DNA of 64,000 nt, taken from NCBI RefSeq assembly GCF_016025255.1, contig NZ_CP065592.1, positions 1,097,122 through 1,161,121 on the forward strand. The letters are read 5' to 3'. This document shows, one piece after another, positions 1 through 64,000 of this stretch; position 1 is the stretch's first letter; every line of letters begins with the position of its first letter. Under the pieces are notes generated by a model. The model ran no database searches. It saw nothing but the letters and a program-made list of their open reading frames with translations, and had not been told where the DNA came from. The translations under genes and the position numbers were made by a program. This DNA comes from Sphingosinicella flava. GTDB taxonomy: Bacteria; Pseudomonadota; Alphaproteobacteria; Sphingomonadales; Sphingomonadaceae.

Positions 1-37
1 TTCGCGCCAGCCCCTCCGTCAGCGCTGCGCGCTGCCA

Positions 38-56
38 CCTCCCCGTTCCGGGGAGG
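38..56. repeat. REP-type palindrome upstream of the GST gene
   Basis: CCTCCCC and GGGGAGG arms surround a 5-base loop. The preceding bases (8-36, rich in gcgctgcgcgctg) look like the rest of a longer intergenic repeat. It lies just before the GST gene and probably forms a hairpin in any transcript entering from the left. It is related in style to the C/G-rich palindromes later in the window. Confidence 0.5.
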
Positions 57-99
57 ATTTCAATGTGCTAAGCTTCCTGCAAAACAGGGAGAGCCATTC

Positions 100-732
100 A
101 TGACCAACCTTACCCTCTACACAAACCCCATGTCGCGCGGGCGGATCGCCCGCTGGATGATGGAAGAAATCGGCGAGCCCTATGAAACCGTCATCCTCGA
201 CTTCGGCACGACGATGAAGGGCGAAGAGTATCTTGCCGTCAATCCGATGGGGAAGGTGCCCGCCATCAAGCATGGCGATGTGGTCGTGACCGAAGCCGCC
301 GCCATCTGCGCTTATCTTGCCGACGCTTTCCCGGAAAAGAATCTTGCGCCGCCGCCAGGGGATCCACGCCGGGGGCCCTATTATCGCTGGCTGTTCTTCG
401 CGGCGGGGCCGGTGGAAACAGCCGTTACCGCTAAGGCGCTGGGCCTCCTCGCTCCCGCCGACAAAAGCGGCATGGCGGGCTATGGCAGCTATGAAGCGAC
501 GATCGACGCGCTCGAATATGCCGTGTCGCAAAGCGACTATATCTGCGGCGACCAGTTCACCGCCGCCGATCTCTATGTCGGCGCGCAGATTGGCTGGGGC
601 ACGATGTTCGGCACCATCGAAAAGCGTCCGGCCTTCATGGACTATCTCGCCCGCATCCAGTCGCGCCCGGCCGCCAAGCGCGCGAACGAGCTGGACGACG
701 CGCTCATCCCGAAGCAGCAGGGGCAAGGCTGA
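100..732 (+). CDS. Glutathione S-transferase family protein
   Basis: A 210-residue cytosolic GST. The N-terminal thioredoxin-like half starts with a TLYTNPMSRGR stretch in which the Ser is the likely glutathione-activating residue. It carries the conserved NPMGKVPAI cis-Pro region and the TEAAAICAYLAD helix. The all-alpha C-terminal half follows, with a FTAADLYVG motif matching the family's N-capping box. Length is typical. The ATG follows a GGGAGAG ribosome-binding site. The substrate is not predictable. The dienelactone hydrolase gene follows 20 bases downstream on the same strand, so the two may be co-transcribed. Confidence 0.9.
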   Translation: MTNLTLYTNPMSRGRIARWMMEEIGEPYETVILDFGTTMKGEEYLAVNPMGKVPAIKHGDVVVTEAAAICAYLADAFPEKNLAPPPGDPRRGPYYRWLFFAAGPVETAVTAKALGLLAPADKSGMAGYGSYEATIDALEYAVSQSDYICGDQFTAADLYVGAQIGWGTMFGTIEKRPAFMDYLARIQSRPAAKRANELDDALIPKQQGQG

Positions 733-752
733 AAGACCGAGGAGGCCGGAAC

Positions 753-1631
753 ATGGCAGAGAGCATTAAATCGCGCGCCATCGCGCTTTACGATCGGTTC
801 ACGCATGAAGGCATGGATCGCCGCGATTTCATGGGTGAGATGACGAAGCTCGCCGGAAGCGTGGCGGCCGCCAACGCGCTGATCGCCGCGATCGCCGCCA
901 GCCCTGCCGCTGCTGCGATCGTGCCTGCCGACGATCCCCGTCTTATCACCAAGCGCGGACCGCTGGGAAAGGAGGAGGGCGCCCTCAAAGGCTATATCGC
1001 GGTGCCGCGCGCGGCGACAGGCAAGAAGATCGGCTCCGTCATTGTCATCCACGAAAATCGCGGTCTCAACGCGCATATCGAGGATGTCGCGCGCCGCGTG
1101 GCATTGGCGGGTTTCTTTGCCGTCGCGCCGGATTTTCTGACGCCGCTCGGCGGCACGCCGGCGAACGAGGATCAGGCCCGTGAGATGATCGGCAAGCTAA
1201 ATCTTGGCGTCAGCGTTGCAAGCGCGGTGACACTCTCGGAAAGGCTCCGGCGCCTCAGGCACAGCAATGGCAAGGTCGGCGCGATAGGCTTCTGCTGGGG
1301 CGGTGCTTTCGTGAACCGCTTGGCGACCGCCGCAGGGGATAAGCTGGACGCCGGTGTGTCCTTCTATGGCTCCGCTCCGGACCCGTCCGAAGCATCGAAG
1401 GTCCGCGCCCCCCTCCTCCTCCTCCTCGCGGAACTCGATCAGCGCGTGAACGCGACGGCGCTGCCTTGGGCCGAGGCGCTTCGCAAAAGCAGCCATAGCG
1501 TCACTAGCATCATTTATCCGGGGGTGAATCACGCCTTCCACAACGACACGTCGGCTGAACGGTATAACAAGGAGGCGGCGGAAAGGGCTTGGCAAACGAC
1601 GGTGGAGTTCTTCCGGACGCAGCTGCGCTGA
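753..1631 (+). CDS. Dienelactone hydrolase family protein with twin-arginine-like N-terminus
   Basis: A 292-residue alpha/beta hydrolase. Residues about 20-55 contain RRDFMGE followed by an Ala-rich hydrophobic stretch, resembling the twin-arginine signal seen on many bacterial DLH paralogues, so export is plausible. The mature part has a cysteine nucleophile elbow (GFCWGG), an acid in the AELDQRVN loop and a histidine in GVNHAFHN, which complete the Cys-Asp-His triad of the DLH family. The SD is GAGGAGG. These enzymes hydrolyse carboxymethylenebutenolides or related esters; the real substrate is unknown. Confidence 0.88.
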   Translation: MAESIKSRAIALYDRFTHEGMDRRDFMGEMTKLAGSVAAANALIAAIAASPAAAAIVPADDPRLITKRGPLGKEEGALKGYIAVPRAATGKKIGSVIVIHENRGLNAHIEDVARRVALAGFFAVAPDFLTPLGGTPANEDQAREMIGKLNLGVSVASAVTLSERLRRLRHSNGKVGAIGFCWGGAFVNRLATAAGDKLDAGVSFYGSAPDPSEASKVRAPLLLLLAELDQRVNATALPWAEALRKSSHSVTSIIYPGVNHAFHNDTSAERYNKEAAERAWQTTVEFFRTQLR

Positions 1632-1641
1632 CAGCCAAGTT

Positions 1642-2484
1642 CTAAAAGGCGCTCCAGCCGGCAGCTATGGGCCGAAGTTCCGCTGGCAGGGCGTCAACGT
1701 TGTCAAAGCCTGGGAAGCCAGCAAGCCGGGTAACAAGTCTTAATTCGTCGACAAACCATTTGCCGTCAGGGAGACGGAAATCTGCGCTTGAATCTGGGAG
1801 CAGCACATCGATTACGCTCCCACTGTATCCGCCTTTCGTGTCGGCATCCGGACCTAGAATGTAGCCCACTTTCCCAGCTTCCCCCTCATCCTCGAACACA
1901 TCTGCAAGCTCGTCGGGAGGATTGATCACGAGCGGATTCCACACAGAACAGTCACCTTGCCAGCCGTCCATTACACCTACGAAGTCCACACCACCGATTA
2001 CGGTCCAGAAAGAGTGGAGGGACAATGGCACATATCCAGCCTCTTTCTCGAAACGGCTAAGTTGTTCCAGCGACTTTGTGTCTGGCGCGAAGAAGACCTG
2101 ATGATCGTTCGTAAAGTCGGCGAGGGGATAGGCAGATGGACCCGGCACGCCTAGGCCAAATTGCTTTAAAATCAAGTTGCTTACTGACGAAGCCATAGCT
2201 TCTGCAGGTCCGTTCACGTCGAAAGCAAAGCTTCCGCCCGGAGCTTGAAATTTCACCACCGGTTCTCGAGTATTACCGACCAGATCCCAACCGAAGCGAT
2301 AGCCACTTTCTCGCAGCCCCTGCTCGATGCGCACAAGATTTTGGTACACACGTTCCATAGTGATCTGGGCAACCGATCTTGCATCTTCGATGAATGCCTT
2401 GTCGCGGACACCTTCTTGCAGTGCCCGAAGCTCGTGCCAAACGGCTATATGATCGCCGCCGATATACCGCGAATAATAAGACAT
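1642..2484 (-). CDS. Hypothetical protein, 280 aa
   Basis: I do not recognise this protein. It is soluble-looking, acidic and rich in aromatic residues, with no signal peptide or membrane segment. A C-terminal region reads like a structured domain (KWFVDELRLVTRLAGFPGF). Base composition looks less GC-rich than its neighbours, and the gene is convergent with the DLH gene, 10 bases apart, so it may have arrived by transfer. It resembles proteins annotated only as hypothetical in scattered proteobacteria. The ATG is followed by a good reading frame, but no strong SD is visible. Confidence 0.65.
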   Translation of the reverse strand: MSYYSRYIGGDHIAVWHELRALQEGVRDKAFIEDARSVAQITMERVYQNLVRIEQGLRESGYRFGWDLVGNTREPVVKFQAPGGSFAFDVNGPAEAMASSVSNLILKQFGLGVPGPSAYPLADFTNDHQVFFAPDTKSLEQLSRFEKEAGYVPLSLHSFWTVIGGVDFVGVMDGWQGDCSVWNPLVINPPDELADVFEDEGEAGKVGYILGPDADTKGGYSGSVIDVLLPDSSADFRLPDGKWFVDELRLVTRLAGFPGFDNVDALPAELRPIAAGWSAF

Positions 2485-2538
2485 AGTCCCCCTGGGGCTT
2501 TCTCGCGCTTAAAGCTTTAAACTTATTTACCTGAATTG

Positions 2539-2569
2539 AAAAAGGCCCAGCGTTTCCGCTGAGCCTTTT
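2539..2569 (-). terminator. Rho-independent terminator of the Bax-inhibitor-1 gene
   Basis: On the minus strand a 9-bp stem (GGCTCAGCG with CGCTGGGCC, one G-U pair) closes a GAAA tetraloop and is followed by five T. It begins 25 bases after the stop codon of the gene ending at 2594. The + strand copy also ends in TTTT, so it may work in both directions. Confidence 0.8.
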
Positions 2570-2593
2570 CTTTTCCGGACATTAGCAACTGTA

Positions 2594-3328
2594 CTATTCG
2601 CGGTTGCCCATGAAGTTGAGCAGGAACGTGAACATGTTCACGAAGTCGAGATACAGGCTCAAAGCGCCCATGATGGCGGTCTTGCCGAGCATGTCGGAAC
2701 CCTGCACGTAATAATACATGCTCTTGATCCGCTGCGTATCGTAGGCGGTAAGGCCGGCGAAGAGCAGCACGCCGATGAAGCTGATCGCCATCTGGAACGC
2801 CGTCGACTGGACGAAGATGTTGATCAGCATCGCGATCAAGAGGCCGAACAGGCCCATGACGAGGAAGGTGCCGAAACCCGACAGATCCTTCTTCGTGGTG
2901 TAGCCCCAGAGGCTGAGGCTCGCGAAGGCCGCGGCCGTCGCGAAGAAAGTCGTCGCGATCGACTGCCCGGTGAAAACCAGGAAGATCGACGAGAGCGACA
3001 GGCCCATCACCACCGCGAAAGCCCAGAACAGGGCCTGCGCGGTTCCGGTCGACAAACGGTTGATGCCGAAGCTCAGCACCATCACGAAAGCCAGCGGCGC
3101 GAACATGATAAGGTAGCGCAAGACGCCACCGTTGATCAGGATGTTACGCCCGAACTCCGAATTGGCGAACAGCAAAGCAACGATGCCGGTCAGCAGCACG
3201 CCGGACGTCATGTAATTGTAGACAGAAAGCATGTAGGATCGCAGGCCCGCGTCCTGGGCCACGCTCTCCCTGCCGAGCGTGCCCGGCTGCGGCGACGCGG
3301 TCGCACGCGGGTCAGACCAATTTGCCAT
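2594..3328 (-). CDS. Bax inhibitor-1/YccA family membrane protein
   Basis: A 244-residue inner-membrane protein of the BI-1 (UPF0005, TMBIM) family. After a short polar N-terminus with an RESVAQDAGLRSYML stretch, there are about seven hydrophobic segments. The family signature near the C-terminus (GLTAYDTQRIK) carries the conserved Asp used by bacterial homologues for pH-sensitive calcium leak. The frame stays open upstream, but the start at MANWSDPR is supported by a GGAGAG SD and by family length. It is followed by a strong terminator and appears monocistronic. Confidence 0.92.
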   Translation of the reverse strand: MANWSDPRATASPQPGTLGRESVAQDAGLRSYMLSVYNYMTSGVLLTGIVALLFANSEFGRNILINGGVLRYLIMFAPLAFVMVLSFGINRLSTGTAQALFWAFAVVMGLSLSSIFLVFTGQSIATTFFATAAAFASLSLWGYTTKKDLSGFGTFLVMGLFGLLIAMLINIFVQSTAFQMAISFIGVLLFAGLTAYDTQRIKSMYYYVQGSDMLGKTAIMGALSLYLDFVNMFTFLLNFMGNRE

Positions 3329-3451
3329 CTTCGATATCTCTCCTTCAAGGCGAAAGGCGCCGTTGGACGCAATATCGTGGGGATTCGCTCCGCTTTCAAG
3401 GAAAACCGGACAAGGCGGCGCGTTCATAAAGTATCGTTGAAGGATTCGCCG

Positions 3452-3985
3452 ATGCCTAGGCTGTTCGTCGCCATTCGCCCGCCCGCATTCGTGCGTGAAC
3501 GGCTGCTCTCGATCATGGACGGCATATCGGCTGCGCGTTGGCAGAGCGAGGATCAGTTCCATTTAACGCTCCGCTTCATCGGCGAGGCCGATCGCCGCGT
3601 CGCAAACGATGTTCACACCGCGCTTCAGGGCGTTCGCCATCCGCCGTTCGAGATCGCCCTCCACGGCTTGGGTACTTTCGAGCGTCGCGGGACGCCGGCC
3701 GCGCTCTGGGCGGGTGTGACACAGCATCAGCCCCTTCGCGAATTGCACAAGAAGGTCGATCAGGCCTGCCAGCGCGCCGGGCTGCCGCCCGAGCGCCGCG
3801 CCTATCTCCCGCATGTCACACTGGCCCGCCTCAACCGCGCCTCAGGTCCGGTCGCGCCGGTGATTGAGGGGATGGGAGGCTTCACAACGGCGCCATTCGC
3901 CGTCGACGTCTTCCATCTTTACGAAAGCATTCTTTCGTCCGGCGGCAGCCATTACGTGATTATCGAAACTTACCGGCTGAAATGA
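3452..3985 (+). CDS. thpR: RNA 2',3'-cyclic phosphodiesterase (2'-5' RNA ligase family)
   Basis: A 177-residue 2H-phosphoesterase. Both catalytic HxTx motifs are present: HLTL at residues 37-40 and HVTL at 121-124. The LFVAIRPP start is typical of the family. The enzyme opens 2',3'-cyclic phosphates and can join tRNA halves in vitro. The start at MPRLFV is preferred over a longer frame because it matches the family N-terminus and has an AAGGA SD. It is divergent from the BI-1 gene and convergent with the phosphatase gene downstream. Confidence 0.92.
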   Translation: MPRLFVAIRPPAFVRERLLSIMDGISAARWQSEDQFHLTLRFIGEADRRVANDVHTALQGVRHPPFEIALHGLGTFERRGTPAALWAGVTQHQPLRELHKKVDQACQRAGLPPERRAYLPHVTLARLNRASGPVAPVIEGMGGFTTAPFAVDVFHLYESILSSGGSHYVIIETYRLK

Positions 3986-3995
3986 CGGGGGCTGG

Positions 3996-4472
3996 TCAAG
4001 CGCCAAGTGCGATTTTCCGGGCCAGCGCCCTCGCGCCGTCCACCACCTCGGCCCAGGTTGTGTCGAAACCGCTATCGTCGCCATAATAAGGATCGGCTAC
4101 CGCTTCCCCTCTGCGACCCTCGACATGGTCGAGCAGCAGACTGACCGTCGCCGTCGCATCTTCCGGCGCCAGCGCCTGCAGGTCGGCAAGATTCTGGGTA
4201 TCGAGCGCGACGATGTGGTCGAATTCGTGAAAATCGCGAGGCCGCACCTGACGAGCGCGAAGGCCGGTAATATCCACTCCGTTCCGCGCCGCCACCGCGA
4301 CCGCGCGGCGATCGGGCGGGTGGCCGATATGCCAGTCGCCGGTCCCGGCGGAATCGATGTGGACGTTCAACCCGATCCGTGCCGCCTCTTCTCGGAAAGC
4401 GGCCTCGGCCAGCGGCGAGCGGCAAATATTCCCCAGGCAAACGAACAGGATGGCGGGCTTCATTGACATCAT
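3996..4472 (-). CDS. Low molecular weight protein-tyrosine phosphatase
   Basis: A 158-residue cytosolic phosphatase with the P-loop VCLGNICRS near the N-terminus (nucleophile Cys12, Arg18) and the general-acid loop DPYY (Asp127). Length and order match the LMW-PTP family. These enzymes remove phosphate from tyrosine or act in exopolysaccharide control. A UDP-glucose dehydrogenase lies two genes upstream on the same strand, which would suit the latter role but does not prove it. Two adjacent ATG codons make the exact start uncertain by one residue. Confidence 0.93.
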   Translation of the reverse strand: MMSMKPAILFVCLGNICRSPLAEAAFREEAARIGLNVHIDSAGTGDWHIGHPPDRRAVAVAARNGVDITGLRARQVRPRDFHEFDHIVALDTQNLADLQALAPEDATATVSLLLDHVEGRRGEAVADPYYGDDSGFDTTWAEVVDGARALARKIALGA

Positions 4473-4567
4473 ACTCCAATGCTTGCCGCCATGGACTAGC
4501 TCTCCTCAACAGGCGCTGCAATTGAAGAGGAGCCGCTGTTTAGCCCTCGGCAGCGAGCAGCGGGAGC

Positions 4568-5092
4568 TTAGCCCAATATCCCGCAGGCAATCCGCCCGCC
4601 GCTATTGCCGGATGGATCCGTGCGATAATCATCGGGTTGCGCATGAACGACCAGCGCCGCCCCATCCCGATCGAGCAGGGCGCCAAGCGAAGCCGTTGGG
4701 ATTGTATATTCCAGCGTGCCGCGCCCATCCGTGCCGGTGATCAGATTGGGCAGATCGCCAAGGTGAAGGCCGGCGGGATTATCCTTGCCGTGCCGATGAT
4801 TGGTCGGATTCCAATGCGCGCCTGCGCTTTCGAAACCGGGCGGCGTGCAAAGACCGGTCTGATGAAGATGTGCGCCATGCGCTCCATTCGCAATGCCCGT
4901 CGCATCGATCGTGACGCGCAAGCTGTCGCCGACCTGTTCGACGGCCGCCGTCCCTACCTGACGCCCATCCCTATCCAGGAGGTTCGCACGCACGAGACTT
5001 GGTGCGGGAACTGGAGAGGGCTCCGGCTCATAAGTCGCACATCCACCTAGTACGAGCGTCAAAATCGAGGCAAGGGCCAAAGCACGCTGCAT
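4568..5092 (-). CDS. sodC: Cu/Zn superoxide dismutase, lipoprotein
   Basis: A 174-residue secreted SOD. Residues 1-18 form a lipoprotein signal with an LVLGGC lipobox (Cys18). Copper and zinc ligands are visible: H75 and H77 in AHLH, H93 in GAHWNP, a downstream HRHG pair and D113 in LGDLPN. A disulfide pair probably joins C82 to the Cys in GGRIACG. It dismutates periplasmic superoxide. The lipid anchor should place it at the envelope. It is transcribed in the same direction as ugd, with a 71-base gap. Confidence 0.93.
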   Translation of the reverse strand: MQRALALASILTLVLGGCATYEPEPSPVPAPSLVRANLLDRDGRQVGTAAVEQVGDSLRVTIDATGIANGAHGAHLHQTGLCTPPGFESAGAHWNPTNHRHGKDNPAGLHLGDLPNLITGTDGRGTLEYTIPTASLGALLDRDGAALVVHAQPDDYRTDPSGNSGGRIACGILG

Positions 5093-5163
5093 CGTCTCTC
5101 TCCGTGTTCCAATACTGCGAAACGGTCCGGCGGCGAAACGGTTGCAAAGAAAGGCTTATAGTC

Positions 5164-6471
5164 TCACTCAGGCTTTCCAACGCCATGCCATTTGAAGCTG
5201 GCGGCTTCGATTTCCTGGCGCGGGTAGACGTTGCGCAGATCGACGAACACAGGCTGAGCCATGACCTTGGCGAGACGCTTTAAATCGAGGGCCCGGAAGG
5301 CGTCCCACTCGGTAACCAACACTACGGCGTCGGCGCCGGCAGCCGCATCGTAAGGCCCCGCCGCGAACGTGACGCCCTTCATCGCGCTTTTTGCCTGCTC
5401 CATGCCTTCTGGATCGTAGGCGCGCACCTCGGCGCCCGCATCCTGCAGCGCCTGAACGATGGCGATGGACGGCGCGTCGCGCATGTCGTCGGTGTTGGGT
5501 TTGAACGTCAGACCGAGCAGTGCGACCGTTTTGCCCCGCGCCTCGCCGCCAAGCGCCTGAATAACCTTGCGTCCCATTGCCCGCTTGCGCGCATCGTTCA
5601 CTGCGACCACCGCCTCCACGATACGCAGCGGCGTCTGATAATCCTCGGCGGTCTTGAGGAGCGCCAGCGTGTCCTTCGGGAAGCATGAGCCGCCATAGCC
5701 CGGTCCCGCATGCAGGAACTTGTCGCCGATCCTGTTGTCGAGCCCGATCCCGCGCGACACGTCCTGCACGTCCGCGCCGACGACCTCGCACAGATCTGCG
5801 ACCTCGTTGATGAAGGTGATCTTGGTCGCCAGAAAGGCATTCGCCGCATATTTGATGAGCTCGGCCGTCCGGCGGCTGGTGAAGAGAAGCGGCGCCTTGT
5901 TCAGGTAAAGCGGCCGATACACCTCGCGCATGATCGCGCAGGCTTCCTCATCGTCGCTCCCGACGACGATCCGGTCCGGGCGTTTGAAATCCTCTATCGC
6001 CGCGCCTTCGCGCAAGAATTCGGGATTGGAAACGACGAAAGCCTTCCCGTCCGGCCGCGCCTCGCGGATGATGCGTTCCACCTCGTCGCCGGTGCCGACC
6101 GGCACGGTCGACTTGGTCACCACCACCGCCGGTCCGGTGAGCGCAGCGGCGATCTCCTCGGCCGCGCCATAGACATAGCTCAGGTCTGCATGCCCGTCGC
6201 CGCGGCGCGAAGGCGTGCCGACCGCGATGAACACCGCCTCCGCGCCTGCGACGCCTTCCTGCAGGTCTGTAGTGAAAGACAGGCGCCCTGCCCTAACGTT
6301 GCGTTCGACAAGCTGGTCAAGACCAGGTTCGAAGATCGGCATCACGCCTTTGTGAAGGGCGTCGATCTTGGACTGATCCTTGTCCACGCAAATTACGTCA
6401 TGACCGAAATCGGAAAAACAGGCACCCGAAACCAGGCCAACATAACCTGTCCCGATCATCGCGATACGCAT
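5164..6471 (-). CDS. ugd: UDP-glucose 6-dehydrogenase
   Basis: A 435-residue enzyme oxidising UDP-glucose to UDP-glucuronate with two NAD+, feeding capsule, exopolysaccharide or lipid A sugar synthesis. The N-terminal Rossmann fold opens with MIGTGYVGLVSG. The catalytic cysteine lies in GPGYGGSCFPKD, and the C-terminal UDP-binding domain has GLTFKPNTDDMRDAPS. Length is normal for the family and the ATG matches the usual N-terminus. No other polysaccharide genes adjoin it. Confidence 0.95.
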   Translation of the reverse strand: MRIAMIGTGYVGLVSGACFSDFGHDVICVDKDQSKIDALHKGVMPIFEPGLDQLVERNVRAGRLSFTTDLQEGVAGAEAVFIAVGTPSRRGDGHADLSYVYGAAEEIAAALTGPAVVVTKSTVPVGTGDEVERIIREARPDGKAFVVSNPEFLREGAAIEDFKRPDRIVVGSDDEEACAIMREVYRPLYLNKAPLLFTSRRTAELIKYAANAFLATKITFINEVADLCEVVGADVQDVSRGIGLDNRIGDKFLHAGPGYGGSCFPKDTLALLKTAEDYQTPLRIVEAVVAVNDARKRAMGRKVIQALGGEARGKTVALLGLTFKPNTDDMRDAPSIAIVQALQDAGAEVRAYDPEGMEQAKSAMKGVTFAAGPYDAAAGADAVVLVTEWDAFRALDLKRLAKVMAQPVFVDLRNVYPRQEIEAASFKWHGVGKPE

Positions 6472-6594
6472 GCCTATTCCTCACCGATTGACTGCATGGC
6501 TCGATACCAGCCTGGATAGCGGAGCCAAGCCCCAAACAGCATTTCGCCATCTCCTGGCAAAGGTGTCAGTCTATTTCTTCTGTTGGTAGCATGG

Positions 6595-6624
6595 AAAAGG
6601 GGCCGGCCCTGGTGAGCCGACCCC
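6595..6624 (-). terminator. Rho-independent terminator of the OmpA-like gene
   Basis: On the minus strand GGGGTCGGC pairs with GCCGGCCCC around an 8-base loop and runs into TTTT. It lies about 40 bases past the stop codon of the porin gene. A second small hairpin (AATCCCTG and CAGGGATT, 6634-6659) sits between it and the stop codon. Confidence 0.75.
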
Positions 6625-6663
6625 ATCTTTCTCAATCCCTGAGTCAAAGCCCAGGGATTAACC

Positions 6664-7764
6664 TTACATGCCCGAACCCGGACCGAAGGTGATCTGCACG
6701 TTCCGGTTCTGCGGTTCACGCACACCATCGGCCGTGTCGACCAGCGGACGGCTTTCGCCATAGGCTTCGGTCGTCATCTGGCCGTCCGGAATGCCGCGAC
6801 CGGCTAGGTAGGAACGAACATTGTTGGCGCGACGCTGCGACAGACCAACGTTATATTCGTCCGAACCCGACTTGTCCGCGTTACCGGCGAGCATAACCTG
6901 CGCCTGACCCGTCTGCTGCCAAGCGGCAGCGGCGTTGTCGAGGATCGCGGCAGCCTGCGGCGTGATGTCATCCTTGTCCCAATCGAAGAACACGATGAAC
7001 GGACCCTGCTGCACCGGCGGCGGCGGAGGCGGCGGCGGAGGCGGAGGCGGAGGCGGAGGCGGCGGAGGCGGCGGCGGAGGCGGAGGCGGCGGAGCCGGCT
7101 CGGCACCACCGAAGTTGAAGCTCAGGCCGCCGAGCAGGCTGTGCGAACGATGACGGAATTCAAGCTCGTCGCCGCCGGCCGTCACGAGATCGACGTTCGG
7201 CACGTTGAAGAAACGATACTTCAAAGTAACGTCGATATTTTCCGTAACCGCCTGACGAACGCCGGCGATCACCTGCCACGCGAAACCGGTGTCGGAATCG
7301 TCGAGGACCGGATCAAGGTTCGAATAGAAACGAACGTCGTTATGCTTGACGCGCGCGATACCCGCACCGCCGCCAACGAAACCGCTCAGATCGTCATCGC
7401 CGAAATCGGCCATGGCATTGACCATGAAGCTCAGAACGCGTGCGCTGCCGCCGACAGGGCTGATTTCGCCGCCGCCGAGAGCGCCGCTCGTATCAACGAT
7501 GGAGTCGATATCCGCTTTCTTATAGGCTGCTTCAGCTTCGACACGGAACCCGCCAAGATCGTAGCCGACAGTGGCGCCAAGATCGTAACCGGTATCGAAA
7601 TCGATGGTGAAAGCGTCTTCGGTGTCGTCCGCGATGTCGACATCGATGTCTTCGACGATCATCGCACCGCCTTCGACGCCGACATACCACGCACCGTCGC
7701 GCGCGGCGGCCGGGGCCGCAATGGCCGTGGACGACAACGCCATGATAATGGCGAGCTTCCGCAT
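6664..7764 (-). CDS. OmpA family outer-membrane protein with polyproline hinge
   Basis: A 366-residue protein with a Sec signal (about 1-21, ending APAAA). An N-terminal 8-strand beta-barrel follows (about 22-220; GGGAGIARVK and FGGAEPAP regions). Next come 26 consecutive prolines encoded by 7015-7092, then a C-terminal OmpA peptidoglycan-binding domain (FFDWDKDDITPQA, GNADKSGSDEYN, LSQRRANNVRSYL). The upstream frame is open, but MRKLAIIMAL has an AAAGGGGA SD and gives a proper signal peptide. It should tether the outer membrane to the wall. Confidence 0.94.
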   Translation of the reverse strand: MRKLAIIMALSSTAIAAPAAARDGAWYVGVEGGAMIVEDIDVDIADDTEDAFTIDFDTGYDLGATVGYDLGGFRVEAEAAYKKADIDSIVDTSGALGGGEISPVGGSARVLSFMVNAMADFGDDDLSGFVGGGAGIARVKHNDVRFYSNLDPVLDDSDTGFAWQVIAGVRQAVTENIDVTLKYRFFNVPNVDLVTAGGDELEFRHRSHSLLGGLSFNFGGAEPAPPPPPPPPPPPPPPPPPPPPPPPPPPVQQGPFIVFFDWDKDDITPQAAAILDNAAAAWQQTGQAQVMLAGNADKSGSDEYNVGLSQRRANNVRSYLAGRGIPDGQMTTEAYGESRPLVDTADGVREPQNRNVQITFGPGSGM

Positions 7765-7966
7765 AAATATTCCCCTTTCTTCTGCGTTCCGAACAAGGAA
7801 CGACGAGAACCAATTAAAGTAAGCGAGGTTTCGGCGCAAGCGCACTTGTCCCACTACTGTTGCCAAAAAGCTGCATTTCACGCGACTGGCAGGATGCGGC
7901 CTTTCGACAGACGAGCCCTCAAACGTAGCTTTGGAGCTTAGGTTTCATTCCGGAGCTAAAATTTTT

Positions 7967-8464
7967 TCAAGCGATGAGTCCGTGTGACATAAGAGCCGCA
8001 CGGATGGCGGCAATGGCCTGCCTGGCCTCAGCATCGACTATGCCACCGCCCGCAGGACTTTCAATCGGCGGCAACCTGGCTCCAACAACTTGATTTCCAT
8101 CGACAATGAGTTTGGAAACTCTCCATTCTCCGCTGCTCCAGGCGGTTCCGTTCCAATGCCGGAATAGCGAACGTGACTTATCCCAGACCGCCATGCCCTG
8201 CGCCGGCATTGCAAAACGCCATCCGCCGGATGTCCAGCATGCAACGGCATGTTCCATACCGCTCCAGGCACCTGCGGCAGAGGGCGCAACGATCCAGCTC
8301 CGACCAATGCCGGGTGCCGAAGGTGGTGACGAAAGAGCATCCCCTTCAATCGCGGCGCAGAGCATCATATCGATCTGCGCCAGCGCCTCGTTATGGAAAA
8401 ATTCCTTTTGCGCTTGGCCGGGAACAAGGAAAGGCAGGTTTAGTCGCGCGCTTTTCTCAGTCAT
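7967..8464 (-). CDS. DUF2793 family protein at the end of the GTA cluster
   Basis: A 165-residue protein beginning SARLNLPFLVPGQAQKEFFHNEAL, the N-terminal motif of the DUF2793 family. That family is commonly attached to alphaproteobacterial GTA or phage tails. Trp-rich segments follow (WSGMEHAVACWTSGGWRF). It sits 10 bases after gp15 in the same orientation and is the last gene of the run, so a tail-fibre or receptor-contact role is plausible (inference). The C-terminus ends with a short helix (ARQAIAAIRAALMSHGLIA). Confidence 0.8.
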   Translation of the reverse strand: MTEKSARLNLPFLVPGQAQKEFFHNEALAQIDMMLCAAIEGDALSSPPSAPGIGRSWIVAPSAAGAWSGMEHAVACWTSGGWRFAMPAQGMAVWDKSRSLFRHWNGTAWSSGEWRVSKLIVDGNQVVGARLPPIESPAGGGIVDAEARQAIAAIRAALMSHGLIA

Positions 8465-8473
8465 GCTGTTTCC

Positions 8474-10651
8474 TCATAGGTCGATGGTCAAGGTTGCAGG
8501 CCGGGAGCCATGGAACGTTCCGATCTGCGCGACTTCCAATGTGATCCGGTCCGGATTTCCGTCGGCTGCTCGCTCACTCGCGCTATAAAGATGCTGGGGT
8601 GCCGCCGTTTCGACGATGCGCGAGAAGCCAGTGCCGAAAATCCGCAGCATGTAATGCTCACGCTCTTCAACCAGCGGCGTGTCGCCCCCGTCCAGCCAGG
8701 ACCACCCCTGGCGGCTTCGCCGCGCCCAGGCGATATGGACAGCGCCATCCTCCTGCTTGCGAGCCTGCAGATGGACGGGGCAAGGAGGGCGAAGCGCTTC
8801 CCCAGTGACGAGGCAAGCCGTTTCGACGCCTTCGGCCGCATCGCCGATACCCTGAGCGATCAAGCGCGCCGATAGACCGATCCGGCTGACTTCAGGCTCG
8901 AATGAAGCGAGATTGTCCCGTTCGATGAGTACAAAAGGGGCGCCGGGCTCGTGAGAGGCCGCCCATTCGCTTCCCCTCCGCCCCCGCAGCAACCGGCTCA
9001 ACCTGAAGCGGTTGCCGCCAAGCGGCTCCGCCTCTCCGAATTGGATCAGCTCCCTGCCGATCAGGGCCAGGTTGGCACCGGCCGCCAATGCATCGTCGTC
9101 GCAGCTTTCCAGCCACATGTCGTCATGCAGCAATTCCACTTCGATGGTATTGGTCAGGTCCAGCAAGGCCGACCCCGAAGGACCGAGCGGAGCGAGGATC
9201 CGCCCCATGATCGCGGGGCCTGCAGTCATTCCGCCTGCTTCCCAGCTCGTTCCACCATCGTAGCTGACGATCAACTCCGCCTGCCGCCAACCAGGTGACG
9301 TTCCAGCAGCAGCCGCAAGAAGGAGGGGTTTGTTCCGCACGCTTTCTTCGCCAAGCGGAAGATCGGCGAGAACGAGGACGGTTTCGCCATGCACGGCATC
9401 GGTTTGTTCGGATGACCGCCCCGGCGTGGCTGCGATAGGCTGCGGCAATCCTCCTGGAATGCGCACGAGGTCGAGCGAAACCACCATATGTTCGAGCGTC
9501 AGCCGGTCGATCTTCCATAAGCCGCCCAATTCGGCGGCCGTCAGCGCCTCTCCAGGTCTCAGATCCAGATCGCGCCAGCTCAGATGGACCTTCGCCGTTT
9601 CGCGCCCGGCCCAGACGGATTTCAGCCGATATTCGGCAAATCCCTTGGCCTCCGCGGCGGACAGGCTGGCCGGAATGGCGATATTTTCGCGATTGAGGCC
9701 GCCGCTTCCCCGCGAGGCTCGCTGCAGCCCGGTCTGATAATCGCGAACCGGCTCATGATAGGCGATCGTCACATCGTCCGGAGTCAATGTCGCCGCACGG
9801 CGGTTGGTCTCACTCCGTCCGCCCTTCCCACCGGAAGTCGCCTGGGTCAGGTCGGCATCGATTTCAATCGGCATCTCCGGTCGGGGCTTTAGCAAAAGCG
9901 CCCCTTCCATTTCCGAAAGCGAGAGCGGCATGACCGCGAAGAGGGGTTCCAGCGCGCCGCCCACGGAGTTGCCGCTGGCCGCATAACCGCCAAAAGCGGG
10001 CGTCGCGACCGGCGCGGCAATGGCATCGCTCAGCCCTTCCGCGATGCCGCCGGCCGGGACCGGGCCGTCATCCGCCACGATCTCGAACGTCAGCGATGGA
10101 ATGCGGTTGCCGTAATCGGCGAGTTGCAGGTCTTCGAACACGGCATAAGCCATGCCGCGAAAGGCGGGCGTTGCGCCCAATCCTTCCCGCGAGGCGATAA
10201 GGGGATCGACCGCCTGATCCTCGCCGCCGGTATGGAGGCGAAATTTCGTCTTGCTCTTGAAGTCACCCGCCGCTCCGCGCAGCAACTTGCCGTCCGCCCA
10301 GATGCGACGCACCGTCCGGATCGGCCGGCCGGACAGGGCAACCGCAAAGGAAGCGGAGTAGCTGTAGGCCGTCGTCTTGGGCCGCCCCTTTCCGCCTCCC
10401 GACGTGCTTTTCGACTCCTTGATATCCGTCGCCCAGATCACCGTTCCCGCCGCGCGCAGCGTGCCGAATATTTTCGGGATCGCCGTGCCGTATGAGGATG
10501 TCTGGATGGCGAGGTCGCCGAGCCGCGGCCCTTGCCGCCCCTTTGGCGCAAACAAGGCATTGTCGACCTGCTGTCCGATGATCGATCCGATCATGCCGCC
10601 GATCGGCCCGCCGATCGCCGTGCCGACCGCGGTGAAAACCAGGGTCGCCAT
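8474..10651 (-). CDS. GTA gp15-type tail tip protein (short form)
   Basis: A 725-residue tail-tip protein. It opens with a glycine-zipper-like hydrophobic N-terminus (AIGGPIGGMIGSIIGQQ). The segment PKGRQGPRLGDLAIQTSSYG and a phage-tail-type region around residues 200-410 follow, then beta-rich C-terminal repeats like those of the Rhodobacter Rcc01698 family. In R. capsulatus gp15 is about 1300 residues and includes a GTA TIM-barrel domain. No such barrel is visible here, and gp12 carries a barrel-like region instead. Its start codon shares a base with the gp14 stop (TGATG), indicating translational coupling. Confidence 0.88.
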   Translation of the reverse strand: MATLVFTAVGTAIGGPIGGMIGSIIGQQVDNALFAPKGRQGPRLGDLAIQTSSYGTAIPKIFGTLRAAGTVIWATDIKESKSTSGGGKGRPKTTAYSYSASFAVALSGRPIRTVRRIWADGKLLRGAAGDFKSKTKFRLHTGGEDQAVDPLIASREGLGATPAFRGMAYAVFEDLQLADYGNRIPSLTFEIVADDGPVPAGGIAEGLSDAIAAPVATPAFGGYAASGNSVGGALEPLFAVMPLSLSEMEGALLLKPRPEMPIEIDADLTQATSGGKGGRSETNRRAATLTPDDVTIAYHEPVRDYQTGLQRASRGSGGLNRENIAIPASLSAAEAKGFAEYRLKSVWAGRETAKVHLSWRDLDLRPGEALTAAELGGLWKIDRLTLEHMVVSLDLVRIPGGLPQPIAATPGRSSEQTDAVHGETVLVLADLPLGEESVRNKPLLLAAAAGTSPGWRQAELIVSYDGGTSWEAGGMTAGPAIMGRILAPLGPSGSALLDLTNTIEVELLHDDMWLESCDDDALAAGANLALIGRELIQFGEAEPLGGNRFRLSRLLRGRRGSEWAASHEPGAPFVLIERDNLASFEPEVSRIGLSARLIAQGIGDAAEGVETACLVTGEALRPPCPVHLQARKQEDGAVHIAWARRSRQGWSWLDGGDTPLVEEREHYMLRIFGTGFSRIVETAAPQHLYSASERAADGNPDRITLEVAQIGTFHGSRPATLTIDL

Positions 10652-11046
10652 CAGCCGCGCGCCCGCTTGCGCCAGACGGCGATGACCGGCCAGTCCGGCC
10701 GCCCGGGCGTCTCGACCACGCGCCGTGCCCCCGCATCGGCATGCACGAAGCCGCCGTTCGTCACGATCGCGAGATGCAGTTGCGCCACACCAGGGCGCAG
10801 CACCAGCACATCGCCCGGAATAGAAGCCTTCACCGGCCGCATGTTCGCGGCCCGAAAGCCCGCGAACAACTCCTCGGCCGTCCCTCCGCGCAGGGCATAA
10901 TCGCGCCGCACATCCTTGGCGCGCACGGCCAGCGCCGCCAGCCCGATGCAGTCGAGACCCGTCTCCACGCTCCGCCCCTGCGGCCGGAAGCGTACGCCTA
11001 CCAGCCGCCGCGCGCGCGCGGCGACCTTGTCTCCCATTTTCGTCAT
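10651..11046 (-). CDS. GTA gp14, NlpC/P60-type cell wall peptidase
   Basis: A 131-residue cysteine peptidase of the phage tail. The catalytic Cys33 lies in GLDCIGLA, His91 in LHLAIV, and a further His102 in FVHAD. This order matches the NlpC/P60 fold. It should open recipient peptidoglycan during DNA delivery. The start MTKMGDK lies one base after the gp13 stop, and a longer upstream frame is only an overlap with gp13. It overlaps the start of gp15 by one base. Confidence 0.9.
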   Translation of the reverse strand: MTKMGDKVAARARRLVGVRFRPQGRSVETGLDCIGLAALAVRAKDVRRDYALRGGTAEELFAGFRAANMRPVKASIPGDVLVLRPGVAQLHLAIVTNGGFVHADAGARRVVETPGRPDWPVIAVWRKRARG

Positions 11047-11047
11047 G

Positions 11048-11860
11048 TCAGGCTCCCGGATAGCGGGTGAGAAGGTCGATGCCGGGCAGGTGCGGCTCGC
11101 CGCGGAAATTCGCCGCATTGCCGAACCGAGTCCGGCATGTCGTGAAGCTGCGGTCGCAGCCCTCGACGATCTCGATGAGATCTCCGGCGGCGGGCGCGAA
11201 AACCGGCGGCTCGCGTAAGGTGAGCCGCGCCCCGTCCGATGCCGCGATCTGGCTTGCAAGGCCGCTATTCGCCCCGCCGATCCAGCGCAGCTGGCCATAG
11301 CCGTAAGGATTGCCGGCCGCCGCTTCCGCGACCACCACCACGTCCTCCTCCGCGCTGACGACCCGCGTCATCCGGCTGCGCGGCGCCAGGTCGACGCGGC
11401 ACCGCCGGTCGCCCAATTGCGCGCGGCATTCGGGCGACGTTTGCTCGACCACCGGCCTGTCGAGAATCGCGGTGGCGCCGCGCAATTCGGCGGAAAAGGC
11501 GCCGCCTTCGATCGACACATCGCCGATTTCGCCGCTTGCCAGCGCGACCTGCCCGCCTTCCGGATCCGTCCAATCAACCATGAAGATGCGCACCGCCGCG
11601 CGATCCCAGCGCCCGCTCCGCAAGTCGCTTTCGGTGATCGCCGCGCTGGTCAGCGCCCCGCCGATATCGAGGCGCGCGGCATCGAACCCGTCGCTCATCG
11701 CAATGGCGGAAGGCACCATCCCCGGCGCCGCGCGGTAGGTCAAATGCCCGATCTCAAGATCGCGGTCGTGCGTCGTAAAGCCCATGCACACGCCGTCGGC
11801 TCGCTCCAGCCGCCAACAGAAGGCGATGGTGCCGACCGGCGCTTCCAGAAAAGCCGCCAT
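11048..11860 (-). CDS. GTA gp13 hub protein, DUF2163 family, likely Fe-S binding
   Basis: A 270-residue baseplate hub protein of the DUF2163/BR0599 family. Four cysteines, C145 and C154 (SPECRAQLGDRRC) and C235 and C242 (CDRSFTTC), are spaced as expected for the iron-sulfur cluster of this hub class, which is related to lambda gpL. It should connect the distal tail ring (gp12) to the tip protein gp15. It abuts gp12 with no intergenic base and precedes gp14 by one base. Confidence 0.9.
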   Translation of the reverse strand: MAAFLEAPVGTIAFCWRLERADGVCMGFTTHDRDLEIGHLTYRAAPGMVPSAIAMSDGFDAARLDIGGALTSAAITESDLRSGRWDRAAVRIFMVDWTDPEGGQVALASGEIGDVSIEGGAFSAELRGATAILDRPVVEQTSPECRAQLGDRRCRVDLAPRSRMTRVVSAEEDVVVVAEAAAGNPYGYGQLRWIGGANSGLASQIAASDGARLTLREPPVFAPAAGDLIEIVEGCDRSFTTCRTRFGNAANFRGEPHLPGIDLLTRYPGA

Positions 11861-14161
11861 CTACGCCTCCCGCACCTCGATCAGCGCCACGCTCGCCGCC
11901 TCCCCAGCCGCGAATGTCGCGCGGCTGACGCTCAACCGGTCCTCGGCGAAGCGCACCGGCACGTCGAACCGGAATCCCGCCCGGATTGTGACGCCCGTCG
12001 CGGGCGCCTCCCCGAATTGCACGATGCCGAGCGGCGCCAGCGTCCATCCGCCGACCCGCTCCACGCCCCCCACCGAAACCTTCACCGTCCCGCTCACCGG
12101 CCGGGTGATCCGCCGTTCCTGCCCGTCATAGGATTTCACCAGCGGAAACATCGTCCGCACCCCATCGCCAATGCCCAGCAGCTGGTCCCCCGCCCCCGGC
12201 GCGACCGTCATCGCGTTCGAGCTATGGTCGAACGGATCCTCGAACCGGAACGCCACCGCCTGCCCGCGCCGCGCCCGGAAGAAAGCGATGAGTTCGCCCA
12301 ATTCCGCCTCCCCGCGCACGCCGGGCCCGGCATCGAAGCGCAGGCGGGCGTCGGCCCAATCGCTGGTGCGATGCTCGGCCCCGCCCGCCGTCGTCACCAC
12401 CTGGGTTGAAAAAACCGGCTCCACGCTCGCCTCGCGCCCGATCGCGACTGGGAAGCGCACGTCCTCGAAAGCCTCCACCGGCTGCTCCTCTTGAAAGTAA
12501 GTGAATCCGTCCCGCATCACCTGCGGCAAGGCCCAGACGAATACGTCCTCCACCCCTCGCCGCCGGGCCGCCAGCGCGGCCTTGGCGATAGGCCGCCATT
12601 GCGCTTTCTCCTCGGGCTTCAGCACAAAGCCCGAAAAATAATGCTGCCTCTCGACCGGATAGCCGAGCCGCTGCCGCATCTCCGCAAAGCCGAGCGCGCT
12701 CGCCCCCTCATTCCCCGCCGTCACCCAGTCATAATCCTCCAGCTGGAGAATATCGAAGGCGGGCGATGCCCATCCCACCGGCACATTGGCGCGCTTCAAG
12801 TCCGGTGCCTTTTTGTCCAACACCGTCGGCAGGTAGACGAGCAGCGAGGTTTCGGCGCCCGGCGCATCCCATTTCACGATCCCGGCCAGCGCCGCCGTCG
12901 ACGCCGACAGCATCGCCCCCGCTTTGTCGAGCATCCGTTTCTGCGCCGCGTTCATCGGCGCCTTCACGTCCGGGATCGAAACGATGTCCGCGCCGAACGC
13001 CGCCCATGCCGCCTGATCGTAAAGGCAAGGCTTGCCCTCCGCCGTCACCCACCACCACGGCTCGCCGACCTGGAACCGCACCTTCTGCCCCGCCGCCTTG
13101 GCGATGGCGACGAAGGCCAGAGCCACCACCCGCAGATAATACATCGCTCCGTCATGCGCGGGCGACAAAAGGGTCGACGGCGGCTCCCATCCGGTCAGCG
13201 CCGGCGCGCCCTGCTCGGTCCTCTGCTTCCAATCGTTCCACACATGCTGGTCGAGCAATTCGTAGGAGAGGGAGAAGATGATCTCATAACCCAGCGTCTT
13301 GGCCTGGCTCGCGAAGTCGCGGTGCCAGGCTGCGCAAGGGGCATTCAGCGTGCCGCCCGCCAGGCTGATGTAGAAACCCCCGCCATTCGCCTCGAGCCGG
13401 AAATAATGGCTCATGCCGACATAGTGATTGATGACCTCGCGGTAGCCGAGATGCAGCGCATTCCGCAGCACCCGCGCTGCCGTCAGGTGATAGAGGTCGT
13501 CATATCCCGTCGCGATCCGCAGATCGTGCTCCGGCACCAGCGTTTCGCCGATGCCCAGCACCGATCCCGATCCCTCGCAGGCGATCTCGCTCATCTCCAC
13601 CCAGCCTTCCTGGGGAGCCCCAAGCGGCTGGTCCGCTTGCGTGAAGCCGGGGGGCGCCAGCGATATGAACAGCCGGTCGATATCGCCCGCATGGACCGGA
13701 TCGCCGCCGTCCGGGCTGAACCCGTCCATCAGCTTCGCGAAATCCAGCGTCACCACCGCGTCGGTCGGACTGCCGGCGGCATAATTCCACAGCCGGACAT
13801 ACCAGGCCCGCGCCGCGCCGCCCGCATCCCGTCCCTCGATCGTCAGCGTCGGCCCGAAAACCGCGTCGAGCGCCTTCAATCCCCCGCTCCGCCAACGGAA
13901 TTTCAGCACGCACGCTCGGAAATCCCGGCTCGTCTCGTATCGCAGCAGTGGATGATCGTGCCGATCTTCCGCCTCCCAGATCAGCCCCGCCAGATCGTCT
14001 GCCTTGTAGAAAACGGCATCGGCCCGCAGCGCATTGGGCCCGATCGTCGTCACCCCCGCCATCATCGGCCGGGGAAAATTCACCGTCCAGAACCGCGCAT
14101 CGAACCGCTTGATCGTGCCGTGCGCGCGCGCAGCGCCCGGCTTCGCCAGCCAGTGCCCCAT
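11861..14161 (-). CDS. GTA gp12, DUF2460 distal tail protein fused to a large N-terminal TIM-barrel-like region
   Basis: A 766-residue protein. About residues 565-766 (FEDVRFPVAIGREAS, then FFRARRGQAVAFRFEDPFD) are a complete DUF2460/TIGR02217 distal tail protein, which normally stands alone at about 210 residues. The first 560 residues hold a beta-rich module (1-200) and then a glycoside-hydrolase-like region (about 210-550) with aromatic-rich motifs such as QVGEPWWW (365-371) and LQLEDYDW (473-480). Glu367 and Glu475 could be barrel acids, but catalysis is unproven. The SD is GAAAGGAT. Confidence 0.85.
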   Translation of the reverse strand: MGHWLAKPGAARAHGTIKRFDARFWTVNFPRPMMAGVTTIGPNALRADAVFYKADDLAGLIWEAEDRHDHPLLRYETSRDFRACVLKFRWRSGGLKALDAVFGPTLTIEGRDAGGAARAWYVRLWNYAAGSPTDAVVTLDFAKLMDGFSPDGGDPVHAGDIDRLFISLAPPGFTQADQPLGAPQEGWVEMSEIACEGSGSVLGIGETLVPEHDLRIATGYDDLYHLTAARVLRNALHLGYREVINHYVGMSHYFRLEANGGGFYISLAGGTLNAPCAAWHRDFASQAKTLGYEIIFSLSYELLDQHVWNDWKQRTEQGAPALTGWEPPSTLLSPAHDGAMYYLRVVALAFVAIAKAAGQKVRFQVGEPWWWVTAEGKPCLYDQAAWAAFGADIVSIPDVKAPMNAAQKRMLDKAGAMLSASTAALAGIVKWDAPGAETSLLVYLPTVLDKKAPDLKRANVPVGWASPAFDILQLEDYDWVTAGNEGASALGFAEMRQRLGYPVERQHYFSGFVLKPEEKAQWRPIAKAALAARRRGVEDVFVWALPQVMRDGFTYFQEEQPVEAFEDVRFPVAIGREASVEPVFSTQVVTTAGGAEHRTSDWADARLRFDAGPGVRGEAELGELIAFFRARRGQAVAFRFEDPFDHSSNAMTVAPGAGDQLLGIGDGVRTMFPLVKSYDGQERRITRPVSGTVKVSVGGVERVGGWTLAPLGIVQFGEAPATGVTIRAGFRFDVPVRFAEDRLSVSRATFAAGEAASVALIEVREA

Positions 14162-14243
14162 GTGGCGATCCTTTCAATATGCGTGAAGAAAGTTCAGATT
14201 ATTATTTGCGCGCCATTCACGCTGCAGATATCATCCATTCCTG

Positions 14244-14603
14244 ATGGACGACGAAATACCTGGCATGAAGGATGTGATGGAATGGTTTGGCTATAAGCCA
14301 GTCTTTCATGATGCCATCATCCTCGCTGTTGATTTACGCCGAGATCCTAATCCCTCGTTGATAAAGCTATTCTATTGGCGAACTAAGAAGAATTTTAGGC
14401 GTGATCTTCACGCATTAGTGACCTTCTATGTCGAGGGAATAGAATCTCTGGATCTCGAAGGGTGGAACGATAACCATGTTTCAGATCTGGACGTCAAATA
14501 TGACGGAGAATCCTATGTGATGGATATCACATCATCATCCGGATTTGATGGTGAGATTAGAGCCCGTAAAATCTCTGTTTCTGTTGAACCGCTCCAAGTC
14601 TGA
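14244..14603 (+). CDS. Small Imm50-like protein encoded against the GTA cluster
   Basis: A 119-residue acidic soluble protein with a VFHDAII motif near residue 20 and alternating beta-strand-like segments (DLHALVTFYVEGIESLDLEGW). It resembles the Imm50-type immunity fold, but I cannot confirm the family. It is visibly AT-richer than all neighbours and lies on the opposite strand between gp11 (15 bases away) and gp12 (82 bases away). This suggests a transferred cargo gene. No strong SD is visible before the ATG, and a start at MKDVMEW is possible. Confidence 0.6.
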   Translation: MDDEIPGMKDVMEWFGYKPVFHDAIILAVDLRRDPNPSLIKLFYWRTKKNFRRDLHALVTFYVEGIESLDLEGWNDNHVSDLDVKYDGESYVMDITSSSGFDGEIRARKISVSVEPLQV

Positions 14604-14618
14604 ACCAAGCTTTTTCGA

Positions 14619-15188
14619 CTAATCCCCCACTTGCATCAGCGCCCGCTTCACCGCTCGCGCGACTTGACGGCTTGATTGCGCCAGCGCCTGCGGTCCATCG
14701 CCACTCCCGGCGTTGATCGTGATGCTCAGCCGTACATCCCGGCCGCCTGGCGCGATCCCCGTTTCCACCCGTCCGCTCGATGTCGGCACGAACACTTCCG
14801 GCCCGCGCTCGCCGACTAGGTAGGCACGGCCCGGCGCCACCGGACCGCCCGTCGCTCGTCCGGGCAGGCCGAGCGCTCCGGCCAGCAATTGCCCGGCCAG
14901 GCTCACCAGCCCCTGCCCGCCATTCCCCGCCATCGCGCCGACCCCGCCACGCACCGCATTTCCGGCAATCTCCGCCATGGCAGACAGCGCAACGCGCTTC
15001 AGGTCGTCGAACCCGATCTTGCCTGTCCGCACCGCGCGCAGCAGCGCATTTTCCAGCGCTCGTCCCGCCCGATCCGCGCCCGCCGCCAGCGGCCCGTCCA
15101 GTTCGCCGCGCATAGCCGCCACGTCCCGCGCGAACGCCGCCGTGTCCGCCCGCACACTGACGAGCAGGCTTTCGATTTCCTCATCCAT
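14619..15188 (-). CDS. GTA gp11, short tail tape measure protein
   Basis: A 189-residue protein with an N-terminal helical repeat region (SLLVSVRADTAAFARDVAAMRGEL). A Gly/Ala-rich central hydrophobic stretch follows, then a C-terminal motif typical of tape measure proteins (GRAYLVGERGPEVFVP). Its small size fits the very short GTA tail. It should set tail length and sit in the tube lumen. A class A repeat occupies the space upstream, between it and gp10.1. Confidence 0.88.
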   Translation of the reverse strand: MDEEIESLLVSVRADTAAFARDVAAMRGELDGPLAAGADRAGRALENALLRAVRTGKIGFDDLKRVALSAMAEIAGNAVRGGVGAMAGNGGQGLVSLAGQLLAGALGLPGRATGGPVAPGRAYLVGERGPEVFVPTSSGRVETGIAPGGRDVRLSITINAGSGDGPQALAQSSRQVARAVKRALMQVGD

Positions 15189-15205
15189 CTTCTGAGCACC
15201 TTAAC

Positions 15206-15300
15206 CGTCACCCCGGACTTGATCCCGGGGTCCATGAACACGGACCTATCCGGACAAGGCGGTGTTCATGGATTCCAGCTTTCGCTGGAATGACGAACAA
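15206..15300. repeat. Class A REP/REPIN-type repeat, copy 1
   Basis: It contains an internal inverted pair, TGAACACGG and the complementary GTGTTCA, separated by a short loop. It is flanked by palindromes ccggacttgatcccgg and ttccagctttcgctggaa. A closely similar unit lies at 56578-56672. It has entered the end of the gp10.1 frame and supplies the last residues and the stop codon of that protein. Confidence 0.8.
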
Positions 15301-15485
15301 GGCCCGTCGGGATACATCTCCATCAGCCGCTTCAGATCGCCCGCCGAAGCGGCTGCCTCTTCCGGCATCAACGCTGCCATTACCGCGCCCAATTCGGCAG
15401 GCGTCGCGTTCCAGAATTCGTCCGCCCGCCAGCCAAGCAGGACGCCCGTCAGCCCGGCGAGCCGCGCCGCCGCCGCTTCGAACAT
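15246..15485 (-). CDS. GTA gp10.1, tail assembly chaperone-like, with repeat-derived C-terminus
   Basis: A 79-residue protein. The first ~60 residues (EAAAARLAGLTGVLLGWRADEFWNATPAEL, then MAALMP) match the small rcc01693/DUF2376 type found between gp10 and gp11. The last ~16 residues (SSFQRKLESMNTALSG) are a translation of the class A repeat, and the stop lies inside it. The ATG overlaps the gp10 stop as TGATG. The native C-terminus seems to have been cut and replaced; the conserved part is complete enough that function may persist. Confidence 0.8.
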   Translation of the reverse strand: MFEAAAARLAGLTGVLLGWRADEFWNATPAELGAVMAALMPEEAAASAGDLKRLMEMYPDGPCSSFQRKLESMNTALSG

Positions 15486-15874
15486 CACCGCCCCTGCAAT
15501 ATCTGCGTCAGCAACGTGCGCAGCAGCGGTGCGGCCTTGCCCAGCCCCATCTCCACCAGGGCCGCACCGACCAGGTCGCGCGTGCAGGTTTCGGGCCGGT
15601 CATGAACGCAATGCCAGAACAATCCCGCCATCTCGCTTACCGTCAGCCCGCCTGCCGCAGCCCGCTCGGCCAGCGGGAACAAGGGCCCCAATTCCTCTTC
15701 CGCCGCCACCAGGGCGGCAAAGGTCGGGCGGATCAGCAATGTTTCGCCGCCCGCGATTAAAGCCGCCTCGCCGCGTGCCGTTATTGCCTTACGTCCCCCA
15801 CAGGACGATCCCCCTGCCTGCCGGGCCATGGTTCCCATGTGTCCGGCAGGCACTTTTCCCGCCCCGGCGCTCAC
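15485..15874 (-). CDS. GTA gp10 family protein
   Basis: A 129-residue protein. From about residue 30 (ARGEAALIAGGETLLIRPTFAALVAAEEELG) it follows the GTA_gp10 pattern: a beta hairpin then helices (GLTVSEMAGLFWHCVH). The family is thought to aid tail assembly. The GTG start overlaps the gp9 stop (GTGA). The first ~28 residues look unconserved, so an internal Met (MGTMARQ) could be the true start. Downstream coupling to gp10.1 is by TGATG. Confidence 0.82.
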   Translation of the reverse strand: MSAGAGKVPAGHMGTMARQAGGSSCGGRKAITARGEAALIAGGETLLIRPTFAALVAAEEELGPLFPLAERAAAGGLTVSEMAGLFWHCVHDRPETCTRDLVGAALVEMGLGKAAPLLRTLLTQILQGR

Positions 15875-16278
15875 AAGGCGGCGACCGCGCCAGCGCTTTC
15901 CAGGCTCAGCGTATAATTGCGCTCGCCATTATAATCGCCGCTATAGTCGAGCCGCGTGACGAGGAATTTGCCGCGCAGCCGCTCGCCGCTTTCGAAGCTC
16001 AATTCGTAATCGTCGATCGTTCCGGTGAGCGCATGGCCCTTGACCCGCAGCTCCGCCGCCGAACCGGTGAAGATGCCGCTGGCCGCCACCGAAACCGATC
16101 GCACACCCGCGCCTGACAGCAATTCCCGCCAGCCCCCGCTGTCCTTGCTGGTGACGTTCACCGCTTCGCCGCTCACCGACATCTGGGTCGTGCGCATGCC
16201 GGCGACTGTATTGAACTGGGGCGGTGCGCCGCCATTCCCGATCTTGAGCAGGAATGCGCTTCCTTTTTCGGCGGGCAT
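15871..16278 (-). CDS. GTA gp9, major tail tube protein
   Basis: A 135-residue tail tube subunit. It has the family features KGSAFLLKIG, NTVAGMRTTQMSVSGEAVNVTSKDSGGWRELL, and a C-terminal beta region ending NYTLSLESAGAV. A strong AAGGAGAA SD precedes the ATG, which suits a high-copy structural protein. It should stack in hexameric rings to form the tube. Upstream, on the opposite strand, lies a small secreted-protein gene that separates it from gp8. Confidence 0.9.
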   Translation of the reverse strand: MPAEKGSAFLLKIGNGGAPPQFNTVAGMRTTQMSVSGEAVNVTSKDSGGWRELLSGAGVRSVSVAASGIFTGSAAELRVKGHALTGTIDDYELSFESGERLRGKFLVTRLDYSGDYNGERNYTLSLESAGAVAAL

Positions 16279-16307
16279 GAGTCATTCTCCTTTCAGGTTA
16301 AACAGCA

Positions 16308-16655
16308 ATGGAATTCGCCATGTTTTCTCTTGCACTCAGCATGGTCCTCGCCGCCGCTGCCGCGGCGCCGGATCCCGTCATTCCCGCCCGCAAGGCCTAT
16401 TCCGCCTGCCTCAACAAGGTGACGATCGAAAATCTCGACAAGAAAACCGATGCCTCGGCTTTCGATGGCCTCCTTCAAGGCGCCTGCGCCGCGCCGGAGG
16501 CGGAATTGAAAAAGGCCTTGATCGCCAGCGATCTCGCCCGCGGCTTCAAGCGCAAGGATGCCGAAGAGGGCGCGGCCCTTCAGATCGACGACTATCTCGC
16601 CGTCGCGAAGGAGGATTATCGCGGCTATCAGGAAAGCAAGACGAAACCGAACTGA
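16308..16655 (+). CDS. Small secreted protein encoded against the GTA cluster
   Basis: A 115-residue protein with a signal peptide (residues 5-20, MFSLALSMVLAAAAAAP) and a charged helical mature part with two Cys (SACLNKV, GACAAPE). I do not recognise a family. The ATG at 16308 lacks a clear SD; the Met four codons later gives a more standard signal. It fits tightly between the gp8 stop (4 bases) and the gp9 start (29 bases) on the opposite strand, leaving almost no room for its own promoter outside gp9. Confidence 0.65.
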   Translation: MEFAMFSLALSMVLAAAAAAPDPVIPARKAYSACLNKVTIENLDKKTDASAFDGLLQGACAAPEAELKKALIASDLARGFKRKDAEEGAALQIDDYLAVAKEDYRGYQESKTKPN

Positions 16656-16659
16656 GCGG

Positions 16660-17049
16660 TCAGCGCGCGAGCTCCAGCAAGCGGGCCCTGAATTCCGCGA
16701 GGCCGGTCCATCCCGTTCCGCTTCGCACGACGCGGCTGCGCAGGAAACGCAGGGTCACGATTTCCCAATCCGCCAGCATTGCAGGCGACGCAAGAATTGC
16801 CGCCTCCGCCGCGCCCATCAATGCGTGCAATCGCGCCGCGCTCGGCCCTTTGTCGGCGATCGTGACCGCGATCCGTACCTCCCGTCCCGCGCGATCCTTG
16901 CAGCTCCAGTCGCTCTCCGGCCCGATCTCGACCACCGCATGCGGAAAGGCTGCGCCTTGCGCCGCGCCGTGATGCACGCCGCCCGGCAAGGCCAAATTCG
17001 TCAGCGCCGCGCTGAGCGTTTCGGCAAGCGCCGCTCCCGTCATCGCCAT
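16660..17049 (-). CDS. GTA gp8, DUF3168 tail terminator/completion protein
   Basis: A 129-residue protein of the DUF3168 family. It has an N-terminal helix (ALAETLSAALTNLALPGGV), central strands (AVVEIGPESDWSCKDRAGREVRIAVTI) and a C-terminal FRARLLE segment. It should cap the tail where it meets the head. Its start overlaps the end of gp7 by 10 bases, so translation is probably coupled. Confidence 0.85.
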   Translation of the reverse strand: MAMTGAALAETLSAALTNLALPGGVHHGAAQGAAFPHAVVEIGPESDWSCKDRAGREVRIAVTIADKGPSAARLHALMGAAEAAILASPAMLADWEIVTLRFLRSRVVRSGTGWTGLAEFRARLLELAR

Positions 17050-17243
17050 CCTCCCATCCGCAACCAGCTTAACGCCCGATCCAGAACCAGCCTGCGCCGC
17101 AATCCCGGGCCGGTCAGCCTGATGACCTCCCGCCCGGCTTCCACTTTAATGTCCCCGGGCAGCGATGCGCGCGCTTCCGCGGCAAGCGTCTCCACCCGCC
17201 GCTCCGCCGCCGCCTGAACCCGCTTTTCCAAAATATCGAACAT
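17040..17243 (-). CDS. GTA gp7, small head-tail connector
   Basis: A 67-residue basic protein (FDILEKRVQAAAERRVETLA, RLVLDRALSWLRMGGWR). A longer frame extends upstream but only shadows gp6. The ATG at 17243 shares its first base with the gp6 stop (TGATG), the same coupling signature seen at gp10/gp10.1 and gp14/gp15. Position between gp6 and gp8 matches the stopper/adaptor gene gp7 of the R. capsulatus cluster. Confidence 0.8.
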   Translation of the reverse strand: MFDILEKRVQAAAERRVETLAAEARASLPGDIKVEAGREVIRLTGPGLRRRLVLDRALSWLRMGGWR

Positions 17244-17773
17244 CAGGCACATCGTCCGAACGGCATGCGCCGCCACGGCCGCCACAAAGCCGTCACTGCC
17301 GCCGGCGGACCTTGGCCGTCTCCCGTATCGCGCGCCGCGTATAAATGCGCCGCGAGCCGCACGATCCCCTGCCGCAGCGCCTCCGGCACCTCCGTCCAGG
17401 TCGCGGCGATTCCGGCACGGAAGGTGATGCGCACCGTCTTCACGCCGTTCGTCACCCGCACCCAACCGTCGCCCGCCGCGTCGATGTCGATCTCATAATC
17501 CCCGGTCGGCAGCGCCTCGCCATCCCGATCAACGACGCCCAGGATCGCGTTGACCGGCGTTGCGCTCAAGCGCCGCCAGCCTGCTTCGCCCGCCATCGTC
17601 TCGCTTCCATCCCGCGCCACCAGCCACTGGCCGGTAAAGGCCTCGCAAAGGGCGGCGGCGCTCGCCGTCATGACGCCAAGCACCGCGTCCTCGCTCGCGC
17701 CCTCGATCCGCGCATAGGCCTTCACCGCGGCCAGGGCTTCCGCCAACGCCGCGCCTTCGATCACATTCCCCAT
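17243..17773 (-). CDS. GTA gp6, head-tail adaptor
   Basis: A 176-residue connector. It has an N-terminal helical part (EALAAVKAYARIEGASEDAVLGVMTASAAALCEAFTGQWL), a beta region (TGDYEIDIDAAGDGWVRV) and a helix with EALRQGIVRLAAHLYAARD typical of gp6-type adaptors. It should join the portal to the tail. The capsid gene precedes it, with a 73-base gap that contains a strong hairpin. Confidence 0.87.
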   Translation of the reverse strand: MGNVIEGAALAEALAAVKAYARIEGASEDAVLGVMTASAAALCEAFTGQWLVARDGSETMAGEAGWRRLSATPVNAILGVVDRDGEALPTGDYEIDIDAAGDGWVRVTNGVKTVRITFRAGIAATWTEVPEALRQGIVRLAAHLYAARDTGDGQGPPAAVTALWRPWRRMPFGRCA

Positions 17774-17798
17774 AATTCCTCCGCCCCGAAAGGGTCGC

Positions 17799-17830
17799 GC
17801 CGCCCCGGCAAAGGGGGAAACCGGGACGGC
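17799..17830 (-). other. Strong hairpin after the capsid gene
   Basis: A 10-bp stem (GCCGTCCCGG with CCGGGGCGGC, one G-U pair) closes a 12-base loop, 16 bases downstream of the capsid stop. No T-tract follows, so it is more likely an mRNA 3'-end stabiliser or processing site than a terminator. That would favour a high capsid transcript level within the long operon (inference). Confidence 0.6.
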
Positions 17831-17846
17831 GCAGACAAGATCGGCG

Positions 17847-18962
17847 TTAGGCCGAAAACTTCAGCAATTTGATCGCTTCCGAATTCACCACAGCGCCGCC
17901 CACGCGTTTGGTCGCATAGAAATGCACGAACGGCTTGTTGGTGAACGGATCGCGCAGGATCTGCGTCTCCGCCCGCTCCGCGATCAGATAGCCCGCCTTG
18001 AAATTGCCGAATGCGATGGACAGGCTGTCCGCCGCCACGTCGGGCATGTCTTCGGCCTCCGCGACCGGATAGCCAAGCAAGGTGTCCGGCTGCCCCGCCA
18101 CGAGGCCCGGCTGCCACAGGAACGCGCCGTCGCTCGTCTTGAACTTCCGGATCCGCGCCGCCGTCGCACTATTCATCACGAACACCGCGCCCTGCCGGTA
18201 AGGCGAGCGCAGCGCCTGGACGAGGTCGATCAGCTTGTCCTGCGGGTTGGACGCCGCGAAACCGCCCGCGACGCCGGTCGTGATGAACTGAAGCGTCCCG
18301 AACGGCCGCACGCCATCGGCCTGCGCGCTGTTCGGCGAAGCCAGGAAGCCGCGCGGACGGTTGGTCCCGTTCCCCGCCACGAACGCCGCGCCCTCGGCCC
18401 GCGCAAATTCCGTTGCGATCTCGCTCGCCAGCCACGCCTCGACATCGAACGCCGCGTCGTCGAGCATCGCCTGAGAGGCCGCCGGGTTGGCGTAAAGCTC
18501 CCCGAACGGCGGCGCCACTTCGGCGAAATCCGGCGTGTTCGTTTCCGGCCGCCCCGCCGTGCCCGACACCCAGCCCGATGGCGTGCCTCCAGTCGTCACC
18601 AGCTTGCGATATCCCGCCGATCCCACCTTCACGACATTGGCGATGGCGCGGATCGGGGAAATCGCCGTCAGCGTCTTCTCGATGGCCGCGTCGATCTCCT
18701 CCGGCACCGCATAGCCGCCCGCTGCGTCCGTGGCGCCCGACACCGCTTTCACCTCCAGCCCCGTCTCCACGCCCTTGCGCACATAACCGTCAAATGCGGC
18801 GCTCTTGACGCCCGATAGCGGAGCCCGCGCCCCCGCCACCGCCGCCGCGTCGACCCGTCCCCTCAACGCCGCGACTTCCTCGCGAAGCGCCGCGACATCC
18901 TCGTCCTGCCGCTCGATCGCGTCGAACGACGCCTCCAACGGATCCGCTTTCACTTCCAACAT
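17847..18962 (-). CDS. GTA gp5, HK97-type major capsid protein
   Basis: A 371-residue capsid protein. Residues about 1-45 are a charged coiled coil acting as a scaffold (AIERQDEDVAALREEVAALRG). The HK97 core begins near residue 75 (ATDAAGGYAVPEEI). Recognisable parts are PIRAIANVVKV, the GNGTNRPRGFL loop and the P-domain LLGYPVAEAEDMP. Its C-terminus ends NSEAIKLLKFSA. The upstream neighbour gp4 is the matching protease. A REP palindrome lies in its leader. Confidence 0.95.
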   Translation of the reverse strand: MLEVKADPLEASFDAIERQDEDVAALREEVAALRGRVDAAAVAGARAPLSGVKSAAFDGYVRKGVETGLEVKAVSGATDAAGGYAVPEEIDAAIEKTLTAISPIRAIANVVKVGSAGYRKLVTTGGTPSGWVSGTAGRPETNTPDFAEVAPPFGELYANPAASQAMLDDAAFDVEAWLASEIATEFARAEGAAFVAGNGTNRPRGFLASPNSAQADGVRPFGTLQFITTGVAGGFAASNPQDKLIDLVQALRSPYRQGAVFVMNSATAARIRKFKTSDGAFLWQPGLVAGQPDTLLGYPVAEAEDMPDVAADSLSIAFGNFKAGYLIAERAETQILRDPFTNKPFVHFYATKRVGGAVVNSEAIKLLKFSA

Positions 18963-18989
18963 TCGCTCTTCTCCTCACGCATGATCAAA

Positions 18990-19043
18990 AGCCCCTCCCT
19001 TCGATGGGGGGAGAGGTTGGGGAGGGGTGATGTCCCCACCCAC
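18990..19043. repeat. Class B/C REP-type palindrome between gp4 and gp5
   Basis: It contains agcccctccc, a short loop, gggggagagg, then ggttggggaggggtgat and cccaccc. The same words appear in the longer palindromes at 48391-48560 and 54251-54363. It lies in the capsid gene leader without altering either coding frame. Confidence 0.65.
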
Positions 19044-19067
19044 ACAGATTTTCAGAATAGGAAGCCC

Positions 19068-19493
19068 TCAGCCTTCCACCGCATGCACCCGCGCCTTGGG
19101 CTGCATCGGAAAGGTCACCAGGCTCACCTCGACCAGATCGAGATCGGTAAGCTCCCTCGGCTCGGCCCCCGAAGCCGCCCGCACCCGATACCCAAAGGAC
19201 AGCCCCCGCACCGCGCCCGCGCCCAGCAAGCGCGCCGCCTCGCCATCCGCCACGCGCCCGATCACCCGCAGCCCGCGCCCGTCTTCGGCCAAAAGCTCGA
19301 TCCGCCCGATCGGCCGCCCCGCCTGATGCTGCCACAGCAAGGGCACTTCGCCCCCGCGCTTCAGCGCCCGCGCAAAGGCGCCCGCCCGCACCACGTCCCC
19401 GCCCCGGTCCACCCGGTCGAACACGGCGGCATAGCCCGCAAATCTAAGCCCCTCTCCCCTTTGCGGGAGAGGGGTTGGGGAGAGGGGCCTCAT
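19068..19493 (-). CDS. GTA gp4, prohead protease (HK97 family) with repeat-derived N-terminus
   Basis: A 141-residue serine protease. The conserved fold starts at LRFAGYAAVFDRVDRGGDVV. A PLLWQHQAGRPIG segment should hold the catalytic His, and LSFGYRV holds the Ser. It should cleave the gp5 scaffold during maturation. The first ~15 residues (RPLSPTPLPQRGEG) are translated from a REP palindrome at 19449-19474, an in-frame insertion or start replacement. The ATG still overlaps the previous gene's stop (ATGA), so coupling was preserved. Confidence 0.88.
   Translation of the reverse strand: MRPLSPTPLPQRGEGLRFAGYAAVFDRVDRGGDVVRAGAFARALKRGGEVPLLWQHQAGRPIGRIELLAEDGRGLRVIGRVADGEAARLLGAGAVRGLSFGYRVRAASGAEPRELTDLDLVEVSLVTFPMQPKARVHAVEG
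19449..19474. repeat. Class B REP palindrome inside the gp4 5' coding end
   Basis: CCCCTCTCCC and GGGAGAGGGG arms surround a 6-base loop. It is followed by ttggggagaggggc up to the gp4 ATG. It is translated as part of the gp4 N-terminus. Similar palindromes lie at 19824-19843, 19920-19942, 46306-46325 and 46384-46403. Confidence 0.8.
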
Positions 19494-19804
19494 GGCAGCA
19501 GATCCTTGACCCCCATCTTCACCGCCATGCCGAGCACCAGCAGCATCAGCCCGATCCGCACCGCCCAGCCGACGAATGCCGCCCGCGCCGACTTCTTGGC
19601 GTCACGCCAGGCCTGCAAAAGCTCGCGCAACTCATCCATGTCCCGCCGCGCCCCCGGCTCATTGAGGCCGATCGCGCCCAGCGCCCGCTCCGCCCCCGCC
19701 TGGCTCGCTTCCTCAACCAGAGCGCGGAGCGTCACCAGCTCCACCCCCTTCGCCTCCGCCTGAGCCATCAGGCGGGCCAGCATCGATGCGCTTCCACTTT
19801 CCAT
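19490..19804 (-). CDS. GTA-associated small membrane protein (gp3.5 position, DUF6127-like)
   Basis: A 104-residue protein with an amphipathic helical N-terminus (MLARLMAQAEAKGVELVTLRALVEEASQAGAERA split over residues 8-41) and one C-terminal membrane helix (FVGWAVRIGLMLLVLGMAVKMGV). It occupies the gp3.5 position between portal and protease and resembles the DUF6127 proteins of sphingomonad GTA clusters. Its role is not known. It overlaps gp4 by four bases. Confidence 0.75.
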   Translation of the reverse strand: MESGSASMLARLMAQAEAKGVELVTLRALVEEASQAGAERALGAIGLNEPGARRDMDELRELLQAWRDAKKSARAAFVGWAVRIGLMLLVLGMAVKMGVKDLLP

Positions 19805-19823
19805 TATCGTAATCCCGTCTGTT

Positions 19824-19942
19824 CCTTCTCCCGGTGGGAGAAGGATACGAAGCCTTGCGGCTCTGCCGCCTAGGCGAAGTTGGATGAGGGTGACCGAGAG
19901 CCGCTCGCCCTCACCCCTGCCCCTCTCCCGCTGGGAGAGGGG
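19824..19942. repeat. REPIN-like pair of class B palindromes between gp3 and gp3.5
   Basis: Two palindromes, CCTTCTCCC-GGGAGAAGG (19824-19843) and CCCCTCTCCC-GGGAGAGGGG (19920-19942), bracket about 76 bases. The right-hand one lies inside the gp3 coding end and is translated as SPLPAGEGQG. This two-palindrome layout is typical of REP doublets. Confidence 0.75.
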
Positions 19943-21053
19943 AGAAGCCCAGCATCTCCCGTTTCTCGTCCCGTGTCAGGAAATCCGCGCCGCTCACTTG
20001 CGCCCAGAGCCGCTCCCGGTCCTCCGCCAGCGCCGTCACCAGATCGAGATCGACGTCCAGCTTCACCCCCGGCCACCAGGCTGAAAGCCCCGCCGAAATC
20101 CCGCCCAAAATCTTGTCCAGCATCGGCAGCAAGGTAAGCCTCCAAAGCGCCCGGTTCGCTTCCCGGTAATTGGCGTAGGTCGCGTCCCCCGGCAGGCCCA
20201 GCAGCATCGGCGGCACCCCAAAGGCCAGCGCGATCTCCCGCGCCGCCGCCGCCTTCAGCCCCACGAAATCCATATCGGCTGGGGTCAGGCTCATCGCCTG
20301 CCACTTGAGGCCGCCCTCCAGCAGCATCGGCCGCCCGGCATTGCCCGCGCCCTGGAACGCTGCCTCCATCTCCTCTCTCAGCCGCCGATATTGATCGCCG
20401 GACAGCGCTGCCCCGTCTCCCGGCGCATAGACGAGCGCGCCGGAAGGCCGCGCCGCATTGTCGAGCAGGGCCTTGTTCCACCGCGTCGCCGCATTGTGGA
20501 TCGCCACCGCTCCCGCCGCAGCGCCGAGGCATCCCAACCCATAATGATCGTCGAGCGGATGCACCGCCTTCAGGTGCAGGATCGAAGGCCGCCCCAACCC
20601 GTCTCGCGCCGCGAACCGCGTCCGCGCCGCGCCAGCCTTGTAGAGGTAAGCAACAGGCCACCCGCCCGCATCCGTCTCCACGCTCACCCGCTCGGGCCGC
20701 AACGCGAATAATTCCGCCGGCTCGCCGCCCGCATCCTGGATCACCTGAATGAAGGCATTGCCATGCAGCAGCAAATGCGCCGCCACCGTCTCCAGCAATG
20801 CCCCCGTCTTGGTCAGGGCCGTTGCCCGTCCCGAACCTGCCGCCTGGCCGCTCTCCGCTTCGAAGATCGGGGCCCCGCTCACCCCCTCGGCCACCAACCG
20901 CAAGGCGCGTTGCGCCACCGGATTGGCGAGCACCGCCTCCCGCACCTGTCCTTCATAGGAGCGCGGCCAACCCGCCTCGCTCCGGTCCTGCCACGCGCCC
21001 AACAAAAAAGGCCGCCCGGCATCCCGGACGGCCTTGCGACCCCACCATTTCAT
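19911..21053 (-). CDS. GTA gp3, phage portal protein
   Basis: A 380-residue HK97-type portal. It carries VREAVLANPVAQRALRLVAEGVS, HGNAFIQVI and the conserved AFGVPPMLLGLPGDATYANYREA loop, followed by the stem (LLPMLDKILGGISAGLSAWW). It forms the DNA entry channel and docks the terminase. The last ~12 residues come from a REP palindrome, so the native C-terminus has been replaced. The ATG is close to KWWGRK, which is the usual portal start. Confidence 0.93.
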   Translation of the reverse strand: MKWWGRKAVRDAGRPFLLGAWQDRSEAGWPRSYEGQVREAVLANPVAQRALRLVAEGVSGAPIFEAESGQAAGSGRATALTKTGALLETVAAHLLLHGNAFIQVIQDAGGEPAELFALRPERVSVETDAGGWPVAYLYKAGAARTRFAARDGLGRPSILHLKAVHPLDDHYGLGCLGAAAGAVAIHNAATRWNKALLDNAARPSGALVYAPGDGAALSGDQYRRLREEMEAAFQGAGNAGRPMLLEGGLKWQAMSLTPADMDFVGLKAAAAREIALAFGVPPMLLGLPGDATYANYREANRALWRLTLLPMLDKILGGISAGLSAWWPGVKLDVDLDLVTALAEDRERLWAQVSGADFLTRDEKREMLGFSPLPAGEGQG

Positions 21054-21115
21054 ATCTGTCTCCGTTCTACGGTGTCTTCACCGCTCCCGTCCCTGGCGGA
21101 AAGCCGGCACTGGCA

Positions 21116-21619
21116 TCAATTTTCCGCTTTCGCCGCGCTGCCCGCGCCTGGCATCTCATCCACGCATCGGCGCAGCATGCTCACGGCCTCGCCGCTATTC
21201 TTGACGTCCAGCCTTTTGACATAGTCCAGCGCCGGCAAGACATAGGTCAGGCTGTCCGCCGTCATCAGCTGTTCCACGAAAAAGGCGTTGATAGGGGCAA
21301 TGAACCCGCTCGTCCCCTCGCTTGTGAAATAGACGATCTGGCTGGGATGGAATGTCCGTCCCTCGTCCAGCGACAATTCGGCGCCGCCGCTGCCGGTTGC
21401 CGGCGACCGCAATCCCCTGTCGGCAACGGTCAGAAGCGGGCTCTCATTCTTGAAAAAGTCGATCCGCAGCCGCGCATCGTCCCCGAAAAAGGCGTCCATT
21501 CGGCAGCCGCTGCGCTCCTCATTTTCCTCGATCGTCCAGCCCGCCGTCACCGGCCATTCCTTCGCCGTCACCGGCTGCACGCCCGCCGCAAGCATCCATA
21601 TTCCAGCCACCCAGCGCAT
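21116..21619 (-). CDS. Secreted hypothetical protein between terminase and portal genes
   Basis: A 167-residue protein with a signal peptide (MRWVAGIWMLAAGVQPVTA) and a globular mature part (CRMDAFFGDDARLRIDFFKNES) ending in a two-Cys helix (MLRRCVDEMPG). No family is recognised. It lies in the same direction as the GTA genes, 43 bases after gp2 and 62 before gp3. The canonical cluster has nothing at this point. It is the third interleaved accessory gene. Confidence 0.75.
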   Translation of the reverse strand: MRWVAGIWMLAAGVQPVTAKEWPVTAGWTIEENEERSGCRMDAFFGDDARLRIDFFKNESPLLTVADRGLRSPATGSGGAELSLDEGRTFHPSQIVYFTSEGTSGFIAPINAFFVEQLMTADSLTYVLPALDYVKRLDVKNSGEAVSMLRRCVDEMPGAGSAAKAEN

Positions 21620-21662
21620 GATCGGCCTCCTTGGTGCGATCCTATGCGCCCTTCCTGTAAAG

Positions 21663-22991
21663 TCAAAGCGACCGCACCGACGGCGCGCCCGCCCCCTTCC
21701 CCAGCATCAATTCCGTCATCGCCCACACCAGCGCGTCCGCCCGGTCCGGCGAGCGGCCCGGGCCCTGATAGCCGCCGCCCGCCACCAGTCCGGCAAGCTC
21801 GTCCTCCAGGTCCGGGAAGGCCCCGACGAACCTGGCGCGCCCTGTTTCGAACAAAGCCGCCACGGGCTCGGCGCGCGCCACCTTGCCGCGGCTGGCATGG
21901 ACCAGCTTCACCGGCAGTCCGGTTTCGGCCGCCCGCAACACGCTCTCCACCATCTGCCCGCCATTATTGGCCTCCGCGATCACCCGGTCGGCGCCATGGC
22001 GCGCGGCGGCTCCCGCCACCGCCCGCGCCCAGCCTTCGGGGCGGGCGCCCTGCACCGAATGATCGCCGATGACATAAGCGGCATCGTCCATGCCCAGCCC
22101 TACCGCGACGATGCCGCACGCATCGCCCTCCGCGCTCGCCGGCGGATCGACGCCGATCACGACGCGGCGCCATTCGCCGGCGGGCTTGTCCCCCACCTTG
22201 CAGGCGTCGATCAGCGCGCGGGTCCACAATGCGCCCTCGACATCGTCGATCAATTCGCCGTCCAGTTCCTGCCGCCCCAGCCGGGTTCCCGCATAAGCAC
22301 GCATCATCGCCTTGACGAAAGCCGGGGGCAGGTTCGCATTCTCCCCCGTTTTCCCCCGGTGCACGGCGACGCCCTCGCCGCCCGCGGCCAGTTCGCGGAT
22401 CAGGCGCACGGGCCGGGGCGTTGTCGTGATGAGGGTGCGGGGCCGCTCCCCCAGCCGCAGGCCCAGCTGCAAATTGCTCCACGCCTGGTCGGGAAAGCGC
22501 CATTTCGCCAATTCGTCGCACCAGGCGAAATGATGCTCCGGCCCGCGCAATTTTTCCGGCGCACCGCCTGAATAGATGGCGGCCTCGGCGCCGGATGGAA
22601 AAACCAGCCGGCCGTTCGCGGATTCCCATCGCGGGCGCTCGCCGGTGCCGGCGACGGCCAGCACGCCGCTTTGCCCCTCGATCATCACCTTGCGCACATC
22701 CTCGGCGGTGCCGCCGACCAGGGCGATCCGCGCATCGCCATGGTCCCGCGCCAGCGCGCAGACCCATTCGGCCCCGGCCCGCGTCTTGCCGAACCCCCGG
22801 CCCGCCATCAACAGCCAGGTGCGCCATGTGCCCGGCGGTTCGATCTGCCCGTCATGCGCCCAGGCGGGCCAATGCTCGTTGAGCGTCCGCTTCTGCGGTT
22901 CGGTCAGCCGCGTGACGATCCAGCGATGATCGTCCTCTTCAGCATCGGTCAGGGCTTCGATAACCTCTTGGAGGCCGTCTCCGCCGCTCAT
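21663..22991 (-). CDS. GTA gp2, terminase large subunit
   Basis: A 442-residue packaging motor. The ATPase has Walker A GRGFGKT (64-70) and a Walker B-like HHFAWCDELAKW. The nuclease half has VIGVDPPAS (first Asp of the RNase H fold) and a C-terminal DRADALVWAMTEL with the last acidic residues. It cuts host DNA and pumps it into the head; GTA versions are sequence-nonspecific. It overlaps gp1 by four bases. Confidence 0.95.
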   Translation of the reverse strand: MSGGDGLQEVIEALTDAEEDDHRWIVTRLTEPQKRTLNEHWPAWAHDGQIEPPGTWRTWLLMAGRGFGKTRAGAEWVCALARDHGDARIALVGGTAEDVRKVMIEGQSGVLAVAGTGERPRWESANGRLVFPSGAEAAIYSGGAPEKLRGPEHHFAWCDELAKWRFPDQAWSNLQLGLRLGERPRTLITTTPRPVRLIRELAAGGEGVAVHRGKTGENANLPPAFVKAMMRAYAGTRLGRQELDGELIDDVEGALWTRALIDACKVGDKPAGEWRRVVIGVDPPASAEGDACGIVAVGLGMDDAAYVIGDHSVQGARPEGWARAVAGAAARHGADRVIAEANNGGQMVESVLRAAETGLPVKLVHASRGKVARAEPVAALFETGRARFVGAFPDLEDELAGLVAGGGYQGPGRSPDRADALVWAMTELMLGKGAGAPSVRSL

Positions 22992-23527
22992 TGGCCGTCC
23001 GCCTTGCGGGCGCGGCGGGCTTTCAGGATTTTGAGCTTGGCCAGGATCGCCTCGGTCAATTCCTCGTTGCTGGCCTTGCGCGGCTTCACCCCGGCGGCCC
23101 GCATCTTGCCCTGAATGGTGCCGAGCTGGTGCCGGAGGAGGTTGAGGGCCAGCGCGGTATCCATCGCCTGGATGTCGGGCGGCGGGGGCACGTCCTCCGC
23201 CTCCCCTTCTTCATCGTCATTCCGTTTGCCTTCAAGCGTCAGCGGCCCCTTCATCGCCCGTTCGACCAGCATGGTTTCCAGCTGGGCGTAACCCGCCATC
23301 ATCGCCGCCTGCCATTGCTCGGCGAAATCGGGATCGCGGCGGCGGAGCGCGAACGCGCTGTTATCCGTCATCCCGGCCGCCTCCGCCGCCTTCGCCACGT
23401 TGCAAACCGCCGCCAGGTGATCGAGAAAGATCTTCCTTTTCTTGGGCGTCCAGCCGTCACGCCGCACCGATCGCACTTGCCGCAAGCGGCCCTTGCCGGG
23501 CGCGATCTTCACCACTTCGTCCGCCAT
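22988..23527 (-). CDS. GTA gp1, terminase small subunit-like
   Basis: A 179-residue protein. An N-terminal helix-turn-helix-like region (KKRKIFLDHLAAVCNVAKAAEAAGM) precedes a helical core and an acidic linker (DDEEGEAEDVPPPPD). The C-terminal segment NLLRHQLG is typical of GTA gp1. It should recruit DNA to gp2. The start at MADEVV is chosen over an upstream in-frame ATG because GGAG lies at proper spacing. It is the first gene of the cluster. Confidence 0.85.
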   Translation of the reverse strand: MADEVVKIAPGKGRLRQVRSVRRDGWTPKKRKIFLDHLAAVCNVAKAAEAAGMTDNSAFALRRRDPDFAEQWQAAMMAGYAQLETMLVERAMKGPLTLEGKRNDDEEGEAEDVPPPPDIQAMDTALALNLLRHQLGTIQGKMRAAGVKPRKASNEELTEAILAKLKILKARRARKADGQ

Positions 23528-23541
23528 CTCACACTCCATGC

Positions 23542-23576
23542 AAAAGGGCCGGTGCGATTTCTCGCCCGGCCCTTCC
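23542..23576. terminator. Terminator-like hairpin directly in front of the GTA cluster
   Basis: A 9-bp perfect stem (AAGGGCCGG with CCGGCCCTT) around a 13-base loop, 16 bases before the gp1 start. On the minus strand it runs into TTTTGC and on the plus strand into CCTTTTC. It may terminate the gene upstream, or act on the GTA leader as an attenuator. Its closeness to the gp1 SD leaves no room for a promoter between them. Confidence 0.65.
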
Positions 23577-23632
23577 TTTTCATTGGCTACAATTCTTCAG
23601 CGTGCCTTGCTTGTGCCATATGAGCGTGACGA

Positions 23633-23638
23633 TGTCAA
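23633..23638 (-). promoter_or_regulatory. Possible -35 element (TTGACA) upstream of the GTA cluster
   Basis: TTGACA reads on the minus strand 106 bases before the gp1 start and inside the only gene-free space upstream. No convincing -10 hexamer follows at 17 bases; CATATG lies too near. No TTAA-N7-TTAA CtrA box is seen. Low confidence. Confidence 0.25.
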
Positions 23639-23658
23639 GGTATTTTTACCGATTTGGT

Positions 23659-24114
23659 TCAGCAATGGGAATTGAACGGCGCCGCCTGATAAATCCACAA
23701 GGCGCTGTCCTGAGCGTTGGTACCTGAAATGGTGGCCGTCAGCCGGTTCACGTCCCGGCGGTATGTGATGCGCTGCGGGAAATCATGCGCCTTGTTCTCG
23801 AACGTCACTTCATTGGGCTTGGCATCGACCAGGGGAAAGGCCGTGGCGGGCGCGCCGCGCGGCTGGGCGAGGAAGACGAGGGTGCCGTTCCGCGATTCGA
23901 TCCGCATTTGCTCCCAGCTGACGCTCTTCCTGCCAATCGTGATGCTGTGGCCCAGTTGAATGCCGCCCTTCGGTTTGCTCCACGTCTCGGTCACTTCGCG
24001 CTCACCGTCGCATTCCAGCCAATAGCCCGCGAGCCAGCTCAGATCCGGCTTTGCTGGCGGCGCTTGCGCGGCCATGCCAAGCGCCGCACTTGCGATGATG
24101 CCCGTCCAGATCAT
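23659..24114 (-). CDS. DUF6265-like secreted protein
   Basis: A 151-residue protein with a signal peptide (IIASAALGMAAQA). The mature part has the DUF6265 pattern: DLSWLAGYWLECDGEREVTETWSKP, then VTFENKAHDFPQRITYRR. The family has a lipocalin-like fold of unknown function. Its SD (GGGGAGG) lies in the 3' arm of a small palindrome at 24121-24141. It points toward the GTA cluster, 131 bases upstream of gp1. Confidence 0.82.
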   Translation of the reverse strand: MIWTGIIASAALGMAAQAPPAKPDLSWLAGYWLECDGEREVTETWSKPKGGIQLGHSITIGRKSVSWEQMRIESRNGTLVFLAQPRGAPATAFPLVDAKPNEVTFENKAHDFPQRITYRRDVNRLTATISGTNAQDSALWIYQAAPFNSHC

Positions 24115-24120
24115 GCCTGC

Positions 24121-24141
24121 CTCCCCTTTGATCGGGGGGAG
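24121..24141. repeat. Small palindrome carrying the SD of the DUF6265-like gene
   Basis: CTCCCC and GGGGAG surround tttgatcgg. On the minus strand it ends 6 bases before the ATG, so the ribosome-binding site would be paired in the folded transcript. The arms resemble half of the class C repeats. Confidence 0.5.
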
Positions 24142-24187
24142 CTTATGTCACGCGGCGGCGGACGTCACGCCCACTGGCATCACGCCG

Positions 24188-24379
24188 TCACGCGCATTGG
24201 GCGAGCGACCTGTGGCCCTGCGCCAGGGTCCGGGTTTCGCTGATGCGCGCGCGCTCCATGTGCAGCGACGATAATTTGAGATGCGCCTCGCACGCCGTCA
24301 GCGAGGTGGCCTTCAGGCCCAGGTCCAGCTCCCGCAGGGCACGGGCGCGGTGATAGGCGGCGTCAGTTTGAAAATGCAT
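24188..24379 (-). CDS. Small hypothetical protein, 63 aa
   Basis: A helical, soluble, 63-residue protein (AYHRARALRELDLGLKATSLTACEAHLKLSSLHMERARI). The start at MHFQTD is chosen because upstream residues look non-coding, though its SD is weak. It has the look of the short conserved sphingomonad proteins of unknown function, but I cannot name a family. It lies in the same direction as the DUF6265-like gene. Confidence 0.5.
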   Translation of the reverse strand: MHFQTDAAYHRARALRELDLGLKATSLTACEAHLKLSSLHMERARISETRTLAQGHRSLAQCA

Positions 24380-24491
24380 GTCACCCCGCGATTTCTCCGG
24401 CAACTTTCGTCCGGTTCTCAGCTGGATAAGGCAAAATTCTTGCGGAGTCGCGAAGGAGAATTACCCACAGTTTTTCCAACTTGCCGGCCGA

Positions 24492-25256
24492 TCAGGCGAT
24501 GGCGCGATAGATGCCGTAAAGGCTGGTCGCGATCAGCACGATCCCCACCATGACGAGCAAGCCGCGTGCCGGGACGTGGCGGACGACCCGGGCCCCGAGC
24601 GGCGCGGCCAGCAGTCCTCCGGCCAGCAACCCGATCGTCGGCGCCCCGAGCGATCCGATGCCGAGGTTGAACAGGAAGGACAACGAAATGCTCAGCGTCA
24701 GAAAAAATTCGGCGGTGTTCACCGTACCCACGACCTTGCGCGGATGAGCGCCCTGGACGAGCAGGTTGGACGTCACGATCGGCCCCCAGCCGCCCCCGCC
24801 CGCCGCGTCGAGGAACCCGCCCGCGAGGCCCAGCGGCTCGACGATCTTGGGCGCGCGCTCGACATGGACATGGCGCAGGCTTCGCCACAGCAGATAAACG
24901 GCGACAAGGGCGAGATAGGCGAGGACGAAGGGCCGCGCGGTCTCGGCCGGGACGTTGGTCAGCACATAGGCGCCGAGCACGCCGCCGATCACGCCGGGAA
25001 TGGCGATGCGTGCCAGCAGCTTCCAGTCGACGTTGCGGTGCAGGATGTGGCTGATCCCCGACGCGGCGGTGGTGAAGCATTCCGCGACATGGACGCGCGC
25101 CGACGCGATGGCCGGGGGCACGCCGATGCTGATCAGCAGCGTGCTCGAAATCAGTCCGAACGCCATGCCGAGCGCGCCGTCCACGATCTGCGCGGCGAAG
25201 CCGATGGCGATGAAGGGAAGGACGTCGGCCAGCGAGAAGCTGGAAAAATCGATCAT
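24492..25256 (-). CDS. TSUP (TauE/SafE) family membrane transporter, copy 1
   Basis: A 254-residue inner-membrane protein with about eight hydrophobic helices. The two family repeats are clear: QIVDGALGMAFGLISSTLLISIGVPPAIASA, and in the second half GGFLDAAGGGGWGPIVTSNLLVQGAHPRKVVGT. The family exports or takes up sulfite, sulfonates or other small anions. The start at MIDFSSF fits the first helix. The GST and a second, divergent-in-sequence TSUP gene lie just upstream on the same strand. Confidence 0.9.
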   Translation of the reverse strand: MIDFSSFSLADVLPFIAIGFAAQIVDGALGMAFGLISSTLLISIGVPPAIASARVHVAECFTTAASGISHILHRNVDWKLLARIAIPGVIGGVLGAYVLTNVPAETARPFVLAYLALVAVYLLWRSLRHVHVERAPKIVEPLGLAGGFLDAAGGGGWGPIVTSNLLVQGAHPRKVVGTVNTAEFFLTLSISLSFLFNLGIGSLGAPTIGLLAGGLLAAPLGARVVRHVPARGLLVMVGIVLIATSLYGIYRAIA

Positions 25257-25337
25257 GGCCACCCGGGTCTCAAAAACGTTCACGACTAGCGGCAAGGGCG
25301 GGGCGATCGCCCCGCCGGTCGCCGGAGGGTGGAGCGC

Positions 25338-25988
25338 TCAGGCCGCCATCACCTTTTCCAGAAACCCCTTTTCCTTCTCCACCCACGGCTTGAAGCTCGG
25401 GCGGGCGAGGATCGAGTCGATATAGCGCGTGAGCTTGGGATAGGTTTCCGGATCGACCGTCACTTTCAGGTGCCGAAGATTGGCGAAGGGGCTCGCGACC
25501 GCGATGTCGGCGAGCGTCAGCCGGTCCTCGACCAGGAAGCCGCTTTCCGGCATCACGCCTTCCAGATAAGCGAGCAACGGCGGCAATTCATCGCATTCCG
25601 CCGCATCCGCCACCGCGGCATCGCCTTCCCGCTTCAGGAAAACCGGCGCCACCACCCTGTTATAAAAAAGTTTTCCGCTGCAAGCCCCCAATATTGTATC
25701 CGCGAATTCATCGTACCAGATCGCCCGTGCCCGGGCTTTCGGTTCAATTGGGATCAGGTTCGGCTCGGGCTGCTTGGCTTCAAGATAGGTGATGATCGCG
25801 CTCGAATCCGAAATCGCGAAGTCGCCGTCGCAAAAGCCGGGCATTTTCTTGAATGGGCTGGCGCGCAGAAATTCCGGGTCTTCGGACCCAAGCCCAAGCG
25901 GTTTCACCTCAAGCTCGATCCCCTTCTCCGCCGCGAAGGCCAGCACCTTGCGCACGAACGGCGACATGGACGAACCATAAACGATCAT
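25338..25988 (-). CDS. Glutathione S-transferase family protein
   Basis: A 216-residue GST. It begins MIVYGSSMSPFVRKV, a Ser-type active-site region, and continues with the cis-Pro KKMPGF and the SDSSAIITYLE glutathione-gamma-Glu motif. The C-terminal domain has RLTLADIAVA. Length is standard. It lies between two TSUP transporter genes, so a role with sulfur anions or thiol conjugates is possible but unproven. Confidence 0.9.
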   Translation of the reverse strand: MIVYGSSMSPFVRKVLAFAAEKGIELEVKPLGLGSEDPEFLRASPFKKMPGFCDGDFAISDSSAIITYLEAKQPEPNLIPIEPKARARAIWYDEFADTILGACSGKLFYNRVVAPVFLKREGDAAVADAAECDELPPLLAYLEGVMPESGFLVEDRLTLADIAVASPFANLRHLKVTVDPETYPKLTRYIDSILARPSFKPWVEKEKGFLEKVMAA

Positions 25989-26021
25989 CTGGCTTCCCCT
26001 TAACAGTTTCGATGTGAAACC

Positions 26022-26807
26022 TTATTGAATCCGCAGATATTGCGCAAGCGGGTTGGCGGAATCGGACACCATCTTGATGGTGAGCGCGACCGACATGAGG
26101 GCGAGCAACGGACGGATCACCCGCGCGCCGAACCGCATGGCGGTTGAGGCGCCGATCGTCGCGCCCACCATATTGGCGAGCGCCATTGCGAGACCCGTGA
26201 TCCACAGCACATGCCCGCCAGCCGCTAGCACGGCCAGCGCGACGATATTGCTGGCAAAATTCAGCACTTTGGTATGCGCCGTCGCCCGAAGCAGGCCCAA
26301 TCCCGCGAGCAATATGAAGGCGAGCATGTAGAAGGATCCGGCGCCCGGCCCGAAAAAGCCGTCGTAAAAACCGACGCTACCCGCCGCCACGCCGAAGCCG
26401 AACGCCCCCACCCGCCGCGTCCGGTCTTCGTCCGTCATCCTAGGCGACAGCAGGAAATGGCCCGCAATAATGATCAGCAGGCCGGGCAGGATCGCCGCCA
26501 GCACCGCCGGGTCGATGACTTGCACGGTAAGAGCGCCCGCGCCCGCCCCGGCCAGCGTGCAGAGGATCGGCACTCCCATCCGCCGGATATCGACATGCCC
26601 CGCCCGCGCGAAGCGGAAAGCGGCGGTCGCGGTGCCGAAGGTCGATTGGAGCTTGTTCGTGCCAAGCGCCGCGACCGGCGGCACGCCCGCCGTCAGCAAG
26701 GCCGGAAGGGTAATGAGCCCGCCCCCCCCCGCCATCGCATCGATGAAACCGGCCGCGCCCGCCGCGGCCACGAGCAGGAGAAAAGTATCGAAACCATATT
26801 CCATCAT
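26022..26807 (-). CDS. TSUP (TauE/SafE) family membrane transporter, copy 2
   Basis: A 261-residue membrane protein with repeats GFIDAMAGGGGLITLPALLTAGVPPVAALGTNKLQS and GFYDGFFGPGAGSFYMLAFI, matching the YfcA-type branch of the TSUP family. It differs clearly from the first copy, so they are not a recent duplication. The 33-base gap to the GST suggests a single transcript with it. Confidence 0.92.
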   Translation of the reverse strand: MMEYGFDTFLLLVAAAGAAGFIDAMAGGGGLITLPALLTAGVPPVAALGTNKLQSTFGTATAAFRFARAGHVDIRRMGVPILCTLAGAGAGALTVQVIDPAVLAAILPGLLIIIAGHFLLSPRMTDEDRTRRVGAFGFGVAAGSVGFYDGFFGPGAGSFYMLAFILLAGLGLLRATAHTKVLNFASNIVALAVLAAGGHVLWITGLAMALANMVGATIGASTAMRFGARVIRPLLALMSVALTIKMVSDSANPLAQYLRIQ

Positions 26808-26832
26808 TCCGGCGAACCCTGCTCTTCAGGCC

Positions 26833-28428
26833 TCAATCCTCTTCCGGATTGTCATATTCGAACGGATTGCTGTCCTTGGGCTGGGTCGGAAGGACGTTCC
26901 TTGGAATGACCTTGTCGCTGTCCGCCGCGGACAGCAGCACGCTCGCCATGACCGCCGCCGCCTGGCGCAAATCCTGCGGCCTCAAATGATCGAACGTGTC
27001 GACCGCCGAATGGTGGACGGTCGAATCGTAATCGAGCGGATCCTGGATGAACTGAAAGGCCGGAAGGCCGATCGCCGCCATGCCGACATGGTCGGTCCCG
27101 CTCGTCGGCGCCGCGACCACGCTCGACGCGCCCAGGCTCGACAGCGGCCCGAACCAGTCCTTCAGCACCGGCACAGCCGCGAAATTTCCCTCGGCATAGA
27201 CGCCGCGCAGCTTGCCGCCGCCATTGTCCATGTTGAAATAGGCGATCAGATCCTTGAAGCCCGGCAACGGCGTCACCGGATAATTGTACAGGGCGCCATA
27301 ACGGCCCGCCGCCGCCATTTCGCCGACCGCGGCCGGACGCTTGGCGAGATGCCGGTCGATATAGGCCAAGGAACCGTGCAAGCCCTGCTCCTCTCCCGAC
27401 CACAAGGCGAAGCGGATCGTCCGCTTCGGTTTCACGCCGAGGCTGGAGAGGATCCGCGCCGCCTCCATGACGACGGCGCTGCCCGCGGCATTGTCGGCGG
27501 CGCCGTCGGCCGCCACCCAGCTGTCGAGGTGCGCACCCGCCATGACATAGCCGGCCTTCGGATCGGTGCCGGGGATTTCCGCGAAGATATTATAGGCATT
27601 GGTGTCGCTGTCGTCGAAATGAACGTTGCTGTTCAGCTCCAGCGTCACCGGCCCCGTCTTGGCGAGCCGGGCGAGACGGCGATAATCCTCGGCCGCGATT
27701 TCGACGCCGGGGAGTGACGGGGTTTCGCCGACGCCATAGGCATAGCCCGTGCCATGGACGAGCCCGTCGTTGCGATAGGCCATGCGCGCCCAGGCGATCG
27801 CGCCTTCGGCTTTCAGGAAAGCGTCGAGCTTCATCGGAAAGGCCCGGCGCTTCACGCGGCGCTTCAGGCCGTCCTGATTGGTCGTCGGCTGCTCATAAGT
27901 GTCCATCGCGCTGATGTCGGACGATTCGTAGCGGCGAAAGGCGGCATCGGTCGCATCGGCCGGATCTTCCGGATAGCTGACAAGGACGATCTTCCCCTGC
28001 AACTTGCCGCGCCATTCGTCGAAATGATCCTCGTCGCTGATCGGCGCGACGATGACAGGCGCGCTGATCGTGCCGGTCGTCGCGGGCGTCCAGGCGACCG
28101 GAATCGAGCGGAGGAGGATCGGACGGGGCGCGATCATCTTGGCGCTCGCGCTTTCGATCCACCAGCCGCGGCCGAAATCGAAGGGTTCGGCATGAACGTT
28201 CTTCAGGCCCCATGCGCGGAACTTGTCCTGCGTCCACTTCTCGGCGGCGCGCATGGCTGGCGAATTGGTGAGGCGGCCGCCGATCCGGTCCGTCAGATAA
28301 GCGGTGTTTTCCACCACTTCGCCATGGTTCATCGCCTGGTCGACGATCTTGTTGAGCATCGACGTGTCCGCCGCAGTGGCGGAAACGGAGACGGTGGCAA
28401 GCAGCATCGCTGCGGTCAGCATACGCAT
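26833..28428 (-). CDS. M28 family zinc aminopeptidase, secreted
   Basis: A 531-residue exported peptidase with a signal (MLLATVSVSATAA). A PA-type insert domain is followed by the M28 catalytic domain. Its metal ligands are visible: His in AGAHLDSW, Asp in DGAADNAAGS, the Glu pair in GEEQGLHGS, Asp in YFNMDNGGG and His in GTDHVGM. It probably removes N-terminal residues from peptides in the periplasm. The ATG lies just before MRMLTAAML. Confidence 0.92.
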   Translation of the reverse strand: MRMLTAAMLLATVSVSATAADTSMLNKIVDQAMNHGEVVENTAYLTDRIGGRLTNSPAMRAAEKWTQDKFRAWGLKNVHAEPFDFGRGWWIESASAKMIAPRPILLRSIPVAWTPATTGTISAPVIVAPISDEDHFDEWRGKLQGKIVLVSYPEDPADATDAAFRRYESSDISAMDTYEQPTTNQDGLKRRVKRRAFPMKLDAFLKAEGAIAWARMAYRNDGLVHGTGYAYGVGETPSLPGVEIAAEDYRRLARLAKTGPVTLELNSNVHFDDSDTNAYNIFAEIPGTDPKAGYVMAGAHLDSWVAADGAADNAAGSAVVMEAARILSSLGVKPKRTIRFALWSGEEQGLHGSLAYIDRHLAKRPAAVGEMAAAGRYGALYNYPVTPLPGFKDLIAYFNMDNGGGKLRGVYAEGNFAAVPVLKDWFGPLSSLGASSVVAAPTSGTDHVGMAAIGLPAFQFIQDPLDYDSTVHHSAVDTFDHLRPQDLRQAAAVMASVLLSAADSDKVIPRNVLPTQPKDSNPFEYDNPEED

Positions 28429-28513
28429 TGTTTGGAAAGCCCTCCCTGGATTCGAAGGGAAGGCCTATCGCCGTTTTGACGGGGGAACAATCACCGCACG
28501 GTAGGCGGCTCGA

Positions 28514-29221
28514 TCAAGGGCGCTGGACCGACCCCATCCTGCTCGCGATCTCGATGCGTTTGCCAAGCCAGGACACCAGTTCGTCGAACGACAGCATGGC
28601 GTCGAATGCAATGCCGATCATCCCATCTTCGCTCCACCGGATCTCGCCACGGACCGGCGGAAGGTGCTCGACAGTCACGACCGCGACCTTGCCGATCGCC
28701 TTTTCGCACCGGAGCGCGACCTTCATGCCCCCGACCGAAATGTCGCGAACCTCGACCTGATGGTAGATGCCGTCGATACGGACGGTGGCGGAGCAGCGCA
28801 TTTCCATGCGGGGCGGCCGGGGCCGGAAGCCGATACGGGGCTTCTCGACCGCGAAAATGGTGCGGATATCGACATTCTCGTCGAACCGGATGCCGATATT
28901 ATGATCGCGAATCCACGCCACGGCGCCTGGAATGCGCCGGCCGGAATCCAGCTCTACGGTGACGGCCTCGTCGGCATCGGGAAGCGTGCTGACTTCCGCC
29001 ATCAGGCCTCCGGCCGAAATATTGCGGATGCGGCAGGCGATGTCGCTGCCCTTACGCTCGATCCGCGCAATCGGCAGCATGGCCAGGATGCGCGGGTCCG
29101 CCCGCCGTTCGTCCGGGCGCGGAATCTGCGTCGTCAACGACACGAGAGCGGCCCCGAACGCCGCCAGATCGTCGGCCTCCCGCCGCCCCCGCCCTTTCCA
29201 TATCCACTGAATCAGCTTCAT
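28514..29221 (-). CDS. PilZ domain protein, two PilZ-like modules
   Basis: A protein of about 235 residues with two related beta-barrel modules. The first has PRPDERRADPRILAMLPIARIERKG, DIACRIRNISAGGLMAEV and SGRRIPGAVAWI. The second has PPRMEMRCSATVRIDGIYHQVEVRDISVGGMKVAL. The R/D/NxSxxG features point to cyclic-di-GMP binding in one or both. The start is uncertain: MKLIQWIWKG lacks a good SD, and the frame continues upstream to a TTG overlapping the DUF6456 stop. Confidence 0.8.
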   Translation of the reverse strand: MKLIQWIWKGRGRREADDLAAFGAALVSLTTQIPRPDERRADPRILAMLPIARIERKGSDIACRIRNISAGGLMAEVSTLPDADEAVTVELDSGRRIPGAVAWIRDHNIGIRFDENVDIRTIFAVEKPRIGFRPRPPRMEMRCSATVRIDGIYHQVEVRDISVGGMKVALRCEKAIGKVAVVTVEHLPPVRGEIRWSEDGMIGIAFDAMLSFDELVSWLGKRIEIASRMGSVQRP

Positions 29222-29286
29222 GAGTCGGATGCTAAGGCACCGCATCTTAATTTTGCGTAGCCATGCGAAGATTTTTTGGTACCTTT

Positions 29287-29784
29287 TCAAGGCAATCGAT
29301 AATGTTCCGCCAGCCTGTCGAGGGCCAGCGAGAGCACCAGCTTTCCGGCACGCGCGGGCCAGCCGAGCGCTTGTTCGGCATCACGCATCCCTTCACCCGC
29401 GCAAACCACCCGCCACAATATGTCCGACAGGCCCGGCCCGGCTATGGCGACCGCCGTTTCGAAACGGCGTTTGGCATCGATTTGCGAAGCGAGAGGATCG
29501 TTCGGTTCCGGAGCGCCGCGGGCCACGCGGCTATTGGGCGGAGCGTCCCAGCGCATCGTGACCGATGGCGCCAATCGAGCGCGCTCCCAATCCGTGCGGA
29601 GCCGCTCCCCGGCATCGAATTGCCGTTCTGAAATCAGGCCCCGCACTTTCAGCCAGCCGAGCGGAGATTCCAAAGCGTTGACGGTAACCCTGCGCGCAGG
29701 GCGTTCCGATTTTCCCCGCGCGCATCCGTCCCTGGGTACCGCACGCTCCACCAGCAATCTCTTTTGCAATGCCGCCTCCGCCAT
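29287..29784 (-). CDS. DUF6456 domain-containing protein
   Basis: A 165-residue protein with the C-terminal DUF6456 signature: ERLRTDWERARLAPSVTMRWD, then WRVVCAGEGMRDAEQALGWPARAGKLVLSLALDRLAEHY split across residues 125-162. It resembles DNA-binding helical proteins of alphaproteobacteria, function not established. The SD is AAGGAG. It is divergent from the XRE regulator gene, and the shared 93-base gap holds a perfect palindrome. Confidence 0.82.
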   Translation of the reverse strand: MAEAALQKRLLVERAVPRDGCARGKSERPARRVTVNALESPLGWLKVRGLISERQFDAGERLRTDWERARLAPSVTMRWDAPPNSRVARGAPEPNDPLASQIDAKRRFETAVAIAGPGLSDILWRVVCAGEGMRDAEQALGWPARAGKLVLSLALDRLAEHYRLP

Positions 29785-29848
29785 TTTCGCTCCTTCAGAA
29801 TCATTTGCGAAATGTTGTTGCCACAGCGGGCATTCTGTAGGAAAGCGA

Positions 29849-29865
29849 ATAACCGTTCTGGTTAT
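29849..29865. promoter_or_regulatory. Perfect palindrome, probable operator of the XRE regulator
   Basis: ATAACC, 5-base spacer GTTCT, GGTTAT. It ends 12 bases before the regulator's ATG and directly abuts its SD (AGGAAAG). Half-site length and spacing suit a dimeric HTH repressor, so autorepression is likely (inference). It may also cover the promoter of the divergent DUF6456 gene. Confidence 0.65.
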
Positions 29866-29877
29866 AGGAAAGACGTG

Positions 29878-30441
29878 ATGATTACCCGTATCCGTGAGGT
29901 TCGCCGCGCGAAAAAGATGACGCTTCAGGATGTTGCGGACCGTTGCGACCCGCCGACCACGCCGCAGACCATCGGCCGGCTGGAAACCGGCACGCGCACA
30001 GTATCGGTCGGCTGGCTCAACCGGATCGCCGGCGCGCTCGGTGTCGAGGCGGCCGATCTGGTGAAACTGCCCGATCAGGAGGACATACCCGTCGCCGCCT
30101 TATTGGGTGCCGACGGCGCCGACGCACCGCGCCGGGAGACGGTCGTGCTTCCGCCTCGGCCTGAAGCGGGCATGATCGCGGTCGGCGTGGTTTCCGCGGT
30201 GGGCGATTACCGGAGCGGTGACGAAATCTGGCTCCGCCGCCTCGGTCCGGACCATTTCGCGCAAGCAATGAACAAGGACTGCCTTTTCCCCCGCTCCGCC
30301 GGCCGTTTCGTTTTCGGCCGCCTGATTGGCCGGGAAGATGGCAAGCTGCACGTTCTGCCGCTCGGATCCGGCCAGCGCCAAATGGTCATCTCTAACCCAC
30401 CCTGGGCGGCGGTCGCCACCCGGCTTGTCCGCCCCCTCTGA
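29878..30441 (+). CDS. XRE-family regulator with a LexA/S24-like C-terminal domain
   Basis: A 187-residue regulator. Residues 1-65 are an XRE helix-turn-helix (IREVRRAKKMTLQDVADRCD, then TIGRLETGTRTVSVGWLNRIA). The C-terminal ~100 residues (GVVSAVGDYRSGDEIWLRRLG, FVFGRLIGREDGKL) look like an S24 fold, but I see no Ser/Lys dyad, so it is probably a ligand-sensing or dimerisation domain. The ATG is fixed by AGGAAAG. A perfect palindrome precedes it. Confidence 0.88.
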   Translation: MITRIREVRRAKKMTLQDVADRCDPPTTPQTIGRLETGTRTVSVGWLNRIAGALGVEAADLVKLPDQEDIPVAALLGADGADAPRRETVVLPPRPEAGMIAVGVVSAVGDYRSGDEIWLRRLGPDHFAQAMNKDCLFPRSAGRFVFGRLIGREDGKLHVLPLGSGQRQMVISNPPWAAVATRLVRPL

Positions 30442-30615
30442 GGCGGCGCTCCGTTCACCGCGTTTCGATGGCCAAACCCTTGATCTGACAAGAGTGTTTC
30501 TTTAGTTCGCGCTTCATCCTTCAACTAAGCCTGCGATATTCTATCGTCAAATTGTTGGGGGGTTAAAGTCTTCTTACTTCAAGGACATGCACGTCCGGCG
30601 ACGCTGGGCGGGGAC

Positions 30616-31347
30616 ATGCGCGGGATATTTGACGTGCGTAAATTGGGGCTGATCGGCGGTTTGAGCTGGGTTTCAACCGCCCTTTATTATGAAACGATCA
30701 ATAAAGAGGTCGCCCGGCGCAAGGGCGGTCTTCATTCCGCGCCCATCATTCTTGAAAGCCTGGACCTTGCACCGCTCGCAAGCATGCAATTTTCCGGACG
30801 CTGGCAAGAGGCTTCCGAAGTGGCGACCGCCGCGGCGGTCCGGCTCGCCGGGGCGGGCGCCGAAGCCTTGGTTCTGTGCAGCAATACGGCCCACAAATAT
30901 GCAGGCGACATCGAAGCCACGACCGGCATTCCGCTCATTCACATCGGCGCTGTCACGGCGGACAGGCTCGCCGCCGACGGCGTGAAGCGGGCGGCTCTCA
31001 TCGGGACGCGCTTCAGCATGGAGGATGATTTCTTCCGGACTTGGTTCGAAGAGCGCGATATCGAGATCGCAACCCCCGAGCCTGCGATGATGGCGGAAAT
31101 CGACCGCATCATTTTCGACGAGCTGGTGTTGGGCAAGGTGTCCCGCATTTCCCAGCGGACCTTGAAGACGGCGATCACGAACCTTGCCCAGGCGCGCAAT
31201 CAGGCGGTGATCCTCGGCTGCACGGAACTCGTCATGCTCGTCGATCCGATTGCAAACGTCTTGCCGGTCTATGACACGACGGCTCTTCACGCAAAGGCGG
31301 CGGCTGACTGGATTCTCGGCGACGAGAGGATATCGCTGGCGGCTTGA
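30616..31347 (+). CDS. Aspartate/glutamate racemase family protein
   Basis: A 243-residue Asp/Glu/hydantoin racemase-type enzyme. The first half has KLGLIGGLSWVSTALYYETIN and the nucleophile region LCSNTAHKYA. The second has ILGCTELVMLVD with the partner Cys. Together they give the two-Cys proton-transfer pair. It interconverts D- and L-amino acids, probably aspartate. The exact start could be the GTG six codons in (VRKLGL). Confidence 0.9.
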   Translation: MRGIFDVRKLGLIGGLSWVSTALYYETINKEVARRKGGLHSAPIILESLDLAPLASMQFSGRWQEASEVATAAAVRLAGAGAEALVLCSNTAHKYAGDIEATTGIPLIHIGAVTADRLAADGVKRAALIGTRFSMEDDFFRTWFEERDIEIATPEPAMMAEIDRIIFDELVLGKVSRISQRTLKTAITNLAQARNQAVILGCTELVMLVDPIANVLPVYDTTALHAKAAADWILGDERISLAA

Positions 31348-31385
31348 CCGGCCGGCAGCCTCGCGATGTGAGGCAGTCGAATGCT

Positions 31386-33755
31386 TTAGCTTATGCCAGC
31401 CCTGCGAGGTAAGTCCGCCACCGCAGGCGAATGAAGCGCGGCGATGATGTCCGGCCAGCGCCCCGTGTCGATGGCGAATTTCTGCCAGAAGGCATCCGAC
31501 CCGATCTTCGCAGCCGTCATCGGCATGCCGAACAGATATCCTTGTCCGATATCGCAGCCTTGCGCCTGCAGATAAGCCGCCTGCCGCAAATCCTCGATCC
31601 CTTCCGCGACCACGCGCATGCCCAGATTGTGGCCCAGCGTGATAACCGCGCGCACGATCGATGCGTCCTCACCCTCTTGCGCCAGGTCGCGAATGAAGCT
31701 CTGGTCGATCTTCAGCGTGTCGATCGGGAAGCGCTTCAGGTGAGACAGAGAAGCGTAACCCGTGCCGAAGTCGTCGAGCGCGATCCGGATGCCTGCGGCG
31801 CTCAATGTCCGAAGCGTATCTTCGACCCCGTCGCTCCCATGGCCCAGGAAGGCGGTTTCCGTGATTTCGATCTGAAACAGCTCCGCCGCGATGCCGCGTT
31901 CCCGAAGATCGTTGAGCAATCGGGCCGCAAAGTCGGTTTGCTGAAATTCGAGAGCCGATACGTTGACCGCGACATGGCCGACGGGTCGCCCCGCCGCCAA
32001 CAAGGCGCTCAAATCCTCCAATACCTTTCCGATCATGCGCGTGCTGATCGCGGCGGCCAATTCGGCATCCTCGAACGCGCTTGCGGCGACGCCCGGCCGT
32101 TGGATCTCGCCATCGCCATCGCTCCAGCGCAGCAAGGCCTCGAACCCGTATAAGGCGCCGGTCGTCAGGTCGATCTTGGGCTGGTAATAAGGCAGGACGC
32201 GATCTTCGGCGAGCGCCGCCTTGATCCGCCTGACGCCTGCCACGCGTTGCTGCATGTCGTGGCGCATGTTTCCTTCATAATGAACGGCGCGCCCTCGCCC
32301 TGCCGCTTTCGCGGCATAAAGCGCCAGATCGGCATTCTTCAAAAGGTCGCTGGGATCGCCGTCATCGTCGGGATAGAGAGTCGCGCCGATGCTAGCGCGG
32401 CTGTCGAGTATCTTGCCGCCGAAACTCATCGGCTCGCGCAGTTTCGCGAGAATGTCGTCAATGGCCAGCGTCAGCCCGCGCCGGTCCGCGAGATGGGGCA
32501 GGATGAGCGCGAACTCGTCGCCGCCAAGCCGCGCCGCCGTCCACCCTTTTCGGCAGCAATCGCGCAGGCGCCGTGCAATCTCGCACAGCAGGGCGTCTCC
32601 GGCATCGTGCCCCAACGTGTCGTTGACCTGCTTGAAATTGTCGAGGTCGACGATCATCAGGCCGGTCTTGCCGCCCGACTTGGTTTCGGACCCGATCGCC
32701 ATATGCAGACGCCGCTGGAACAAGGTCCGATTGGGAAGCTCCGTCAGCGGGTCGTGCGTGGCGAGCCATTCCATCCGTTCCTCGGCCCGCTTCCGGTCGG
32801 TGATGTCCCGGGCGACCGCGAGCACGCCCCAGATCGCGGCACTCCCCGATTTTAGCGGGGCGACGCGCACTTCGGCGCGGCGCGACTTCCCGCCCAATTC
32901 CAGAATGTCGATTTCGTAGGGCGTATCTTCGATGATGCCGTCGGTCGCTTGCTGATGCATGGCGCGCACCGCATCCTGATGATCGGGATCGATGAAATCG
33001 AAGACGTTGCGGCCGACCATTTCGGCGGGTGAAGAGCAGCCCAGCATGCTCAACCCGGCGGGATTGACCTTCATGATCCGTCCGCCGAGAGAAACGACCA
33101 TTACGCATTCAGGCTGGGCGTCGAGCATCGCGCGCAATTGCTCCTCGCTGTCGCGCAGTGCCGCCTCGGTTTCCTTCTGATCGCTGATGTCGCTGACGAA
33201 ACCCTCCAGCCAAAGGGGCTCGCCTTGATCGTTATAGGATGCCCGACCGCGATCGAGCACCCACAATTCGCGCCCCGTCTTGTGCTTTGTGCGATAGACC
33301 ACGGAGTAATTGCGCCGCTCCATGATGGCGGCGGCGAGCTCCTGCTGGAGCTTTACCATGTCCTCCGGATTGATGAGGTCACGCCAGACGGCGCGGCCCT
33401 GCCAGAAATCGTCGGCCGAATAACCGGTCAACGCCTCGACACCCGCGCTGACATGTTCGGCGACATGAACGCCAGGCGGCGGGACATGCAACGGGCAGCG
33501 GTAAGCACATCCGGGCAGATTCTGGAGCAATGCGGTCAGGTGTTCGTCCGCATCCAAGACATTGGGCGGTGTGAAAAGCACGGCATCATCGACCGTCGAC
33601 GCCTCGCTTTCCTCTTCCACTGTCAGGATATGTTCCAGCGCCAGCTCCCTTTTCGTCCGAGAGCTCCTCTCGTTCTTGACTGGAATATAAGCATGAAAGC
33701 AATGAATCTTTTCTAAAGATTGCGCCTGCCGCACCCTTTTCCGGAGCGCGGTCAA
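31386..33755 (-). CDS. PAS-GGDEF-EAL bifunctional cyclic-di-GMP enzyme
   Basis: A protein of up to 789 residues. Two or three PAS domains (LPGCAYRCPLH..., EEQLRAMLDAQPECVMVV) precede a diguanylate cyclase with an intact GGDEF (RLGGDEFALIL) and a phosphodiesterase with EALLRW. Further EAL motifs (NVSALEFQ, DDFGTGYASLSHLKRFPIDTLKID) are present, so both activities may be real. No membrane segment is seen. The first codon is TTG at 33755 with weak SD support, so the start is uncertain. It converges with the racemase gene, 38 bases apart. Confidence 0.9.
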   Translation of the reverse strand: MTALRKRVRQAQSLEKIHCFHAYIPVKNERSSRTKRELALEHILTVEEESEASTVDDAVLFTPPNVLDADEHLTALLQNLPGCAYRCPLHVPPPGVHVAEHVSAGVEALTGYSADDFWQGRAVWRDLINPEDMVKLQQELAAAIMERRNYSVVYRTKHKTGRELWVLDRGRASYNDQGEPLWLEGFVSDISDQKETEAALRDSEEQLRAMLDAQPECVMVVSLGGRIMKVNPAGLSMLGCSSPAEMVGRNVFDFIDPDHQDAVRAMHQQATDGIIEDTPYEIDILELGGKSRRAEVRVAPLKSGSAAIWGVLAVARDITDRKRAEERMEWLATHDPLTELPNRTLFQRRLHMAIGSETKSGGKTGLMIVDLDNFKQVNDTLGHDAGDALLCEIARRLRDCCRKGWTAARLGGDEFALILPHLADRRGLTLAIDDILAKLREPMSFGGKILDSRASIGATLYPDDDGDPSDLLKNADLALYAAKAAGRGRAVHYEGNMRHDMQQRVAGVRRIKAALAEDRVLPYYQPKIDLTTGALYGFEALLRWSDGDGEIQRPGVAASAFEDAELAAAISTRMIGKVLEDLSALLAAGRPVGHVAVNVSALEFQQTDFAARLLNDLRERGIAAELFQIEITETAFLGHGSDGVEDTLRTLSAAGIRIALDDFGTGYASLSHLKRFPIDTLKIDQSFIRDLAQEGEDASIVRAVITLGHNLGMRVVAEGIEDLRQAAYLQAQGCDIGQGYLFGMPMTAAKIGSDAFWQKFAIDTGRWPDIIAALHSPAVADLPRRAGIS

Positions 33756-34028
33756 GAACCTAGGTCCGCAACGAGAAACATCCGAAACGGATCAATCTAC
33801 CCGACAGAAATGCAGCTCAGCAGGGACTTTGTTCATTTCGCTTTCCGAACATCGGATGATCGTGCGGGGAGGCGAATGCGCAAGAATCGGCCCCTTAAAG
33901 CGGCGGTTCGCTCTGGAATGGCGGCATGTCGCACGGTGAATAATGGCCGTTTCGGAGCGGTGATACGCTGCGTTTCCTCCGCTTCGGCGCCAAAGTGGCG
34001 GGAAGAACACCACTTTGGGACGGTAGCC

Positions 34029-34937
34029 ATGACTCCGCAAATCGCGCATGATGCGCTGGACATGATCGAATATCGCGAAGCTCCCTCGATCCTCATTTTC
34101 ACCGACAGCGAGGCTGCGACGACGCGGGCCGCGGCATCCGCGAAGCGGGCCGGTTACCGGGTGCAAGGGGTGGCCGGCATCGCCAACGGCCTCGAAAGGC
34201 TGGGCGAACAAATCGCTCTCGACGCGGTATTGGTCGAGGTGGATGGGGACCAAGGCGCGGTCATGGACCGCCTTCTCGACCGCCTGAATCAGGCTGCGCG
34301 CGAGGCGCGTCACGCCACGATCGTCTCCGTCCCGGCGCACATGATCGATGCCGTCGCCGCGCGCACCGCCGATCCCAGCGTCTATCAACTGGTCGATGCC
34401 ACGGATGCCGATCGCGAAGAGGCGTTGCGTCTCGCGGCCCAGCCTTCCCGGCCATTCCTGCACGATGTCGGCAAGGGCAATGCTCCCATCCGGCTTCAGC
34501 AATTGAGCGAAGAGGTCAGCCGCATTGCCGGCATCCTCGCCAATCTGTCGGAAGAAGAAAAAGACGGTGCCGCAGAAACGGGCGCGGCCGGCGTCACGGC
34601 CCAGCAGGTGCGGGGAATGATCCGCGCCCGGCGTCTGCGCGATCAATATTTCGGCGCCGACCTTTTCGCCGATCCGGCCTGGGACATGCTCCTCGATCTC
34701 ATGGCGGCGCGCCTGGAACGCCAGCGCGTCGCGGTATCCAGTCTGTGCATCGCCGCCGCAGTCCCGGCCACGACCGCGCTGCGCTGGATCAAGACGCTGA
34801 CGGAACATGGCCTGTTCGTCCGCTCGGCGGATCCGGAGGATGGCCGCCGCGTCTATATCGAATTGTCCGAAGGCGCGGCTGCCGCCCTTTCGGCCTATCT
34901 GCGCGCCGCCCAACGCCAATCGCCCTTCCTAAGCTGA
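34029..34937 (+). CDS. Receiver-like protein with C-terminal winged helix (MarR-like)
   Basis: A 302-residue protein. Residues about 15-140 resemble a receiver fold (SILIFTDSEAATTRAAASAKRAGYRV, ALDAVLVEVDG), but the canonical phosphoacceptor is not clear. The C-terminal ~90 residues form a winged helix (LSSLCIAAAVPATTALRWIKTLTEHGLFVRSADPEDGRRVYIEL), typical of MarR-like regulators. The start MTPQIAHD is preferred over a long upstream frame; a gggacgg SD precedes it. Its partner and target are unknown. Confidence 0.75.
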   Translation: MTPQIAHDALDMIEYREAPSILIFTDSEAATTRAAASAKRAGYRVQGVAGIANGLERLGEQIALDAVLVEVDGDQGAVMDRLLDRLNQAAREARHATIVSVPAHMIDAVAARTADPSVYQLVDATDADREEALRLAAQPSRPFLHDVGKGNAPIRLQQLSEEVSRIAGILANLSEEEKDGAAETGAAGVTAQQVRGMIRARRLRDQYFGADLFADPAWDMLLDLMAARLERQRVAVSSLCIAAAVPATTALRWIKTLTEHGLFVRSADPEDGRRVYIELSEGAAAALSAYLRAAQRQSPFLS

Positions 34938-35038
34938 AGCCCTGACAGCGCGCTTGCGCGGCCAGGCGAAGTGCGCAACATTTCCGACATCTTCTCTCGT
35001 CATTGTTGCGGGAAGATTCCTTTCCTGCAGGACGCTCG

Positions 35039-36412
35039 ATGCTTTCCAGACGCACGTTCACGCTTGGCCTCACCTCGACCGCCTTTGCCGGCCTAGCCCT
35101 CGGCGGATGCGCGGGCGGCATTCGGAGCGGCACCGCGCCCCGGGTTCGCGGCTATGGCCCGCTGCGCCGCGACCCCGCGGGCCTGATCGACCTTCCGGAC
35201 GGCTTTGGCTACAGGATCATCTCGCAGCTCGGCGACGCGATGGATGACGGCCTGCAAGTGCCGGACCGGGCGGACGGCATGGGCGCTTTCCGTCTCGACG
35301 GGCACCGGATGGCGCTCATCCGGAATCACGAACTCGACACCCGGCACGGCGTCTTGAAAACCGTGGGCGGCGGCAGCGCAACCGGCTTCCCCGCCTTCGA
35401 TCATTATGCCGATGGCTCCGCTCTGCCCGGCGGCACCACGACCCTCATCTACGATTATCGCGCGCAGCGGGTCGAGGCCCAGTATCTCAGTCTCGCGGGC
35501 ACCCTTCGCAATTGCGCGGGCGGCGCGACACCCTGGGGCAGTTGGCTCACCTGCGAGGAAAATGTCAGCCGCGCCGGGACGGGCGGGATCGCCCGCGATC
35601 ATGGCTGGGTGTTCGAAGTCCCCGCCAGCGCGCGCGGGCCCATGTCTCCGCAACCGCTGACGGCGATGGGCCGCTTCAATCATGAGGCGGCGGCCGTCGA
35701 TCCGCGCACCGGCATCGTCTATCTGACCGAGGATCGCGACGACAGCCTCTTCTATCGCTTCATCCCCAATGTCCCCGGCGCGCTTTCCAGGGGCGGCAGG
35801 CTTCAGGCGCTGGCCTTTCGCGACGCGGCGCTCGTGCCCGATACGCGCAACTGGTCGGGCGCCACGTTCCCGCTCCGGGAATGGCGCGATGTGCGCTGGA
35901 TCGATCTTGATCATGTCGAAGCGCCGGAGGACGATTTGCGCCAACGCGGCCATGCGGGCGGAGCCGCCCTTTTCGCGCGCGGGGAAGGCATCCATTTCGG
36001 CCGGAACGAGCTTTATTTCTGCTGCACCAGCGGCGGCGCCGCCAAGCTCAGCCAGATCATGCGCTACCGCCCCTCGCGCTTCGAAGGGCGCCCGGAAGAA
36101 GGATCGGCGCCGGGCCGGGTGCAGATCTTCGTCGAATCGGCGGATCCGGAAGCGCTGAATTACGGCGACAACCTGACCGTCGCGCCGGGCGGCCACCTGA
36201 TCGTCTGCGAAGATCAATATACCGATGTCGTCCTCAATCACCTGCGCGGCGTCACGCCCGATGGAAAGCTCTACGACGTCGCTTTCCTCCATGCGCAGAC
36301 GGAGCTTGCGGGGGTCTGCTTCTCCCCGGACGGCGCGACGATGTTCGTCAACCTCTACAGCCCGGCAAAGACGCTTGCGATCACCGGGCCCTGGAACGCG
36401 TTTCGGACGTAA
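35039..36412 (+). CDS. PhoX-like phosphatase (DUF839), twin-arginine secreted
   Basis: A 457-residue protein with a twin-arginine signal (SRRTFTLGLTSTAFAGLALGGC). The Cys at its end could also be lipidated. The mature beta-propeller has PhoX-type motifs: ALIRNHELD, TPWGSWLTCEENV, GRFNHEAAAVDPRTGIVYLTEDRDDSLFYRF and NLTVAPGGHLIVCEDQ. The Cys-Glu residues would bind the Fe/Ca cluster. It probably hydrolyses phosphoesters at the cell surface. The start is the Met before LSRRTF. Confidence 0.88.
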   Translation: MLSRRTFTLGLTSTAFAGLALGGCAGGIRSGTAPRVRGYGPLRRDPAGLIDLPDGFGYRIISQLGDAMDDGLQVPDRADGMGAFRLDGHRMALIRNHELDTRHGVLKTVGGGSATGFPAFDHYADGSALPGGTTTLIYDYRAQRVEAQYLSLAGTLRNCAGGATPWGSWLTCEENVSRAGTGGIARDHGWVFEVPASARGPMSPQPLTAMGRFNHEAAAVDPRTGIVYLTEDRDDSLFYRFIPNVPGALSRGGRLQALAFRDAALVPDTRNWSGATFPLREWRDVRWIDLDHVEAPEDDLRQRGHAGGAALFARGEGIHFGRNELYFCCTSGGAAKLSQIMRYRPSRFEGRPEEGSAPGRVQIFVESADPEALNYGDNLTVAPGGHLIVCEDQYTDVVLNHLRGVTPDGKLYDVAFLHAQTELAGVCFSPDGATMFVNLYSPAKTLAITGPWNAFRT

Positions 36413-36486
36413 GGCCGATTTCGCCCTCCGGTTGACGGCGCAGCGCAGCCCTGCGATCCTCGCTTCTTCGGGTAAAATGCAGGGGA

Positions 36487-36978
36487 ATGGTGACGATGGC
36501 GAATATCTTGATTTGGGGAAGCATGGTCGCGGCGACCGCTGCGGTTTCAACCCCCGCTTCGGATCGCACGGCGGCGCTGTTGGCGAATTCGATGGTCACC
36601 TGCACCGCCCTCGTGGCGAGCCCCGAGATGCGCACCCAGCTGTTTGGCGGGAAAATCCCGGATTATGTACGTGACGATCTGCAGTCGCTTCAGCATGGAA
36701 ATGGCAGCTACGAATATGACGGGACGGAAATGTCCGCCGACAGCAAAAGCTGCCGGGTCGCGCGCCGGGGCTATGGCGAATCGGTCGTTCTCCCCTTCGA
36801 CGCCGCCCTCGCCCAATTCGAACAGCGCCTGTCGCCGCTTGGCCTGAAGCTGGAGCGCATCGCGGATGATAAGGGCGTTACGTGGAAGGTCGGAGGCGTG
36901 TCCATATCCGAATACCGGTCGAGCGAACCGATGTACTCCCGGTCCCTGACCTTCACGCCCCAAGCCGCCAATCCGTAA
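36487..36978 (+). CDS. Secreted hypothetical protein, 163 aa
   Basis: It starts with a signal peptide (NILIWGSMVAATAAVS) and has a compact mature domain with two Cys (VTCTALV, SKSCRVA) and mixed strands and helices. I do not recognise it. It lies 74 bases after the PhoX-like gene on the same strand. The two Met codons at positions 1 and 4 are both possible starts. Confidence 0.65.
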   Translation: MVTMANILIWGSMVAATAAVSTPASDRTAALLANSMVTCTALVASPEMRTQLFGGKIPDYVRDDLQSLQHGNGSYEYDGTEMSADSKSCRVARRGYGESVVLPFDAALAQFEQRLSPLGLKLERIADDKGVTWKVGGVSISEYRSSEPMYSRSLTFTPQAANP

Positions 36979-37002
36979 CGGGCATCGGGGCCCTCCAGCG
37001 CT

Positions 37003-37404
37003 TCAGTCGCGAACGTTCAGATGATGGCATCGGGAGCATTCCGGTTCCGGAAAGAAGCGGAAGGATGAGTCCCGCTCCGCTCCTTCGCCGGTTTTGCCGC
37101 GCAGTCCGATAAACTGGGATTTGCCGCAATTCCGGCATTTCGTCATCATGACGAGCAGCGACAGGGCGGCGGCCGACAGGAGGGTCAGAAAGAAAAGGTC
37201 GTAACCCGGAAGGGCGTCCGTCACCCCTCCGATAATGCCGGCCGCGCCGAGGAAGATGAACAGCCAGCTGAGAAGGCGCGCCGTTCCATAGCCTATTCCT
37301 CCGGATTGCGGCCCGGGGGGCCGATCCAGCCAGCCGGGCAATTTCCGGCCCGTCACCGCACGCCTCGGGCAAGGCAGATCGCTTCGCAGGTCAAGCTGGT
37401 CCAT
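37003..37404 (-). CDS. Membrane protein with C-terminal zinc ribbon
   Basis: A 133-residue protein with two hydrophobic helices (LLSWLFIFLGAAGIIGGV, LFFLTLLSAAALSLLVMM), followed by a cytoplasmic four-Cys ribbon: CRNC then CSRC near the C-terminus. The four Cys should bind one Zn. The start at MDQLDL has an AGAGG SD, and the longer upstream frame is discounted. It is convergent with the secreted protein gene before it. Confidence 0.65.
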   Translation of the reverse strand: MDQLDLRSDLPCPRRAVTGRKLPGWLDRPPGPQSGGIGYGTARLLSWLFIFLGAAGIIGGVTDALPGYDLFFLTLLSAAALSLLVMMTKCRNCGKSQFIGLRGKTGEGAERDSSFRFFPEPECSRCHHLNVRD

Positions 37405-37475
37405 AGCCTCTTCATCACCACCTCCCTTGCCATCACGATGGCGCATGGAATGCGCACCTTCCGGCACCCCAAACG

Positions 37476-38255
37476 TCATTCCCGTACAGAATGAAAGTCC
37501 AATAAATGCTGCTGGTCGTCGAAATAGGCGGCCGCAAATGTGCCCGCCCGAATATTCGCCATCGCGACCCGTCTTTTGCCGCCCGGCGAGGATTCCGCCC
37601 CGCACGGTATGCTTAGCTCGATGCGGCCGTAAGGCGCGAACCCCGCGCCTCTTGCCACGCTTTTGATCCGCCCCTCGACAAGGCAATCTCCCTCAAGGCC
37701 CCTTGGTATCCCGACATGATCCACCGCCAGGATCAGGACGCTCGCAGCGGCGGCCCGCGCCTCTTCGCTATTCGCGGCCTTGTCCAGAGCGGCGCTCCTC
37801 ACTCCGTAGATCTGGTGGCTGGGCGACGCCTTCCCGCCCGCTGCCTTGCTCAGGCAGTCTCGCAGCGCGCCGATCCCTTCTTTCTCATCGTCCGGCAGGA
37901 AAACCGCATCGGCACCATGCCGTCCCACGCAGGAAATCCGCCTCCTCCCCGGCGGCGCTTCCCCGACATATCCGTTGAGCACCACATCGGGCTCGTCGCC
38001 CGTCATGCGCGACGCGATGCAAAGGTCGGCCTGTTCCCGATGGCTCCTCCAGGCCGAGGCACATCCCGCATAGATCATTCCGCTTTGGCTGGAGGCTATG
38101 GCAATGCCCGATTTCGCCAGAAGGCTGCTCAGCCGCGCCTGCAGGCCTTCATCGGCCAGGATGACATAGGAAACGGGCGTTTCCCGATCCCGGGGCGCCT
38201 GCGGGTTCAGGCTGGCCAGTCCCAGCAACAGGATCGCCGCCGCCTCCATGCTCAA
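37476..38255 (-). CDS. Secreted hypothetical protein, 259 aa
   Basis: It has a short N-terminal hydrophobic segment (AAAILLLGLASLN) and several Cys (GCASAWR, DLCIASR, ISCVGRH, GDCLVEG). The mature part is mixed alpha/beta. No family is recognised. It is followed on the same strand by the zinc-ribbon protein gene. It may form a small orphan group with its neighbours. Confidence 0.6.
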   Translation of the reverse strand: MSMEAAAILLLGLASLNPQAPRDRETPVSYVILADEGLQARLSSLLAKSGIAIASSQSGMIYAGCASAWRSHREQADLCIASRMTGDEPDVVLNGYVGEAPPGRRRISCVGRHGADAVFLPDDEKEGIGALRDCLSKAAGGKASPSHQIYGVRSAALDKAANSEEARAAAASVLILAVDHVGIPRGLEGDCLVEGRIKSVARGAGFAPYGRIELSIPCGAESSPGGKRRVAMANIRAGTFAAAYFDDQQHLLDFHSVRE

Positions 38256-38337
38256 TCCTTTCTTCCATTCCGCACGTAATCCACCCCTATTTGGATCCTA
38301 TGCCCCTCACGCGGGCAAGGCGCCCGGGCGGCAACGA

Positions 38338-39438
38338 TCATTTCGGATCGGGACAATTGTAAAAGAGCGACCATAAGGCGCCTTGGAGTTGCAGCGCCAG
38401 GGTGGTGCCGGGGGCGATCCATGCGCTTCCCACGGCGTCGCCTTCGCCGTCTAGCTCGACCACGCCGTCGCTGATCCATTGGGGAAAGCCTCTGGGCTTG
38501 CGCCAGTCGATCCCGATTTCCCTTATGCCTCCATCCGCGCCTTCGACCTGCATCACCGCCGCGCAAGCCTGGACATGGCGGATCGATCGGATGCGGCCTT
38601 CACCTTGCGCATCGCGATACAATATGCCGGGCAGGCGATCGCTGAGAAACAGGCGCAAGCTCTCGGCCGATGGATATTCGACGCCATTGTAAAGGTCCTT
38701 GCGGCTCCTGACGATGGGCGCGGCGGGCAAGGCGACGTAATCCAGCGTCTGCGCGATCAGGCCGGCCGGGCCGACCAGGCGGCAGGGCCGCTCATAACGC
38801 TGGACGTTTCCGCCTTGCCGGATCTCGATGTGCCACGAAGCGGAGTCGGGGACGCAAGGGAGACGTCCCCCGCCCTTGAGCGGGAGGTCTACAGGCATGC
38901 GTGGCGGTTCGAGCTGAATGCAGCTTGACGGCAGGAGCGCGCGTTCGATGCTTTGGACCGCCTGTTGCGGCAACGGGCCCGCCGAAATTTCAAGCGAGCT
39001 CGGCTGGGGAATATGACCCTCGATCAGCGGCTTGGGATTGGGATCGGGCCAGACGGGCGCAAGGGGACGTTCCGGTTCGGGCGGCATGCCGCGGCGCCGT
39101 TCTTCGGCCCGCCGGGCTTCCCACCGCCCATTCGCATCGCGCCATGCAACGACGCTTTCCAGCCCCGCCGGGCCATGGCTTCCAATGCCTCCCCCAATAA
39201 GCACGCGAATGGTGAGCGCGTCCGCGGGCGGCTCGGGCAGGCCTCTCTGCAGCCCGGCATGCAGAGGGCCGGCATCGACAAGGGGTTTCTCCTTCGCCGC
39301 CTTGCGAAGGCTGACCTGGAGAAGATTGTCGCACAATTCCCGTGCGCTCATGTCGCCGTCGACGGGCACCAGTTCGGCGGCCATCGCCGCGTCAAGCGGC
39401 ACCAATGTCAGGCTCAGTCCCACTAAAATCCGGATCAT
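38338..39438 (-). CDS. Secreted hypothetical protein, 366 aa
   Basis: It has a signal peptide (ILVGLSLTLVPLDAAMA) and a mature region with Pro-rich stretches (PPEPERPLAPVWPDPNPKP) between beta-rich modules, and several Cys. I do not recognise a family. The start at MIRILVG is chosen for the signal and a GGGGG-type SD; a longer frame continues upstream. It is the largest of the orphan secreted proteins here. Confidence 0.65.
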   Translation of the reverse strand: MIRILVGLSLTLVPLDAAMAAELVPVDGDMSARELCDNLLQVSLRKAAKEKPLVDAGPLHAGLQRGLPEPPADALTIRVLIGGGIGSHGPAGLESVVAWRDANGRWEARRAEERRRGMPPEPERPLAPVWPDPNPKPLIEGHIPQPSSLEISAGPLPQQAVQSIERALLPSSCIQLEPPRMPVDLPLKGGGRLPCVPDSASWHIEIRQGGNVQRYERPCRLVGPAGLIAQTLDYVALPAAPIVRSRKDLYNGVEYPSAESLRLFLSDRLPGILYRDAQGEGRIRSIRHVQACAAVMQVEGADGGIREIGIDWRKPRGFPQWISDGVVELDGEGDAVGSAWIAPGTTLALQLQGALWSLFYNCPDPK

Positions 39439-39579
39439 GGCAATGCCCCCTTTCCCGTTTGTCTCAAAAGAGCGGCGGCAAGGCAAGCCGTTCCGGCCGT
39501 CATCGCGAGGCTGCCCCCTCCGCCGATAATCGCTTGACCGGAATTTCAAAAACCCTAGAGGAACGGCACTCCCGCGAAG

Positions 39580-39655
39580 GGGCGCTTAGCTCAGTTGGTA
39601 GAGCATCTCGTTTACACCGAGAGGGTCGGCGGTTCGAGCCCGTCAGCGCCCACCA
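39580..39655 (+). tRNA. tRNA-Val (anticodon TAC)
   Basis: A full cloverleaf of 76 bases with encoded CCA. The acceptor arm GGGCGCT pairs with AGCGCCC. The D-arm is GCTC-GAGC, the anticodon stem TCTCG-CGAGA with loop TTTACAC, and the T-arm carries GTTCGAGC. The anticodon TAC reads GUA valine codons. Confidence 0.96.
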
Positions 39656-39698
39656 TCGCCGCTCATCGGCCAGGAACAAGGGCGATCCCGGCCGCCGC

Positions 39699-41180
39699 TC
39701 AAGCCAGCGACTTGACGATTTCCTCCACCATCTTCTTCGCGTCGGCGAGCAGCATCATCGTGTTGTCGCGGAAGAACAATTCGTTTTCGACCCCCGCATA
39801 GCCCGCGCCACCCATCGATCGCTTCACGAACAGCACGGTCTTGGCTTTCTCCACATCCAGCACCGGCATGCCGTAAATGGGCGAGGTCTTGTCCGTCTTC
39901 GCCGCCGGATTGGTAACGTCGTTCGCGCCGATCACGAAAGCGACGTCGGTCTGGGCGAATTCCGAATTGATGTCCTCCAGCTCGAACACGTCGTCATAGG
40001 GCACGTTCGCTTCGGCGAGCAGGACGTTCATATGGCCCGGCATGCGTCCGGCGACGGGGTGGATCGCATATTTCACCCGCACTCCCTCTTTCTTCAAAAG
40101 GTCCGCCATCTCGCGCAACGTGTGCTGCGCCTGCGCCACCGCCATGCCATAACCGGGAACGATGATGACCTGTTCGGCCTGTTTCATCAGGAATGCCGCA
40201 TCTTCCGCCGAGCCGCGCTTATAAGGCCGGTCGATTGCGGCGCCACCGCCGCCCCCAGCAGCGGCATCGCCGCCGAAGCCGCCCGCGATGACGCTGATGA
40301 AGCTGCGATTCATCGCCCGGCACATGATGTAGCTGAGGATCGCGCCGGAACTGCCGACAAGCGCGCCCGTCACGATCATCGCGCTGTTGCCGAGCGTGAA
40401 GCCCATCGCCGCCGCCGCCCAGCCGGAATAGCTGTTCAGCATCGACACCACGACCGGCATGTCCGCGCCGCCGATCGGAATGATGAGCAGGAAGCCGACA
40501 ATGAAGGAAAGGACGACGATGCCCCAGAAGAGAGCTGGAGTGGTCCACCCGAAAACGGATACGCACGCCAGGATCGCCACGATCAGCGCCAGGTTGATCG
40601 GGTGCCGCCCGGGCAGCAGGATCGGCTTGCCCGACATATTTCCGTTGAGCTTCAGGAAGGCGATGACCGATCCCGAAAAGGTGATGGCGCCGATCGCCAC
40701 GCCCAGGCCCAATTCGATACGGCTGCCCTTCGCTATGTCACCCCCGCCAAGCTCGAGAATGCCGAAGGCGGATGGATTGAGATAGGCCGCAACCCCAACC
40801 AGCACGGCCGCCATGCCGACCAACGAGTGGAAGGCGGCGACGAGCTGCGGCATCGCCGTCATGGCGATCCGCCGGGCCGTGGTCATGCCGATCACGGCGC
40901 CAAGCGCGATGGCCCCCAGGATGAGAGCAAGCATGGTGGGATCGAGCGCGGGCGCGAAGCAGGTCGCGCCCGGTCCGCAAGCCCCCCTATCCGCTTGAGT
41001 GGCCGGAAGATGGGTGAGGATCGTCGTCACGACCGCGATGGCCATGCCCAGCATGCCGAGCCGGTTGCCCCGGCGGCTGCTGATGGGACTGGACAGCCCG
41101 CGCAGCGCGAGGATGAAGCAGACGCCCGCGACGAGATAGGCGAGCGCGACCCAGGGATTGACGGGAGCCGCCGCGTGCAT
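39699..41180 (-). CDS. pntB: NAD(P) transhydrogenase subunit beta
   Basis: A 493-residue protein. About nine membrane helices make up the N-terminal half, followed by the NADP-binding domain III (VIIVPGYGMAVAQAQHTLREM, and GANDVTNPAAKTDKTSPIYGMPVLDV). It couples proton entry to NADPH formation with PntAA and PntAB. The start MHAAAPVNPW lies one codon after the PntAB stop, so the frame open further upstream is a shadow of pntAB. Confidence 0.95.
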   Translation of the reverse strand: MHAAAPVNPWVALAYLVAGVCFILALRGLSSPISSRRGNRLGMLGMAIAVVTTILTHLPATQADRGACGPGATCFAPALDPTMLALILGAIALGAVIGMTTARRIAMTAMPQLVAAFHSLVGMAAVLVGVAAYLNPSAFGILELGGGDIAKGSRIELGLGVAIGAITFSGSVIAFLKLNGNMSGKPILLPGRHPINLALIVAILACVSVFGWTTPALFWGIVVLSFIVGFLLIIPIGGADMPVVVSMLNSYSGWAAAAMGFTLGNSAMIVTGALVGSSGAILSYIMCRAMNRSFISVIAGGFGGDAAAGGGGGAAIDRPYKRGSAEDAAFLMKQAEQVIIVPGYGMAVAQAQHTLREMADLLKKEGVRVKYAIHPVAGRMPGHMNVLLAEANVPYDDVFELEDINSEFAQTDVAFVIGANDVTNPAAKTDKTSPIYGMPVLDVEKAKTVLFVKRSMGGAGYAGVENELFFRDNTMMLLADAKKMVEEIVKSLA

Positions 41181-41182
41181 GC

Positions 41183-41464
41183 TCAACGCTCCTTTTTCTT
41201 GTACATGGCGAGCATGCGTTCGGTGACCGCGAAACCGCCGAAGATGTTGATGCTGGCGAGCACGATCCCCGCCAGCCCCAGCCATTTCGCACCGGATACG
41301 CCCGATGCCGCGGCCGCGATCAGCGCGCCGACGATAATGACGGAGGATATGGCATTGGTCACCGCCATCAGCGGCGTATGCAGGGCCGGCGTGACCGACC
41401 AGACGACGTAATAACCCACGAAGCAGGCCAATACGAAGATCGACAGGATCGACACGAAATCCAC
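41183..41464 (-). CDS. pntAB: NAD(P) transhydrogenase subunit alpha part 2
   Basis: A 93-residue membrane protein with three helices (ILSIFVLACFVGYYVVWSV, AISSVIIVGALIAAAASG, WLGLAGIVLASINIFGGFAV). It has the VTPALHTPLMAVTNAISS motif of the split alpha subunit. It lies directly before pntB. A histidine kinase gene separates it from pntAA. Confidence 0.95.
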   Translation of the reverse strand: MDFVSILSIFVLACFVGYYVVWSVTPALHTPLMAVTNAISSVIIVGALIAAAASGVSGAKWLGLAGIVLASINIFGGFAVTERMLAMYKKKER

Positions 41465-41575
41465 GGCCTTATCCTCCTCGCTGTTGCCCGCTTACTGTGC
41501 CGGGGGTTTCCCGGCCTGTCGAGGGGGTCGCTGATGGCGGGAAAGCGCCGGTCTGCTCGGCGGCTGCGGCCCTAA

Positions 41576-42682
41576 TCAAGCAGCGCGGCGCGTTTCCGCT
41601 TCATCTTCGGCGCGATAGGGAAGCCTGATCACCGCCCGAAAGCCCTTTTCCAGCACTTCGGTCGACAGCATCGCGTCGTTGCCGAACAGCAAGGCGAGGC
41701 GCGAGCGGACGTTGGCGAGGCCCACGCCGCCGCTCTGCGCCTTGGGGCGGACGATCCCTTCCTCGGCCTCATTCTCGACCGACAGCAGAAGCTCTTCGCC
41801 CTCCAGCCGTGCCTCGACGCGGATGGAGACGAGCCCCGCGCTCGACTGCACGCCATATTTCATGGCATTTTCGACCAGCGGCTGAAGGATGAAGTTGGGC
41901 ACCAGCGCCCGTTCGGCGCCGGCGTCATGATCGATGCAAATGTCCAGGCGCTCGCCAAAGCGCGCCCGTTCGACCTCGCAATAGGATTCGATCAGCTCCA
42001 GTTCGTCGATCAGCTCGGTTTCCAGCCCTTCGACATCGGCCGACGTCCGGAGGAAATGGGAAAGGCGGTCGGTCATGCGATAGGCTTCATCCCGCGCGCC
42101 GCTTTGGATGAGGGCGGCGATGACGTTCAGGGAATTGCTCATGAAATGCGGATTGAGCTGCATGCGCAGCATGTTGAGTTCCGCCTGAAGCGCCGCCGCC
42201 TGGGATCGCGCCAGCTCCACCTCGTGCATCTTGATGGTGTGCGCCGCCGACGACACCCATAGCAGCGCCACGTTGCACGCGCAGAGGATCCAGTAAAAGG
42301 ACGTCACGACCAGCCGGGACTGGGCGGTATCCTCCGGCAGGCGATGGTTTTCGAACGTGGCGTGCAGGAAATATTGGGACGCGAAATCGGCGAGCATCTG
42401 AAGCGTCGACGTCGCGGTCACGACCAGCGCCAGCACGGCGATCCCCAGCCACAAGGGCTTTCCGGCCACCGCCCGCAAGCCGGCATAAAGCAGGCCTGCG
42501 AGCAGGACCGAGCTGGCGAACCCCATGATGATGTTGAGGAACTCCGGAACGCTCTGCACCTGCCCGGCCAGCAGATTGCCCGGAGTGATGACAGCGACGA
42601 CGACCAGCCAGAGGATGACGGTGAGCTGCGCCGCTTCCCGCGCCTTGGGCGGCGTGATGTCCAGTTTTCGGCTTGTCATCAT
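41576..42682 (-). CDS. LytS/YehU-type sensor histidine kinase
   Basis: A protein of about 368 residues. Four or five membrane helices (LTVILWLVVVAVITPG, FASSVLLAGLLYAGLRAV) precede a His_kinase (PF06580)-type domain with the phosphorylated His in QLNPHFMSNSLNVIAAL, and a HATPase with LVENAMKYGV and GVGLANVRSRL. The partner is normally a LytTR regulator, but none is near. It lies between pntAA and pntAB, 10 bases after pntAA. Start between two adjacent ATGs is not certain. Confidence 0.9.
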   Translation of the reverse strand: MMTSRKLDITPPKAREAAQLTVILWLVVVAVITPGNLLAGQVQSVPEFLNIIMGFASSVLLAGLLYAGLRAVAGKPLWLGIAVLALVVTATSTLQMLADFASQYFLHATFENHRLPEDTAQSRLVVTSFYWILCACNVALLWVSSAAHTIKMHEVELARSQAAALQAELNMLRMQLNPHFMSNSLNVIAALIQSGARDEAYRMTDRLSHFLRTSADVEGLETELIDELELIESYCEVERARFGERLDICIDHDAGAERALVPNFILQPLVENAMKYGVQSSAGLVSIRVEARLEGEELLLSVENEAEEGIVRPKAQSGGVGLANVRSRLALLFGNDAMLSTEVLEKGFRAVIRLPYRAEDEAETRRAA

Positions 42683-42692
42683 CCCTCTTTTC

Positions 42693-43823
42693 TCAGCGCG
42701 CCTGCAATCGCTCGCTGACGACAAGCTCGTTTTTCGTCAGACAAATCGCCTGATAGATTTCGTCGTCAGTGCTGAATGCGACCCGGTGCTCTTCCGCGTC
42801 CCAAAACGCCGCCAGGAAATTGTACAGATTGCGCGCGTAGAGGGCCGAGGCATCGGCGGCGAGGCGGCTCGGCACGTTGCGGTGCCCGACGATCTTCACG
42901 CCATGCCGCTCGACGACCTCGCCCAAAATCCCGCCTTCGACATTGCCGCCCTGCTCCACCGCTAGGTCGACGATCACGCTGCCCGGCCGCATCGAAGCGA
43001 TCTGCGCGTCGCTGACGAGGCGCGGCGCCGGGCGGCCCGGGATGAGCGCGGTGGTGATCACGATATCCTGTCTGGCGACGTGGGCGGACACCAATTCGGC
43101 TTGCCGCGCTTTATACTCGTCGGACATTTCGGTCGCATATCCGCCCGCGCCTTCGCCTTCGATCCCCTGCACGTCCTCGACGAAGATCGCCTTCGCCCCC
43201 AGGCTTTCGATCTGCTCCCGCGTCGCGGACCGCACGTCGGTCGCCGAAACGACCGCGCCCAGCCGCCGCGCCGTCGCGATCGCCTGCAATCCCGCCACGC
43301 CGACGCCCATGACGAAGACCCGCGCAGCGGTCACCGTTCCCGCCGCCGTCATCATCATCGGAAAAACGCGGCCATATTCGGCGGCGGCGTCCAGCACCGC
43401 CTTGTAACCGGCGAGATTGGCCTGGCTCGACAGCACGTCCATGGATTGCGCGCGGGTGATGCGCGGTATCCACTCCATCGCCAGAGCTTCCAGCCCAGCG
43501 GCCGCATAGCCCTCGATCCGCTCGCGCTTTCCCAGCGGATCGAGAATGCCGATGACGAGCGCGCCTGGCGCAGCGCCGGCGAGATCGTCCGGCGCCGGGC
43601 CCTGAACCGCCAGCACGGCATCCGCGCCTCTCACGGCCTCTGCGCGCGTGGCGATATCGGCGCCGGCCGCCCGGTAGTCCTCGTCGTCGATCGACGCCCC
43701 TGCGCCCGCGCCGGTCTCCACCGACACGGACGCGCCAAGGGCGATATATTTCTTGACCGTCTCCGGGGTCGCCGCCGCCCGGCGCTCCCCTTCAGCCGTT
43801 TCCTTCAAGACCGCGATCTTCAT
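42693..43823 (-). CDS. pntAA: NAD(P) transhydrogenase subunit alpha part 1
   Basis: A 376-residue NAD(H)-binding domain I. It has MKIAVLKETAEGERRAAATPE, MEWIPRITRAQSMDVLSSQANLAGYKAV and the Rossmann GVGVAGLQAIATARRLGA. The start at MKIAVLKE is the usual one, and the frame open upstream is not used. It is preceded on the same strand by a tiny aa3-oxidase subunit gene, 14 bases away. It works with PntAB and PntB encoded further downstream. Confidence 0.95.
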   Translation of the reverse strand: MKIAVLKETAEGERRAAATPETVKKYIALGASVSVETGAGAGASIDDEDYRAAGADIATRAEAVRGADAVLAVQGPAPDDLAGAAPGALVIGILDPLGKRERIEGYAAAGLEALAMEWIPRITRAQSMDVLSSQANLAGYKAVLDAAAEYGRVFPMMMTAAGTVTAARVFVMGVGVAGLQAIATARRLGAVVSATDVRSATREQIESLGAKAIFVEDVQGIEGEGAGGYATEMSDEYKARQAELVSAHVARQDIVITTALIPGRPAPRLVSDAQIASMRPGSVIVDLAVEQGGNVEGGILGEVVERHGVKIVGHRNVPSRLAADASALYARNLYNFLAAFWDAEEHRVAFSTDDEIYQAICLTKNELVVSERLQAR

Positions 43824-43837
43824 GCCGCGGCTCCGGG

Positions 43838-43972
43838 TCAATTGGCGATGATCAGGACGACGATGGCGGCGACGATGAAGGAAACGATCGTTCCCCATTT
43901 CATCAGGCCGGTGAACCGCGAATAATCCTGCACGTGCGCGCCCAGATCGTTCCCCCTATTGTCGGCAGCCAT
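43838..43972 (-). CDS. aa3-type cytochrome c oxidase subunit IV-like small protein
   Basis: A 44-residue protein: NRGNDLGAHVQDYSRFTGLMKWG, then one membrane helix (TIVSFIVAAIVVLIIAN). This is the alphaproteobacterial CoxIV-type subunit pattern (Y-x-x-F-x-x-x-x-KWG, then helix). The ATG at 43972 follows AGAGGA with a good spacing. It commonly precedes pntAA in these bacteria. It is too short for most automatic gene calls. Confidence 0.85.
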   Translation of the reverse strand: MAADNRGNDLGAHVQDYSRFTGLMKWGTIVSFIVAAIVVLIIAN

Positions 43973-44091
43973 ATTCATTCCTCTTGGATTTCCTTGTATC
44001 CGTCACCCTATCAGCGCCCGGCTGCTGGCTAAAGGCAAAAAAACGCGGCCGCATTAAGAGCCTCTTTACCATCCCTCTATAGACGTGGGGT

Positions 44092-45564
44092 ATGACCGTT
44101 CAGACCGCGATTACCGCAGAAACGCCGCGTTGCCTGCTCTTCGTCGGGGACGATGCGGCGCAGAAACGGATCGTGACCGCCACGGCCGCGCGCGCGGGGT
44201 GGTGGGTGATCGGCGCCCTGGACGGCGACGCCGCGGCGGCCCTGCTGGCGGATCCGGACAATGCCGATATCGGCGCCGTGCTGGTCGACAGGTGGGAAAC
44301 GGGCGGCAATGGCGCGTTGCTCAATCGCGTCCGGCACATGCGGCCCAACATTCCGGTCATGATCCTTGCCGACTCCGCCTGCACCGCGCAAGCCGTCGAG
44401 GCGATGCGCGCGGGCGCGTCGGATTATTTCACCAAGCCTCTGGTTCCCGATCGTCTGCTGGCGTCCCTTCACGCCGCGGCGGACCGCCGCAAGGGCGAGG
44501 GGGAATTGCGCTTCCTGTCCGGCAAGCTCGCGCAGCCGCTGGAATTCGAGAACATTGTCGGCTCGTCGCCCGAATTTCGCGCCGCCCTTGCCGTCGCGGC
44601 CAAGGCGGCGCGCAGCCGCGTTCCGGTCCTGATCGAGGGTGAGCGCGGGACGGGCAAGGAATTGACGGCCCGCGCCATTCATCATGCCGGTCCGCGCCGC
44701 AAGAAGCCGTTCGTCCTGATCGATTGCGCCGCCGTTGCGCCGGGCCATGTCGAATCCGCCCTCTTTGGTCATGAACAGGGGGCCTTCCCCGGGGCATTTA
44801 CCCGAAAAGCGGGTGCGTTCGAAAATGCCGATGGCGGCACCTTGTTTCTTGAGAATATCGATTACCTGGCGCCAGACACGCAGGCGAAGGTGGCCAAGGC
44901 GGTTGCATCGGGTCAAATCGAGCGGGTCGGGGGAACGGCTCCGATTTCCACCGACGTCCGCCTCATCGCGAGCATTGCCCAAAGGTTGCAGGGCGATGCC
45001 GCGGCTGGATTGTTCGACGAAACGCTCTACGCCGCGTTCGGCGCGGTCCATGTCTTCCTGCCGCCGCTGCGATCGCGCAACAGCGACATTCCGGCGCTCT
45101 CCCGGCACCTTCTGCTGCGCATTTCGGAGCAGCCTGGAATGCGGACGCTCACCATTGCCGACGACGCGCTCGGCGTCCTCATGAGCTATGGCTGGCCCGG
45201 CAATGTGCAACAGCTTCAAAACGTGCTCTTCCGCGCCGCCATCCTGTCGCGGGGGGATGCCCTGACGGCGGCGGATTTCCCGCACATCCGGCACGAATCG
45301 ACGTTCAATCGCCGCGCCGCCGATCTCGGCACCGGCGGGTCCGCCGTCACCCCCGCCCCGTCCGCGGTAACCGGCAATCCGGGCATCACATTGTTCCTGC
45401 CGGACGGCCATTTGCGCCCGCTCGAGGACATTGAAGCCGATGTGGTCCGGCTCGCCATCGGCCATTATCGCGGCCGCATGACGGAAGTCGCGCGGCGGCT
45501 CGGCATCGGCCGCTCGACCCTGTACCGGAAACTCGGCGAACTGGGCATCATCGACGCGGCGTAA
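44092..45564 (+). CDS. NtrC-like response regulator with degenerate sigma-54 contact loop
   Basis: A 490-residue regulator. Receiver (residues 12-125; phosphoacceptor Asp66, Lys115), AAA+ domain (150-390; Walker A GERGTGKE 183-190) and Fis-type HTH (MTEVARRLGIGRSTLYRKLGELGI). The loop that normally reads GAFTGA is GAFPGA (230-235), and the Walker B region reads GGTLFLENID (248-257) instead of the usual GGTLFLDEIG. It may therefore not activate sigma-54 transcription. Target genes are unknown. Confidence 0.88.
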   Translation: MTVQTAITAETPRCLLFVGDDAAQKRIVTATAARAGWWVIGALDGDAAAALLADPDNADIGAVLVDRWETGGNGALLNRVRHMRPNIPVMILADSACTAQAVEAMRAGASDYFTKPLVPDRLLASLHAAADRRKGEGELRFLSGKLAQPLEFENIVGSSPEFRAALAVAAKAARSRVPVLIEGERGTGKELTARAIHHAGPRRKKPFVLIDCAAVAPGHVESALFGHEQGAFPGAFTRKAGAFENADGGTLFLENIDYLAPDTQAKVAKAVASGQIERVGGTAPISTDVRLIASIAQRLQGDAAAGLFDETLYAAFGAVHVFLPPLRSRNSDIPALSRHLLLRISEQPGMRTLTIADDALGVLMSYGWPGNVQQLQNVLFRAAILSRGDALTAADFPHIRHESTFNRRAADLGTGGSAVTPAPSAVTGNPGITLFLPDGHLRPLEDIEADVVRLAIGHYRGRMTEVARRLGIGRSTLYRKLGELGIIDAA

Positions 45565-45633
45565 AATCCGCGATCCTGCCACGCTGGCGATAGAATTTTT
45601 GCGAGCGCGCCCAGCGGCGCCTATATCGGCCCG

Positions 45634-47070
45634 GTGACCGATCTGTTTCCCGATGCCCCGCAGCCCGCCACGCCCGAAGAGCCGCCGGCGGGCGCACCTC
45701 TTGCCGACCGGTTGCGCCCGCTGCGCCTGGGCGATGTCGTCGGGCAAGAGCATCTGACCGGGCCGGAAGGCGCGATCGGGCGCATGGTCGCCGCGGGGCG
45801 CCTCAGCTCGATCATCCTGTGGGGACCGCCCGGCACCGGCAAGACGACCATCGCGCGGCTGCTTGCCGATGCGGTCGGCATGCGGTTCGTCGCCATTTCC
45901 GCCGTCTTTTCGGGCGTCGCCGACTTGAAGAAGGTCTTCGCCGAAGCGAAGGATCATGCGAAGATCGGCCGCCAGACCCTGCTTTTCGTGGACGAAATCC
46001 ATCGCTTCAACCGCGCGCAGCAGGACGGCTTCCTCCCTTATGTGGAAAACGGCACCGTCGTGCTGGTCGGCGCGACGACCGAAAATCCCAGCTTCGAGCT
46101 CAACGCCGCCCTTCTCTCCCGCGCTCAGGTGCTGATCCTCAATCGTCTCGACACCAAGGCGCTGTGCCAGCTCCTTGATCGCGCCGAAACGCTCATGGAA
46201 CGCCCCCTCCCCCTCACACCGGACGCGCGTGATGCTCTCGTCGCGACGGCGGACGGGGACGGGCGCTTCCTGCTCAACCAGGCGGAAACGCTGTTCTCCA
46301 TTTCCCTCTCCCCTTCAGGGGAGAGGGTGAAGAGCGAAGCGAAGGCGGGAGAGGGGGTTGCCGGACGCCCCCTCTCCCCGCCCCTCTCCCCTGAAGGGGA
46401 GAGGGAGAGGTTGCTCGACCCCTCCGCGCTTTCGTCCCTCCTCCACCGCCGCGTCGCGGTTTACGACAAGGATCGGGAGGGGCATTACAACCTCATCTCG
46501 GCGCTTCACAAATCCCTGCGCGGCTCCGACCCGCAAGCGGCGCTCTACTATCTAGCGCGCATGCTGGTCGCGGGCGAGGAGCCGCTCTACGTCCTGCGCC
46601 GCATCGTCCGTTTCGCGTCGGAAGATATCGGCCTCGCCGACCCGCAGGCCCTGGTCCAGTGCCTCGCCGCCAAGGACGCTTACGATTTTCTCGGCTCTCC
46701 GGAAGGCGAGCTCGCCATCGTCCAGGCTTGCCTTTATTGCGCCACCGCGCCCAAATCGAACGCTGCCTACATGGCGCAGAAGGCGGCGTGGCGCTCGGCC
46801 AAGGAAACCGGCTCCCTGATGCCCCCAAAAAATATTCTCAACGCGCCGACAAAATTGATGAAACAGGTCGGCTACGGCAAAGGTTATCGCTACGATCACG
46901 ACGCGCCGGAGGGTTTTTCCGGCGACAATTACTGGCCGGAGGAGATGACGCCGCAGACCTTCTATGAACCGTCGCCGCGCGGCTTCGAAGCGAAGGTGGC
47001 GGAACGGCTTGCCTATTGGAATGCGCGGCGCGAGGACATGCAGCAACAAGAAAAAGGGGAAGCGAAATGA
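45634..47070 (+). CDS. rarA: Replication-associated recombination protein A with repeat insertion
   Basis: A 478-residue AAA+ ATPase (RarA/MgsA, YcaJ family). Walker A is GPPGTGKTT at 64-72; Walker B is FVDEIHRF. The C-terminus has EGHYNLISALHKSLRGSDPQAALYYLARML and the PPKNILNAPTKLMK tail. It acts at stalled forks and gaps. About residues 224-260 (ISLSPSGERVKSEAKAG..., PLSPPLSPEGERER) are a translated REP palindrome pair between two conserved helices and are absent from the usual family. GTG is the start. Confidence 0.93.
   Translation: MTDLFPDAPQPATPEEPPAGAPLADRLRPLRLGDVVGQEHLTGPEGAIGRMVAAGRLSSIILWGPPGTGKTTIARLLADAVGMRFVAISAVFSGVADLKKVFAEAKDHAKIGRQTLLFVDEIHRFNRAQQDGFLPYVENGTVVLVGATTENPSFELNAALLSRAQVLILNRLDTKALCQLLDRAETLMERPLPLTPDARDALVATADGDGRFLLNQAETLFSISLSPSGERVKSEAKAGEGVAGRPLSPPLSPEGERERLLDPSALSSLLHRRVAVYDKDREGHYNLISALHKSLRGSDPQAALYYLARMLVAGEEPLYVLRRIVRFASEDIGLADPQALVQCLAAKDAYDFLGSPEGELAIVQACLYCATAPKSNAAYMAQKAAWRSAKETGSLMPPKNILNAPTKLMKQVGYGKGYRYDHDAPEGFSGDNYWPEEMTPQTFYEPSPRGFEAKVAERLAYWNARREDMQQQEKGEAK
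46304..46406. repeat. Class B palindrome pair inserted in rarA
   Basis: CTCTCCCC-TTCA-GGGGAGAG (46306-46325) and CTCTCCCC-TGAA-GGGGAGAG (46384-46403) bracket 58 bases. It keeps the frame open through rarA, adding about 35 residues. The arms match those at 19449-19474 and 19920-19942. Confidence 0.85.
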
Positions 47071-48374
47071 TGATGTACCCGCAACAACAACCGGCAACCG
47101 TCGTCTGGCAGCATGAGGCGGAGGTCTGGTTGCCCCGCATCCTCGGCGCGCTCGCCATTCTGGTCGTCGCCTATATTCTCGCCCGCGCCGCCAAATGGGG
47201 CATCGCGAAGCTCGTCGATCGCATCCCCGCCCTCCAGCGCCACAATGAGGCGGAGCCCGGCAAGACGCTCGGCAGCCTGATCGGCGACATCGCCTTTTGG
47301 TTGATCCTGCTGGTCGGCATCCTGCTGGCGCTTCAGCCGCTTGGCCTCAGCCAGGTGCTGGAACCGGTGCGGCAGCTCACCACCAATGCCTTCGCCTTCA
47401 TTCCCAACGTCATCGCGGCGGGTCTCATTTTCTTCATCGGCCTCGTCATCGCGAAGATCGCGAAACGGGTGGTCGAAACCGCCCTGCTCGCCGCCAATGC
47501 CGACGGCTGGCTGCGACGCACGGGTCTTATGGAGACGGCGGGCACCGCGCCCGCGATGGCTCCAGAGGCGCCCGCGACAGCCACGGCACCGGGCCGCCCG
47601 TCGATCAGCCGCTCGGTGGGCCTCATCGTCTTCTTCCTGATCATGATCCCCGTCACCATCGCGGCGCTCGACGCCCTCGGCATCGCCGCGATTTCCGTGC
47701 CCGCGACAGAGATGCTGAATGCAATCCTGCTCGCCATTCCGAATGTGCTCGGCGCGCTCATCCTGCTCGCCATCGGCTATATGGTCGGCCGCCTCGCCAA
47801 GAGCGCGACGGAGCAGATCCTGCCTTCGATGGGTTTCGACCGGGCGGTGAGTGCGCTTGGCGTCTCGCCCGAAAGCACCACGCCGTCCCGGACGGCGGGC
47901 ATGGTGGTGATGGTCGCCATCCTGCTCTTCTCCGCGATCAAGGCGGCGGAACTGCTGCAATCGCCGATCATCGCTGTGATGCTCGCGCAGGTGCTGGAGC
48001 TTGGCAGCCGCATTCTCTTCGGCACCGGCATCATCCTGGGCGGCGTCATCATCGCGCGGATCGTGTCGAACCTCGTCCGCAATTCGGGGACGGAAGGCTG
48101 GCTTCCCGCCATCCTCAAATGGTCGATCATCTCGCTCGCCGTCGCCATGGGCCTGCGCTTCATGGGCCTGGCGAATGAAATCGTGATCATCGCCTTCGCC
48201 TCGATCATCGGCTCCGCCGCGATCGCCTGCGCCCTCGCCTTCGGTCTCGGCGGCCGTCCCACCGCGCACAAGCTGCTGGAAGAATGGACGGCGGGCAACC
48301 GCCTGCCCAAGGCGCCGCAACCGCCCAGGGCTCCCACCGCTCCGGTTGAGGACCGCCAACCGCCATTGGTGTGA
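47067..48374 (+). CDS. Mechanosensitive-ion-channel-like membrane protein with repeated TM-helix motif
   Basis: A 435-residue protein with about ten hydrophobic helices arranged as tandem conserved-TM-helix repeats (ALAILVVAYILARAAKW, ILLALQPLGLSQVLEPV, IPNVLGALILLAIGYMVGRLAK). It lacks a clear MscS beta domain, and the C-terminus is a soluble Pro-rich tail. It may sense membrane tension or anchor other channels. The ATG overlaps the rarA stop (ATGA), so the two genes are co-translated. Confidence 0.85.
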   Translation: MMMYPQQQPATVVWQHEAEVWLPRILGALAILVVAYILARAAKWGIAKLVDRIPALQRHNEAEPGKTLGSLIGDIAFWLILLVGILLALQPLGLSQVLEPVRQLTTNAFAFIPNVIAAGLIFFIGLVIAKIAKRVVETALLAANADGWLRRTGLMETAGTAPAMAPEAPATATAPGRPSISRSVGLIVFFLIMIPVTIAALDALGIAAISVPATEMLNAILLAIPNVLGALILLAIGYMVGRLAKSATEQILPSMGFDRAVSALGVSPESTTPSRTAGMVVMVAILLFSAIKAAELLQSPIIAVMLAQVLELGSRILFGTGIILGGVIIARIVSNLVRNSGTEGWLPAILKWSIISLAVAMGLRFMGLANEIVIIAFASIIGSAAIACALAFGLGGRPTAHKLLEEWTAGNRLPKAPQPPRAPTAPVEDRQPPLV

Positions 48375-48390
48375 ACAACGTGAGGCCTAA

Positions 48391-48560
48391 AGCCCTCCCC
48401 CTTGGTGGGAGTGGCGGGTCGGCCATGCTCCCAGCATGGCCTGAACAGCGCGGGGCGCTGTTCACCCGACACTGGTTGGGTGGGGGTGATCTCTCCACCC
48501 GCGCCGGACCTAGCCCAGCCATCACCCCCACCCGGCCTCCCCCATCAAGGGGGAGGGGCT
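48391..48560. repeat. Class C long palindrome downstream of the channel-like gene
   Basis: Outer arms agccctccccctt and aagggggaggggct, and inner arms gttgggtgggggtgat and atcacccccacc, bracket a further palindromic core (gaacagcgc / gcgctgttc). It is the same element as 54251-54363, with a longer centre. Its right arm supplies the SD of the DUF429-like gene. It can serve as a terminator-like structure for the upstream operon. Confidence 0.8.
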
Positions 48561-48561
48561 A

Positions 48562-49410
48562 ATGCACTTCACCCGCTTCGCCGCGATCGACTGGTCCGGC
48601 GCCAAGGGAAGCCGCCACAAAGGCATCGCCGTCGCGATCTGCGAAGCCGGGAAAAGCGCCCCCTATCTCATCCACCGCACCAAACCCTGGTCCCGAACCG
48701 AAGTCCTCGACTGGCTGCTCGCCACCTCTATCGAGGCCCCAACCCTCTACGGCTTCGACTTCAGCTACGCCCCGCCCATCGCCGAACGCGGCGCCTATCT
48801 GCCCGGCGAAGCAGGCGTCCCGGCGGATGCGAAAGCCTTCTGGGCCTATGTCGACAGGCTCTGCGACGACCCGGATCTCGGCGCCGCCAGCTTCCTTGAA
48901 ACCCACCACCGCCCGCATTTCTACTTCGGCGCGGCGGACGGGGTGAAGCGGGATTTCCTCCATCACCGTGTTTGCGAGCATGCCTTCAACGCATTGGGCG
49001 GCGGCAAGGCATCGACCCTGTACGACGCGATCGGCGCGTCGCAGGTTGCGAAGGCAAGCTATGCCGGCATGCGCCTCCTCAACCGGCTGCAGGGCAAATT
49101 GCCGGTCTGGCCGTTCGATCCCGTCCCGGCCGCGGGGAGCCTGGTCGTCGAAATCTACACCCGTGTTTTCATCCTCATGGCGGGTTTGAACGGCCGGAAG
49201 GTCCGCGACATAGCGGGTCTGAACGCGGCCCTTGCCGCATTGGGCAGCGCCCCCTTCGCCGCCGCGCATCCGGTCAACGACCATGAAACCGACGTGCTGA
49301 TCGCCGCGGCAGGCCTGCGCAAGATCGCCGATGACCCCGCTTATTGGCATCCGTTCCCCCTCATCCCTGAAATTGCCCGCACGGAGGGCTGGACCTTCGG
49401 CGTGCGTTGA
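48562..49410 (+). CDS. DUF429-like (RNase H fold) protein
   Basis: A 282-residue protein starting with an RNase-H-type strand-loop (FAAIDWSGAKG) that carries the first acid. LYGFDFSYAPPIAERGAYL follows, then HPVNDHETDVLIAAAG with the distal Asp residues. This resembles DUF429-type predicted nucleases. Function is not known. The SD (GGGGAGGGG) is the end of the preceding repeat. A tRNA-Thr gene follows 17 bases on. Confidence 0.75.
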   Translation: MHFTRFAAIDWSGAKGSRHKGIAVAICEAGKSAPYLIHRTKPWSRTEVLDWLLATSIEAPTLYGFDFSYAPPIAERGAYLPGEAGVPADAKAFWAYVDRLCDDPDLGAASFLETHHRPHFYFGAADGVKRDFLHHRVCEHAFNALGGGKASTLYDAIGASQVAKASYAGMRLLNRLQGKLPVWPFDPVPAAGSLVVEIYTRVFILMAGLNGRKVRDIAGLNAALAALGSAPFAAAHPVNDHETDVLIAAAGLRKIADDPAYWHPFPLIPEIARTEGWTFGVR

Positions 49411-49427
49411 CGCATGGAGGCGCGGGC

Positions 49428-49503
49428 GCCGGGTTAGCTCAGCTGGTAGAGCAACCGCCTTGTAAGCGGTAGGTCGTCGGTTCGAGTCCGACACCCGGCA
49501 CCA
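49428..49503 (+). tRNA. tRNA-Thr (anticodon TGT)
   Basis: A complete 76-base cloverleaf with encoded CCA. The acceptor arm GCCGGGT pairs with ACCCGGC. The D-arm is GCTC-GAGC, the anticodon stem ACCGC-GCGGT with loop CTTGTAA, and the T-loop is TTCGAGT. It reads ACA threonine codons. No attachment-site duplication is apparent nearby. Confidence 0.96.
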
Positions 49504-49577
49504 TCTCTCCAGCCTACCTATTGCAATCGCTCCGCTCTGTATTATGTTCACAATACAGCATCAGGAGATGAACCGTC

Positions 49578-49724
49578 ATGTTCGAGGATCCCGTCGCCAA
49601 GCGAACTGCCCTGGCAGCCGCCATCGGAGCTGTCGTCGCCATCCCCGTGCCGTTCGTGGGCCCATTGTTCGGCGCGGCGGTGGGCGCCGGCTACGGATAC
49701 TTCACTGCGAAAAAGCGAGGTTAA
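49578..49724 (+). CDS. Small glycine-zipper-like membrane protein, 48 aa
   Basis: A 48-residue protein ([19 protein letters not shown], then [18 protein letters not shown] and a basic tail KKRG). Two short hydrophobic segments contain Gly/Ala spacing suited to helix packing. AGGAG lies ten bases before the ATG. Its stop overlaps the stop of the convergent LLM gene. The family is not recognised; similar tiny proteins are found widely in sphingomonads. Confidence 0.6.
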
Positions 49725-50734
49725 GCCGGAGGATCCCACTGAGGCGCGTTTAGGCCCGTTACTTCCGCGACGATCTCGAACGAGCGCAGCCGTGCCGCAT
49801 GGTCGTGTATTTGGGATGTCACCATCAATTCATCCGCGCCGGTGCGCGCGATGAAGGAGTCGATAGCGCCGCACACGGTTTCCGGCGCGCCGATGGCCGA
49901 GCAGGATAGAACCTGATCGAGCATCGCCCTTCCGTTGGCGGGGAGGGATTCCAGGTAATTCGGGACCGGCTTGGGCAGCGGCGTCGGCTGGCCGGTGCGC
50001 AGGTTCACGAACGCCTGTTGCATGGACGATGCGAGGAAGTGGGCTTCCTCGTCCGTGTCGGCGGCAAAGATATTGTAGCCGAGCATGACATGAGGCCTGT
50101 CGAGTTGAGCCGAAGGTTTGAAGTCGCGGCGATAGACGGAGATCGCTTCGTCCATCAGGCCCGGGGCGAAGTGGGAGGCGAAGGCGTAAGGAAGGCCGAG
50201 CGCCGCGGCGAGCTGCGCCCCGAACAGGCTCGATCCAAGGATCCAGATGGGAATGTTGAGCCCCTCGCCCGGGATGGCGCGGACGCGCTGGCTGGGCTCA
50301 GGCAGCCGGAAGTAGTTCATCAATTCCACGACATCGCGCGGGAACTGGTTGGCATCCGAATTGAGGTTGCGGCGGAGAGCATAGGCCGCCGCCTGATCCG
50401 TGCCGGGTGCCCTGCCGAGGCCCAGATCGATACGGCCGGGGTGAAGCGCCTCAAGCGTACCGAATTGCTCCGCAATGACCAGCGGTGAATGATTGGGAAG
50501 CATCACCCCGCCCGCCCCGATGCGAATGGAGGTGGTCCCCGCCGCGATATGCGCCAGAATCACCGCCGTGGCCGCGCTGGCGACGCCGGGCATGCTGTGA
50601 TGCTCCGCCATCCAGAAGCGGTTGTAGCCCCATCGCTCGGCATGCTGGGCAAGGTCGAGGGAGTGCCGAAAAGAATGGGACGCATCGCTCCCTTCCACGA
50701 TGGGCGACAGGTCGAGGACGGAAAGCGGGATCAT
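49721..50734 (-). CDS. LLM class flavin-dependent oxidoreductase
   Basis: A 337-residue luciferase-like monooxygenase of the single-component type (YhbW group). It has [67 protein letters not shown]. It uses reduced flavin to oxidise an unknown substrate. The start fits the family N-terminus. It is tail-to-tail with the small membrane protein gene. Confidence 0.9.
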
Positions 50735-50790
50735 GCGAGGGATATGGTGGCACCGCTCTGGAACGCCAGCCCCTCAGGATCGGTTCGGCT

Positions 50791-50971
50791 TTAATCCGGT
50801 GGCGGGATGACTCCTGGCTCGGTGGCGGCCTCACCCTCATCCGACGCGGTGGCCTTATCGCGTTCGCTTTCGGAGAGGCCGTTTGACCCGCCCTCGACGA
50901 CAGTCTCGCCGCCCCCGCCATTTGTCGCGGTGCGCCTGCTCGCCCTTGAGCGGTTCTTCCTTGCGGGCCAT
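50791..50971 (-). pseudogene. Possible small gene broken by a one-base frameshift
   Basis: A strong GAGGAG SD precedes an ATG at 50971 starting MARKEEPLKGEQAHRDK. The frame then turns basic and stops at 50855 after 38 codons. The next frame, from about 50922 to a TAA at 50791, reads as an acidic, coding-like tail (TVVEGGSNGLSESERDKATASDEG). One missing base near 50922 would join them. It could equally be a real 38-residue protein. Confidence 0.4.
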
Positions 50972-51018
50972 CGCCTACTCCTCGCATGCAGAACAGGCAG
51001 CGGGTGGGCGCGTTCCGG

Positions 51019-52158
51019 TTACTTGGTCGCTGCCGCGCCTGCCCCGGCTGCGGGGGCAGCCTCTGCGTCGGTCTTCTTGCCGAAGCCGTCGCCAGATCCC
51101 GTGCGGTCCCCGGTTATCGCCCAACGGAGGCTTGCGGGCACATCATCCTCGGCCTTGCGTCCCGTGGTGGCGATGAGGCCCGAGGCTTCCCGGCTCGCCG
51201 GCTCATAACGGCGGATGACCGCGCGAGGGCCCGTCGAGGCAGCGCCGACGCCTTGCGGCAAGGCGATGTTCGGATTGGCCGCTGCAGCGGCGAGCGCCGC
51301 TTCGGCGGCTGCCTTATCCACCGTACCCACCGTTTCCGGCAGCGGGGCTTCTCTTGTTGCGGCTGCGGCGAGCTTCATCGGCGCCAGGCTACGCGCGATG
51401 CCGGCGACATCGGGCTCGAACCCGCTATAGCGGCTGGAAAAGGCGCCCGGCCTGCCCCAGCCGCCGGTCCAGCGGTAGAAGATGTGGTTGCCGACATCGC
51501 CCAATTTCACGAGCGTCGAGCTCCAATAAGGCACGACGTAATTGGCGTGATAATGGGTCGCCCAGCCGACCGGTGCGTAGACGTAGCCGTCGAGCGCCGC
51601 CTTCGCGATCTCCCGCGCGCGGTTCCAGATCGCGGCGACCGGGGCCCGAGTCAGCGATCCGTCGCAGGTGAAGGTGAATTGGCACCCCGTGCTGCGCTCA
51701 TATCCCTGGTAGACGACGCCGCAGACGCTGTTCGGGTAGGCGGGATGACGGACGCGGTTCAAAACCACCTGCGCCACCGCGCGCTGGCCGTCCTCCGGCT
51801 CCAGCGCCGCCTCGTAATAGATGGCGGAGGTCAGGCACTCGACCGCCAGCGCCCGGTCGGCCGATGTCCTGGCGAGCAATTTAAACGGCGCCGCGGCGGG
51901 GATCAGCCCCTCTTCAACGGGCGTGGAGGCATTGATCGACAGCGCATCGGCCTTGGCGAGCGGCTTGAAGGTGTTGGGCGCCGCTTGCGGCAGGCCCTGC
52001 GCCGCCGCGCGATCGTCGGAAATGCCGACGCCGCTGACGCTGAGGCCCGCAACCAGATACAAAGCCGCCACGAGCGCCAGCAGCGCGCTCGCCAGCATAT
52101 GCTCGCGCGTGAATTCCGGCATCCGGAAGACGGGCTTCTGATCCGATAGGGCTAACAT
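51019..52158 (-). CDS. SleB-type cell wall hydrolase, membrane-anchored
   Basis: A 379-residue protein with one N-terminal membrane helix (LASALLALVAALYLVAGLSVSGV). The hydrolase-2 (SleB) domain follows, with the family motif LAVECLTSAIYYEAALEPEDGQRAVAQVVLNRV and CQFTFTCDG. An Ala-rich low-complexity C-terminus ends it. It should hydrolyse peptidoglycan. The start MLALSDQK has a GGAGA SD; the frame open further upstream is not used. It is divergent from acs. Confidence 0.9.
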   Translation of the reverse strand: MLALSDQKPVFRMPEFTREHMLASALLALVAALYLVAGLSVSGVGISDDRAAAQGLPQAAPNTFKPLAKADALSINASTPVEEGLIPAAAPFKLLARTSADRALAVECLTSAIYYEAALEPEDGQRAVAQVVLNRVRHPAYPNSVCGVVYQGYERSTGCQFTFTCDGSLTRAPVAAIWNRAREIAKAALDGYVYAPVGWATHYHANYVVPYWSSTLVKLGDVGNHIFYRWTGGWGRPGAFSSRYSGFEPDVAGIARSLAPMKLAAAATREAPLPETVGTVDKAAAEAALAAAAANPNIALPQGVGAASTGPRAVIRRYEPASREASGLIATTGRKAEDDVPASLRWAITGDRTGSGDGFGKKTDAEAAPAAGAGAAATK

Positions 52159-52247
52159 CCAATTCTCCGGAAGGCTGGGGCCGTTACGCCCCCAATCCCC
52201 GCAAGGCAAGTCGATCGGCCCGAGCCGTAGCCGAAAAGGGCTGAACC

Positions 52248-52265
52248 TTGCGTGACTTCGCGCAA
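52248..52265. promoter_or_regulatory. Inverted repeat upstream of acs
   Basis: TTGCG, 8-base spacer, CGCAA. It lies 47 bases before the acs start, within the gap to the divergent hydrolase gene. It may be an operator for acs, but I cannot match it to a named regulator. Confidence 0.3.
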
Positions 52266-52311
52266 ACAAGGGTTACTCTGTGCAATCGTTACGAGCAGCC
52301 GATGAGTCGTC

Positions 52312-54237
<1,926 letters not shown>

Positions 54238-54250
54238 ATCCTCCCCTCAG

Positions 54251-54363
54251 AGCCCTCCCCCTCGATGGGGGAGGGTTGGGTGGGGGTGATGCTTCCGGAA
54301 AAGGCGGCACTCTACGTCGTAGATCACCCCCACCCAGCCTCCCCCATCAGAGGGGGAGGGCTT
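54251..54363. repeat. Class C long palindrome between acs and the SDR gene
   Basis: Arms AGCCCTCCCCCTCGATGG and the complementary CCATCAGAGGGGGAGGGCT enclose TTGGGTGGGGGTGAT/ATCACCCCCACCCA and a short core. It is shared with 48391-48560. It sits exactly between two convergent genes, where it could serve as a two-way terminator. Confidence 0.8.
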
Positions 54364-54367
54364 TAGG

Positions 54368-55150
54368 TCAACGCGGCGCCATCCTGATCCCGCCGTCCAG
54401 CCGCACATATTCGGCGTTCAGATACACATTCTCCGCCATGAACACCGCCAGCCGCGCATATTCCTCCGCCTGGCCGAGCCGCTTCGGAAACGGCACCTGC
54501 GCGCCCAATGCGTCCTGCACGTTCTGCGGCATCATCGCGACCATCGGCGTCTTGAACACGCCCGGCAGGATCGTGTTGACGCGAATGCCCTCGTTCATCA
54601 GGTCGCGGGCGATGGGGAGGGCCATGCCGAGCACGCCAGCCTTCGACGCCGAATAGGCCGCCTGTCCGATCTGCCCGTCCTGCGCCGCGACGGACGCGGT
54701 GTTGATGATCAGGCCCTTTTCGCCATCCTCCATCGGCTCCAGGTCCGCCATGCCCGCTGCCGAAGCCGCAATCATGCGGAAGGTGCCGATCAGGTTGATC
54801 TGGATGGCAAGCTCGAACTGGTGCATCGGATAACGCTTCACCGCGCCCGTTTCCTTGTCGCGGCCCACCGTCTTCACGGCATTGGCGACGCCCGCGCAAT
54901 TGACGAGGATGCGCTCCTGCCCGTGCGCGGCGCGCGCTTTTTCGAAGCCCGCATTCACCGCCTCGTCCGACGTCACGTCGACCTGGCAAAACACGCCGCC
55001 GATCTCGGCCGCGACCTTCTCGCCTTTTTCCGCATCGCGGTCGAACAGGGCGACCTTCACGCCCTTTTCCGCCAGCGCGCGCGCGGTCGCCTCGCCAAGT
55101 CCGGACGCGGCGCCGGTAACGACGGCGGCGATGTGACTACCCAATTTCAT
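54368..55150 (-). CDS. Short-chain dehydrogenase, 3-hydroxyacyl-CoA dehydrogenase type
   Basis: A 260-residue SDR. The cofactor site is VVTGAASGLGEATARAL, followed by NCAGVANA. The active site is the Ser in NTASVAAQDGQIGQAAYSASKAG, with Tyr and Lys in YSASK. The overall pattern is close to type II 3-hydroxyacyl-CoA dehydrogenases (17-beta-HSD10-like), which act in fatty acid or isoleucine breakdown. The exact substrate cannot be set. Confidence 0.9.
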   Translation of the reverse strand: MKLGSHIAAVVTGAASGLGEATARALAEKGVKVALFDRDAEKGEKVAAEIGGVFCQVDVTSDEAVNAGFEKARAAHGQERILVNCAGVANAVKTVGRDKETGAVKRYPMHQFELAIQINLIGTFRMIAASAAGMADLEPMEDGEKGLIINTASVAAQDGQIGQAAYSASKAGVLGMALPIARDLMNEGIRVNTILPGVFKTPMVAMMPQNVQDALGAQVPFPKRLGQAEEYARLAVFMAENVYLNAEYVRLDGGIRMAPR

Positions 55151-55325
55151 GGCTATTCCTCTGCTAAGGGCTTTTGCGCCGCCCTAGTCGGAACGGCGGC
55201 CGTTCGACAAGACCGGCATGCGGACCATGGGCAGATGGGCGGTCAGTCCGGCGCCGCGCTGCCCGGCCAAGGAAGGGCGGATCGGGCCGGTCCCGTTTTC
55301 CGCCATTCCTCAGGCGAAGAACCTA

Positions 55326-55535
55326 TCAATGATTGTGCGAGGTTTCCGGCATATTGCTCTTTTGATCGCCATGGGCGGCATGATCGCCATGGCCCATATC
55401 CTCACAGCAACACTCCTTGCCCTGCGCCTTCATCTCTTCGCAGCACGCCATCTTGCCGGGCGCCGGGGCCTGCTGGGACGAAGCGATGGCAGGCAAGCCG
55501 ATGATCAGCGTGACGGCGGCGATCAGCTTGTTCAT
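55326..55535 (-). CDS. Secreted Cys/His-rich small protein
   Basis: A 69-residue protein with a signal peptide (MNKLIAAVTLIIGLPAIAS) and a 40-residue mature tail. The tail holds ACCEEM, ECCCEDM, GHGDHAAHG and a final SHNH: five Cys, six His and several Met and acids. This is a metal-binding composition suited to Cu or Ni in the periplasm (inference). SD AGGAAGGG. No metal transporter is adjacent. Confidence 0.72.
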   Translation of the reverse strand: MNKLIAAVTLIIGLPAIASSQQAPAPGKMACCEEMKAQGKECCCEDMGHGDHAAHGDQKSNMPETSHNH

Positions 55536-55683
55536 TTCAAACCCTTCCTGAATGGGATGCCTATATTATCGAACCGGTGCGGCAGGGGAATAGCGAACTT
55601 CGCGCGCCGCCCGTACGGATAATTGGCCCGGGGGCGGCGAATGTGGTAAGGGTTTCCCCTCATTCCATCCGGTACGGGACAAG

Positions 55684-55920
55684 ATGCTCGACAACCCCTT
55701 CACCCGCCATCCCCGCGATATGGGCGAGAGTTATTTCCAGCATCTCGGCCATGCGCTGAAATCCGGGCTGAGGCTGGTCGGCAGCGGCTTCGCTTGCATC
55801 GTCCACGCCTTCATCCCCTTCCTGTTCGTCAATACGGCGAGCAACACGGTGCGCTCCATGCATAAGGGGATATCCAAGCGGGTCGACGCGCCCAATTGGG
55901 AGCGTCATCCCATCATCTGA
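55684..55920 (+). CDS. DUF6356-like small membrane protein
   Basis: A 78-residue protein starting MLDNPFTRHPRDMGESYFQHLGHAL. A hydrophobic central helix (SGFACIVHAFIPFLFVNTAS) follows, and a conserved C-terminal MHKGISKRV. This matches the DUF6356 family of alphaproteobacteria (capsule biosynthesis protein-like length), function unknown. It precedes hsp20 by 125 bases. Confidence 0.8.
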   Translation: MLDNPFTRHPRDMGESYFQHLGHALKSGLRLVGSGFACIVHAFIPFLFVNTASNTVRSMHKGISKRVDAPNWERHPII

Positions 55921-55983
55921 CGCGGCCCGCTTTATGGATTGCTCAATTCCTGAAAAACGGAACGGTGCTTGGTCCTGAACGTT

Positions 55984-56002
55984 TTCGCTCCGGCGGAGCG
56001 AA
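55984..56002 (+). promoter_or_regulatory. Leader hairpin 1 of hsp20
   Basis: TTCGCTC, loop CGGCG, GAGCGAA: a 7-bp perfect stem upstream of the SD-sequestering hairpin. A stable first stem followed by a weaker stem over the SD is the usual plan of ROSE-type thermometers. Confidence 0.55.
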
Positions 56003-56012
56003 GCGATGCTCC

Positions 56013-56040
56013 CCTCCTTTTTCAAATGAAAGTCAGGAGG
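56013..56040 (+). promoter_or_regulatory. SD-sequestering hairpin of hsp20, RNA thermometer candidate
   Basis: CCTCCT (56013-56018) is fully complementary to the SD AGGAGG (56035-56040). Between them TTTC (56020-56023) pairs with GAAA (56028-56031) around AAAT. The SD is thus closed at low temperature by a short A-U/G-C stem with an internal asymmetry. This suits heat-induced opening in front of a small heat-shock gene. It is similar in plan to ROSE elements; sequence match to that family is not proven. Confidence 0.65.
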
Positions 56041-56045
56041 ATGCG

Positions 56046-56552
56046 ATGACGAACAGAGACTTGATGCCCTGGAATCGCGATCGAAACCGCATGAGCCGTT
56101 ACGGCGGCAGCGGCGCGATGATGGACCTGCGGCACGAAATGGACCGGATGCTGACCGATGTGCTGGGCGGTCGCTTCCCGAGCTTCGGCGGAAATGGGGC
56201 CGGGCGAAGCGTCATGGCTTGGCCGAGCATCGACGTGGAGGAAACCGACGATCAGGTCAGGATCACCGCCGAGCTGCCCGGCATGCGCCAGGAAGATATC
56301 GACCTGCGTATCGAGGATGGCATGCTGATGCTGAGCGGCGAGCGGAAGGACGAGCGCGAGGATAAGGAACGCGGCTATTCCGAACGCTATTTCGGCCGTT
56401 TCGAACGCCAGGTCGCCCTGCCGCGCGGCGTCAGGGAAGATGCCTGCGACGCGCAGTTCAAGGACGGCATGCTGACGATCACGATTCCCAAGTCGGAAGA
56501 CGCGGCGAAAGGCCGCAAGATCGAGATCAAGAGCGGGATGGAGCGACCATAG
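56046..56552 (+). CDS. Small heat-shock protein, Hsp20/alpha-crystallin family
   Basis: A 168-residue chaperone. A flexible N-terminus (DLMPWNRDRNRM) leads into an alpha-crystallin domain (PSIDVEETDDQVRITAELPGM, then ERSYGRFERQVALPRGV type strand) and an IPK-like tail (LTITIPKSED). It binds unfolding proteins in the cytoplasm. The start is fixed by AGGAGG, which is held in a hairpin. Other in-frame starts upstream are not supported. Confidence 0.94.
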   Translation: MTNRDLMPWNRDRNRMSRYGGSGAMMDLRHEMDRMLTDVLGGRFPSFGGNGAGRSVMAWPSIDVEETDDQVRITAELPGMRQEDIDLRIEDGMLMLSGERKDEREDKERGYSERYFGRFERQVALPRGVREDACDAQFKDGMLTITIPKSEDAAKGRKIEIKSGMERP

Positions 56553-56577
56553 CCACATTTCATCCCACCTCCGCACA

Positions 56578-56672
56578 GGCTCGTCATGCCGGACTTGATC
56601 CGGCATCTATGAACACGGACCTATCCGAAAAGACAGTGTTCATAGACCCCGGATCAAGTCCAGCTTGACGGC
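56578..56672. repeat. Class A REP/REPIN-type repeat, copy 2
   Basis: It shares with 15206-15300 the core ATGAACACGGACCTATCCG and the inverted partner GTGTTCAT, with flanking ccggacttgatccgg palindromes. Here it lies in the space after hsp20 and harms no gene. The two copies 41 kb apart support a dispersed mobile repeat. Confidence 0.8.
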
Positions 56673-56778
56673 CCGCTAAACCATTTTCCTACAAGGCATT
56701 GGCCATGCTAGTACAGCCGCCTGCTCTTTCTCTTTGTAGGCTGAACCGGAAGAACATCTTCCGCGACGAGGGGCGCGA

Positions 56779-56831
56779 AAACTGACAAAGCTGACATGTT
56801 GCGCGTGCGAACGCCTAAAGCTTGTCAGTTT
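56779..56831. repeat. Long-loop inverted repeat downstream of the alcohol dehydrogenase gene
   Basis: AAACTGACAA and TTGTCAGTTT are perfect 10-base arms about 33 bases apart, extended by AGCT on each side with one extra base. On the minus strand the distal arm runs into TTTT, so it may end the adh transcript, though the loop is long. No protein-coding sequence is seen between 56553 and 56847. Confidence 0.5.
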
Positions 56832-56847
56832 AACCGCCGATGCACGA

Positions 56848-57912
56848 TCAGGCGGCTTCCTTCTCCTGCTTCAGCGACGCCATGTCGATAACGAAGCGAT
56901 ATTTGACGTCGCTCTTCAGCATCCGCGCATAAGCCTCGTTGATGTCCTGCATCGCGATCACTTCGCAATCGGGCAGGATGTTCCGCTCGGCGCAGAAGTC
57001 GAGCATCTCCTGGGTGAGAGGAATGCCGCCGATCGCCGAGCCGCCGACGAGGCGGTCGTTGGACACGAGCATGCCGCCGTGGATCGAGGGCAACGGCTCG
57101 ATCGCGCCGACCAGCACCATCGCGCCTTCGCGGCGAAGAAGCTGGAGATAGGGATGAAGGTCGTGCGCCACGGGAATCGTGTTGAGGATGAAATCGAAGC
57201 GGGAGCGCGACGCCTTCATCTGGTCCCGGTCCGTGGACAGAAGAACCTCATGCGCGCCGAGATGGCGGGCATCCTCGCCCTTTTCCGGCGACGTGGTGAT
57301 CATCGTCACATTGGCGCCCAATGCAGCCGCGAACTTCACGCCCATATGACCGAGGCCGCCAAGGCCCACCACCGCGACCTCCTTGCCCGGCCCGACATGG
57401 AAGCGGGTGAGCGGCGACCAGGTGGTGATCCCGGCGCACAGCAGCGGCGCGGCGCGCATCGGATCGAGGCCGTCCGGCACGCGCAGCACGAATTCCTCGC
57501 GCACCACGATATGGTCGGAATAGCCGCCAAGGGTATTTTCGCCGGTTTGCCGGTCCGGGCTGTTATAGGTCAGCGTCGCGCCGTTGAGGCAATGCTGCTC
57601 GTACCCCGCCTTGCACTCCCGGCATTCCAGGCAGGAATCGACCATGCAGCCGACCGCCACCATGTCGCCCGCCTTGTGGCGCGTCGCCGACGGATGCACC
57701 GCCGTCACCCGGCCGACGATCTCATGGCCGGGCAGCGCCGGATAGACGCTGTTATGCCATTCGTTGCGCGCGGTGTGGATGTCCGAATGGCAGACGCCGC
57801 AATAGAGGATGTCGATGGCGACATCCCCCTCGCGAAGGGCGCGCCGTTCGAAATGAAAGGGCGCAAGCGGCGCGTTCGCCGACGGCGCGGCATAGCCGAT
57901 GGCTTGGGTCAT
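56848..57912 (-). CDS. NAD(P)-dependent alcohol dehydrogenase, YahK/cinnamyl-alcohol type
   Basis: A 354-residue zinc MDR enzyme. The catalytic zinc site is CGVCHSDIHTARNEW and GHEIVGRV. The structural zinc site is the four-Cys segment CMVDSCLECRECKAGYEQHC. The Rossmann motif is VVGLGGLGHMGVKFAAALG. It reduces a wide range of aldehydes, mostly with NADPH. It is last in the minus-strand run that starts with hmgA. Confidence 0.93.
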   Translation of the reverse strand: MTQAIGYAAPSANAPLAPFHFERRALREGDVAIDILYCGVCHSDIHTARNEWHNSVYPALPGHEIVGRVTAVHPSATRHKAGDMVAVGCMVDSCLECRECKAGYEQHCLNGATLTYNSPDRQTGENTLGGYSDHIVVREEFVLRVPDGLDPMRAAPLLCAGITTWSPLTRFHVGPGKEVAVVGLGGLGHMGVKFAAALGANVTMITTSPEKGEDARHLGAHEVLLSTDRDQMKASRSRFDFILNTIPVAHDLHPYLQLLRREGAMVLVGAIEPLPSIHGGMLVSNDRLVGGSAIGGIPLTQEMLDFCAERNILPDCEVIAMQDINEAYARMLKSDVKYRFVIDMASLKQEKEAA

Positions 57913-57961
57913 GGCCGGAATCTCCTTGCCGGGTGCAACCCTGCCGCGCCGCCCTTGTTCC

Positions 57962-58432
57962 TTATTTTGCGGCCGGCTTGCGCGCGACGATCTTGATTTC
58001 GGTCAGGCCGTCGTCGGGCAGCAGGCGATCGACGTCGATCGCGGTCCAGGCCGGGTATGGCGCCTTCAAATACTTCTTCTGGACCTTCGACAAAGCGTCG
58101 ATCTGCGTCGTAATATCGGTGTGAAACGACGTGATGTCGACGATATCGTCATGACTCGCACCGGCGCGTTCCAAGATGCGCCCAATGACCCGGTAGGCAT
58201 TGTCGTAAGATGCTTCGATATCGCCGGCCCGCGTTCCCGCGACGATACCCGACACGAAGATCATGTCCCCGGCGATCACGGCATCGGAAAAACCGTATTG
58301 GTCCTGAAATTGCCGCATGCCGGGATTGGTCGACATCAGCGCCGTCTGATCGGTGCGGGTCTGCGCCAGGCCGGCCGAGCTCGCCATCAGCGCGGCGCCG
58401 CTCGTTACAATAGCTAGGATCGTTTTCGTCAT
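57962..58432 (-). CDS. RidA family protein, exported
   Basis: A 156-residue protein with a signal peptide (ILAIVTSGAALMASSAGLAQ). The RidA/YjgF fold follows (FSDAVIAGDMIFVSGIVAG, ASYDNAYRVIGRILERAGAS, YPAWTAIDVDRLL). The classic substrate-binding Arg of the cytosolic RidA is not obvious. Most RidA are cytosolic, so export is noteworthy. It lies 9 bases after the CysQ-like gene. Confidence 0.85.
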   Translation of the reverse strand: MTKTILAIVTSGAALMASSAGLAQTRTDQTALMSTNPGMRQFQDQYGFSDAVIAGDMIFVSGIVAGTRAGDIEASYDNAYRVIGRILERAGASHDDIVDITSFHTDITTQIDALSKVQKKYLKAPYPAWTAIDVDRLLPDDGLTEIKIVARKPAAK

Positions 58433-58441
58433 AATTCCCCC

Positions 58442-59212
58442 TCAAATTCCCCAGGCGACGAAATTCGGATTGAGGAATCCCGTCTCGACCTTTCCATAAC
58501 GCAGCGGCCCCATTTCGCAATCGCCATCGAGCATCATCACGCGCCCGCCCGCCGCTTCCAGCACCGCCTGCCCCGCCGCCGTGTCCCACTCCATCGTCGG
58601 GCCGTGTCGTGGATAGACATCCGCCGATCCTTCCGCGATCAGGCAGAATTTGAGGGAAGAACCGGAGGGCAGGAATTCGGCTATGCCTTTCCCGGCGACC
58701 CAGGCGTCGGTTTCCGGCTTTTGGTGATTGCGGCTGCCGATCGCGGTCAATCCCGCCTCCGGCCGGGGCCGGGTGCGGATGGGTTGGAGGACGGAGCCCT
58801 CGCGCTGGCGGAATGCGCCCTCGCCTCTCGCGCCATAGAATAAGGCGTGGCTGTCCGGCGCATAGACGACCCCCGCGACCGGCGCGCCGTTTTCGACGAG
58901 GGCGATGTTGACGGTGAATTCGCCGTTGCGCTGGACGAAACCCTTGGTGCCGTCCAGCGGATCGACGCAGAAGAAGCGGCGGCCGAGGTCCGGGATGCGC
59001 CCGGCGCAGGCCTCCTCTTCGGCAAGGATCGGAATATCCGGATAAAAGGTGGCGAGGCGCGCGAGGATGATCGCTTCGGCCTTGCGGTCGGCTTCGGTGA
59101 CTGGGGAGCCGTCCTCCTTATAGTCCGTCGCGCACCCCGCGCCGTAAATCGCCTCGATCTCGGCACCGGCTTCCAGCGCCGTCTGCACGAGGATGTTGAG
59201 GAGCGCGCTCAC
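58442..59212 (-). CDS. cysQ: Inositol monophosphatase family, 3'(2'),5'-bisphosphate nucleotidase type
   Basis: A 256-residue Mg2+ phosphatase. It has DGSPVTEADRKAEAII, EEEACAG, the metal-binding DPLDGTKGFVQRNGEFTVNIALV and the C-terminal MEWDTAAGQAVLEAAGG motif. These match CysQ, which clears pAp during sulfate assimilation. The GTG at 59212 overlaps the fghA stop by four bases and gives the normal N-terminus; the longer frame is only overlap. Confidence 0.88.
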   Translation of the reverse strand: MSALLNILVQTALEAGAEIEAIYGAGCATDYKEDGSPVTEADRKAEAIILARLATFYPDIPILAEEEACAGRIPDLGRRFFCVDPLDGTKGFVQRNGEFTVNIALVENGAPVAGVVYAPDSHALFYGARGEGAFRQREGSVLQPIRTRPRPEAGLTAIGSRNHQKPETDAWVAGKGIAEFLPSGSSLKFCLIAEGSADVYPRHGPTMEWDTAAGQAVLEAAGGRVMMLDGDCEMGPLRYGKVETGFLNPNFVAWGI

Positions 59213-60048
59213 GCCAGCAGGCGCTCCGCGTGCCAGCGCAGGTGATCCTCCATGAAGGTGGAGACGAAATAATAAGAGTGATCGTAACCCTGTTGCATCC
59301 GCAGGGTGAGCGGGATGCCGGCGGCGGCGCAAGCGGCCTGGAGCAATTCGGGTCTCAACTCCTTTTTCAGGAAAGAGTCGGCAGCGCCCTGGTCGACGAG
59401 CAATTCCGGCAGACGGGCGCCGTCCTCGATCAGCGCGACGGCATCGTGGCGCCGCCAGGTGGCGCGGTCCTTCCCCAGATAGCCGCCAAGCGCCTTTTCG
59501 CCCCACGACACTTGGGAGGGCGCGACGATGGGCGCGAAGGCCGAGACGCTGCGGAAGCGATCCGGATTCCTGAGCGCGATGGTGAGCGCGCCGTGCCCGC
59601 CCATCGAATGGCCGGTGATGGACTGACGCGCGAGGTCCACTGGAAAAGCCGAAGCGACCGCGTCCGGAAGCTCGTCCACGATGTAGCTGTACATGCGATA
59701 ATGCGTGGAAAAGGGTGCTTCCGTAGCATCCACATAGAAACCTGCGCCCTGCCCGAAGTCGTAGGCTTCATCGTCCGGCACGCCGGGACCGCGCGGGCTG
59801 GTGTCCGGCGCGACGAAGATCAGGCCGAGCTCGGCGCAAGCGCGGCGATATTCGCCTTTCTCGGTCACATTGGCGTGGGTGCAGGTGAGGCCGGACAGAT
59901 ACCAGACCACCGGGCAAGGGGTGCCGTCATTCGCCTGCGGCGGCACGAAGACGGAAAAGGTCATGTCTGTTCCCGTGGCGCGGCTGCGGTGACTGACCGC
60001 ATGCTGGGTGCCCCCATGGGCGCGCGCTACTAAAAGCGTATCCATCAT
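59209..60048 (-). CDS. fghA: S-formylglutathione hydrolase
   Basis: A 279-residue esterase D-type alpha/beta hydrolase. It has VWYLSGLTCTHANV, the nucleophile elbow GHSMGGHGAL, and the C-terminal Asp and His of the triad (DQGAADSFLK and QGYDHSYYF). It releases formate and glutathione in formaldehyde oxidation with AdhC, encoded two genes upstream. Two tandem ATGs overlap the VOC gene's stop. Confidence 0.95.
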   Translation of the reverse strand: MMDTLLVARAHGGTQHAVSHRSRATGTDMTFSVFVPPQANDGTPCPVVWYLSGLTCTHANVTEKGEYRRACAELGLIFVAPDTSPRGPGVPDDEAYDFGQGAGFYVDATEAPFSTHYRMYSYIVDELPDAVASAFPVDLARQSITGHSMGGHGALTIALRNPDRFRSVSAFAPIVAPSQVSWGEKALGGYLGKDRATWRRHDAVALIEDGARLPELLVDQGAADSFLKKELRPELLQAACAAAGIPLTLRMQQGYDHSYYFVSTFMEDHLRWHAERLLA

Positions 60049-60425
60049 GGTTCGCGATAGAGGGCGCAGAGCTTGTTCCCGTCAGGATCGCGCAGATAGG
60101 CAAGATAGAAGGGTCCGAACGGATTTTCGCGCCAGCCGGGCGGATCTTCGATCGCGGTGCCCCCGTTCGCGGCACCGGCAGCATGGAAGACATCCGCCTG
60201 CTCCGGGCTGTCGACCGCGAAGCCGATCGTGCACCCATTTCCGTGGGTAGCCAACTGGCCATCGATCGGCGGGCTGACCAAAAAGATTCCGCCTTTATGA
60301 AAATACATCAGGCGGCCTTTGTCGTCGTCGCGTCCCGGCTTCGCGCCCATCGCATCGAACAGCGCGTCGTAGAATCGGCGAGACCGCTCGATATCGTTCG
60401 ATCCGACCATCATGTGGCTGTACAC
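60045..60425 (-). CDS. VOC family (glyoxalase-like) protein
   Basis: A 126-residue single-domain VOC protein (HMMVGSNDIERSRRFYDALFDAMG, then FYLAYLRDPDGNKLCALYR). The N-terminal His and C-terminal Glu metal positions are only partly obvious. It lies between adhC and fghA and is translationally coupled to fghA. Its place suggests handling of a glutathione or aldehyde adduct (inference). Confidence 0.87.
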   Translation of the reverse strand: MYSHMMVGSNDIERSRRFYDALFDAMGAKPGRDDDKGRLMYFHKGGIFLVSPPIDGQLATHGNGCTIGFAVDSPEQADVFHAAGAANGGTAIEDPPGWRENPFGPFYLAYLRDPDGNKLCALYREP

Positions 60426-60444
60426 CTAGCGTTTCCTTTGCCCT

Positions 60445-61553
<1,109 letters not shown>

Positions 61554-61557
<4 letters not shown>

Positions 61558-63131
61558 GATCGTCTCCACAGCTTGCGGTCGGCGAGAACGGCCTGGGCCG
61601 CATTGTGACCGGGCGCTCCCGTTACGCCTCCTCCGGGATGCGCGCCAGACCCGCACAGATATAATCCGGCGAGCGGCATTCGATAGTCGGCATGGCCCAG
61701 CATCGGGCGCGCCGAGAAGAGCTGGTCGAGGCCCATCTTGCCGTGGAAGATATCGCCGCCGATGAGGTTGAAGCGCTGTTCCAAGTCCAGCGGTGAAAGG
61801 GCCAGCCGCCCGACGACCGATGCCTTGAAGCCCGGCGCATAAGCATCGACCGTGTCGATGATATGATCCGCGACTTCCTCCCGCCGCGCTTCCCAGCCGC
61901 CGGGCACATTGTAGGGGAAATGCTGGCAGAAGAGACTCGCCACATGTTTTCCTTCCGGCGCAAGACTGTCGTCCAGCGTGGAGGGGATCAGCATTTCGAT
62001 GATCGGCTGCTTCGACCAGCCGTCGCGCTTCGCGTCGATATAGGCGCGGTCCATATAATCGAGCGATGGGGCCATGATGATCCCGGCGGTGAGGTGATCG
62101 CCGGGTTCGGGAAGACTGGTGAAGCGCGGCAGCTGCGACAGCGCCACGTTCATGCGGAAGGTCGCGGACTCGCTCGCCCAGCCCAGCATGCGGCGCCCGA
62201 TTTCCGGCGCGACGGCGCCGTGCGGGATTAGCTTTTCGAAGAGCAATTTGGGATGGACGACCGCGACCACCGCCTTGGCGCAATAGGCCTTGCCGCCCGC
62301 GAGCGCGCCGACCGCCTTGCCCTTTTCGACGATGATCTCGTCGACGGGCGTGTCGAGGACGATCTCCACGCCCTTTTCACGGCACGCCTTTGCCATGGCC
62401 TGGGTAATCGCGCCCATGCCCCCGATCGCATGCCCCCAGGCGCCCGGCACCCCCGCCGCCTCACCGAACAGATGGTGAAGGAGGACATAGGCGGAACCCG
62501 GCGTGTCGGGGCTTGCATAATTGCCGACGATGGCGTCGAAGCCGAACAGCGCCTTGACGATATCGGTTTCGAAATAGCGATTGAGAATGTCGCTCGCGCT
62601 CTTCGTAAAGAAGTCGAGCAGGTGTCGCTGGTCCTCCAGGCCGAGGCCGCGCACTCCATTGCCGAGTTTCAGGAGAGCGAGGATGTCGGCGAGCCCTCCG
62701 CCCGCATTGGGCGGCGCCCGGAGCAACCAGTCCTGGAGGATGCGGACGACCTTTTCCAGCGATGCGGAATAAGCGTCATAAGCCGCCGCGTCCTTTTCCG
62801 AATGGCGTGCGATCTCCCGCCGCGTGAGGCCGTCGCGGCCTGAGAGCAGATAATCGCTGCCAAAGGTCGGCAGGAAATTGTCGATCTTGCGGAGCACGAC
62901 CTTCAGACCATGGTCGTAGAGCCGCATGTCGCGGATGACCTTGGGATTGAGCAGACTGACAGTGTAGCTCGCCGTGGAGTTGCGGAAGCCGGGCGCGAAT
63001 TCCTCGGTCACCGCTGCGCCGCCGACGACATGGCGGCGTTCGAGCATGGTGACCTTCAGGCCCCTGGACGCGAGATAATAAGCGCAGACCAGGCCGTTAT
63101 GCCCCGCGCCGATGATGACAATGTCGCTCAT
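61554..63131 (-). CDS. NAD(P)/FAD-dependent oxidoreductase (phytoene-desaturase/PYROXD2-like)
   Basis: A 525-residue flavoprotein. The FAD site is [17 protein letters not shown] near the start, followed by [11 protein letters not shown]. The C-terminal motif is [22 protein letters not shown]. The family is related to carotenoid desaturases, but no carotenoid genes are near. The substrate is unknown. It is translationally coupled to adhC. Confidence 0.9.
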
Positions 63132-63149
63132 TTACCCCTTACCCCCGAC

Positions 63150-63223
63150 ACCGTTCGTGTCGAGCGAAGTCGAGACACGTAGGCCAGCGCAAGCGCTTCT
63201 CGACTTCGCTCGAAGCGAACGGT
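63150..63223. repeat. Class D palindrome between hmgA and the FAD oxidoreductase gene
   Basis: ACCGTTCG, then TCGAGCGAAGTCGAGA on the left; the right arm has the complementary TCTCGACTTCGCTCGA followed by CGAACGGT. It makes a long stem with a 22-base loop. This word (tcgagcgaagtcgaga) is a common dispersed repeat in sphingomonads. Confidence 0.78.
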
Positions 63224-63228
63224 GAAGG

Positions 63229-64000
63229 TCAAGGCAATCGCGCCTTTGGAAAGCCGCCCCAGGCTTCGTCATAATCGCCCTGCAATTTGTCCGTCTCCAG
63301 CGCGAACCTGGTCGGCATATAGGGCCAGCAGCTTTCGACCATGAAGGCCATGGTGCCCTCGATCTTGTGCGGCTTCAGCTCGGCCTCGCTCGCGCCCTTC
63401 CAGCTCGCGACGTCGGGGCCATGACCAGCCATCAGATTGTGCAAGGACATCGCGCCCGGCGCAAAGCCGTCGGCCTTGGCGTCATAGGCGCCATGGATCA
63501 GACCCATGCACTCGCTCATCACGTTGCGGTGGAACCAGGGCGGGCGGAACGTGTCTTCCGCTACCATCCAGCGCGGCGGGAAGATGACGAAATCGGCATT
63601 GGCCCGGCCCGGCGTCTCGGACGGGCTGGTGAGAACGGTGAAGATGGACGGATCGGGATGGTCGTAGCTGACCGTGCCGATCGTGTTGAATTTGGAAAGG
63701 TCGTATTTCCACGGCGCGAGCGTGCCGTGCCAAGCAACGACATCGAGCGGCGAGTGGTCGAGCGTGGTGGTCCAAAGGCTGCCCAGATATTTCTGGATCA
63801 GCTCCACCTCCCCTTCCGCATCCTCAAATTGCGCGACCGGCGTCAGGAAATCGCGGGGGTTGGCGAGGCCGTTGGAACCGATCGGGCCAAGCTCGGGCAG
63901 GCGGAACAGGGCGCCGTGATTTTCGGCGACATAGCCGCGCGCCTTACCGTCCGGCAGCGCGGCGCGGAAGCGGACGCCGCGGGGGACGAGTGCGACTTCG
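63229..64000 (-). CDS. hmgA: Homogentisate 1,2-dioxygenase, 5' end outside the window
   Basis: The frame is open to the window edge; about 256 C-terminal residues are visible. Family segments include [81 protein letters not shown] and [13 protein letters not shown]. The His residues in the last two and the Glu in EC of MSEC are the iron ligands. It opens the ring of homogentisate in tyrosine breakdown. Partial at the 5' end only because of the window limit. Confidence 0.95.

Follow-up and report, generated by a model that had tools for sequence, protein, structure and literature searches.

Does the hsp20 gene of Sphingosinicella flava carry a leader that hides its own ribosome-binding site, and if so, does this leader work as an RNA thermometer? 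The gene lies in a stretch of 64,000 nucleotides, called the window here, and the initial annotation had presented its leader as a candidate thermometer built like the ROSE elements that precede small heat-shock genes. The features on which the answer depends are the following (window coordinates).

55684 to 55920, plus strand: gene for a DUF6356 protein, the upstream neighbor (PF19883, E value 7e-27)
55959 to 55983, plus strand: predicted promoter for EcfG, the general stress sigma factor (exact match to GGAAC-N16-CGTT)
55984 to 56002, plus strand: perfect inverted repeat TTCGCTCC-GGC-GGAGCGAA, read from the sequence
55995 to 56012, plus strand: leader hairpin I, GGAGC (55995 to 55999) with GCUCC (56008 to 56012), in folds of transcripts starting at 55988 to 55994
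56006 to 56029, plus strand: possible leader open reading frame (ORF) ATGCTCCCCTCCTTTTTCAAATGA (MLPSFFK and a stop codon), read from the sequence, with GGAG at 55995 to 55998 as Shine-Dalgarno (SD) sequence and a 7-nt spacer
56013 to 56018, plus strand: anti-SD arm CCUCCU, exact complement of AGGAGG
56019 to 56032, plus strand: inner stem UUUUC/GAAAG with loop AAAU, folded at all temperatures
56035 to 56040, plus strand: SD sequence AGGAGG, closed in a hairpin (about 0.02 unpaired at 20 to 50°C in the predicted transcript)
56046 to 56552, plus strand: hsp20 coding sequence, 168 aa, N terminus of the MTNRDLMPW type (PF00011, E value 6e-24)

The complementarity that had drawn attention to this leader is real: CCTCCT at 56013 to 56018 is the exact complement of AGGAGG at 56035 to 56040, which ends 5 nt before the ATG of hsp20. 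In the folds, these two arms form six uninterrupted standard pairs, all perfect and four of them G-C. The A/U-rich inner stem of the initial annotation was also recovered, but with five pairs instead of four, between UUUUC (56019 to 56023) and GAAAG (56028 to 56032), one of them U-G; it closes the loop AAAU (56024 to 56027) and is set off from the SD duplex by a 2-nt bulge (UC, 56033 and 56034). The start codon lies outside the hairpin, which on its own had predicted free energies of −12.6, −10.1, and −8.4 kcal/mol at 25, 37, and 45°C, respectively. By inspection, a weaker, U-rich register (CCUUUU with AGGAGG) can also be drawn. RNA folding left the SD closed at all temperatures tried, from 20 to 70°C, with ∼2% unpaired from 20 to 50°C in transcripts starting at 55988 to 55994. 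Over the 20 to 45°C range proposed in the initial annotation, the SD is predicted to be closed at low temperature rather than free. The folding models confirm that the hsp20 leader can fold so as to conceal its own ribosome-binding site. A long leader, produced by read-through from the DUF6356 gene, would close the hsp20 start codon as well in the corresponding fold.

We then looked for the promoter of hsp20. An EcfG-type site is found upstream, with a −35 element GGAAC at 55959 to 55963, a 16-nt spacer, and a −10 element CGTT at 55980 to 55983, and it is the single match to GGAAC-N16-CGTT in the whole window. The same pattern is given as the EcfG consensus of Sphingopyxis granuli TFA in PMC7083833, and PMC6599016 gives GGAAC-N17-20-GTT for Sphingomonas melonis. 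Based on the genome-wide rate, the chance of a forward match in 100 nt, the size of a leader, is ∼0.0008; over the entire genome the motif is not enriched, with 37 matches on both strands versus 80 for a reversed control. An EcfG pathway is indicated in this genome by a NepR match (PF18557, above the cut-off, at G000:C1:1270316), which has EcfG motif matches on either side, 1.2 kb ahead of it and 1.9 kb behind. Near hsp20, neither an RpoH-type site (CTTGAA-N11..18-CCNNAT) nor a sigma70-type site was found. As judged from the motif, transcription of hsp20 most likely begins at an EcfG general-stress promoter, and from the −10 spacing we infer a start near 55992, upstream of 56013 and not downstream of it, where a start would have spoken against a role for the hairpin. 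With GGAAC-N16-CGTT at most ∼100 nt from its start codon, hsp20 resembles the EcfG-dependent general-stress genes of sphingomonads; its assignment to EcfG is by motif, and the portions of the sphingomonad EcfG literature retrieved by search terms do not mention hsp20 as an EcfG target.

The position of this promoter bears on the stable hairpin that had been described 10 bases upstream of the anti-SD arm. The perfect inverted repeat does exist in the DNA and ends ten bases 5′ of CCTCCT, but a start near 55992 falls inside it, so that the mRNA probably lacks the 5′ arm of the repeat, and the SD hairpin stays whole. In the predicted transcript, hairpin I replaces the cut repeat, its GGAGC pairing with GCUCC. 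In the terminator scan, the segment from 55995 to 56012 also scored as a weak terminator-like stem followed by CCTCCTTTTT; with a weak stem and the U-run five bases off, an intrinsic terminator was set aside.

The claim that the leader follows the plan of ROSE-type thermometers did not survive comparison with the known families. The Rfam covariance models for ROSE, ROSE_2, and fourU had no match in the hsp20 leader, either at the gathering score or at an E value of ≤10, while the positive controls behaved as expected, with ROSE_2 of Escherichia coli ibpA found at 100 bits and ROSE found at 20 separate sites in front of hsp20 genes in the loci analyzed, several of them in the same genus. In ROSE elements, a U(U/C)GCU motif pairs with the SD (PMC3669281). 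Such a pairing is absent here, where the partner of the SD is CCUCCU; a UCGCU string noticed by inspection at 55985 to 55989 lies before the inferred start and is not paired with the SD in the predicted transcript. The imperfect, noncanonical SD pairs typical of ROSE are likewise absent from the fold. What the leader does share with ROSE elements (Rfam RF00435 and RF01832) is a hairpin that conceals the SD of a small heat-shock gene, as the PF00011 match of the downstream product attests; it departs from them in its lack of a U(U/C)GCU partner, of mismatched or bulged SD pairing, of a multihairpin plan, and of a model match, and in having an EcfG motif instead of the RpoH-type promoter that is usual, if not strictly required, for ROSE. 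Since the ROSE features that we tested fail, we do not consider the leader a ROSE member; we rejected the label and regard a ROSE-family thermometer as very improbable here, despite the closed SD, the hsp20 gene downstream, and the UCGCU string.

Two other thermometers invite comparison. Like the fourU element of Salmonella agsA, the hsp20 leader has a U-run adjoining the SD-pairing arm, but the four uridines pair with GAAAG in the minimum-energy fold rather than with AGGA. The hsp17 thermometer of Synechocystis also consists of one short hairpin with the SD of a small heat-shock gene in its stem; according to PMC4477652, it has an internal 1×3 bulge between the start-codon and ribosome-binding-site stems, unlike the uninterrupted SD duplex found here, which leaves the start codon outside.

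For the transcript starting at 55992, the predicted cost of opening the SD core was nearly flat, at 5.3, 5.2, and 5.1 kcal/mol at 25, 37, and 42°C, respectively. In isolated 3′ hairpins of ROSE elements from the same family, this cost drops by ∼1.5 to 2.6 kcal/mol over 25 to 42°C, typically from ∼7 to 5.4 kcal/mol. Likewise, the free energy of the hairpin extrapolates to zero at 85°C, versus 64 to 79°C for most same-family ROSE hairpins (two are at 85 to 87°C). The flat curve carries little weight, because the energy model misjudges the proven ROSE element of E. coli ibpA, a positive control that did not melt in silico and whose curve was flat too. A genetic precedent comes from Pseudomonas ibpA: once the SD was perfectly paired, the structure was "incapable of melting," and repression held at both temperatures (PMC3669281). 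The "rep" variant of P. putida ibpA (U38C, G39 deleted) has perfect SD/anti-SD pairing like the hsp20 leader; it is an engineered leader, repressed at low and high temperatures (PMC3669281), whereas the hairpin described here is natural and predicted. As a perfect duplex abolished sensing in Pseudomonas ibpA, the analogy would favor a static brake over a thermometer in the present case.

We evaluated how often such a closure would arise by chance. CCTCCT was present in 1.6% of random 43-mers with the base composition of the window, in 2.6% of dinucleotide shuffles of the hsp20 leader, and in 4/218 upstream segments (1.8%) of the same genome, from which stretches of ∼460 kb served as background. 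An opening cost at least as high as that observed was reached by 389 of 2,000 leader shuffles (19%) and by 5/53 own-genome leaders joined to the hsp20 SD. Genome-wide, CCTCCT-N3..30-AGGAGG occurs at 8 places (20 for a control pattern), and the hsp20 site is the only one followed by a start codon at a normal distance; AGGAGG-N4..9-ATG strings number 142 in the genome. On the reverse strand of another locus of this genome (L128, near 9741), the SD of a gene whose product was assigned by eye as a DUF2933-like small membrane protein lies in a hairpin, GUCCUCC-AAUC-AGGAGGGCC. In the same local test, the AGGAGG of this gene is closed more firmly than that of hsp20 (opening cost of 13.9 versus 11.0 kcal/mol). 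The closure before hsp20 exceeds chance only weakly; given these rates and the firm closure at the DUF2933-like gene, it is real and mildly unusual, and it is not restricted to heat-shock genes.

Homologs of hsp20 are found in most genomes of the family, the closest being ∼50% identical, and a scan of the genome contigs gave one distant locus. None of the homologs, from genus and family genomes, a class sample, and plasmids, has an alignable leader. At 17 loci, the homolog follows an IbpA-like hsp20 as the second gene of a tandem arrangement, with an Rfam ROSE element before the first gene in 15 of them, and at 14 loci, including the window, it stands alone. The exact EcfG motif is present at 6/14 stand-alone loci (window included) versus 0/17 tandem loci (Fisher P = 0.004, and P = 0.009 without the window), the two classes having been defined after the loci had been inspected. 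Besides the window, the exact motif is found at stand-alone loci L006, L009, L012, L019, and L023, and four further stand-alone loci (L011, L015, L021, and L026) have it with one mismatch. The SD of the other EcfG-driven homologs is 0.10 to 0.60 unpaired at 25 to 42°C. Closure as a trait of the hsp20 family was rejected, as none of the 62 homologs with an SD of at least 5 reaches the value of the window and their median unpaired fraction equals the background (0.49 versus 0.48). A full complement to an SD of at least 6 bases was found in none of 73 homologs.

We tentatively favor an EcfG-driven hsp20 whose SD hairpin acts as a largely temperature-insensitive brake and not as a ROSE element. 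The mRNA would start near 55992 at the general-stress promoter; its 54-nt leader would form a stack of two hairpins, and the second, in which CCUCCU pairs with the entire SD, would restrain translation initiation. Transcription induced by stress would then determine how much Hsp20 is made, and initiation would be limited because the hairpin opens rarely or with the help of ribosomes. The sequence anatomy, the exact promoter match, and the predicted closure are direct observations, as is the lack of ROSE features; from them we infer the braking function and the missing temperature response, along with the transcription start. This reading is supported by the closure of the SD in every fold and at every temperature together with the flat opening cost, by the repression at both temperatures in Pseudomonas ibpA with perfect SD pairing, and by the exact EcfG promoter, the NepR gene, the association of EcfG motifs with stand-alone loci, and the absence of a ROSE or fourU match. 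It is weakened because the closure may be due to chance (P ∼ 0.02 for CCTCCT and 0.19 for the opening cost), because other EcfG-driven homologs close their SD less, and because energy models misjudge real thermometers and the EcfG motif shows no genome-wide enrichment. An unclassified single-hairpin thermometer, of the zipper type like Synechocystis hsp17 or of the fourU type, in which gradual opening by heat would add translational control to the EcfG promoter, is possible but doubtful. Small heat-shock genes are the commonest targets of RNA thermometers, and one short stem-loop with low sequence conservation can suffice (PMC4166951), which keeps such an element conceivable for this leader. 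The predicted closure at low temperature (0.02 unpaired at 20 to 42°C) agrees with it, and the A/U-rich inner stem with its 2-nt bulge, or the weaker CCUUUU register, could provide the labile part; the six uninterrupted SD pairs with four G-C, the extrapolated 85°C, the almost flat opening cost, and the loss of sensing upon perfect pairing in Pseudomonas ibpA (PMC3669281) argue against it.

The hairpin could also lack any regulatory role and reflect chance complementarity between a pyrimidine-rich leader and a strong purine SD. The frequency of CCTCCT in upstream segments of this genome, the 19% of shuffles matching the opening cost, the equally firm closure at the unrelated L128 gene, and the lack of full SD complements among the 73 homologs all fit this idea, which we nevertheless consider unlikely, as a full SD complement, a tight loop, and an inner stem coincide before an hsp20 gene, and the predicted fold would affect initiation whether selected or not. 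The leader ORF raises one more option. In ermC-type attenuators, a leader ORF overlaps the arm that conceals the downstream SD. The hsp20 leader likewise has an SD-led ORF overlapping the anti-SD arm: of its 7 codons, codons 3 to 5 constitute this arm, and its stop codon lies inside the SD hairpin. A ribosome on MLPSFFK might thus displace the arm, free the hsp20 SD, and make Hsp20 synthesis depend on ribosomes passing or stalling there; the SD hairpin was indeed lost in folds in which the ORF region was held unpaired, and an SD-led upstream ORF of this kind occurs in just 0.1 to 0.2% of random leaders, a figure from a test framed after the ORF had been seen. Unlike ermC-type leaders, this one has no known inducer or stall motif, its GGAG is predicted to be paired in hairpin I instead of free as in an attenuator, and no homologous leader was found among the relatives searched. 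Attenuation of this kind is decidedly unlikely, and we judge quite improbable the fuller model in which translation or stalling at MLPSFFK would open the hairpin, so that chaperone output would track the translation state instead of responding directly to temperature, with EcfG transcription as a further layer.

If the leader is indeed regulatory, a small heat-shock gene would have moved from the usual combination of RpoH and ROSE to EcfG and a different translational lock, and the family would offer a natural comparison between ROSE-led tandem operons and stand-alone copies with EcfG promoters. If it does not, an ordinary SD-closing hairpin would warn against calling thermometers from SD complementarity alone.

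The second hsp20 gene of this genome (L002, 1911 to 2003, minus strand; G000:C1, about 1874.9 to 1875.0 kb) has a ROSE-like leader with UUGCUCAAUGGAGGA. It scores 26.8 bits (E value of 0.016), under the 45-bit Rfam cut-off, and has a UUGCU/GGAGG core with imperfect pairs and a CTTGAAA string upstream; these sequence features make it the genome's true ROSE candidate. In ROSE-led tandem operons (L007, L008, L013, L014, L016, L018, L020, L024, L027, L029, L034, and others), a strong stem-loop of highly variable sequence lies between the two genes, with z scores down to −4.7 against mononucleotide shuffles. It does not conceal the second SD and might act in processing or stability. On the 3′ side of the window's hsp20, at 56582 to 56670, we noticed a 44-nt imperfect inverted repeat with CCGGACTTGATCCGG in both arms, one of them mismatched; another copy of this motif, with one mismatch, is found at 15213, and it looks like a repeat family.
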